Translations under genes and position numbers: made by a program
Shown here: piece by piece, positions 1 to 31,663 of the stretch
How the letters are laid out: the number at the start of each line of letters is the position of its first letter
Position numbering within the stretch: position 1 is the stretch's first letter
The notes under the pieces: model-generated
Database searches by the model: none
Seen by the model: the letters and a program-made list of their open reading frames with translations, nothing else
Told to the model about the DNA's origin: nothing
Virus record (IMG/VR): IMGVR_UViG_3300008625_000045
Location: 1 to 31,663 of that record
DNA from: a virus
Strand: one strand, 5' to 3'
Length of the DNA stretch: 31,663 bases

Positions 1-648
1 AAAGTAACCGACAACCTCAAAAAAATCTGTGGTTGTGGTCGTGTAAAAATAGTTACCTTTACCATTATTAGCAGAACCACTCCACGATCCAACTATCCTA
101 GCCCACTCTCTGCCGTCTATTGAATAAACATCCTCCCCTTCAGTAGCAGTTTCCTGTTCTAATAACTGCCGACTTTGAAACATATATCTCTGACTCCCAA
201 AGTGTGCGCCAATGCGTGGATCTTTAATAGGCTTACTTCCTTTGATGTCTGTGTAGTAGTACATCCGACCATCACTAGCCTGTACTGTCCCATACTTGCT
301 AGAGGCAACAGTAGAACTGTTTGGCCCTTCCGTACTAGCTACAAGTGCATTCCCTGCTAGGTCGTTACCAGAAGAGGGATACAGAACCCCCGGAATGATG
401 TGTGGAGAAGAAACATCTGGGTCAAAAACAGTACCACTTGCAAGTTTAGCAGATGTAATAGAACCATCTGCAATATCTGCCAGTACCTGTCCAGCTGCAA
501 TATTCTCATCGTTAATTGCGTTGTCTGCAATCTTAGTATTGTCAATCGCATCAGCAGTTATTCCTGCCGTATTGATAGTTCCTGCATCTGCAATTCCTGC
601 TCCACTTGCACCAAGTAACGCAGCTAATTTTCTAGTATTTGTTGCCAT
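1..648 (-). CDS. Tail fibre / adhesin protein, partial (C-terminus beyond window)
   Basis: An open frame runs from an ATG at 648 through 216 codons without a stop to the window edge, so the C-terminus is missing. The N-terminus MATNTRKLAALLGASGAG followed by repeats of the type ITADAIDNTKIADNAINDENI and SITSAKLASGTV is the style of tail-fibre proteins of marine T4-like phages, where the repeats form a trimeric shaft. From about residue 85 the protein becomes less repetitive (YGTVQASDGRMYYYTDIKG), possibly the start of a globular receptor-binding or collar part. It is the last visible gene of the late fibre cluster and has its own late-type promoter (CATAAATA) just upstream, overlapping the stop of the preceding fibre gene. 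The host receptor and the rest of the protein cannot be read here. Fibre identity rests on composition and context. Confidence 0.75.
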   Translation of the reverse strand, partial: MATNTRKLAALLGASGAGIADAGTINTAGITADAIDNTKIADNAINDENIAAGQVLADIADGSITSAKLASGTVFDPDVSSPHIIPGVLYPSSGNDLAGNALVASTEGPNSSTVASSKYGTVQASDGRMYYYTDIKGSKPIKDPRIGAHFGSQRYMFQSRQLLEQETATEGEDVYSIDGREWARIVGSWSGSANNGKGNYFYTTTTTDFFEVVGYF

Positions 649-655
649 AGTCTAA

Positions 656-1684
656 CTATTTATGAAGATATCTTACAACCAAAGATGATGCCAAAGGAGG
701 AGCACCCCCTGTCAAAGTGAGTGTCGTTCCTGAAACTGTATAGTCAAGTGTGGGTACTAAACATATACCATTAAGATGAACTAAGAGATCATCTGGAGCA
801 TATTGCTTTCCTGTCCCAGCTGCACTTATTGTCCAAGTTGTATCTGATACTTGTGGGGCTGTCCAACCAGAACCAGTTTGTGTAGAATCATCTCTTGTTG
901 CAGTATTACTTAAATTTAATTTAGCAATTCCAACTGATGCATCTGTGACTGTAGGTAATGTACTCTGTTCCGTTGCAAGATGCATCACTGAAATGTTTGC
1001 ACCAGCGGCAGGAGCTGTTGTAAATTGTACTTGTGCCCCAGCAAGTGTCCATGCATTACTTGAACCCTCTCTCTGAAAAACACCATCCACAAATACCATT
1101 AATGCACCAGCACTTGGTGGTGTAGTTGTAAGGTCAAAATTTGCTTGATTAGTAACTCCAGTAAATGTCTCTAACTTAGGATAGGTATTTGCATTATTTG
1201 CCGATGGAGTCAGTAATTGTTTTCCAAGGTATGTGACAAATATACGAGAACCAATTTTGATTGTCTGTGAAGATAAATTTCCAGTATTAGTACTAGAATT
1301 TGAAATTGTAAAAGTAGTTGAATTTGGTATTGTAGTAATAAAGGTATTTGCAGGAATATCTGCATGACCTGTAACTGGTTGACCTACAGTATAAAGTGAA
1401 GAATTAGCTACAGTAATTGTAGATGAAGTTGCATTAAAGGCTGCACCTGTATTTGTTAGTTCTGCAAGAGCCTCAGAGAAAGTTAACTGCATTGCACCAG
1501 CAGAATCTCGTCCTACTGAGTATGCATAGTCTGGTTCCTGAACAATACCATCAAGTGATACGAGTACTTGAGTGGACTGTACAACATCAAAATCCAAAGG
1601 ATAAGAAGTTGCAGTTGTCCCTGCAATGACTTGTTTCTCAAAGACTCCGTATGATGGTGCTAATCCTATGTAACTTTCTGACAT
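656..1684 (-). CDS. Modular tail fibre / virion adhesin protein (342 aa)
   Basis: This protein contains three diverged copies of one beta-rich module: residues about 12-70 (VLVSLDGIVQEPDYAYSV), 170-235 (LMVFVDGVFQREGSSNAW) and 275-342 (LLVHLNGICLVPTLDYTV). Each has the pattern V..DG..Q.P...Y(T/S)V followed by a strand rich in T/L. The same module occurs in the 378-residue neighbour at 2544..3680. Between copies 1 and 2 lies a small insert of the type TITVANSSLYTVGQPVTG..IPANTFITTIPNSTTFTIS, a module found in many phage tail proteins. It probably belongs to the tail-fibre or baseplate-appendage system; the exact role is unknown. It starts at an ATG near the end of the leader after the 159-residue gene and ends 7 nt before the next fibre ATG. 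Confidence 0.7.
   Translation of the reverse strand: MSESYIGLAPSYGVFEKQVIAGTTATSYPLDFDVVQSTQVLVSLDGIVQEPDYAYSVGRDSAGAMQLTFSEALAELTNTGAAFNATSSTITVANSSLYTVGQPVTGHADIPANTFITTIPNSTTFTISNSSTNTGNLSSQTIKIGSRIFVTYLGKQLLTPSANNANTYPKLETFTGVTNQANFDLTTTPPSAGALMVFVDGVFQREGSSNAWTLAGAQVQFTTAPAAGANISVMHLATEQSTLPTVTDASVGIAKLNLSNTATRDDSTQTGSGWTAPQVSDTTWTISAAGTGKQYAPDDLLVHLNGICLVPTLDYTVSGTTLTLTGGAPPLASSLVVRYLHK
657..664 (-). promoter_or_regulatory. Late promoter (CATAAATA), cyanophage/T4 type
   Basis: The minus strand reads CATAAATA about 9 nt above the ATG of the terminal fibre gene. T4 late promoters are TATAAATA and cyanophage late promoters are relaxed at the first base. It overlaps the last codons and stop of the 342-residue gene (TTACATAAATAG), so compact coding could also explain it. 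Confidence 0.5.
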
Positions 1685-1709
1685 TTATTTTACTCTGGTT
1701 TAATTAATT

Positions 1710-2189
1710 TCATGGTGCAAACTCTTGTGCCATTAAAAAAGTAGGTGTACCAGCTTGATAGACTACAAATCCTGTCCCAGAACCTACCCTAAAATAAAAC
1801 TTATAAGTTATTTGGGAAGTTGTATTATGTGCAGTATCATTATAAATAAAGTGTATATTTGACCAATGCCCTTCGCCGCCACCGGCAGAACTCCTTAATC
1901 TTATACCATGAGTGGAATGACCTAAGTTAGTTGAATCCCTATAAAGGGTATGATAATTGTGTCCATTATTAGTTCCATTATAACCATCACTTGAAAAAGT
2001 AAGCTGGATTCTGGAATTAGTAAAATGTGGAGTTATATTGGTATCATAATCACCAAAATGCGTAAAACTGGTACTAGATGTAGATTGTGAGCCAGTCACT
2101 GTTGTAATAACAGTTTGAAGTAAAGTTCCAGAAGGAGGCCCAATTTTTCCAGTTCCTACGTTATTTGGCAATCCTATGATTCCACTCAT
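1710..2189 (-). CDS. Virion-associated hypothetical protein (159 aa), fibre cluster
   Basis: The product begins MSGIIGLPNNVGTGKIGPPSGTLL and then has a beta-rich, Ser/Thr/Asn/His-rich body (SQSTSSTSFTHFGDYDTNI, NGTNNGHNYHTLYRDSTNLG) ending in a strand-like FLMAQEFAP. Small proteins with this Gly/Pro N-terminus and an ITTVTGSQSTSSTSF-type segment occur among marine phage fibre genes, probably as adhesin or fibre-tip components. I recognise no catalytic motif. Its ATG lies directly beside the stop of the 113-residue gene, so the two are almost certainly co-transcribed. Role in host recognition is inferred from position only. Confidence 0.6.
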   Translation of the reverse strand: MSGIIGLPNNVGTGKIGPPSGTLLQTVITTVTGSQSTSSTSFTHFGDYDTNITPHFTNSRIQLTFSSDGYNGTNNGHNYHTLYRDSTNLGHSTHGIRLRSSAGGGEGHWSNIHFIYNDTAHNTTSQITYKFYFRVGSGTGFVVYQAGTPTFLMAQEFAP

Positions 2190-2190
2190 A

Positions 2191-2532
2191 TTAGCTCCAA
2201 TCTTGGTCTATGTAAGTTAAATGATAATGACAAGTTTTGTTATTACCTTCTATAAGTTTCAATATATGTGTTCCAGTTAGCACAAGAGGATTATCCCAAA
2301 CGAATGTTGAATCCGTAGCAATTAATTGATCTATAAGAACATTAAAATTACTTGATCCAGTATGTATTTGAAGTGCTATTTTAGCATCAGTTGAATCTAT
2401 ATTACATACAACCAAAGTTTTAATGACATAAATGTGATTTGCTGTTCCTGAAAGTATGCTTACTGTTTGGTTTGTAATATCTCCTGCGATATTTTTTAAA
2501 ACTTCAGTTCCACTTCCACTTGGTATGGCCAT
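2191..2532 (-). CDS. Virion-associated hypothetical protein (113 aa)
   Basis: This small protein has alternating hydrophobic strands (HIYVIKTLVVCNID, KIALQIHTGSSNFNVLID, LVLTGTHILKLIEG) that suggest a compact beta-sandwich; no known motif is visible. A clear ribosome-binding site (AAGGAGA, then 5 nt) fixes the ATG at 2532. It is sandwiched between two fibre genes in the same orientation and is likely a virion decoration, fibre-linker or attachment-site protein. The layout (VI.tl.vcN...a.i.l.i..g) resembles the 228-residue gene at 3691..4377, so both may share a fold; this is a by-eye comparison. Confidence 0.6.
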   Translation of the reverse strand: MAIPSGSGTEVLKNIAGDITNQTVSILSGTANHIYVIKTLVVCNIDSTDAKIALQIHTGSSNFNVLIDQLIATDSTFVWDNPLVLTGTHILKLIEGNNKTCHYHLTYIDQDWS

Positions 2533-2543
2533 GTTGTTCTCCT

Positions 2544-3680
2544 TTAATTACCGAAAAATAATGCGTTTGTTAGTGGCCTCTGAAATGCAGATGACCCTTT
2601 ATTTTCTACTATTTTATGAGAGGAACTGAACGCTAACTGTGATGAACTTCCACCTTGCCACTGAAATAATTTATCATTGGAATTGTGATAGGTGGACTGT
2701 ATTGTTCCTCCTTTAACTGTGATTCCTGCACCTGTAGCTGTTGTGTCTGAAGGTGAAGAAACCTTTGCAATCTCTATGTTTTTATCTTCAACATCCAGAG
2801 TTGCAGTATTAATTGTTGTCTGTGTACCATTGACTGTAAGGTTACTTGTTACTGTAAGATTCCCAGCCATCGTTACTGTATCTGATGAACCAGAACCAGA
2901 AGATGAAACTCCCGCAATACCCGATGCATCAACATACGCTTTTGTAGCTGCATGACCTGTAGCTGTTGGAGTTGGAACTGTAACTGCCCCTGTAACCCCA
3001 AGTGTTCCACCTACTGTAGTGTTTCCAGTAAGTGTCGTTGCACCTGTAACTCCAAGTGTTCCAGCAACCTGAATGTTGGTATCCAGTTTTGCACTTGTTA
3101 CTGCTTTATCAGCAACATGAGTGACTGTAGAACGTATTGTGTGATGATGAACATCAACTTCTTCACCTACATTTGCACCACTCGTTAATGTTAAAGTTGT
3201 TCCACTAACTGTATAGTTTGTTGTTGGTCTTTGATATACACCACCCAAGAAAACTGAAATACATTGTGCATTCAGTGGAGTTTCAGATAAAGTAAATGCA
3301 GTCTGGTTTGCAGTTGCAGTAAAGGTATCCACATTACCAGACTTCAAATTATCTGCGAGGGCAGCTGCATTTACTGAACCAGCAGCTGGAGTTATGTTTA
3401 GAGTACCGACTCCTTTATGTTGTACATAACATTCGTCTGTAGCTGCAAGATTGGTTCCATTGAAATTCAATACTCTTGGATTACCATTTGCATCAGCAGT
3501 AATCGTATAGGCATTGTTTGGTTCCTGCAATACGTTATTGACTACTACAGTAATATTGTCTGCATTAAAGCCAGGAACATCTTGAACCAAAGTATATACA
3601 TCCGTACCTGTCCCTGTAACAACTTCTCGTTGAAACTGAGGACTTACGATATTCTGAGTTTGTACTCCAATATACGACAT
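2544..3680 (-). CDS. Tail fibre protein (378 aa) with cyanophage-type shaft module
   Basis: Residues 1-65 (IGVQTQNIVSPQFQREVVTG ... VVVNNVLQEPNNAYTITAD) parallel the start of the 342-residue fibre protein. Residues about 115-190 carry a second copy of the same beta module (TAFTLSETP...VFLGGVYQRPTTNYTV). Residues 195-255 are a repetitive shaft (VAGTLGVTGATTLTG / TVGGTLGVTGAVTV). The segment NLTVNGTQTTINTATLDVED followed by KNIEIAK is a signature I know from fibre proteins of marine T4-like cyanophages. The C-terminus (SSSHKIVENKGSSAFQRPLT) is short. It is expected to be trimeric and baseplate- or fibre-attached. It lies 10 nt below the 228-residue gene with an AAGGAAAAATAA leader that gives a modest ribosome-binding site. 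Confidence 0.8.
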   Translation of the reverse strand: MSYIGVQTQNIVSPQFQREVVTGTGTDVYTLVQDVPGFNADNITVVVNNVLQEPNNAYTITADANGNPRVLNFNGTNLAATDECYVQHKGVGTLNITPAAGSVNAAALADNLKSGNVDTFTATANQTAFTLSETPLNAQCISVFLGGVYQRPTTNYTVSGTTLTLTSGANVGEEVDVHHHTIRSTVTHVADKAVTSAKLDTNIQVAGTLGVTGATTLTGNTTVGGTLGVTGAVTVPTPTATGHAATKAYVDASGIAGVSSSGSGSSDTVTMAGNLTVTSNLTVNGTQTTINTATLDVEDKNIEIAKVSSPSDTTATGAGITVKGGTIQSTYHNSNDKLFQWQGGSSSQLAFSSSHKIVENKGSSAFQRPLTNALFFGN

Positions 3681-3690
3681 TTATTTTTCC

Positions 3691-4377
3691 TTATGATACA
3701 TCTTCTAATACTGATGCAATACAGTCTATACTATTTGCAGCTGTACAATATGCATATATTTTATCATTTGAATTTGCAGCTGTTGATTCTAATACCAATT
3801 TCTGACCTGAGATAACCTTTAGTGTACCTCCAACTGGAACTGGTGCATCTTTAACTACATGAGCAAGATGAACTTTTGCAAACTCTACACCTGACCCGGC
3901 GCCATCAAAACTTTGTGGAGAAGTTGCACTTTTTGTTTCTGCAATCGTAAATGTTGATGCAGAAGGTATAGACTGTACATAATAAAATTTACTTGCACTG
4001 ACAGCTGCATCTCCACTTGGAGGCAAGCTTGCATTTGTGAAACTAGGAGCTCCAGAAAAATTGAATAATACTCTATCATTTACACTCAAGTTATGAGCTG
4101 CACTAGAAGTTGTAGTAAGTACTCCAGTTGCATCTGTTGCTACTGCACTAATAACATGAGCATTTGATGATGTAATTGTTCCTGCCTGATCCTTAGTTTC
4201 ATTTTTACTTTCATCCTCTATTAACACTGTAACATTAATACCAGCAGAACCTACATTTGCAACATCCAATTCAATTGCGATTGACTTCTTTGAGTCTGGA
4301 ACCTTATATATTACAGTTGGTAATATACTGTCAGCAGATACATTTCTTATGACAGCATTTTTAAAATTATTGGCCAT
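3691..4377 (-). CDS. Virion structural protein (228 aa) with an inserted beta module
   Basis: The outer parts (residues 1-65 MANNFKNAVIRNVSADSILP...AIELDVANVGSAGINVTVLIED, and 155-228 HLAHVVKDAPVPVGGTLKVI...CTAANSIDCIASVLEDVS) form one small beta domain of a kind common in marine phage structural clusters, where versions of about 120 residues exist. Residues about 75-150 look like an insertion (GVLTTTSSAAHNLSVNDRVL ... YYVQSIPSASTFTIAET), a module also seen in gp8 and the gp7-position protein here. The gene has its own late-type promoter (GATAAATA, 4401..4408) and a GGAG ribosome-binding site, so it heads the fibre sub-module. Function beyond virion surface or fibre association is unknown. 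Confidence 0.65.
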   Translation of the reverse strand: MANNFKNAVIRNVSADSILPTVIYKVPDSKKSIAIELDVANVGSAGINVTVLIEDESKNETKDQAGTITSSNAHVISAVATDATGVLTTTSSAAHNLSVNDRVLFNFSGAPSFTNASLPPSGDAAVSASKFYYVQSIPSASTFTIAETKSATSPQSFDGAGSGVEFAKVHLAHVVKDAPVPVGGTLKVISGQKLVLESTAANSNDKIYAYCTAANSIDCIASVLEDVS

Positions 4378-4400
4378 TGGTTAATCTCCAAGTTCTATTA

Positions 4401-4408
4401 TATTTATC
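4401..4408 (-). promoter_or_regulatory. Late promoter (GATAAATA)
   Basis: The minus strand reads GATAAATA, 24 nt above the ATG of the 228-residue gene, overlapping the TGA stop of the 173-residue gene. It fits the cyanophage NATAAATA late consensus with good spacing, leaving room for a short leader holding a GGAG site. Confidence 0.55.
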
Positions 4409-4928
4409 ATCCTAATGCAACCGCCATCGCCGCAGCGAATCCTTGAGTTGATCCAAAATCTAAATTAGTGTCGCCTGGACTTACAAACTTTACTGAGTAA
4501 GTTGTGGAATCATCTGCGTTTGAAAACTGCACCCATGTTCCACTCGTAGGGTGTATTTTAGTTGACTGAACACTAACTAGACTTGTTATATTATCATTCA
4601 AAAAGAATGACATAGTATCATCTGCTGTTGTATCTGTGACAATATTGGTTGTGGTAGCACCATTGTAAATTCCAGTACCACCTTGTAGGGTCAAGGTTTC
4701 AGCATTCGATGATGATAAATACGATGTTGAACCATGACTGTTTATCTGTGCCGAGAGTTTCATCCCAGCGAAAATTTCATTAATGGCTCCTACAACTGTA
4801 GATGCAGTAGTATTAAGTTGATCTCCTGCATTGGTAACAGTTACGTTTCCAATGTCATCTACTATCCCATTGAAATTAACCCGAAAGGTTTCTAGGGTAT
4901 TACTTGCTTCGGTAGTTCTAGTTGCCAT
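4407..4928 (-). CDS. Virion structural / fibre-associated protein (173 aa)
   Basis: The N-terminus MATRTTEASNTLETFRVNFN followed by GIVDDIGNV and DQLNTTASTVVGAINEIFAG is typical of small tail-fibre or baseplate-attached proteins of marine T4-like phages: a short helix, then a beta-rich body (SAETLTLQGGTGIYNG, TYSVKFVSPGDTNLDFG). It ends in a hydrophobic AAAMAVALG tail. The ATG overlaps the 3' end of the coiled-coil gene by 11 nt, indicating translational coupling. No enzymatic motif is visible. The role is inferred from context between the 2392-residue protein and the fibre genes. Confidence 0.6.
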   Translation of the reverse strand: MATRTTEASNTLETFRVNFNGIVDDIGNVTVTNAGDQLNTTASTVVGAINEIFAGMKLSAQINSHGSTSYLSSSNAETLTLQGGTGIYNGATTTNIVTDTTADDTMSFFLNDNITSLVSVQSTKIHPTSGTWVQFSNADDSTTYSVKFVSPGDTNLDFGSTQGFAAAMAVALG

Positions 4929-5193
4929 TGACTTTGTTTAAAATTTGTCCAAGCATATCTTTCATCTCAGACATTTCTTCCTTAATATTATTTATTTCTC
5001 GTTCTTGTTTATCTAATCGGGAATGTCTCTCTTTTCTCTTGAGAGCTGCATTCATATAGATATCATACGCTTTAGAATCATTATTGAGAATAGCTTTACT
5101 ATAAGTATCCCTCTTTAGGTGAGGTTGCTCTTGAACTATCTCAAAATCATGATCTGGTTTTAATCTTTTTACACTCCAGTTATCTCTACTCAT
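4918..5193 (-). CDS. Small coiled-coil virion-cluster protein (91 aa)
   Basis: Residues 1-45 are polar (NWSVKRLKPDHDFEIVQEQP). Residues 50-90 form a strongly predicted coiled coil (KERHSRLDKQEREINNIKEE then MSEMKDMLGQILNKV). It overlaps the stop of the 2392-residue gene by 4 nt (ATGA) and the start of the next gene by 11 nt, so the three genes are translated as a unit. A coiled coil of this size could be an oligomerisation or adaptor element joining the large wedge protein to fibres; that is inference. I do not recognise a named family. Confidence 0.65.
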   Translation of the reverse strand: MSRDNWSVKRLKPDHDFEIVQEQPHLKRDTYSKAILNNDSKAYDIYMNAALKRKERHSRLDKQEREINNIKEEMSEMKDMLGQILNKVNGN

Positions 5194-8100
5194 ATTGCAA
5201 GTGCAATCGCTCTAAAGTCCTTAATCATGGGTTGTTCTGTAGACTTGGTTCCACGCATCACCAATTTTATAGCAAATGCAATGAAACTATCTAACCCTGA
5301 AGACTCATAAGTATACTCTCTATAATCTAATACACTCTTTGAATCTGAAATTGTTTTATCAGCAGTCATAGATACCCACTCAATATCATCAAATGTTGAA
5401 GTATCGTCAGCACGCAATATCTTATAATACACATCAATACTTGCAGTATTAAAACGAACTGCATCAAATATCACTTTCAATGCGGTTGATGCATTTGCAA
5501 GAGTGATTTTTCTTGTAATATAAACTGCCTTATTTGCATCACCTGTAGCTGCGGTTGATGGATTATATGCATCTGAAAATGTAGAAGATGAATTTAATAC
5601 AGCTGTTGAATATAAATCTTGATCTCTCTTGATATTGTTAATGCGATTCTGTACTGCAATCATACCCATTCTCTGAGTATCAATTACTGGTGAAAGATTC
5701 TCTACATCTGTACTTAATGTAAGTTGGGCTTGGAGAGATTTATTATTGGACATCTCCAAAGACTCATTTATAGTTGAAGCAATCATTACAGGATCTTCAA
5801 AGTAAATATTTTCGTTTGGTGTTATTTCCTTTGCATTTGTCCATGCATCCAAATTAAAAGATGTTTCAGACCCACCAGATGTTCCAGAATAAGATCCCGA
5901 ACCAGCTGTGGCAGAAGCACTTGTTCCTGTAGTCGTTCTAACTTTTGTAGTAATATCTGTTCCAGAAACTTCCATCAACTGAACAATCAATTTCCCTGTA
6001 TCCATCATATAATTTTCAGTAGCTTGAACTCCCGAACCCCCTGTCACCTTTGCATTGGCAGCTTTGAAATTGGCAGTTGGTGCATTAGAAAGACCAGTTG
6101 TATCTATAATATAATGATCCAACCCAACCTCTGATAAATTATTCTTAGTAAACGATCCAAGAGTAGCCAAGTCATAAGTATCACTACCTGTTCCAATTGG
6201 AGCTGAACCAACCAATGCACTCATTGTAACATTGTTTGTAGTTGATGCATACATTCCATGATTTGGATGGGACACTCTAATTTTCTTAGTGCCTGGAATT
6301 GTAGTTATAGGTGCAGAAGGCAATGTTGTTGAAGACAATGCTTGATTTTGCAATGTAACTGTTCCTGAAGTTGTACTAAAACTTGCACGATTGACTTTAA
6401 ATTTTAAATCCTCCATTTGTGCAGCTGCCCATGTTGATGCATTTTGAGACTTAAATAATACACCGGCATAAGGTTGATCTGAAATTGTACGAGTTCCCCC
6501 AACCTCAGTATCTCCCATGTGGGACAACCAAATCAAATAATCCTGAGTGTTTGCCATGATGACAAAACAATATTCTATGTCCTGTTGTAGATATACAGGT
6601 GATGGAAACTTAAAATTAGTAGCAAGTGATGCATCTTCTGATACCTGAACTTCTGATGGTTCCACAGCAGCTTGTCCAAAAGGAAGAATGGTTGTTGTTG
6701 GATATCCACCCTTCATAGTACGAATCTGACATTGTGCTGGAACTGTTTCTGATTTGTTTTGGAAATATACATCAACTGATGTTATGAAAGCTCCTCCCTT
6801 TTCGTCAATCAAGAATGATTGTGCTACAGGGTCCCACCATCCAACTTGTCTATCTGAAGACCTTGTACTTGTAACTGTTCGTTCTTGGTTCAGAGTAACA
6901 CGATTAACATCTGCATTTCTTGTTGCAATAATGGTTTCTTGAATATTATCCAGAAGTCCTTTTGCATAATATGTAGCCTCTCCAGCAGTTTGAGTATCAC
7001 CTGAAAGAATTCCATTTTCTTGGTCTGAAGTCATTCTGAGAATTCTCTCTCCTACCTTAAATGCAGGATTTCCAGATACATTGGGATCTGGAATAGAAAA
7101 TGTTCCTGAATGTCTTCCAGTTACTCCTGTAATTAAAGGATCACCCATTTCTGGAAGTTTATAGACATAAGTGTTAGCTGCAATTTCAGCATGAGTAGAA
7201 CAACCTGTAAATGTTGTACTAGACTTACCACTATAAGTAATAGTTTCTCCATTAATAGAAAGAGTACCAGTAGAAGAAAACGCTACTGTAGATGTTACTG
7301 TAATAGTTGTATTATTTGCTGTTGATATTTCTGAGGTGGTTGAATAATAATTCACATAAGGAACATCAGGCGTAATATATTTTGATACGTTTATATTGTC
7401 AAAAAATGAATATAGTCTTGTTCCAGGCTTAAATACAGAACCATTAAACTTAACATCCTTTGCACGGCAGTAAGGTAGAATATCAGTACTTACTAAACGA
7501 TCTCCCTTGGACTCATAATCAATCCTTGGAGTAATCTCTGTTCGTACCCCAGTTCTTGATAGTTTTTCTGTAGTAGTATTTACTGTAGTCTCCATAACCC
7601 TACGGAAAGGAACCTGAGCTCGAGCAGTTGCCCAAGTAGTATCCCTCCATTGAGTTACGTTTACATCTTCACCTGTCCAGAATGTCTCCCACTCATTCCA
7701 AACAGTATTAATTGCACTTCCTCCTGCTCTTGCAACAAAAGTATCGTAATTACCTTCCCTATTAATAATAAGGTTAGGCATTCTATTTGTGTCTTTCCAA
7801 ATATCAGATGCAGGATCAAGATCCAAAGTTCCTATCCACGCAATCACATTAAATGGATTTACGTTTTCAATTCTGGAAGCATAAGGTTGATTAATAAAGG
7901 TTGTTTCAGTGTATGGAAGTGTAAGAAGGGCCCCTGTTTTCTGATATCCAGCAGTAGTCCTAAGAGTGTCCGTTGAAACAGATTCTTCCATTTCTATAAC
8001 ACGATGCTTAAATTCTGGTCTGAGAACTCCCTGAGCAAAGTCCATTGAACATTGATAATCAAGATGCATTCCATTCCCGACCTTATGTCCTGTGAAATTA

Positions 8101-11100
8101 TCTACAATAAATCCGTTCTTAAATCGATCAAGGCCATCTGCATCCTGCATCTGGAAACTCTCAGTTGTCTTTTCCAACATATTCAACTGAGTATAATATT
8201 CCAAATTCTCTACACGATCTGCAATACTACCAATGTCCTTCATTGTAAATCGGCGATTCTTCTTTTTGAGAACACCAATATCAGAAGGTGAGAAGGTATA
8301 TTGTGGTAACCTGAAATCAGCAAGATGCATTGCATCCTGTATAGGGGAAGGTTTCTCTGGATTCTCAGCTGCACCTCCAAGAACTGTCTTAAAGTTTCCT
8401 TCTGAATCTAAGAATAATGCACCATTCTGAGGTAGATAATAATCAAACGATGATAAGAACGTGTCATCTGATTTTGGTACATCAGTTAAAGAAGAAGAAG
8501 CTAATCCAAAATTTCTATATGCAAATGAATAAGGAGAAGTAGATTTACCTGTTCCTACAGTACAATGTGAACAAGCTAGTGCAACACCTTTCCAATCTGT
8601 CCCTGAAGCATGAATTACAGAATTTGCAGAGGAATACGTTGAAAAATCATAATCCCCAACTCTTGGTCTAAAATCTACAGCATCTCTTAAATCATATTCA
8701 CCACTAGGTGATATAGTATCTGGATCTACCCTTTGTGCAGAATATAATGGAATTTCTCCATAATCAATATCAGAAATACCAGATCCAGTTGGATATGAAT
8801 CCACACTAAAGAAATCTCCTGCACCATGAGTAAAATATTCATATACAATTGTAATTTGTCCATCTGGTGGTGCAAGTCCAGGCTTGCGAGCAATTCTACC
8901 CAAATCATAGAAGGTATCTCTCATACCATCATCAACTGTAAAATTACTTAAAATATTAGAATCTCCTGCAACTACGGCAGAAACAGTTTGAGAAGCTGGT
9001 GAACTTTGAGTTGTAGATAATACATCACCCACAACAAATTGGATATCTGTAAGATATGAAAGTGTAATTTGATTTGTTGATCCAACTGAACCACCATCAA
9101 TAACTCTCGCAACAGCGCCCGAACCAGCAGTAGTAGTTGTTATCTTTTGTCCTGGCTGAAATAAGTCTGAAGCTTGAACTGTACCTCCACCAGTTGGACC
9201 ATAAGTTATTTTTGGAAGGACAGGGGCAGTACTTGCATCGGCCCCTTCATATATTGCTCGGACCTTAAAAATGTCTGCGGTTCCAAGACAAATTTCATCA
9301 TCTTGAAAATTAGTTCCCCAAATTCCACCAGTAGCATTAGTTAATGTTAGTGTCTTCATTGGTTGCAAGGTTTTAGTTTTTTCCTTCGCAACAGCCACAG
9401 CTACTGTATATGTCACCTTGAGAATTGCTTGTGATGATGGTAATGTAATTGTAAGACCTGTTCTGGAAGAATTAAATGACAATACACATCCAGACCCAGA
9501 TTCCTCTGGGGCTAATACTGTTCCTATTGGATATGATGCATTAGATCCACCCACAACCGAAAGTTGATAATCATCAGTAGAAAAGGATGAGAAAATCTCT
9601 CCTTCAGCAAGTGAAATTACAGCAGTTGTAGAACTTGAAAAATCCAATGTTGTCTGTCTACGAACCTTGAGTGTAGTATCACTCAAACTATTCAATGAAG
9701 CTGATTTGAGAGTTTTAACGGCTTGTTTAGGTAACTTAGTAATCATTACCAATTCTTCTTGTTCCTCTAGTTTGGAACGAACTCTGAGAATTGTAGAACT
9801 AGTAACTGAAACAGGAAATTGTTCAACTGTTTTTAACTCTGTATCATTCGTAATAGACTTAACTTCCATTCGATGGACAATACCAGATGTATCTTGACAT
9901 TCAAATAAATCCCCTACTTTTAGGTCTGATGTAAATCCTGTATTAGTTCCTTTAATTATATTAGTTGGTGGAGTGACACTAGTTGGTGTTGATATTGTTC
10001 CTTTAAGAGTCTTAACATCAGTAGGATAAACATTAGCCCAATATGATTTATCAGTAGTACTCTGTTTTGAATATAACTGATGAACATCACCCATATTATA
10101 ATAAATTGCAGCTGCACCTAAAGAAATCCCTCCTGCTAGATCCCCTGTAACATTACTTGTAATAACATCAGTTGAAACAAAAGTTCCTGTAGTCTGAATC
10201 ACATGAAAAGTTGTGCCCCTGACATACTTTGCACCTTCTCCCGATCCAGTAGTGTTACCCACTCTAATACTAACATACTTATTAGCTTGTAGAGTTGGTT
10301 TACTCAATGTTACATTAGTTGCACTATCTATAGAAACAATATAAGAATCTTCATCAATAATATCAAAATTATTACTCTCATGATCTACAATTCCTTGACC
10401 TGGCTCATATCCACCAAGACCTCCAGATATAGTAACAGTTGCATTTGCTGTACCTCCTGTACTCAATTCCGCTGTTGTACCCCCAGCAGAACTGCCAGGA
10501 TGATTAACATGATCGGGTGTTTCAAAAGTTTCATCTTGTGGCGGGATGTATACAATACCAGTTGCACCTGAAACTGATCCTTTGATTCGGGCACCATTAG
10601 TCAACCATTTAGTAGCAGTGAATGGTGTTCCACAAGTAAGTTTGCACAACATCCGAACATCAAATAGATAATGTTGATGACGAGCTGTAGTAGGTTTGAA
10701 TGCACCATTTATATAAGTGGCACTATTTGTTCCTGTATTATGTTCAAATGCTCTAGTTCGTGCAAGACCCAAAACATAATTCTTGGTATTTGGATATCCA
10801 ATTCTACCTTCATCCTGTTTCCAGACATAAACTGTAGTTCCAATAGCATGATTAGTTGCGACACCACTTCCTAATACAGAACGAGCAGTAACAGTTATTG
10901 TTGCATTAGAATGATGAGTGCCTCCAAAACCACTACAAGTCATTAATTCATCCCCAACAAGAACAGTAAACCCACCAGAAATAGGTAATTGTGAAGTATC
11001 ATGTACACCTATAGCTCCAGTACCAGTACCGGCTGCTGTCCTCAAAGTTGTACGAGGCATTCTATGTTTTCTAAGTTGAACTTCCTTGAAAGGATCAATA

Positions 11101-12368
11101 CCTGTTTGTGAATCTATGTCTGGTGTATTGACTGTATTTTCAACCTGAAGATAGTTCCCTGCACTAAATGTTGTTGGATAATTTTGAGTAAAAGTTGTAG
11201 TCCTTGGTTTAGATAAAGGAACAAAAGTCTGACCAATTGTCTCAATTTCAAAACCACGAACATAGGCTTTACCAGGCGAAAGTCCGATTGCTAATTTGGT
11301 TGAATCACCACCCTCAGCGGCAGTATATACTCCGTTATTGAGTCCATCATCCAAGTGTTCTCTAAGATCCAGATTGAATCCCCTCACAACATAATCACCA
11401 GACTCATCAAAAGTTCTTCGTGCTAAAGTTTCTTCTAGAACTGAATAATCTGTACTCCGAACTGCTGATTGTATTGAACCATTTCTAACTGAAAGAAGTT
11501 CAATAAAGTCTGCATCATCAGCCGTTCCAAGAGATTTCTTTGTTAATGTAAGATCAAACTTGAGTCTATGTGCTCCTTTAGCAGCATAGTTTGTAGATCC
11601 AGTTGCATTATCTAAAAGTGTAGAATCCTCCTCTGGTGTTGATAGTGATTCCGATACCTGAAACCCTACACGATAAGAAGGAGAGTTAGTATACTTGTCC
11701 AGTATAATTGTTTGAGCATCACATTGAACAAAAGACCCCCGAATATAAAAGACCCCCTTCTGAACACTTGCAGAAGATCCTGTTCCACACGCTGAAGAAG
11801 CTAATGTTGTACATACTTGAGAATTAGCAGTAAATGTTTGTGAAGATCCCCCCGATGGAGTATAAGAAAAGGCGGTATCGACCTTCAGTCCCTCACCATT
11901 ATCAAATTTGACTTTTGAGGTTCCTTGATCTGCGGTAGCAGTTGAAGTAGCTGCTGGAGTATTAGAAGATTCATATTTAACGAATAATGTAAGATCATCA
12001 CTAGTATCAGCTGCGACACTCCCAACAACCTTTGCAATAACTCCAGAAGTCATTCCAGTAAGTTTTTTACCTACAAGAGATGTTCTGAAATTCTCTATAG
12101 TATGAGTAGTAGAACCATCAACAAATGTTGCTTGAAGTTTGACATAAGAATATGTAATATCAAACCCGACCTGGCCGGGAATAACAACTGCACCCTCTTT
12201 AAAAAAATGAGAACCTAGTCTTTCAATTTGATTTTGAAGAATTGACTGCATCTGAGTAAGTTCCCGAGCCTGAACCGAAAAGGCAGGACGGAATAATACC
12301 CTGTGAAAATTACTAGTTTCTACATAATCATCATAATAAGGAGAAACATTTAGATCGGTTTTTTGCAT
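5190..12368 (-). CDS. Giant baseplate/virion structural protein, DUF4815-type (2392 aa)
   Basis: The N-terminus has YVETSNFHRVLFRPAFSVQA then RELTQMQSILQNQIERLGSHFF, the hallmark of DUF4815 (Pfam), found in large structural proteins of marine T4-like phages. Further family signatures are RDAVDFRPRVGDY near residue 1230 and RRFTMKDIGSIADRVENLEYY near 1390. Between them lie many beta-sandwich-like inserts with paired 'GTGTGAIGV', 'TVTISGGLGGY' and 'TTTAGSGAVARVI' segments. The C-terminal part includes ENIYFEDPVMIAS near 2190 and ends in a compact domain (YREYTYESSGLDSFIAFAIK). It sits where T4 has genes 9-12 and starts 1 nt after the gp8 stop. It probably forms the peripheral baseplate wedge or a fibre-attachment platform. 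No frameshift is seen over 7.2 kb. Confidence 0.8.
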   Translation of the reverse strand: MQKTDLNVSPYYDDYVETSNFHRVLFRPAFSVQARELTQMQSILQNQIERLGSHFFKEGAVVIPGQVGFDITYSYVKLQATFVDGSTTHTIENFRTSLVGKKLTGMTSGVIAKVVGSVAADTSDDLTLFVKYESSNTPAATSTATADQGTSKVKFDNGEGLKVDTAFSYTPSGGSSQTFTANSQVCTTLASSACGTGSSASVQKGVFYIRGSFVQCDAQTIILDKYTNSPSYRVGFQVSESLSTPEEDSTLLDNATGSTNYAAKGAHRLKFDLTLTKKSLGTADDADFIELLSVRNGSIQSAVRSTDYSVLEETLARRTFDESGDYVVRGFNLDLREHLDDGLNNGVYTAAEGGDSTKLAIGLSPGKAYVRGFEIETIGQTFVPLSKPRTTTFTQNYPTTFSAGNYLQVENTVNTPDIDSQTGIDPFKEVQLRKHRMPRTTLRTAAGTGTGAIGVHDTSQLPISGGFTVLVGDELMTCSGFGGTHHSNATITVTARSVLGSGVATNHAIGTTVYVWKQDEGRIGYPNTKNYVLGLARTRAFEHNTGTNSATYINGAFKPTTARHQHYLFDVRMLCKLTCGTPFTATKWLTNGARIKGSVSGATGIVYIPPQDETFETPDHVNHPGSSAGGTTAELSTGGTANATVTISGGLGGYEPGQGIVDHESNNFDIIDEDSYIVSIDSATNVTLSKPTLQANKYVSIRVGNTTGSGEGAKYVRGTTFHVIQTTGTFVSTDVITSNVTGDLAGGISLGAAAIYYNMGDVHQLYSKQSTTDKSYWANVYPTDVKTLKGTISTPTSVTPPTNIIKGTNTGFTSDLKVGDLFECQDTSGIVHRMEVKSITNDTELKTVEQFPVSVTSSTILRVRSKLEEQEELVMITKLPKQAVKTLKSASLNSLSDTTLKVRRQTTLDFSSSTTAVISLAEGEIFSSFSTDDYQLSVVGGSNASYPIGTVLAPEESGSGCVLSFNSSRTGLTITLPSSQAILKVTYTVAVAVAKEKTKTLQPMKTLTLTNATGGIWGTNFQDDEICLGTADIFKVRAIYEGADASTAPVLPKITYGPTGGGTVQASDLFQPGQKITTTTAGSGAVARVIDGGSVGSTNQITLSYLTDIQFVVGDVLSTTQSSPASQTVSAVVAGDSNILSNFTVDDGMRDTFYDLGRIARKPGLAPPDGQITIVYEYFTHGAGDFFSVDSYPTGSGISDIDYGEIPLYSAQRVDPDTISPSGEYDLRDAVDFRPRVGDYDFSTYSSANSVIHASGTDWKGVALACSHCTVGTGKSTSPYSFAYRNFGLASSSLTDVPKSDDTFLSSFDYYLPQNGALFLDSEGNFKTVLGGAAENPEKPSPIQDAMHLADFRLPQYTFSPSDIGVLKKKNRRFTMKDIGSIADRVENLEYYTQLNMLEKTTESFQMQDADGLDRFKNGFIVDNFTGHKVGNGMHLDYQCSMDFAQGVLRPEFKHRVIEMEESVSTDTLRTTAGYQKTGALLTLPYTETTFINQPYASRIENVNPFNVIAWIGTLDLDPASDIWKDTNRMPNLIINREGNYDTFVARAGGSAINTVWNEWETFWTGEDVNVTQWRDTTWATARAQVPFRRVMETTVNTTTEKLSRTGVRTEITPRIDYESKGDRLVSTDILPYCRAKDVKFNGSVFKPGTRLYSFFDNINVSKYITPDVPYVNYYSTTSEISTANNTTITVTSTVAFSSTGTLSINGETITYSGKSSTTFTGCSTHAEIAANTYVYKLPEMGDPLITGVTGRHSGTFSIPDPNVSGNPAFKVGERILRMTSDQENGILSGDTQTAGEATYYAKGLLDNIQETIIATRNADVNRVTLNQERTVTSTRSSDRQVGWWDPVAQSFLIDEKGGAFITSVDVYFQNKSETVPAQCQIRTMKGGYPTTTILPFGQAAVEPSEVQVSEDASLATNFKFPSPVYLQQDIEYCFVIMANTQDYLIWLSHMGDTEVGGTRTISDQPYAGVLFKSQNASTWAAAQMEDLKFKVNRASFSTTSGTVTLQNQALSSTTLPSAPITTIPGTKKIRVSHPNHGMYASTTNNVTMSALVGSAPIGTGSDTYDLATLGSFTKNNLSEVGLDHYIIDTTGLSNAPTANFKAANAKVTGGSGVQATENYMMDTGKLIVQLMEVSGTDITTKVRTTTGTSASATAGSGSYSGTSGGSETSFNLDAWTNAKEITPNENIYFEDPVMIASTINESLEMSNNKSLQAQLTLSTDVENLSPVIDTQRMGMIAVQNRINNIKRDQDLYSTAVLNSSSTFSDAYNPSTAATGDANKAVYITRKITLANASTALKVIFDAVRFNTASIDVYYKILRADDTSTFDDIEWVSMTADKTISDSKSVLDYREYTYESSGLDSFIAFAIKLVMRGTKSTEQPMIKDFRAIALAI

Positions 12369-12369
12369 A

Positions 12370-14118
12370 TTAGAACTCTACTATCAATTTAATATCTTCT
12401 GTTTGGTCACTGGCTCGACTGATGGGTTTTCGATTTTCCATATAGATGATATCTCCTGAATCTGGTTGCATTTCAGGATTTGAATATCCAGCTGTAAATG
12501 AAGTATTATTCAATGAAGAACCATAAGATGTGTCTGGTACACCAGTTGCCGTTGAATCAGCACCTGTGATTGTAGCAGTTCCACTGAATGGAAGTTTTTC
12601 TCCAGTTGAATTGGTCCCTTGATCTGTATAAGGGGTTTGGATATAAAATAAAATATTATTAGATGCATCAAATTCCACTACTGTTCCTTGTGGAGAGTGT
12701 GGAACACAAGTAGCGGTTCCTGTCATAGATCCAGTTGGAGTTCTCTGTGTTCCTACTACATAAGTGAATTGAGTTGTAGAAGTTACTGTGATATAGTGAG
12801 TTCCACGATGACCAGTTGTTGCACCTCCTCCAAAAGTTCCTGCACCTATAGTTACCAACTGACCAGTGGCAAATCCATGTGCAGCTGAAGTAGTTACTGT
12901 TAATGTACTACCACTTACAGTAATCCCACTTACAGTTGGAGTTGCAAGAGCTTGAGATATCTTTTCATCGACTGTAAAATTTCCAGAATTACTTGCGAGT
13001 TTAATTGCATAAGTTTGTCTTGCAGAAGTACTTGTATATGCACTTGTTGTACCATAAGAATATGGATTTCTTAAAATTCCAATCTGACGAAAATCATTGA
13101 CTACACTAAAGTCATAAGTTTCTGTTTGTTGTAATTTAACATCCATCATTGCAAAATGACCCCCTAATTCCTTTGCAGGATTAGAACCATGTCCACCATC
13201 AGCAGGAATGATCACTTCAAAAACAGGATTAGTTGTCCAAGTTATTACTTGACTAGAGCTCGCCTGTAAATCAAATTGTTCTTTAATATCAGCTGCCAAA
13301 ATAGTTGCATGAGTATACCCCGAACCATTTGCAGTAATTGAAACTGATTTAATCTCACCTGTATTTGCAGAATCCGTGACTCCACCAATAACTACACTAC
13401 AAAGAGCTCCAGAACCATCACCACGAATTGGAACATTATAAACTGTAATATCAGCATTCTGAGTAACACCAGAAGATGCACCATCATTTGTAATCTTGAC
13501 TACATCTATTCGTCCAGCGGCAAGTGCAATCCCCGACTCAGCGGCAGTTGGGGCCGCAATAAAGTCAGGAGTAAGAAAATTTTGAACCTGAGTTGTGGAC
13601 AAAGTAAACATATACTTAATCGTATAATTTCCTGTTGTTATTGGAGCAGCTGAAGTTGATGTTGGAGTTCCTTCTGTTCCACTCCAAGCGGCCACTGTTC
13701 CATTTACTGCATTGTCCAGAACTTTGTAAACTCTGTATGCAGAGGTCATAAAGTAAAAACTGGAATCAAAAAGATTTGTTGCTCCAGAAGTTGCAACTTT
13801 ATTTGCAGAATAATCTGGTCTATACATATCGTATGTTGTAGAACCAGAAATATCTAAATCCCTTCTGGGAATTGCGTGTGTAACACCAGTTGCATCAATC
13901 TTTTTCGCAGCTAACATATCATCCCAATGATATGCTTCTGTCTTTCTGGCATCTACTGGTGTAGGTGGTGCTGAATCTGTCCCTCCTGTCGTTCCAGTAG
14001 CAAAAGCAGATGGTCTACCAATATAAAGAAAATAATTGGTAGGTACAGCTTCTGAGAACGATTCCTTGAATTGTTCAGCGTTATGAAATCTAAATTTTGA
14101 AGTAATTATCGCAGGCAT
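12370..14118 (-). CDS. 8: Baseplate wedge protein gp8
   Basis: Both ends match T4 gp8: the N-terminus AIITSKFRFHNAEQF (T4 has AIVTSKFR), the early IGRPSAF segment, AIPRRDLD near residue 85 (T4 AVIPRRDW), and the C-terminus DIIYMENRKPISRASDQTED (T4 MIYMENRPPIIMAMDQTEE). gp8 is a dimer in each T4 baseplate wedge, contacting gp7 and gp10. At 582 residues it is longer than T4 gp8 (about 334). The extra length includes a beta module near residues 395-465 (LTVTTSAAHGFATGQLVTIG ... THYITVTSTTQFTYVVG). A late promoter (TATAAATA, 14143..14150) and an AAAGGA site precede the ATG. The 2392-residue gene follows directly. Confidence 0.9.
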   Translation of the reverse strand: MPAIITSKFRFHNAEQFKESFSEAVPTNYFLYIGRPSAFATGTTGGTDSAPPTPVDARKTEAYHWDDMLAAKKIDATGVTHAIPRRDLDISGSTTYDMYRPDYSANKVATSGATNLFDSSFYFMTSAYRVYKVLDNAVNGTVAAWSGTEGTPTSTSAAPITTGNYTIKYMFTLSTTQVQNFLTPDFIAAPTAAESGIALAAGRIDVVKITNDGASSGVTQNADITVYNVPIRGDGSGALCSVVIGGVTDSANTGEIKSVSITANGSGYTHATILAADIKEQFDLQASSSQVITWTTNPVFEVIIPADGGHGSNPAKELGGHFAMMDVKLQQTETYDFSVVNDFRQIGILRNPYSYGTTSAYTSTSARQTYAIKLASNSGNFTVDEKISQALATPTVSGITVSGSTLTVTTSAAHGFATGQLVTIGAGTFGGGATTGHRGTHYITVTSTTQFTYVVGTQRTPTGSMTGTATCVPHSPQGTVVEFDASNNILFYIQTPYTDQGTNSTGEKLPFSGTATITGADSTATGVPDTSYGSSLNNTSFTAGYSNPEMQPDSGDIIYMENRKPISRASDQTEDIKLIVEF

Positions 14119-14142
14119 TTTGTATCCTTTACCTTGTTAAAT

Positions 14143-14150
14143 TATTTATA
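14143..14150 (-). promoter_or_regulatory. Late promoter (TATAAATA) for gp8 module
   Basis: The minus strand carries the exact T4 late consensus TATAAATA, 24 nt above the gp8 ATG and in the gap after the gp7-position gene. A start about 6 nt downstream gives a short leader containing AAGGTAAAGGA. Confidence 0.75.
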
Positions 14151-14158
14151 AGAGTTAC

Positions 14159-17100
14159 CTATGTCCCACTCTCGGCATCGAAAGATGGTGGGATAGTATT
14201 ATCGTCAAAGGATGGCGGTTTCGTATTATCATCCCATGTATTGTAGTATGCCGTTCCGGCATATTTGATTCCTCTGATATAAGATGGTGGAGGCACATTC
14301 CAAATTTTATCTGCTTCCTTTGGTATTACATGAGTATTAATAGGAGTATCTTCCTCATAAGCATAATAACTCCCATCTTCCATCATAATATACTCAATAT
14401 CATCACCATCTGATATTCCAAAAGCCCCTGTGGCCAATTCGACCTGAACTCTGGTAGATCTAACAATCTCATCTATCCTTACATCTGCAAATTGATCCAA
14501 AGTCATGTGTATTCCAATGTCATGTTCCCTAATCTGAATATTGGTATACCCCATAGTTGTATTATAAACCCCAGCCGATCCAGCAGTTACATTATCTTCT
14601 GCTGAATGAGGAGTTTGTCTTCTTGTTATGCCTGGATATGCATAAGATAAATCATTCTGAACAGGAGATGAATCTGAAGATGCATTTTGAGCCCACAAAT
14701 ATCTGGTTGCGGTCTTTTTGGTTGCACCCAATCCATACCTATTCTTTTGAAGACTTGCAAACCCACTAAGAACCTCAACTTGTATTGGAATATCCCAATG
14801 TGTGCTTAATGTAAGATCTCTAGTTGCATTATCAAATGGTGATGATGAAGATATCTTTGCAGTACCAGCCGCAAACACGGCAGGAGTTGTAGGTGTACCA
14901 GATACAGTTATATTAAGAGTATCATCAGTGACTGCAATAACATTATAGAATCCATTGTATCCTGTGGAAGTTACACCACTAACCTCCACTTCATCATTAA
15001 CATCATATCCATGTGGCCCTGTAGTCTCAATAGTTGCGGTAGAACCAGATCTAGTGATCGCTTCTATATCATGAGTGAGTCCAATCTTATGAACCTTTTG
15101 ACTATCCAATCTGGATCGTAATGTTGTTCCATCATCTACAGTACCAAGTTTTCTACGAATATGAGTATTAAGAACAGCTTCAAAGAGGCTTGCAAGTTCT
15201 GGTGTATAAGTAGAGATACCTGTAACTGGTATCGTCAGTTTCGTTTCGACTTTATTTGTAAGACTGACCTCACCAAAGACAGCAAACCCAGCAGGATGAA
15301 CTGCCTTTTTAATCTCACCCCTCCAATCTGCAATTGCAGCTCCAACTCTGACAACATAAGAGAAATCTTGATAATAAAATGAGTCTTGAATCTTCATCAG
15401 AGATTCACTCACTTTACCTTTATCATTTTCGTAAGCTCCTGCCGTAGTTCCAGTTGTTCCTATCTGTGCAGTAACAACCGCTTGAGATTGTTTGGTGACT
15501 ATTGCATAATCCGTTGTTGATCCTCTTTTAATAACCTCATTTATCGCAAAGGTTCCAGAAGTCATTTGGACAGTAAGAAATTGTCGTGTATGATCCCATG
15601 CAGTAATAATACCTGTGGCTAAACTACTCTGACCTGAAATGGAATCCCCTACAGAAAAGGAAGTCGCTAAAGTGATATCTGGTGGAGAACCTACTTTTAT
15701 ATTTCTAGTGACAAGAATTTTAGTAGGTAACGAAATAGTAGGAGCTGTAGTAAATCCTGTACCAAACTTTTTAACCTCTACACCCTTAACTCCCCCAATA
15801 CCAGATTGTGACCAAGGAAGGAATGTTGCACCTGTTCCATGTGCAGTATATTGTGTAATTATAACATAAGCGGTACTTGTAGAACCTGTAATTTTTTCTC
15901 CTGCACTAAAGGAACCTGAGAGTCCTGTAATTGTAATATATCCAGATCCTTTAGATGCAATAGTTGCCGATGCCCCACCAGAATTTGTAATAGTCTCTCC
16001 GGCAACCAATTGAATTGCAGATCCAGTTATAGCTCCCTGAGTCCATCTAATAGTTGCAGTAGTAGATACCACGGATGGTGGTGATTCATAACCAGATCCT
16101 CTATTGCTCATAAGAACATGAACAACCTCTGTAGACTCATCTGGAACACTCAGATCTGCAAATGTTGCTGTTTCTAATTGTATCTGAGCTCCAGTATATG
16201 CATCATTTTTTTCAGTTGCATCTTCGTATATAATATGATCCACTTCAGAAATATCAGTACGATATTCACCTTGTACTGTATTACCTGAAACCTGTCTATC
16301 ATAATCTCCAATTTCTGGACCGATTGCTCCACCGACATTTATAATCTTTGCAGTTGCCCCAGATCCCTCTGTATTCTGATTATCAAAATATAAGTCTTGA
16401 CCTATTGCATAATTAATACCAGGCGAATCGATAATAATTTCTTCGACTTCTCCAGATCCTACATCTACAATTTCAATAGAAGCTTCTTTACCTTCTACAC
16501 TAGTTACTGTAATTGCATCTCCAGTTGTGTAAAAAGATCCTGGCGTTGTTACTTCTGAACCAGAAATAATTGCCTGAATTGTACCAGAGATAGCAACATC
16601 AACATCTGAATTATCAATACCAGAAATCACTGCACCCTGTACAAATGATCCCACTATAGAATCAAGCTTGAGAATCAATTCATAAACAGTAGTCTCACCC
16701 TCTTGCATCTGAAGTGTACCTTCCACTGTAGCAGATGCAGTTTTAGCTCCAATCGTTTCGTCAACCTTTTGGGTAATTACTTGTCCGACTAAATTTGCAG
16801 GATTGTTTGCTGTTGCAACAACTCTAATAACAGTATTACTAGTCCATTCACCAGCAGATACTTTAAGAAGATTGTCCGTAGGATAAAAAATCTCAGGAGT
16901 TTCCCCAAACATCATTCTAAAAAACGCATTATGACCTTCTTTCGTACCCTTTGCACGATAAAGATCTCGAACACTCTTTACAAGATTACGTTTGGAAACG
17001 CCTGGGGCTACAGTATTAGGAACAGCAGTAAGATATGTATCCCTAAACTGATCAAGAAAATCGGTAAGAGTTGTGTCAATATTTGCATATTCCAACAACT

Positions 17101-17548
17101 GTTGAATATTCTGAACTGGATTTCCTTGATACTTGAATATGGTTCCACGAGCTTTACTCGTAGACCCTTCAATAACTTCACCGACTTGAAGAAATCTATT
17201 ATGTTCAACATAAAGGACAGAATTTGAATTATCTTCAGCTAAAATAGAGGCAACAGCGCCAGAAGTAAGACCTGTAACAGTTTCTTCTTTAAGGAATGCC
17301 CCAAAAACAGAATCCTCTCCAACTACCTTAGTGTCATCTTCCAGTAGAAGATAATTATCAGTAAGTAAATTCTCTAAAAGAATAGTATCATAATTTTGAA
17401 CATTTGTCATAGTAATCTTTGCAGATTCCATGAACTGATAATACAGTCTTAGAAACTCTACAAAGACAGGATGATCGTTCCTGACAAACTCTGGAAATTT
17501 ATCTTCTATAAAAGATGAAATTTTCTCATCTAAAAGTGTAGTTGCCAT
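14159..17548 (-). CDS. Large baseplate wedge protein in the gp7 position (1129 aa)
   Basis: This gene lies between gp6 and gp8, where T4 has gene 7 (1032 residues), and is of similar size. The N-terminus (IEDKFPEFVRNDHPVFVEFL then RLYYQFMES) is helical and typical of the equivalent gene in marine T4-like phages. It continues FRDTYLTAVPN...RDLYRAKGTKEGHNAFFRMM near residues 165-215. The middle holds repeated beta units with GSGYESPPSVV and SGIGGVKGVEVKKFGTGFTT segments, then KAVHPAGFAVFGEV near 760. An HGY-type beta module lies near residues 870-925. The C-terminus has two copies of DDNT(K/I)PPSFD. Direct similarity to T4 gp7 is not obvious by eye, so I give no symbol. The start is 1 nt after the gp6 stop. 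Confidence 0.75.
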   Translation of the reverse strand: MATTLLDEKISSFIEDKFPEFVRNDHPVFVEFLRLYYQFMESAKITMTNVQNYDTILLENLLTDNYLLLEDDTKVVGEDSVFGAFLKEETVTGLTSGAVASILAEDNSNSVLYVEHNRFLQVGEVIEGSTSKARGTIFKYQGNPVQNIQQLLEYANIDTTLTDFLDQFRDTYLTAVPNTVAPGVSKRNLVKSVRDLYRAKGTKEGHNAFFRMMFGETPEIFYPTDNLLKVSAGEWTSNTVIRVVATANNPANLVGQVITQKVDETIGAKTASATVEGTLQMQEGETTVYELILKLDSIVGSFVQGAVISGIDNSDVDVAISGTIQAIISGSEVTTPGSFYTTGDAITVTSVEGKEASIEIVDVGSGEVEEIIIDSPGINYAIGQDLYFDNQNTEGSGATAKIINVGGAIGPEIGDYDRQVSGNTVQGEYRTDISEVDHIIYEDATEKNDAYTGAQIQLETATFADLSVPDESTEVVHVLMSNRGSGYESPPSVVSTTATIRWTQGAITGSAIQLVAGETITNSGGASATIASKGSGYITITGLSGSFSAGEKITGSTSTAYVIITQYTAHGTGATFLPWSQSGIGGVKGVEVKKFGTGFTTAPTISLPTKILVTRNIKVGSPPDITLATSFSVGDSISGQSSLATGIITAWDHTRQFLTVQMTSGTFAINEVIKRGSTTDYAIVTKQSQAVVTAQIGTTGTTAGAYENDKGKVSESLMKIQDSFYYQDFSYVVRVGAAIADWRGEIKKAVHPAGFAVFGEVSLTNKVETKLTIPVTGISTYTPELASLFEAVLNTHIRRKLGTVDDGTTLRSRLDSQKVHKIGLTHDIEAITRSGSTATIETTGPHGYDVNDEVEVSGVTSTGYNGFYNVIAVTDDTLNITVSGTPTTPAVFAAGTAKISSSSPFDNATRDLTLSTHWDIPIQVEVLSGFASLQKNRYGLGATKKTATRYLWAQNASSDSSPVQNDLSYAYPGITRRQTPHSAEDNVTAGSAGVYNTTMGYTNIQIREHDIGIHMTLDQFADVRIDEIVRSTRVQVELATGAFGISDGDDIEYIMMEDGSYYAYEEDTPINTHVIPKEADKIWNVPPPSYIRGIKYAGTAYYNTWDDNTKPPSFDDNTIPPSFDAESGT

Positions 17549-17549
17549 A

Positions 17550-19430
17550 TTATGAAGTTGTGTATGCGCTTCCTACTGCGGCTGTCGAACTTTTTGTGGT
17601 GTAACCTACACCGGCAATTGATTCACCTGTTGCAAACGTATCAATCTCAGCTGTAACTGTACTCGATACAGTATCAATCTCAACAACTTGGTTTCTAACA
17701 GGTATAACATCATTTGAATCTGGTTTGATTGTAATATCCAATTTTCCAGAAGAAGATACTACCGCTGTAATATTAAATGAAGTGAGAACTATTTGTCCTG
17801 TGGTATAATTGATAGTTCCTGCAGCTGCATTAGTGATTGTCTTTGTTGTACCACCTAACAAATAGAAAGTTCTAATATTACCATTTCCATCATCATCTAT
17901 ATACTGAACATTTGTATTTCCAGACAAATAGAATCCACCAGATTCCACTACAGTCTGTGTCCATCCAGCTGCTGGGTGATATGCTGTATTATTGAAATTT
18001 ATTGTATACTTGGTAGATGTTCCTAGTGTCAAAGAAATAGATCTTTTTAATTTTACTGCAACTGTACTTGACAATATTGATACATCAGTTGCATCGAGTT
18101 CTTTAAGTAGATTTGAATGCCTGAATACTGCATCAAATTTCTCAAGATTATTTGTATTGAATGTAGAAATTGTTGTTTCTGCCAATGCCTTTAAATCTGA
18201 ATTGGTCTTGGTAGTAAGAGTTGAATTATATTTCACTGTAGTAGATAGAACGAGTTGAAGTATCTCTGGATCAACAATAACAGGAGTTATTGAGGCCACA
18301 TTGTAATTTTTCAAACTTGTTATGATCTGATTCTTGGTTGTGGTAGTCAATGAAGATCCAGTTTTTGGTCTGATAGAAATATAAACCCTTCCGTAAATTG
18401 CAGGATCATTATCTTCACCACCCCAAACCTGTACTGATTTTATATTTGAATATACACTTGGAAGAATAGACTTATAATCATCTGGTGTGACAGCTCTTCC
18501 TTGTGATGCATATTTTAAAGGTGCATTAAACTTAATTGAGTCTACTGTTTCACCTATACCTCCACCTGAAGCTGATGATGTTGTTAATGCAGTCACATTG
18601 GAATATCCACCTACTGTTGAAGCTGAAGTAAATGCAGATGCTCCATCAGCAAGATCTCCATTCGTAACCACATAATCCAATATAACAATATTACCATCTA
18701 TAGGTTTATATCCAAAAACTCCATCGCCAAAGTATACCTCAAATCTACCATTCTCAACCTCTTGCAAAAAATATACCTTTGAAGTAGAAGTTAAAGTTGT
18801 ATAATCTGTATTCAGAGTATAGGTTTCTGTAGTAGTATCTGAAGATGAAGTCTGCACCCGAACTCTAAGTGTATTAGTATCAGCTCGGGCCGATGGGATA
18901 ATAAATTGTTGTTCTAAATTAGAAGAGTTTACTGTATAATTAAAAGAGGACCATGTTCCCTCGTAAACTTTAACCTCATCAAATTGGAAAGTCCCTGTAT
19001 CAGATGTGGCAGTATGATCTGTAGTTGTTACAAATTGATAATTAACTGAATCTAAAGTAGTTGTGAAAACCGCACCCGATGACAATGTAAGAGAAGTCTG
19101 TGTAATAGGAACACCTTTAACTGTAACTGAAATAGTTGCGGTTGATGCTCTCATGGAGGCTGGAAGATACCCCAAAGACTTTGCATGAGATACTGCACTA
19201 GCTCTAAGTAATGAAGAATCCAAGAACATTTCATTTGCAAGCATATTTGCATGGAATGCTTGGTAATGAGTATTATATGCAAGAAGATCCATGAGAACTG
19301 CCATTCCAGATCCTTCAAAATTATAGTCTGAAAATTGAGTTTGTTGTGATAAGAAAGTCTTGAAATTATTTTTGACTGCATCAAAATCCAGATCAGTAAT
19401 TTCTATTTTTCCCTTTGAATTGATAGCCAT
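17550..19430 (-). CDS. 6: Baseplate wedge protein gp6 (baseplate J-like)
   Basis: The N-terminus (DFDAVKNNFKTFLSQQTQFS ... GSGMAVLMDLLAYNTHYQAF ... EMFLDSSLLRASAVSHAKSL then GYLPASM) is the standard opening of T4-like gp6. The conserved core KYASQGRAVTPDDYKSILPS ... VWGGEDNDPAIYGRVYISIR lies around residues 305-355. Length (626) is close to T4 gp6 (660). gp6 dimers form the continuous inner iris of the T4 baseplate and, with gp25 and gp53, hold it in the pre-attack state. It is downstream of gp25 with a 1-nt gap, the gp25-gp6 adjacency common to many contractile-tail systems. Confidence 0.92.
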   Translation of the reverse strand: MAINSKGKIEITDLDFDAVKNNFKTFLSQQTQFSDYNFEGSGMAVLMDLLAYNTHYQAFHANMLANEMFLDSSLLRASAVSHAKSLGYLPASMRASTATISVTVKGVPITQTSLTLSSGAVFTTTLDSVNYQFVTTTDHTATSDTGTFQFDEVKVYEGTWSSFNYTVNSSNLEQQFIIPSARADTNTLRVRVQTSSSDTTTETYTLNTDYTTLTSTSKVYFLQEVENGRFEVYFGDGVFGYKPIDGNIVILDYVVTNGDLADGASAFTSASTVGGYSNVTALTTSSASGGGIGETVDSIKFNAPLKYASQGRAVTPDDYKSILPSVYSNIKSVQVWGGEDNDPAIYGRVYISIRPKTGSSLTTTTKNQIITSLKNYNVASITPVIVDPEILQLVLSTTVKYNSTLTTKTNSDLKALAETTISTFNTNNLEKFDAVFRHSNLLKELDATDVSILSSTVAVKLKRSISLTLGTSTKYTINFNNTAYHPAAGWTQTVVESGGFYLSGNTNVQYIDDDGNGNIRTFYLLGGTTKTITNAAAGTINYTTGQIVLTSFNITAVVSSSGKLDITIKPDSNDVIPVRNQVVEIDTVSSTVTAEIDTFATGESIAGVGYTTKSSTAAVGSAYTTS

Positions 19431-19431
19431 A

Positions 19432-19854
19432 TTATCGTACCGCTTCTAAAAATGTTTGCATTTCTTGTAGTTCGGCAGGCATATTTTCCACATAAAAATA
19501 GATCCGAACATCGTAGGTATTAGTATCTGGTACAGGAAAAGTTTCTACTGTTTCCACCATAGCTCTAGGCTCATAATTGGTAATCATATCTTCTATCTCT
19601 TTGGATAGCATAGTACCAGTAATAATACCAAAATTTTCAAATAGTAATTGGGAAATATTAGAACCGATCTCAGGATGGAACGGCCTATCGTAGTGATTAG
19701 TGAGTAAAAGATTACGAATAGAACGCTTAATTGCATTCACATCCGTAATTGATGCTACATCACCAGTAATTGGATGGGCATTAAAATTTAAGTTCAGATC
19801 TCTATAGATCCGACTTGATCTTTTTTCGTTTTGTTGACTTGCATCCCAAGGCAT
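19432..19854 (-). CDS. 25: Baseplate wedge protein gp25 (GPW/gp25 family)
   Basis: A 140-residue protein (T4 gp25 is 132) with the family hallmarks: FNAHPITGDVASITDVNAIK, RSIRNLLLTNHYDRPFHPEI, GSNISQLLFE and the conserved NYEPRA motif near residue 93. Despite an old annotation as acidic lysozyme, gp25 is a structural wedge component located near gp6 and the sheath-initiation site. It begins a late module: a perfect TATAAATA lies 19 nt upstream, with AGGGGAA before the ATG. It is followed by gp6 with a 1-nt gap. Confidence 0.93.
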   Translation of the reverse strand: MPWDASQQNEKRSSRIYRDLNLNFNAHPITGDVASITDVNAIKRSIRNLLLTNHYDRPFHPEIGSNISQLLFENFGIITGTMLSKEIEDMITNYEPRAMVETVETFPVPDTNTYDVRIYFYVENMPAELQEMQTFLEAVR

Positions 19855-19872
19855 AGTATTCCCCTATGTTAT

Positions 19873-19880
19873 TATTTATA
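19873..19880 (-). promoter_or_regulatory. Late promoter (TATAAATA) for gp25-gp6-gp7 module
   Basis: Exact T4 late promoter octamer on the minus strand, in the 42-nt gap between the membrane-protein gene and gp25. A start about 6 nt downstream leaves a leader with an AGGGGAA ribosome-binding site. Confidence 0.78.
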
Positions 19881-19896
19881 GGAGATCACCTACCTC

Positions 19897-20217
19897 TTAT
19901 TCTTTATCATGGAGAGTTTGCGATTCCTTATGCTCAGGATCGTCTTTCTCCTTGAACCAATAGTCAGCTGTCTTGGTTAATACGGCTACATAAGTACCAA
20001 TCAAAATATTGATGAGATCTCGATATGTATCATTAACTGTCTCAAAAAACAGAACGTATATCAATATAAAGAAAATAGAAAATACAATACCACTTATAAT
20101 AAATCGTGCTACAAAATTCCACTTTTTTCGTTTTTCAATCGGCTCATGTTTGTCGCCATTTCCTTTAGGTTGTTCTTTTGCCATTTCAGTTTGATTATTA
20201 AATTCCATGTCATTCAA
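19897..20217 (-). CDS. Small integral membrane protein (106 aa), possible holin-like
   Basis: A charged N-terminus (residues 1-33, ending KRKKW) precedes two hydrophobic segments: FVARFIISGIVFSIFFILIY (about 34-57) and LINILIGTYVAVLTKTADYW (about 68-87), with a highly charged tail (KEKDDPEHKESQ). The second segment, followed by Y-W-F-K, recalls small phage holin-like or membrane proteins, but two-helix proteins of this kind have several roles and no lysin lies beside it. The ATG overlaps the end of the preceding gene by 4 nt, so it is translated with the hub/PAAR operon. Holin function is a guess; membrane location is well supported. Confidence 0.6.
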   Translation of the reverse strand: MNDMEFNNQTEMAKEQPKGNGDKHEPIEKRKKWNFVARFIISGIVFSIFFILIYVLFFETVNDTYRDLINILIGTYVAVLTKTADYWFKEKDDPEHKESQTLHDKE

Positions 20218-20633
20218 TTCAAATAGGGTTTAGGAGTTGACTTTTGAAGCTCTACCCAATCCTTCCAATCGTCTTTTTCTAACTCCTTTCTCCTCATCAT
20301 CTCTCTATGATGAACTTGAGCCATGTGTTCTGCAAATATCCTAATCATTTTAGGCATATCCACTATAGACTCAATACCTTCTCTCTTATACTTATAATTC
20401 TTTAACTCCTCTTCTGTATCTACCCATGTTCCTACCCAATTCCACATTTGGCCTGGAAGACATTCCCATTCTAATATCAAATACCCAAAATCATGTTCCT
20501 CATTCTTTACTGGAAAGAATACATGATGACACCCCATTGATGGGAGAAATGGGAACTCTGGTTTTCTATAAAACATATGACGAATCTGAAGTTCAAACCC
20601 AGTTCTCAGTTCGTCCCTAGCGGCCCTGTCCAC
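20214..20633 (-). CDS. Conserved-type hypothetical protein in baseplate operon (139 aa)
   Basis: A mixed alpha/beta protein with aromatic-rich strands (FLPSMGCHHVFFPVKNEEHD, FGYLILEWECLPGQMWNWVG) and a basic or acidic helical C-terminus (HMAQVHHREMMRRKELEKDD). I recognise no family. It starts 17 nt before the end of the small basic protein gene and overlaps the membrane-protein gene by 4 nt, placing it in a tightly coupled operon with PAAR and the hub. A virion-assembly or accessory role is inferred from this context only. The ATG at 20633 is kept because the overlapping arrangement is typical here. Confidence 0.6.
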   Translation of the reverse strand: MDRAARDELRTGFELQIRHMFYRKPEFPFLPSMGCHHVFFPVKNEEHDFGYLILEWECLPGQMWNWVGTWVDTEEELKNYKYKREGIESIVDMPKMIRIFAEHMAQVHHREMMRRKELEKDDWKDWVELQKSTPKPYLN

Positions 20634-20751
20634 GATATCGCTTCCAGTTTCGTCTTTTGTGTTTATTCAAAGGTCTAGATCTCCGACTCTTACCTATAGA
20701 AGTTTTCTTAGGTGATGTTTTAATTTTAACTAATGACTTTGCCTTAGCCAT
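20617..20751 (-). CDS. Small basic protein (44 aa)
   Basis: The ATG shares its A with the PAAR stop (TAATG). The product MAKAKSLVKIKTSPKKTSIG... has about 40 percent Lys/Arg and ends NKHKRRNWKRYRGQGR. A longer reading from upstream is possible but would only translate the PAAR 3' end in another frame. Small K/R-rich proteins with a KRYRGQG end occur in marine myophage structural clusters, but I know no function. It could bind nucleic acid or an acidic virion surface. The TAATG coupling and the overlap with the next start support its being real. Confidence 0.6.
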   Translation of the reverse strand: MAKAKSLVKIKTSPKKTSIGKSRRSRPLNKHKRRNWKRYRGQGR

Positions 20752-21056
20752 TATGCACCACTTCCTGCACCTACAGTAGATCCACCACCTACAATCATAC
20801 AACCACATGAAAGCATATCACCTATTCTCGCAATCTTTTTACCTTCAGCGGTTGCAGTAGGAGAACCTTGAGTTATAGTGCCATTGAGAACTGGTGAATT
20901 TGGTGCCACACAAGGTGATACTGTTCCATCACCCACTACTGCGGCCGCAGCTCCATTTAACATAACACTAGGGGCGCCTGGACCACCAAGTACATTTGGT
21001 GGGTATGGTCCATGTCCAGAAGTTTGATCACCTACTCTTGCCATTGATCCGGCCAT
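20751..21056 (-). CDS. PAAR-domain tail-spike tip protein (T4 gp5.4-like)
   Basis: A 101-residue Gly/Pro-rich protein: MARVGDQTSGHGPYPPNVLG, VMLNGAAAAVVGDGTVSPCV, SPTATAEGKKIARIGDMLSC and GCMIVGGGSTVGAGSGA. This is the PAAR pattern: three repeated V.NG...A..GD elements and the final C-G-C that, with His, ligates a metal at the tip. In T4, gp5.4 caps the gp5 needle to sharpen it for piercing the outer membrane. The start at 21056 is fixed by AGGAGA upstream, though the family usually begins at the second Met (residue 5). It lies two genes below the hub/needle gene, as expected of its partner. Confidence 0.9.
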   Translation of the reverse strand: MAGSMARVGDQTSGHGPYPPNVLGGPGAPSVMLNGAAAAVVGDGTVSPCVAPNSPVLNGTITQGSPTATAEGKKIARIGDMLSCGCMIVGGGSTVGAGSGA

Positions 21057-21068
21057 ATTATCTCCTTA

Positions 21069-21830
21069 TTATTGCCATGTGCTAGGATCGGGAACTGCAT
21101 CTAAACTCTTATATGCATTTTCATAATCTTGTTTATACCGATCCCTATCTGTACTAAAGTTATTTAGGATTTTTATAGTAAAAGTTGCAGTAGTAGAACT
21201 AGCATGAGCTGCAAGTGGTGGTTTTAACCCAAAACCTAACTCAAAAGTTATAATAAATTCTCCATTATCTCTACCATACCCTTCACTTTTAACTTTTGCA
21301 TAATCCGATCCATTAAATTTTGGAATATATGCTTCAGGAGTCCAAGGCACAACCCAATCATTTAATTCTAAAATATCTCCCTCAATCGTTGCAGTTGTAA
21401 CTGAAGTACCAACTCCTGCTACAGCAACGACACCATCATTTTCTATCTTTATTTTAATATCTGGGAATATATCAAAAGTACCAGTTGCAGTAGTTGGTAA
21501 TGTTGATGGATGATTGAGTCCACTTAAAGAATCTCCCAAATATGAACTGGGCATTGAAACAGAATTTAAAGTTATTATAGGGCCTGCAAGTTCTTCTAAA
21601 CCATCTAATGGAGTGCCTGGACCACCAGCTGGTGGAGCAGTAAAGGGTAAATTTATAGCTTCTGTTACCGACATTACTGCCGGAGTAGTCATTGTAAAAG
21701 ATGTTTTATTATTAAGTGGTGGCTCGGTTATAGGAGTAGGTGGGGTTATTGATGCATCAAGGACATCCCCACCATCATCTCCTACTACAGTAACAGTGTG
21801 CATCGTCATATATTGAGGTCTGGCGGGCAT
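21069..21830 (-). CDS. Structural hypothetical protein between hub and PAAR (253 aa)
   Basis: The N-terminal half is Pro/Thr-rich and low in complexity (ASITPPTPITEPPLNNKTSF, NLPFTAPPAGGPGTPLDGLE). The C-terminal half (about 110-253) looks like a beta domain (TFDIFPDIKIKIENDGVVAV, NGEFIITFELGFGLKPPLAA) ending in an acidic helical tail (RYKQDYENAYKSLDAVPDPS). The ATG overlaps the hub gene stop (TAATG), and PAAR follows after 12 nt. Position suggests a hub, needle or tail-tip accessory protein. I do not recognise the family. Confidence 0.6.
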   Translation of the reverse strand: MPARPQYMTMHTVTVVGDDGGDVLDASITPPTPITEPPLNNKTSFTMTTPAVMSVTEAINLPFTAPPAGGPGTPLDGLEELAGPIITLNSVSMPSSYLGDSLSGLNHPSTLPTTATGTFDIFPDIKIKIENDGVVAVAGVGTSVTTATIEGDILELNDWVVPWTPEAYIPKFNGSDYAKVKSEGYGRDNGEFIITFELGFGLKPPLAAHASSTTATFTIKILNNFSTDRDRYKQDYENAYKSLDAVPDPSTWQ

Positions 21831-23179
21831 TAGTTAAAACTCACTGTTGCACCTTTGATCGTTGTAGCAGCAGATGCTTCGGCTGTCAACGCCGCAGAGG
21901 TCTTAATTGTTAATGCACCAGTACTTTCAATATTTGTTGCACCAGTAATTTCTGTTTTGAGAGCGGCTCCAAAAGTTTGTGTAACGGCTTTAGATACATC
22001 AATAGTCCATGTATCACTAAAGGTTTGAGAAACAGCTTTAGATACATCTTGTGTCCATGTATCTGAATATGTCTGGGCAACCGCTCCAGTAATTGTTTCG
22101 GTAAGAGTATTATTGTAAGTGTGTATAACAGCCCCCTCAATGGTTACTGTTTCCGTTCCAGCAGTTATCGTAGTTTCTCTATTTCCTTCTGTGATAGTTT
22201 CATACAAATTTCCTTTGGATATGACATAAGAAACTGTTCCTAGAGGATCAGACCCAATTGAAGATTTAGCCCCATCCCTAGTTTCTTCTCCTGTACAATG
22301 TATATTCATATTTCCATCAACAGTCAAAGAATAATTTCCTTTAATATAAGTATCTTGATTTCCTCCAATAATAGTAGTCATATTAACATGATCGGGAGTC
22401 TTGAGGACAACATTACCACCCTTATCAATTTCAAAAAATGTACCTAATCTATGGAAAATTTGGATTCTTTCATTTCCTTCTGTATCATCAAACTCTACAT
22501 AATGTCCACTCTCTGATTCAAATACATGATTGAAAGGATAGGCAGATTTTTCCTGAGTAGATGGTTCTTGTTGTAATTCTGTTTCTTTTAAGGATTTTCC
22601 AACAAGATATTTCCATTTAGTATGAACTTTATCATTTTTGTCAGAACCGCCCTTAATGGCATAAGAAGCATGAGCTTGAGTAAACTTGGAAAAGTCCCAA
22701 CCACTCGAAGTATCACTAGGATCATTTTGTGCAAGCAGATTGGTATCTGCCATATTCACATAAGATGATGTTGGGTATTTACTATTAGGATCTTTAAATC
22801 CACCCCCTTTAGAAAATCCACCAGCTTCACTTGAGGCTATTTCTGTAAATTCTGACGGACTTCCTGTATTCTTTCCTGGCAATGTACCTAAAATAATAGG
22901 TTCCTGCATTGCAGGATCTCTAAAGAATCCCAGAACCCAAGTACCTTCCAGAAGAAAATGAGGTGAAACACCAATACCAGAATTACCACCAGCTGTGACT
23001 GGCATCATTACATGGGCCCAAGGTAAATCGGATGTAGGAATTTTAGAGGTATTCTCAGTATGATACCCTAAAGCCCTAACACGAACTCTACTACAATGTT
23101 CTGGATCTTGACGATCTTCAACTACTCCAACGAACCAATTGAAACCATCTTTACCCATAAAATAAGATGCATTTTCCAT
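21830..23179 (-). CDS. Baseplate hub / needle protein, gp5-like without lysozyme domain
   Basis: Residues about 10-110 form the gp5-type OB fold (FNWFVGVVEDRQDPEHCSRV, TSDLPWAHVMMPVTAGGNSG, EGTWVLGFFRDPAMQEPIIL). Residues about 210-449 are needle-like beta-helix (GHYVEFDDTEGNERIQIFHR, GNYSLTVDGNMNIHCTGEET), with four 16-residue tandem units near the C-terminus. T4 gp5 (575 residues) has a lysozyme domain between these parts; here the linker (PSEFTEIASSEAGGFSKGGG onward) shows no such domain. A trimer forming the membrane-piercing needle with the PAAR tip is expected. The start is uncertain: ATG 23179 abuts a late promoter, ATG 23158 (MGKDGFNWF) is possible, and a GTG at 23224 lies inside the terminator hairpin. 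Confidence 0.82.
   Translation of the reverse strand: MENASYFMGKDGFNWFVGVVEDRQDPEHCSRVRVRALGYHTENTSKIPTSDLPWAHVMMPVTAGGNSGIGVSPHFLLEGTWVLGFFRDPAMQEPIILGTLPGKNTGSPSEFTEIASSEAGGFSKGGGFKDPNSKYPTSSYVNMADTNLLAQNDPSDTSSGWDFSKFTQAHASYAIKGGSDKNDKVHTKWKYLVGKSLKETELQQEPSTQEKSAYPFNHVFESESGHYVEFDDTEGNERIQIFHRLGTFFEIDKGGNVVLKTPDHVNMTTIIGGNQDTYIKGNYSLTVDGNMNIHCTGEETRDGAKSSIGSDPLGTVSYVISKGNLYETITEGNRETTITAGTETVTIEGAVIHTYNNTLTETITGAVAQTYSDTWTQDVSKAVSQTFSDTWTIDVSKAVTQTFGAALKTEITGATNIESTGALTIKTSAALTAEASAATTIKGATVSFN
21938..22129 (-). repeat. Four tandem 48-bp units encoding the needle beta-helix
   Basis: Four consecutive 16-residue units in the hub protein: VIHTYNNTLTETITGA, VAQTYSDTWTQDVSKA, VSQTFSDTWTIDVSKA, VTQTFGAALKTEITGA. 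Units 2 and 3 are nearly identical also at DNA level. A 16-residue period with T at position 4 and F/Y at 5 suits one turn of a triple-stranded beta-helix needle; unit number would set needle length. Confidence 0.8.
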
Positions 23180-23184
23180 AAGAA

Positions 23185-23192
23185 TATTTATT
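23185..23192 (-). promoter_or_regulatory. Late promoter (AATAAATA) before hub gene
   Basis: The minus strand reads AATAAATA, immediately downstream of the terminator at 23208..23240 and 5 nt above the ATG at 23179. A T4-type start about 6 nt below the octamer falls on that ATG, leaving no leader. The first base departs from T4 but fits cyanophage NATAAATA. Confidence 0.5.
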
Positions 23193-23207
23193 CTAATAAG
23201 TGGGCCT

Positions 23208-23240
23208 AAAAAAAGGGGGAACACCCGAAAGTGTTCCCCT
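23208..23240 (-). terminator. Rho-independent terminator closing the early arm
   Basis: On the minus strand a 9-bp GC-rich stem GGGGAACAC/GTGTTCCCC (loop TTTCGG) is followed by seven T. It begins 34 nt after the stop of the 182-residue gene and is the strongest intrinsic terminator in the window, separating the sigma70-type arm from the baseplate genes. Confidence 0.88.
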
Positions 23241-23273
23241 CAAAAATGAAAGTAAATCCAAGTATGTATGAAA

Positions 23274-23822
23274 CTACGCAGACATAGCTTCTCTCGCAAT
23301 TTCTTTCATAGATGAACTGTGGTATCTATCAACCACTTCTTCAAGGATTTCAGAATACTCGGCGTATTCATCTCCGTAAGATCTCAGTCGAGAAACAGTC
23401 CTTCGTCCTTCACGAACAAAGGAAATGACCAGATCTGAAAACCCATTCCAAGTTGAACTGTATTCAGCGAACCTTCCGATTCCTGAAACAGTAGTAGACC
23501 AAGTAGAAACAATCCATCTTCCTTCAGTCCAGAGATACCCAAACTCAAGGTGACTGTTTTCTCTCAGATATTCTTCAAACTCAGACCTTGACTCAAAGAT
23601 CTCAGCTTCTTCTGTATGAACTGACTCTGAAAGGGAAACTTCCATGTCTTCTGACAGGGAACTGAAATACCCAGCAGAGGAAACCCTCTCTGCCGATTCT
23701 TCAGAACTATAATGTTCCAGAAGTGTCATTCCGACACCAGTTTCATATCCATCGTAATGGACATACGAACTAACAACTGACCCATCACTTCTCAGATAGG
23801 CAACAACTGAATTTGTACTCAT
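23274..23822 (-). CDS. Conserved phage protein with RSDGSVVSSYVHYDGY motif (182 aa)
   Basis: The N-terminus (VVAYLRSDGSVVSSYVHYDG then YETGVGMTLLEHYSSEESA) matches a protein family widespread in phages, with a (S/Y)..Y.H.DGYP.GVG..L..HY motif and no assigned function. The rest is unusually rich in Ser, Glu and Arg (SSLSEDMEVSLSESVHTEEA, YAEYSEILEEVVDRYHSSSM) and helical near the C-terminus. It has its own consensus promoter (23890..23918), a leader with CTCCCTTTGGAG just upstream of the ATG, and ends before a strong terminator, so it is probably monocistronic. An early host-interaction role is inferred from promoter type only. Confidence 0.75.
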   Translation of the reverse strand: MSTNSVVAYLRSDGSVVSSYVHYDGYETGVGMTLLEHYSSEESAERVSSAGYFSSLSEDMEVSLSESVHTEEAEIFESRSEFEEYLRENSHLEFGYLWTEGRWIVSTWSTTVSGIGRFAEYSSTWNGFSDLVISFVREGRRTVSRLRSYGDEYAEYSEILEEVVDRYHSSSMKEIAREAMSA

Positions 23823-23889
23823 ATCAAATCTCCAAAGGGAGTTAAAAAAGAAAGAAAGGATTTATTTCCTCTCTCATCGTTACATTAGT

Positions 23890-23918
23890 ATTATATCAAA
23901 CGATCTAACCATTGTCAA
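23890..23918 (-). promoter_or_regulatory. Sigma70-type promoter P11
   Basis: Minus strand: TTGACA, 17-nt spacer, TATAAT, a perfect consensus, preceded by AAAAAAAGAC. It drives the 182-residue gene with a leader of about 60 nt. Confidence 0.85.
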
Positions 23919-23939
23919 GTCTTTTTTTAACTTTTTTAA

Positions 23940-23986
23940 CAAAGGGTCATTGGGACTTCCGGCCTGCCGTCCTTCACATCCCTTTG
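23940..23986 (-). promoter_or_regulatory. Hairpin in the gene-free stretch 23823..24205
   Basis: The minus strand has CAAAGGG ... CCCTTTG (7 bp) enclosing a second small stem GGAC...GTCC, just upstream of promoter P11 and not followed by T. With 24044..24091 it makes up most of the visible structure in this 383-nt region, which has no convincing open frame on either strand. Its function is unknown. Confidence 0.35.
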
Positions 23987-24043
23987 TCTCACCACCATGA
24001 GAACGGGCAGAATTGTTAGACCCCTTGTCAAAAAAGTTAAATG

Positions 24044-24091
24044 AAAAACCATGGCCCCTGTTCCGTTACTGAACACTGACAAACAGGGACC
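24044..24091 (-). terminator. Possible terminator below the 116-residue gene
   Basis: Minus strand: GGTCCCTGTT pairs with AACAGGGGCC (10 bp, one G-T), loop about 19 nt, followed after four bases by five T. It lies 115 nt below the stop of the gene at 24206..24556. The long loop and weak T run make it uncertain; it may instead be part of a structured RNA. Confidence 0.4.
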
Positions 24092-24205
24092 ACATAATCA
24101 ACCTACCTCCAAGCACAACTAGGGGAACTACCCACGCATCAGAGATGTTATCTCACTATAGCGTCTTGGAACCTCATCCACCTCGCTTACCTCGGTTGAC
24201 TTAGG

Positions 24206-24556
24206 CTACCTTAGTCCAGACCAATTCATGTCTGGATCATTGAACATATCAATCGCTTCCGAGCGATGCATTCTTTCTATTGCTTCATCGACCTTGCGTT
24301 CCACAACAACGTGTTCTGGCTCCTCAAGATCGGTATCAACAATTTCCATGTGTTCATCCTCTGGAATGTCAATCCATCTCCAATTCTCTCTACGTTCCAA
24401 ATCTACAGGAATCACACAAATCTTAGTAGAAAGAACAGAGGAGTCTTGACCATCAGTATTGATGACCTTCCACAAATCGCCATTCTCACGAATACGATTC
24501 TTACCATGTCTGGTCTTACCAGACATCTTAATAATATCACCAGCAAAGAATTTCAT
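24206..24556 (-). CDS. Hypothetical early protein (116 aa)
   Basis: A strand-rich N-terminus (MKFFAGDIIKMSGKTRHGKN, GDLWKVINTDGQDSSVLSTK, ICVIPVDLE) looks like a small beta-barrel: F-x-G-D-I-I-x-M ... G-x-x-W-x-V is a pattern seen in SH3-like proteins. An acidic linker (EDEHMEIVDTDLEEPEHVVV) and a helix follow. No specific family is recognised. It is translationally coupled (TAATG) to the 42-residue basic gene upstream, with GAGG before the ATG, and shares promoter P10. Confidence 0.6.
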   Translation of the reverse strand: MKFFAGDIIKMSGKTRHGKNRIRENGDLWKVINTDGQDSSVLSTKICVIPVDLERRENWRWIDIPEDEHMEIVDTDLEEPEHVVVERKVDEAIERMHRSEAIDMFNDPDMNWSGLR

Positions 24557-24684
24557 TAGAACCTCACTTTCTTACGGCAAAGGGATTTGGAAAGGCGTTT
24601 CTTGTCACAACCTTTCCGTTTGGTTGAGAAACGAGTCATGCGAAGCACGGCATCGATTTTTTTGATTTCAGATAGTGTTTTCAT
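24556..24684 (-). CDS. Small basic protein (42 aa)
   Basis: A short frame with an excellent ribosome-binding site (GAGAGAGGA, 5 nt, ATG) 26 nt below the -10 of promoter P10. The product begins MKTLSEIKKIDAVLRMTRFS and continues TKRKGCDKKRLSKSLCRKKV, with about one third Lys/Arg and two Cys. Its stop overlaps the next start (TAATG). No family is recognised; the charge suggests nucleic-acid binding or contact with an acidic host protein, which is inference. Confidence 0.6.
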   Translation of the reverse strand: MKTLSEIKKIDAVLRMTRFSTKRKGCDKKRLSKSLCRKKVRF

Positions 24685-24709
24685 AATTCCTCTCTCATCT
24701 TTCACTTAC

Positions 24710-24738
24710 AGTATATCAAAAGGACAATCATTTGTCAA
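24710..24738 (-). promoter_or_regulatory. Sigma70-type promoter P10
   Basis: Minus strand: TTGACA, 17 nt, TATACT, preceded by AAAAAAAGAC. The -35 lies inside the last codons of the 81-residue gene (AGA CTT GAC AAA TGA). A GACAA-ATGA-TTGTC inverted repeat covers the -35. It serves the 42- and 116-residue genes. Confidence 0.8.
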
Positions 24739-24973
24739 GTCTTTTTTTCCTTGCATTCATCTTTTTTTCTGCAAGACGAAGCCTCTTGTATTCCTTACGA
24801 TTCTCTCCGTTACGATACTCACCTTTAGAGGTATCCCAGAACAAAAAGGCTTTACTAGCCACTTGTTTAGCAGCTTGTAACTCTAGGGTCTTGGGACTTG
24901 TTTTTGGTTTCATGTTCTCACGAATCCACTCACGTTGTGGTGACATTGCACCCATTACTTTTTTATCAGACAT
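24728..24973 (-). CDS. Hypothetical basic helical protein (81 aa)
   Basis: A Lys/Arg-rich, mostly helical protein: MSPQREWIRENMKPKTSPKT, LELQAAKQVASKAFLFWDTS, KGEYRNGENRKEYKRLRLAE ending KKMNARKKRLDK. The last six codons double as the upstream part of promoter P10. AAAGG lies 7 nt above the ATG. The start overlaps the end of the 30-residue membrane peptide by 19 nt, implying coupling. I recognise no family. Confidence 0.6.
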   Translation of the reverse strand: MSDKKVMGAMSPQREWIRENMKPKTSPKTLELQAAKQVASKAFLFWDTSKGEYRNGENRKEYKRLRLAEKKMNARKKRLDK

Positions 24974-25047
24974 TCTATACCTTTCATTAGAAGTAAAATA
25001 CCCAGCCCCACCGAGGCAAAACTGAGTAGTAGAAATAAATCAACCAT
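24955..25047 (-). CDS. Putative 30-residue membrane peptide
   Basis: An ATG overlapping the last codons of the 95-residue gene (TACTATGGTTGA) opens a 30-codon frame whose product is almost wholly one transmembrane helix: MVDLFLLLSFASVGLGILLL followed by MKGIECLIKK. It fills the gap between two genes exactly and overlaps both, as small coupled phage genes do. The ribosome-binding site is weak (GTGAGA). It could modulate a host membrane protein, or the frame could be chance; the continuous hydrophobic stretch with a basic tail favours a real peptide. Confidence 0.45.
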   Translation of the reverse strand: MVDLFLLLSFASVGLGILLLMKGIECLIKK

Positions 25048-25327
25048 AGTATGTCTCACTTTCAAAAGAGTCAGCGAGAGCATTAAGTTCATCCATAGAG
25101 ATCAGTTCGACCTCTTCAATAGTCTCCTTGTATTTTCGGATCTTTAATTCAACTGTCTCTTCATTGTGAACCTCATGAAGTTCTGTCTCCAAATAGATCT
25201 CCCTCTCGTTCATTGCAGTCTCTTTCGAGCAATACAATCCAAGAGACTCTTCACGAATCGGTTCATATTCAGATTCTCGAAACCTACGAATCAGTTCCCA
25301 ATATGTATTCTTTTTTGTTCTACCCAT
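25040..25327 (-). CDS. Hypothetical acidic protein (95 aa)
   Basis: Start chosen at ATG 25327 (MGRTKKNTYWELIRRFRESE) because AGGA lies 5 nt upstream; longer readings pass through a terminator hairpin. The body is Glu-rich (YEPIREESLGLYCSKETAMN, EREIYLETELHEVHNEETVE) and ends MDELNALADSFESETYYG. No family is recognised. It has no sigma70-type promoter of its own, so its message must come from read-through of the hairpin at 25341..25361 or from a site I cannot see. Confidence 0.65.
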   Translation of the reverse strand: MGRTKKNTYWELIRRFRESEYEPIREESLGLYCSKETAMNEREIYLETELHEVHNEETVELKIRKYKETIEEVELISMDELNALADSFESETYYG

Positions 25328-25340
25328 ATTCATCCTATAG

Positions 25341-25361
25341 AAAAGGGGGCTTGTTGCCCCC
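25341..25361 (-). terminator. Intrinsic terminator / attenuator
   Basis: Minus strand: GGGGGC-AACAA-GCCCCC followed by TTTTC, 8 nt below the stop of the 127-residue gene. The stem is short but all G-C, and the T run is only four, so partial read-through into the 95-residue gene is plausible. The loop is the same as in 26987..27014. Confidence 0.75.
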
Positions 25362-25368
25362 AAGGTTA

Positions 25369-25752
25369 TCAATCCATCCGACTGTCAACATAACATCGGA
25401 TACCTTCTTCACCAAGAACTCTGGCGAAGGCTTCACAATACGCCTCTTTACGAGCAAGAGACTGTCCGAACTCTCGGCAAGTCATGTAGAAACCACCATA
25501 ATAGTGCTTCCAACCAAGACCATACTTCTTGAGAAGTGAAACGAACTTACCACGGGCGGGCTTAATTACCACACCAGCGAAACCACACGCACCACCCTCA
25601 ACAAAGTAGGTGGGCTTGGAGTGATCAATGTCACTTCCAAAAGGGGTTGAAGGAGTCCCAACGATCATTGGGGTTACTTTTTCGCCGTTTCCGGCACGCA
25701 TCCCTGCGAGATGAGCTTTTTCGTAAAGCTCTCGTTCTGTACTTTTACTCAT
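25369..25752 (-). CDS. Conserved phage protein of unknown function (127 aa)
   Basis: I recognise the pattern (no named function): ELYEKAHLAGMRAGNGEKVT, PMIVG, YFVEGGACGFAGVVIKPARG, KFVSLLKKYGLGWKHYYGG, and the C-terminal SLARKEAYCEAFARVLGEEG then IRCYVDSRMD. This layout recurs in proteins of many phages and bacterial genomes. No catalytic motif is evident; the conserved W-V/KPG core and C-terminal helix suggest a small alpha/beta fold. Promoter P9 lies 42 nt upstream, with GGAG before the ATG and a terminator just after the stop, so it is close to monocistronic. Confidence 0.75.
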   Translation of the reverse strand: MSKSTERELYEKAHLAGMRAGNGEKVTPMIVGTPSTPFGSDIDHSKPTYFVEGGACGFAGVVIKPARGKFVSLLKKYGLGWKHYYGGFYMTCREFGQSLARKEAYCEAFARVLGEEGIRCYVDSRMD

Positions 25753-25793
25753 TTCGATCTCCGAAAGAGGTTATCAATTAACTCAACAATTAT

Positions 25794-25822
25794 ATAATAT
25801 CACACTTGAGACAATTTGTCAA
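25794..25822 (-). promoter_or_regulatory. Sigma70-type promoter P9
   Basis: Minus strand: TTGACA, 17 nt, TATTAT. Unlike most of the set it lacks the AAAAGAC tract (it has CCAGGC). A GACAAATTGTC palindrome overlaps the -35, a possible operator. It drives the 127-residue gene. Confidence 0.72.
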
Positions 25823-25831
25823 GGCCTGGTT

Positions 25832-26008
25832 TTATAAAACCAACTCACCCCGATCCATTGCTTCAATAGCCCTAGCACGAAGCCGAGCAATGTCCAAGGA
25901 ATCCATCTCATGCTCCTCAGCAATTTCTGCAATCCGAGCATCCAAACGAGCTCGTCTTTCAATTGCAAAATCTCTTGCGATACTTTCTGCGATTTCCAAA
26001 CTTTCCAT
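25832..26008 (-). CDS. Small helical protein (58 aa)
   Basis: Start taken at ATG 26008 (MESLEIAESIARDFAIERRA) because AGGAGA lies 6 nt upstream, 10 nt below the stop of the preceding gene; the longer frame would overlap that gene. The product is a single amphipathic, heptad-like helix (RLDARIAEIAEEHEMDSLDI, ARLRARAIEAMDRGE). It is probably an oligomerising small protein, co-transcribed from P8. No family is known to me. Confidence 0.65.
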   Translation of the reverse strand: MESLEIAESIARDFAIERRARLDARIAEIAEEHEMDSLDIARLRARAIEAMDRGELVL

Positions 26009-26018
26009 AATTCTCCTA

Positions 26019-26315
26019 TTAGAGAGTAGTGTACATTCCTGTATGAGACTCAAAGAGACTCACCAGCATATCATTATAAACATTGTCGTATGTCCTGACT
26101 GACTTCATTTCACCCATCTTAGTTACCTTGGCGAAAGTGACATCATAAAGATCAAGACCATTCAGACTGACTTCCATGAAATTCGCATTGGTCTTGTTTC
26201 GACCAATTCTCATACGAATCCCATTCTCAGTTGACACCATCATTTTGGCACCTGTCATGACACGAAAGCGATTACCACCTAGTGTCCTGTAAATTTCATT
26301 AGCAACATCACTCAT
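26019..26315 (-). CDS. Conserved phage protein, LGGNRFRVMTGAK family (98 aa)
   Basis: The product (MSDVANEIYRTLGGNRFRVM, TGAKMMVSTENGIRMRIGRN, KTNANFMEVSLNGLDLYDVT, DNVYNDMLVSLFESHTGMYT) matches a small family seen across phages and plasmids, with the recurrent LGG..F..MTGAK and L.GRN..... V.LNG.D.Y.V.F motifs. I know no experimentally assigned function. The start at 26315 is fixed by CGGAG 6 nt upstream; the frame extends further up only through a TTG. It is first in the P8 operon with the 58-residue protein. Confidence 0.78.
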   Translation of the reverse strand: MSDVANEIYRTLGGNRFRVMTGAKMMVSTENGIRMRIGRNKTNANFMEVSLNGLDLYDVTFAKVTKMGEMKSVRTYDNVYNDMLVSLFESHTGMYTTL

Positions 26316-26354
26316 TTCATTCTCCGAAAAGGTTTCTCTCAATCATCAGTTTAT

Positions 26355-26382
26355 ATTATACCAAATAGAGGTAAATTGTCAA
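26355..26382 (-). promoter_or_regulatory. Sigma70-type promoter P8
   Basis: Minus strand: TTGACA, 16 nt, TATAAT, preceded by nine A and GAC. It drives the 98- and 58-residue genes. A 47-nt inverted repeat (26395..26441) stands directly upstream. Confidence 0.85.
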
Positions 26383-26394
26383 GTCTTTTTTTTT

Positions 26395-26441
26395 ATCCGT
26401 CACTTTTCCGTCACTATTGACATGACGGATAAATGACGGAT
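26395..26441. repeat. Doubled inverted repeat (ATCCGTCA / TGACGGAT)
   Basis: ATCCGTCA (26395-26402) pairs with TGACGGAT (26434-26441), and TCCGTCA (26407-26413) with TGACGGA (26423-26429): a nearly continuous 19-bp stem with a 9-nt loop, built of the same heptamer four times. On the minus strand it is followed by A, not T, so it is not an ordinary terminator for the 128-residue gene. It sits between that gene and promoter P8, so it may be an operator, an RNA processing site or a terminator of plus-strand RNA. Confidence 0.7.
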
Positions 26442-26450
26442 ATGTGGTCA

Positions 26451-26837
26451 TTACAAAGCACCTGTCCAACGGACACGATCAAAAGACCTATCCAGAACAT
26501 TCCCTCTACGGAAGTTCCTTGCAGGAGTCTTCCAACCAGCGGGCATTAGAATGTCACCGAACTCAAACTTCTTGTCATCATCAACTGCAACGACAAAAGC
26601 CTTGACACTAGTACCATCAGTGACCTTGACATACTTCTTACCCATCGAGTACTCAAGAGATGCACAATACTCTCGACACATTCGATCTGAAACAGTCTCA
26701 CCATTCTCATCACGAACCCTCTCAGGATTTCGTGCATTGGAACCACCAGACCATCTTTTATAGTCATCTCTCATGGCATCCAACATTGCATCCAAACCTT
26801 CTACTAGAGCTTCAACTCTTTCACCATATACACTCAT
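26451..26837 (-). CDS. Hypothetical early protein (128 aa), YVKV-GDIL-PAGWKTPARNFRRG type
   Basis: The N-terminal third is helical (RVEALVEGLDAMLDAMRDDY). The C-terminal half (MGKKYVKVTDGTSVKAFVVA, FGDILMPAGWKTPARNFRRG, NVLDRS, RWTGAL) resembles small early proteins I have seen in cyanophages and other marine phages: a beta domain ending with a 'GDIL.aa.WK.PArNf.RGNv' block. Function is unknown. AGGAGA lies 5 nt above the ATG and overlaps the stop of the 37-residue membrane peptide. It is probably transcribed from P7 by read-through of the hairpin at 26987..27014. Confidence 0.72.
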   Translation of the reverse strand: MSVYGERVEALVEGLDAMLDAMRDDYKRWSGGSNARNPERVRDENGETVSDRMCREYCASLEYSMGKKYVKVTDGTSVKAFVVAVDDDKKFEFGDILMPAGWKTPARNFRRGNVLDRSFDRVRWTGAL

Positions 26838-26846
26838 AACAATCTC

Positions 26847-26960
26847 CTATAAAGAAAAAGCAATTACAAAATTAACATAGACAAGTGCAAGAGCAAATGT
26901 CCAACAAACCAAACCTTCAGCTACACTCAAGTAACCAGCACATCTCTTAGGTATTCTCAT
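26847..26960 (-). CDS. Putative 37-residue membrane peptide
   Basis: The ATG at 26960 overlaps the stop of a five-codon frame (MGQLI, ATG at 26974, with GGAGA upstream) by ATGA. The 37-residue product (MRIPKRCAGYLSVAEGLVCW then TFALALVYVNFVIAFSL) has a basic N-terminus and one C-terminal transmembrane helix. Its TAG abuts the ribosome-binding site of the 128-residue gene. The frame fills the gap between terminator and next gene, as expected for a coupled small gene. No family is recognised, and without homologues it remains a candidate. Confidence 0.45.
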   Translation of the reverse strand: MRIPKRCAGYLSVAEGLVCWTFALALVYVNFVIAFSL

Positions 26961-26986
26961 ATCAACTGTCCCATGAAAAGTTCTCC

Positions 26987-27014
26987 AAAAATTCTGGGGG
27001 TCTTGTTGACCCCC
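26987..27014 (-). terminator. Intrinsic terminator / attenuator
   Basis: Minus strand: GGGGGTC-AACAA-GACCCCC, then AGAATTTTT. It is 9 nt below the stop of the 64-residue gene. The T run begins four bases after the stem, so termination may be incomplete and supply the downstream genes, which lack their own promoter. Confidence 0.7.
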
Positions 27015-27023
27015 TTAGTGTGT

Positions 27024-27218
27024 TTAACTGAAATCAACTACGTTAAAGGTTTTACCATTCAAGATGATGGTCTTGACAACCCTCATCTTATTACGTTCAA
27101 CTGAACGACCAGAGTCAAACATTGACTCACCAGACTCAAAGAATCTGTTACTTCCATCATGACCCTCAAAAGTCTTTTTGACCTTTGCGGTAACTGTTGT
27201 GGTGTTTACTTCTCCCAT
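27024..27218 (-). CDS. Hypothetical early protein (64 aa)
   Basis: A small basic protein, MGEVNTTTVTAKVKKTFEGH then DGSNRFFESGESMFDSGRSV, ending ILNGKTFNVVDFS. The alternating pattern at both ends suggests a beta structure with a flexible middle; no family is recognised. An AAGGAAC ribosome-binding site precedes the ATG. It is the first gene after promoter P7, with a leader that begins in a perfect hairpin (27245..27263), and is followed by a terminator. Confidence 0.65.
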   Translation of the reverse strand: MGEVNTTTVTAKVKKTFEGHDGSNRFFESGESMFDSGRSVERNKMRVVKTIILNGKTFNVVDFS

Positions 27219-27244
27219 TAGTTCCTTTCGGTAGGAGGGTTAAA

Positions 27245-27263
27245 AGAGAGGAATATCCTCTCT
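27245..27263 (-). promoter_or_regulatory. 5' leader hairpin below P7
   Basis: Minus strand: AGAGAGGA-TAT-TCCTCTCT followed by TTTT, starting within about 10 nt of the expected transcription start. It may stabilise the RNA end, or be a weak early terminator. Confidence 0.55.
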
Positions 27264-27277
27264 CAGTTTCTAATTAT

Positions 27278-27306
27278 ATTGTATGTCATTTCCCTCAAGA
27301 TGTCAA
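27278..27306 (-). promoter_or_regulatory. Sigma70-type promoter P7
   Basis: Minus strand: TTGACA, 17 nt, TACAAT. The TGA stop of the 82-residue gene lies within TTGACA. The usual AAAAGAC is replaced by TTTTGTC. It drives the 64-residue gene and, by read-through, probably the 37- and 128-residue genes. Confidence 0.75.
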
Positions 27307-27551
27307 GACAAAAATGCATTGGATTTAATGTGTTCTATCTTGTCATGAAGGGACAGCTTCTCGCCACTCTCAAGGCACTCAAAAGCTGCATTGTTTTCCA
27401 GAAGTGAAATCTTTCTCACCAGATCCCACTTCAACTTGCGAGCGGCATCCAGATCCTCTTCCAGAACAGCAATCCTAGAAGCAACATCTACCAAATCATC
27501 ATTTGCCATTTCTAACATGATGTCACGTTTACCACGATTATAATCGTCCAT
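27303..27551 (-). CDS. Coiled-coil early protein (82 aa)
   Basis: ATG 27551 (MDDYNRGKRDIMLEMANDDL) is chosen because GGAGA lies 4 nt upstream; the longer frame upstream overlaps a better small gene. Residues 20-60 are a coiled coil (VASRIAVLEEDLDAARKLKW, DLVRKISLLENNAAF), and the end is ESGEKLSLHDKIEHIKSNAF. The last codons run into promoter P7. It is linked to the 44-residue acidic gene by a 1-nt gap. Function is unknown. Confidence 0.6.
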   Translation of the reverse strand: MDDYNRGKRDIMLEMANDDLVDVASRIAVLEEDLDAARKLKWDLVRKISLLENNAAFECLESGEKLSLHDKIEHIKSNAFLS

Positions 27552-27552
27552 A

Positions 27553-27687
27553 TTATCTCCATCCATCTCTTGCCATATCGGCAAGTTCGATACGGGCTTC
27601 TTCTTCAGCCTCAAGTTCATCAATGAAAGCGATGATTTCCTCATCACTCATTTCCTCACCAATCCAACCCATAAGATCAATATCCAT
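27553..27687 (-). CDS. Small acidic protein (44 aa)
   Basis: A 44-codon frame with a strong AGGAGA, 5 nt above the ATG. The product MDIDLMGWIGEEMSDEEIIA then FIDELEAEEEARIELADMAR is very acidic (over one third Asp/Glu) and helical. Its TAA is one base above the next ATG. Very acidic small phage proteins include DNA mimics and inhibitors of host enzymes; I have no evidence for a target here. It lies in an operon running from P6 through four genes. Confidence 0.65.
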   Translation of the reverse strand: MDIDLMGWIGEEMSDEEIIAFIDELEAEEEARIELADMARDGWR

Positions 27688-27697
27688 TTTTGTCTCC

Positions 27698-27907
27698 TTA
27701 TTTGACAACTACGATTTCACCATTAAACACATTGACTTCAAAGTGATTCATAACCAAATCCTCATCTGTCCAGCGATCACTCTTATCAGCGATCCTGAAA
27801 GCAAGTTCTCTTGCCCACTCTAGACCCTCATCAAGAGTCTCAAAACTCTCACGATGATTGAAGGAACCAAGTCCCTTCTCTTTTGTCTTAACTTCTGATA
27901 TCCACAT
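27698..27907 (-). CDS. Hypothetical early protein (69 aa)
   Basis: Product MWISEVKTKEKGLGSFNHRE, SFETLDEGLEWARELAFRIA, then WTDEDLVMNHFEVNVFNGEI. The strand-helix-strand layout (WISEV...S..TLDEGLEWARELA..I) recalls very small alpha/beta phage proteins, but no family is recognised. Its ATG overlaps the TAA of the coiled-coil gene upstream (TAATG), with GGAGA nearby, so the P6 operon is translated as a chain. Confidence 0.65.
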   Translation of the reverse strand: MWISEVKTKEKGLGSFNHRESFETLDEGLEWARELAFRIADKSDRWTDEDLVMNHFEVNVFNGEIVVVK

Positions 27908-28080
27908 TATACAGTCTCCATAGGAATGGTTAATTCGTCATAAGTATAACAACTATCCTCATAACATTCTTTATATCTGTCTCTTTCTCTAGTTACTCTT
28001 TCAAGTTCTTCTCTTAACTCTACAACCTCAACTCTAAGGGTTGCACACTCATCAATTAACTCTTCTCTTGTTACGGACAT
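27907..28080 (-). CDS. Small coiled-coil protein (57 aa)
   Basis: The first gene after P6: CGGAGA lies 6 nt above the ATG. The product MSVTREELIDECATLRVEVV then ELREELERVTRERDRYKECY is one continuous coiled coil, ending EDSCYTYDELTIPMETV. It is probably a dimerising accessory protein. The stop overlaps the following start. No family is recognised. Confidence 0.7.
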   Translation of the reverse strand: MSVTREELIDECATLRVEVVELREELERVTRERDRYKECYEDSCYTYDELTIPMETV

Positions 28081-28085
28081 TTTGT

Positions 28086-28158
28086 TCTCCGAAAAAGGGT
28101 TTCTCTTAACTGTTCACTTATATTATACCAAATTTGAACCAGATGTCAAGTCTTTTTT
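28086..28158 (-). repeat. Promoter-leader direct repeat, copy 1
   Basis: About 72 bp covering leader (TCTCCGAAAAAGGG on plus), -10, spacer, -35 and A tract of P6. It matches 28515..28586 with one substitution (in the -10) and one single-base gap. A duplicated promoter cassette, 429 bp apart, same orientation. Confidence 0.92.
28122..28149 (-). promoter_or_regulatory. Sigma70-type promoter P6
   Basis: Minus strand: TTGACA, 16 nt, TATAAT, preceded by AAAAAAGAC. It lies directly after the stop of the 116-residue gene (28158) and drives the chain of four small genes down to 27303. Confidence 0.85.
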
Positions 28159-28508
28159 CACATACCATATTCAGACCAGTAATGTTTCTTCTCTCTTGAA
28201 TAGACATTATGTTTCTTGATTTTCCATTTCACAATCATGGGCTCTCCGTGGTCATCTTCATCAATAAGAACATGGACTACAGTTTTCAGAACCCTTGCCA
28301 TACGAAAACCTCTGTCCATTTTCCAACGAGAAGTTACCCAGACACGATGAACAAACTTATCCTTCAGACCATAATCTGCATACGCTACCCAATCATCTTC
28401 CTTGGCTTCTGAATATTCAAAAAATTGACCAGTTTCTTTAGATTCAAAGGAACCAATAATTGAGCTGTCTCCTACATTAAAATAAGTACTAGAATCAGCA
28501 AATGCCAT
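28158..28508 (-). CDS. Hypothetical early protein (116 aa)
   Basis: A beta-rich, aromatic protein (STYFNVGDSSIIGSFESKET, GQFFEYSEAKEDDWVAYADY, KFVHRVWVTSRWKMDRGFRM, LKTVVHVLIDEDDHGEPMIV) ending KKHNVYSREKKHYWSEYGM. No family or catalytic motif is recognised. It has its own promoter P5 and a GGAGA ribosome-binding site, and its stop is followed within a few bases by the A tract of P6, so it appears to be a single-gene cassette. Confidence 0.68.
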   Translation of the reverse strand: MAFADSSTYFNVGDSSIIGSFESKETGQFFEYSEAKEDDWVAYADYGLKDKFVHRVWVTSRWKMDRGFRMARVLKTVVHVLIDEDDHGEPMIVKWKIKKHNVYSREKKHYWSEYGM

Positions 28509-28514
28509 ATTTAA

Positions 28515-28586
28515 TCTCCAAAAAGGGTTTCTCTTAACTGTTCACTTATAGTATACCAAATTTGAACCAGATGTCAAGTCTTTTTT
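28515..28586 (-). repeat. Promoter-leader direct repeat, copy 2
   Basis: Second copy of the cassette at 28086..28158, covering P5 and its leader. The single substitution changes the -10 from TATAAT to TATACT, so the two copies may differ in strength. Confidence 0.92.
28550..28577 (-). promoter_or_regulatory. Sigma70-type promoter P5
   Basis: Minus strand: TTGACA, 16 nt, TATACT, preceded by AAAAAAAAGAC. It lies immediately after the TAA of the 61-residue gene (28587) and drives the 116-residue gene. Confidence 0.82.
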
Positions 28587-28772
28587 TTAACCAATCTCCT
28601 CAGAGGTGATATAAACGACATACCGATCTGACTTTTCTCGCCATGTTCCAGCCACACCTTCTAAAATTTCAATAGAAGGGGTTGCAAATTCAAACATACA
28701 AACTCTTCTTTCCGAAAGGGATTTAGTCCAATCGGCGTCAAACACACGCAATACGAAATACATATCCTTCAT
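28587..28772 (-). CDS. Hypothetical early protein (61 aa)
   Basis: Product MKDMYFVLRVFDADWTKSLS, ERRVCMFEFATPSIEILEGV, ending YVVYITSEEIG: three predicted strands with a short helix. It is the last gene of the three-gene P4 operon, TAATG-coupled to its neighbour, with AGAGGA upstream. Function is unknown. Confidence 0.62.
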   Translation of the reverse strand: MKDMYFVLRVFDADWTKSLSERRVCMFEFATPSIEILEGVAGTWREKSDRYVVYITSEEIG

Positions 28773-28954
28773 TAGAATTCCTCTCTAAGGCGGGTTTTAA
28801 TATATTCAATAGCCGAGGTGAGACTGTTCATTCTCTCAACCCACTCCGACTCATGGGTGAAGAAACCAACTGCACCAGCAAGTTTCATTTTTCTGATTCT
28901 CAGATCACCCAACTCACTTCTCAAACTGATTTCTAATTCTGTCATTTCTTTCAT
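28772..28954 (-). CDS. Small helical protein (60 aa)
   Basis: Product MKEMTELEISLRSELGDLRI then RKMKLAGAVGFFTHESEWVE ending SAIEYIKTRLREEF. Two helices joined by GAVGFF; heptad spacing suggests a helical hairpin or dimer. It is coupled at both ends through TAATG. No family is recognised. The second Met (residue 4) is an alternative start, but the coupled ATG is preferred. Confidence 0.62.
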   Translation of the reverse strand: MKEMTELEISLRSELGDLRIRKMKLAGAVGFFTHESEWVERMNSLTSAIEYIKTRLREEF

Positions 28955-29172
28955 TAGAACATACTCCCTCTAGAGGTTAAAGACCAATTATCCAGATCAT
29001 TTGCTTCTCGCAGATCAGAATACTCACACCACTCACAGGCTCCATCGACTTCATAGTGAACCATGTAATCGTGGAGTCCATCTCCGTTAAATGAACGCTT
29101 TGTCACTTCACCAACCAGATCATTCAAGGCATGAACCACAACCATGTCACCTATTTCCCATTTTCTTTCCAT
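28954..29172 (-). CDS. Hypothetical protein, possible SH3-like fold (72 aa)
   Basis: Product MERKWEIGDMVVVHALNDLV, GEVTKRSFNGDGLHDYMVHY, EVDGACEWCEYSDLREANDL. The order W.IGD.V.V......GEV......D.Y.VHYE-DG..EW-EYSDLREA looks like a Tudor/KOW-type small barrel, found in nucleic-acid or protein-binding modules; this is a pattern judgement. First gene of the P4 operon, with CGGAG before the ATG. Confidence 0.65.
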   Translation of the reverse strand: MERKWEIGDMVVVHALNDLVGEVTKRSFNGDGLHDYMVHYEVDGACEWCEYSDLREANDLDNWSLTSRGSMF

Positions 29173-29214
29173 TTTCGATCTCCGAAAGGGTTATCTCTCT
29201 CACTCAACAATTAT

Positions 29215-29243
29215 ATTATACGTTATTTTGGGGTCATTGTCAA
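29215..29243 (-). promoter_or_regulatory. Sigma70-type promoter P4
   Basis: Minus strand: TTGACA, 17 nt, TATAAT, with a nine-A tract and GTTC upstream. The stop TGA of the 61-residue coiled-coil gene is the TGA of TTGACA. It drives the 72-60-61 residue operon. Confidence 0.85.
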
Positions 29244-29425
29244 GAACTTTTTTTTTCTTCTTCTCTTTTTTTCCAGAAATATTCCATGCAGTCATCCCAG
29301 CCTCTATCGTACTCCTTCTTGAGTGCCACTTGGATTTGTGCAGAAATCATCTCTGCCACATTCTCTCTCAGAGAGCTCACTTCTTTTCTCAGATCCTCTA
29401 CAGAATCTTGGTATGCAATACTCAT
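29240..29425 (-). CDS. Coiled-coil early protein (61 aa)
   Basis: Product MSIAYQDSVEDLRKEVSSLR, ENVAEMISAQIQVALKKEYD, RGWDDCMEYFWKKREEEKKS. Residues 8-45 are a coiled coil; the end is Lys/Glu-rich and coded by the A-rich tract of promoter P4. The ATG overlaps the preceding stop (ATGA), with AAAGGAAG upstream, so it is coupled to the OB-fold-like gene. Confidence 0.65.
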   Translation of the reverse strand: MSIAYQDSVEDLRKEVSSLRENVAEMISAQIQVALKKEYDRGWDDCMEYFWKKREEEKKSS

Positions 29426-29811
29426 GTTTTACTTCCTTTGTTATACAGAATTTTGACATGGGAAATTCGGGTCTGATTCTCTCCACCCCATTGCCCATAT
29501 TTTGCAATGCGACCTTTGACCTTGATGCAGTCTCCAACAGCCACTTCTTCCATCTTGACAGGAGTGTTCTTGACAGTCCCATAGAAGGTCACTACATTCC
29601 CATCCCTGTCCACCAGAGTATGCAGGGAGTAGTCACGAAAGTCTCGACTCTCGACCAGTTTCACAAAGATCTCAACTGGAGTCCCAATGCGAGCTTCTCC
29701 ATTGGTCAGGTGCTTGGACTTTGGGGCCACAATATGATCAACATTCTTTTCCAACGCCATGATTTCCTTTTTCAAACAATGATTATATTTTGGGTCTTGG
29801 GGATCTTTCAC
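29422..29811 (-). CDS. OB-fold-like protein (129 aa)
   Basis: Residues about 45-120 (TPVEIFVKLVESRDFRDYSL, HTLVDRDGNVVTFYGTVKNT, VGDCIKVKGRIAKYGQWGGE, NQTRISHVKI) follow the strand order of an OB fold: V.L.D.dGN.VTFYG ... V.VGD.I.VKGRI.KYG...G..QT.IS.VKI. Such domains usually bind single-stranded nucleic acid; similar segments occur in phage replication-associated proteins. Two starts are possible: GTG at 29811 with AGGAG 5 nt upstream, or ATG at 29760 (MALEKNVDHI) with AAAGGA. I list the longer because it leaves a short gap to the gene above. Transcription comes from P3. Confidence 0.68.
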   Translation of the reverse strand: MKDPQDPKYNHCLKKEIMALEKNVDHIVAPKSKHLTNGEARIGTPVEIFVKLVESRDFRDYSLHTLVDRDGNVVTFYGTVKNTPVKMEEVAVGDCIKVKGRIAKYGQWGGENQTRISHVKILYNKGSKT

Positions 29812-29841
29812 ACAGTCTCCTCACTTTTCACAAAGGGTTTT

Positions 29842-30351
29842 CTAGAACCCCAGAACTTCTTCACATTCCTTCCAGAATCCCAGAAAGGATACTAACAATC
29901 CTTTCTCCATTCCGTATGCACGAACCTCATAGGGTAACTTAAAGTATTCCACCAGAGTCTCCGCTTCGTAGTTCACACCTTTCCACATCAACCCAGAATC
30001 TCTCCAAGTCAACTCACCAGAAACGTAGTCACTCACATGAACCAGTTCATGACACAGGGTCTTGAGGACATCGTGTGCCCACTCAGTTTCACCCTTCTCT
30101 CGTCCGTATTCATCAAGAGTCAAACGATGATGGTCAATGATAACATCGAACTCTCTAGGACGATACCTATTGGTCCATTCAGAGATCTTGGCTTCACCCT
30201 CTGCGGCATGGTGCCTCAGATGAAGGTTAATTCTCAGGTTATCTCTCATACGTTTAGAGACACCCAATTCACTCAGAGTATGTTCGACACAAACCTTGAG
30301 TCCCATACGAAACTTTGAATCAATATTTCTAGCGTGAAGTTTAATTTCCAT
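29842..30351 (-). CDS. SprT-like zinc metalloprotein (HELVH)
   Basis: The product has the gluzincin motif HELVHVSDY at residues 101-109, with a candidate third ligand Glu142 in LPYEVRAYG, and DVIIDHHRLTL before it. This arrangement is that of SprT-like/minigluzincin proteins common in phages. The catalytic Glu102 is present, so a peptidase is likely, but substrates are not known. AGGAGA lies 4 nt above the ATG, after promoter P3 with a palindromic spacer. The OB-fold-like and coiled-coil genes follow in the same transcript, so a role in DNA metabolism or host takeover is possible but unproven. Confidence 0.78.
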   Translation of the reverse strand: MEIKLHARNIDSKFRMGLKVCVEHTLSELGVSKRMRDNLRINLHLRHHAAEGEAKISEWTNRYRPREFDVIIDHHRLTLDEYGREKGETEWAHDVLKTLCHELVHVSDYVSGELTWRDSGLMWKGVNYEAETLVEYFKLPYEVRAYGMEKGLLVSFLGFWKECEEVLGF

Positions 30352-30382
30352 TGAGTCTCCTCTTTTTTAACCTTTCACTTAT

Positions 30383-30410
30383 ATTATACCACATGGGAGT
30401 CCCATGTCAA
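30383..30410 (-). promoter_or_regulatory. Sigma70-type promoter P3
   Basis: Minus strand: TTGACA, 16 nt, TATAAT, preceded by AAAAGAC. It drives the SprT-like, OB-like and coiled-coil genes. The spacer is a perfect palindrome (see 30391..30407). Confidence 0.85.
30391..30407. promoter_or_regulatory. Palindrome in the P3 spacer, candidate operator
   Basis: ACATGGGA-G-TCCCATGT, a perfect 8+1+8 inverted repeat lying between the -10 and -35 and touching the -35. A dimeric repressor bound here would block polymerase. No other promoter of the set has this sequence. Confidence 0.5.
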
Positions 30411-30420
30411 GTCTTTTATT

Positions 30421-30864
30421 TTAAAAAAATGTAACAGAATATTCGGTAGACTCTCCGTTGCAACGCCACGTTCCTTTGTGGGATGTAGAGATTTTCGTTC
30501 CGACACAGGTGAAATTAGATACTTTCGCAGACCAACTCCACTCTTTCCCGAAGGGGTCAGAAGAGAGCTCTGCGAGTTGCACTCTAGGGTTTGAGAAGGA
30601 AATCACAGGGGGAATGGCCACTTGGTGAATCACTTTGGTTGGCACTGCAACCTCTCTGATTATAACTTCTCGTTTTATAACCTCTTGTTGTATCTTGGTG
30701 ATTATAATAGGGGGTTTCTCTGTGGGAGTTTTGAGGGAACAGGTGGGACACTCGTTATTTACTATTGGGCAGCCTTTGGGGTCATGACAGACCCACTCAG
30801 GAGTCCCTTTGGAAATATTAGGAGTCCCTAAAATTAGTATTAGCAAAAAAATATATAGAAACAT
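30421..30864 (-). CDS. Secreted cysteine-rich protein of unknown function (147 aa)
   Basis: The N-terminus MFLYIFLLILILGTPNISKG is a signal peptide or signal anchor. It is followed by a cysteine-rich stretch (CHDPKGCPIVNNECPTC, residues about 25-42), an extended beta segment (ITKIQQEVIKREVIIREVAV) and a C-terminal domain with two more Cys (NFTCVGTKISTSHKGTWRCN). Seven Cys suggest disulfides outside the cytoplasm. I recognise no family; a periplasmic or cell-envelope role, perhaps lysis or superinfection, is speculation. No clear ribosome-binding site is visible. A TATAAATC box is 9 nt upstream, so it may be a late gene within the early arm. Confidence 0.6.
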   Translation of the reverse strand: MFLYIFLLILILGTPNISKGTPEWVCHDPKGCPIVNNECPTCSLKTPTEKPPIIITKIQQEVIKREVIIREVAVPTKVIHQVAIPPVISFSNPRVQLAELSSDPFGKEWSWSAKVSNFTCVGTKISTSHKGTWRCNGESTEYSVTFF

Positions 30865-31489
30865 TATTATTGGATTTATAGATTAGATTTCCGATCAGCT
30901 TTTTAAATAAGGACACTAACAAAGCCCCAAAGGGACTCAGAGATACTCGGTTTCCCTCATGCACCTCTGAGGTAACTGAGAGAGGCTTGTTCCCTCTCAC
31001 GAGTCTCCCCACTTGTCTTTCATCGCCGTGCCAACCAGCCGTACTGCATCCGAACTCACAGGGGCAATTACATCGGGTCTTAGCCACTCCGAATACCCTC
31101 TCGGAACTCCACAGGGCACTAGCGGGAAGGGTGGGAGCATAACCCCTTCCTATTGTCGTTTGGTCATCCTAGATCATTGGCAAATCATGGGTGTGTGGTT
31201 CAGGTCCGACCTTTTCATTGGGGGTTCACTTTACAGACCAAGTGTTGTATTGTGTGGGCTGTGGCTCTTGCTTCACTGGTAGTATCAAAAGAGGGACTAC
31301 ACCCACACTATGAGCACTGAAGGGGTCCAAGGACTGTCCAACTTCGGGTTTCCTCCCCCTTACTCACTCTAAAATCAGGCGTGTTGATCAGTCTCACCAC
31401 TAAGGGCTACACCACGCATCTGACTTACTCAGAGTGTCTTCAGTGTCTTCATTGACACAGGGGAATTTCTCTTCCCTCACTCTCACATT
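30865..31489 (-). ncRNA. Gene-free, hairpin-rich leader region (candidate non-coding RNA)
   Basis: Over 600 nt below promoters P1 and P2 lack a convincing protein gene on the minus strand. The sequence is visibly richer in G+C than its surroundings and contains several self-complementary blocks: GTGTGGG (near 31306) with CCCACAC (near 31255), enclosing GTAGT...ACTAC; GGAAGGG...CCCTTCC (near 31145 and 31125); TGAGAG...CTCTCA (near 30990 and 30975); CTCAGAG...CTCTGAG (near 30970 and 30935). A tandem GAAGACACT repeat lies near 31440. I call it a candidate RNA on structure and promoter position alone; an unrecognised small gene (GTG 31087) is the alternative. Confidence 0.35.
30873..30880 (-). 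promoter_or_regulatory. Imperfect late promoter (TATAAATC)
   Basis: One mismatch from T4 TATAAATA, 8 nt above the ATG of the secreted protein. The short distance would leave almost no leader. Weak evidence. Confidence 0.3.
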
Positions 31490-31492
31490 TAT

Positions 31493-31521
31493 ATTGTCTC
31501 AAATTTTGTCTACATTGTCAA
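31493..31521 (-). promoter_or_regulatory. Sigma70-type promoter P2
   Basis: Minus strand: TTGACA, 17 nt, GACAAT, preceded by AAAAAAAGAC. The -10 is weaker than in the other sites, but the whole block parallels P1, including TGAGACAAT. It points into the gene-free region. Confidence 0.65.
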
Positions 31522-31539
31522 GTCTTTTTTTCAGGTTTG

Positions 31540-31597
31540 TTTGGGTTCTCGTCCAATCGTATCCAGACTCTAACTGGTGTACCGACCCTGACCCAAA
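31540..31597 (-). repeat. Stem-loop between P1 and P2
   Basis: Minus strand: TTTGGGT (31591-31597) pairs with ACCCAAA (31540-31546), enclosing 44 nt with an inner CCAG-TTAGAGT-CTGG hairpin. No start codon with a usable frame lies in this 100-nt interval, so P1 RNA begins with this structure. It is too short and lacks the T arm for a tRNA. Confidence 0.45.
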
Positions 31598-31621
31598 GTC
31601 ACTCTCTCATCTTACATATAC

Positions 31622-31650
31622 ATTGTCTCACATCTGGAGTGAATTGTCAA
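31622..31650 (-). promoter_or_regulatory. Sigma70-type promoter P1
   Basis: Minus strand: TTGACA, 17 nt, GACAAT, preceded by AAAAGAC, at the right edge of the window. It is 129 bp upstream of P2 with similar -10 context (TGAGACAATRTA), a tandem pair. Confidence 0.65.
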
Positions 31651-31663
31651 GTCTTTTCTTTAG

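Follow-up and report, generated by a model that had tools for sequence, protein, structure and literature searches.

A probable trans-acting structured noncoding RNA with a conserved core in uncultured, apparently marine T4-like phages

In the window, the whole 31,663-nucleotide stretch of viral DNA analysed here, a region of the minus strand is very probably the gene of a structured noncoding RNA that acts in trans. A preliminary description had called this region the candidate gene of an undescribed RNA. The structure is borne out by covariation in 21 distinct relatives, whose compensatory changes are far above controls, whereas the claim of novelty holds only in part, as a 41-nt hairpin of the type A relatives is Rfam family RF03092. 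The distinct core sequences, also 21 in number, come from about two dozen contigs of uncultured, apparently T4-like phages, and the carriers as a group are apparently marine myoviruses. Trans action is the reading we favor because the neighboring genes change between groups of relatives, and the RNA is best read, from its sequence and predicted fold, as a new family among the structured noncoding RNAs of phages. Such RNAs are few in lytic phages and their functions are mostly open. The present family offers strongly supported helices, upstream promoters and two architectures in which a common core can be told apart from exchangeable parts, which gives a direct basis for designing experiments by probing, knock-out and pull-down.

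Locus and relatives

The two tandem promoters said to point into the gene-poor stretch are both present (Table 1), and both sit in a 54-nt direct repeat whose copies share 78% identity. The region is also GC-richer, as had been noted, with a G+C content of 0.504 at 31001–31500 against mostly 0.35–0.42 (about 0.38) in the rest of the window. The interval originally outlined, 30865–31489, does hold a real RNA region, but better bounds run on the minus strand from 31486 to about 30900, the low end being undefined because a clear intrinsic terminator was not found after the RNA in the window. Across the family, each of the 20 members examined has a sigma-70-like promoter with at least 10 of 12 matches ahead of the core, at a distance of 28–316 nt, and the type A and type B core family combines this upstream promoter with the lack of a conserved open reading frame (ORF).

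Table 1 Features of the RNA locus in the window
Feature	Position	Strand	Description
Upstream promoter	31622–31650	−	TTGACA-17-GACAAT, 10/12 matches
Proximal promoter	31493–31521	−	TTGACA-17-GACAAT, 10/12 matches; estimated transcription start near 31486
5′ hairpin A	31461–31476	−	GGGAA(GAGAAA)UUCCC; conserved with covariation in L082, L088, L089 and L107
5′ hairpin B	31443–31458	−	GUGUC(AAUGAA)GACAC; covariation, five sequences
Variable 5′ domain	31170–31438	−	Some 270 nt, including the GTGTGGG/CCCACAC hairpin (31252–31308); present, not part of the covarying structure
Conserved core	30976–31169	−	Covariance model R1, 134.6 bits, E = 2.5e-38 (model includes the window sequence)
H1	31125–31150	−	Hairpin GGAAGGG...CCCUUCC; strong covariation
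Pseudoknot PK1	31134–31137 with 31107–31110	−	H1 loop CUCC with GGAG; paired in 16/16 sequences of A1, window included
Compound stem, 5′ side	31111–31124	−	CGC (H2ext), UA, GUGCC (H2), CUGU (H3)
H4 and H5 arm	31049–31106	−	H4 UUCCGA/UUCGGA; H5 31073–31092 with heptaloop GGCUAAG at 31079–31085
Compound stem, 3′ side	31024–31047	−	GCAG (H3), bulge UACGGCUGGUU (31033–31043), GGCAC (H2), G, GCG (H2ext)
H6	30980–30998	−	Ocean-VII-type hairpin GAGAGGGAACAAGCCUCUC; paired in 16/16 sequences of A1, four covarying pairs
89-aa ORF	30818–31087	−	ORF list
89-aa ORF	31013–31282	+	ORF list

At gathering (curated) thresholds, Rfam has no match in the window. A relaxed-threshold cmscan places Ocean-VII (RF03092) on the minus strand at the position of H6 (21.8 bits, E = 7e-4 for the stretch); this match spans model positions 19–37 only and lies below the gathering score of 53.5, and the hairpin there carries the conserved Ocean-VII loop GGGAACAAGCC. 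Relatives were sought in viral contigs with an Ocean-VII-hairpin pattern in which stem positions were free, and then with patterns for the core and the 5′ element. These patterns were derived from known members, so that retrieval was not unbiased. A subset of the Ocean-VII-pattern matches proved to have a much longer stretch in common in their flanks. In all, the searches returned 17 type A contigs (L015, L018, L034, L037, L044, L046, L053, L062, L065 and L074–L081), five type B contigs (L082, L088, L089, L107 and L132) and a second contig of the window's own phage (L056/L073/L102). By the core model, each searched record that has the core has one copy of it. L107 was retrieved by its 5′ element only; when the core model was applied to it, a core emerged further downstream (43.5 bits, E = 2.5e-12). 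As a prediction test, this is the cleanest test of the family.

Beyond these contigs, blastn searches of 50,697 phage records, with the region and the cores of members as queries, gave no match, and the core model had no significant match in eight isolates (Mosig, HTVC008M, Melnitz-3, S-PM2, Cr30, BUCT-ZZ01, S-CAM3 and S-RIM44). In prokaryote genome contigs, one Desulfovibrio match to a short pattern was rejected, having no core model match, and the GC-rich contigs retrieved by pattern (L083–L087, L090, L115–L131 and L133–L152) are unrelated both by reading and by the core model. As for the carriers, proteins of the window match T4-like baseplate wedge and hub families, members of 134 kb and 117 kb encode a T4-like DNA polymerase, and the 134-kb member also has sheath and portal proteins. 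By one structural protein, the closest sequenced isolates are Kyanoviridae of Pelagibacter and Methylophilales, at 32–39% identity.

Architecture and covariation of the RNA

From 5′ to 3′, the core consists of H1, a compound stem (H2ext/H2/H3) with H4 and H5 inside it and, in type A and the window, H6. The window core is closest to that of L062 (76% identity over 192 nt, E = 4e-27). The bulge ACGGCYGAU is conserved on the 3′ strand of the compound stem, and the hallmark of the family, H2 and H3 with compensatory variation around the bulge ACGGCYG.U, is found in the window as GUGCC/GGCAC and CUGU/GCAG with ACGGCUGGU. The heptaloop is GACUAAG in 15 relatives and GGCUAAG in the window (consensus GRCUAAG), where the register of H5 was assigned by eye. 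In type B members, a short hairpin with the loop AAUGAU takes the place of the H4/H5 arm, and H6 is absent. The H1 loop can pair with AGAG or GGAG after H3, forming PK1, in which a single pair covaries; type B RNAs do not show PK1 clearly.

Directly after the promoter, the window and type B have 5′ hairpins A and B in common. All ten pairs of these hairpins are kept in five sequences and three are changed on both sides, hairpin B having the stems GUGUC/GACAC, CUGUC/GACAG, UUGUC/GACAA and GUGAC/GUCAC. With its type-B-like 5′ end and type-A-like core, the window thus bridges the two types.

The covariation case is carried by helix-level tests. In A1, a plain MAFFT alignment of 16 sequences, 36 pairs in seven helices have 96.1% of their cells paired, compared with 84.4 ± 0.9% after shuffling and at most 48.6% when the structure is slid along the alignment, and 20 of the 36 pairs are changed on both sides. 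In type B taken alone, with five sequences, 20 pairs are 100% paired, nine of them changed on both sides, and 0 of 500 shuffles are as good. The nine pairs of H2 and H3 are formed at every position in 20/20 sequences, with up to three pair types; the alignment of 20 sequences was anchored on motifs, which favors structure somewhat, and the plain A1 result agrees with it. Variants of H2 include GUCAC/GUGAC, GUGAC/GUCAC, the window's GUGCC/GGCAC and GUCUC/GAGAC, and an H2ext pair (alignment columns 50–153) covaries, being G-C in 15 sequences and C-G in five. RNAalifold, which predicts its own structure, scores −33.5, whereas 100 alignments simulated on the inferred tree score −0.6 ± 1.2. The top covarying column pair among 16,781 is an H4 pair. 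Tested against a simulated null, only two column pairs are without a null exceedance, because 20 sequences are few. G-U pairs within the helices point to RNA rather than DNA as the conserved molecule.

Folding energy tells a different story. The region is no more stable than its shuffles (z = −0.26 on the sense strand and −0.84 on the antisense strand), and single cores give weak, mixed values (z = +0.18 to −2.4). The preliminary description had proposed that such a result, together with a missing transcript, would speak against an RNA. The energy test is blind to the window's RNA because the energy-optimal fold misses most of the consensus pairs: the minimum-energy fold of the window core recovers 6 of 34, compared with 33–37 of 38–39 in several relatives. 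Folding energy no better than that of shuffled sequence is the wrong refutation test here, and applied alone it would have discarded a real RNA. The label ‘hairpin-rich’ is correct insofar as the GTGTGGG/CCCACAC pair enclosing GTAGT/ACTAC exists in the variable 5′ domain, but hairpins in the region are not above chance by energy, and an inverted-repeat search reported no pair within it. The covarying structure lies mostly in the 3′ third, the conserved core, away from this hairpin.

Known RNAs, alternative readings and possible function

The core, the type B RNAs and the 5′ hairpins have no counterpart in Rfam 15, which catalogs only the 41-nt H6 hairpin. The resemblance to Ocean-VII lies in this hairpin and its flank, UGAGUAUCAGGGAUCAGA...CAGAC, and eight type A loci pass the RF03092 gathering score over all 41 positions (67.8–69.4 bits). 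Rfam models 41 nt, whereas the core alone measures ~190 nt in the unit described here and is joined by 5′ and 3′ domains; the Rfam entry covers just the margin of a far larger RNA. No text on Ocean-VII turned up in the set of papers searched, and an earlier description may exist elsewhere. Among noncoding RNAs of T4-like phages are the small stable RNAs C and D of the T4 tRNA cluster; the core described here is larger and structurally conserved, features by which, rather than by sequence comparison, we set it apart. The manA and wcaG motifs are structured RNAs of marine T4-like cyanophages that have been proposed as cis-regulatory elements (PMC2864571); the present RNA likewise comes from T4-like phages that are apparently marine, but does not match them in Rfam.

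GOLLD and ROOL are intricate phage-encoded RNAs that self-assemble into large homo-oligomers, and they have a conserved core with pseudoknots, a variable remainder and a frequent location near tRNAs (PMC12286853). An RNA working in the same way could account for several features of the family: it is encoded by phages, its 3′ core is conserved and likely has a pseudoknot, its 5′ part varies, and several member contigs carry tRNA genes. We nevertheless consider self-assembly of this kind improbable. Neither the window nor the members match GOLLD or ROOL by sequence or Rfam model, the core is smaller, at only about 100–200 nt, and there is no tRNA on the window or in L102–L104.

Also improbable is a cis-acting leader, such as a riboswitch, an attenuator or a put-like antitermination element, that controls the downstream genes. 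Such a leader would fit the window, where a same-strand gene follows just downstream without a clear terminator in between and the two short 5′ hairpins resemble nascent-RNA elements. Across the family, however, the downstream genes vary, with at least three different gene sets among groups: the L044 group has a zinc-protease-like family there, and the L018 and L037 groups have others. Moreover, about nine type A members have terminator-like hairpins with T runs after the RNA.

A ribozyme or a replication-priming transcript is a very unlikely reading. The invariant bulge and loops would suit a ribozyme, and the arrangement of a promoter ahead of a structured transcript is reminiscent of origin primers, but no Rfam ribozyme matches, and in the contigs of 134 kb and 117 kb GC skew has the same sign on both sides of the RNA, on which ground a replication origin there was rejected. 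Last, a protein-coding or decayed region with hairpins arising by chance can be dismissed for practical purposes: the longest internal ORFs (89 aa, one per strand; Table 1) and the shuffle-like folding energy would allow it, but the view that no convincing gene lies here stands, as there is no conserved reading frame in 16 homologous cores, every one of which has stops in five of six frames, with the sixth open in the window only, and the compensatory changes already contradict such a region.

For a trans-acting RNA, the promoters and conserved modules suggest a sequence of events. Early transcription from host sigma-70-type promoters is plausible, and immediate-early timing would follow because the promoters are of host type. 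Host RNA polymerase could transcribe the RNA right after infection, and the transcript would then accumulate as a folded RNA. Its conserved unpaired modules, namely the ACGGCYGAU bulge, the GRCUAAG heptaloop, the hairpin with loop GGGAACAAGCC and the AAUGAN hexaloops, could serve as docking sites for a partner. This would most probably be a protein or ribonucleoprotein of the host, sequestered or redirected by the phage. We favor this decoy or docking step, but only tentatively. More speculatively, the family could represent a new class of phage noncoding RNA, made from host-type promoters as soon as infection begins, in which a fixed core is combined with swappable peripheral domains, as seen in the two types and in the window that bridges them, and which takes over a host machine through the bulge and loops; the ribosome, RNA polymerase, an RNase or a defense system would be candidates, but we regard this broader proposal as doubtful.

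Neighboring genes and transcription units

Several features of the surrounding sequence deserve mention in their own right. A 169-aa protein encoded on the minus strand of the window (29842–30351) has the motif HELVH, an SprT-like zinc-protease signature; it has no Pfam match and belongs to PHROGs families without assigned function, and in the L044 group its homologs are encoded after the RNA. The 147-aa protein that adjoins the RNA has a relative only in its own phage, so synteny through that protein was uninformative.

Within the RNA region itself, neither ARAGORN nor RF00005 reports a tRNA or tmRNA. Downstream of the RNA in L053, at about 1031–1081, is a terminator-like hairpin, GCCCCTAGCTCAGTAGTAG...CTAGATCCTCTAG...TATGGGGCTTTTT, that recurs in L044, L065, L075, L076, L080 and L081 and resembles a tRNA that has acceptor and D-arm-like sequence but lacks the T arm. 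In L082 (from about 1000) and L132, the RNA is directly followed by a second promoter-led intergenic unit, which ends in a long stem capped by the tRNA T-arm-like sequence GGTTCGACTCC. This stem has compensatory differences between the two phages, and no tRNA or tmRNA is called there.

The part of the window at 27000–31663 contains 23 sigma-70-like promoters where 9.4 ± 3.1 would be expected, and many of them have the extended motif AAAGACTTGACA; they precede small ORFs, in the manner of an early-gene block with host-type promoters. In L102, from the window's own phage, a third tandem promoter and a run of TACTAGGGTGAC 12-mers lie upstream of the RNA, beyond the right end of the window. L037, L074, L077 and L079 have two or three consensus promoters, about 85–200 nt apart, upstream of the RNA, and the short noncoding stretch after each promoter may yield further small transcripts. 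Finally, type B RNAs have two AAUGAN hexaloops on short stems, one in 5′ hairpin B and one at the H4 position, perhaps a repeated protein-binding site.
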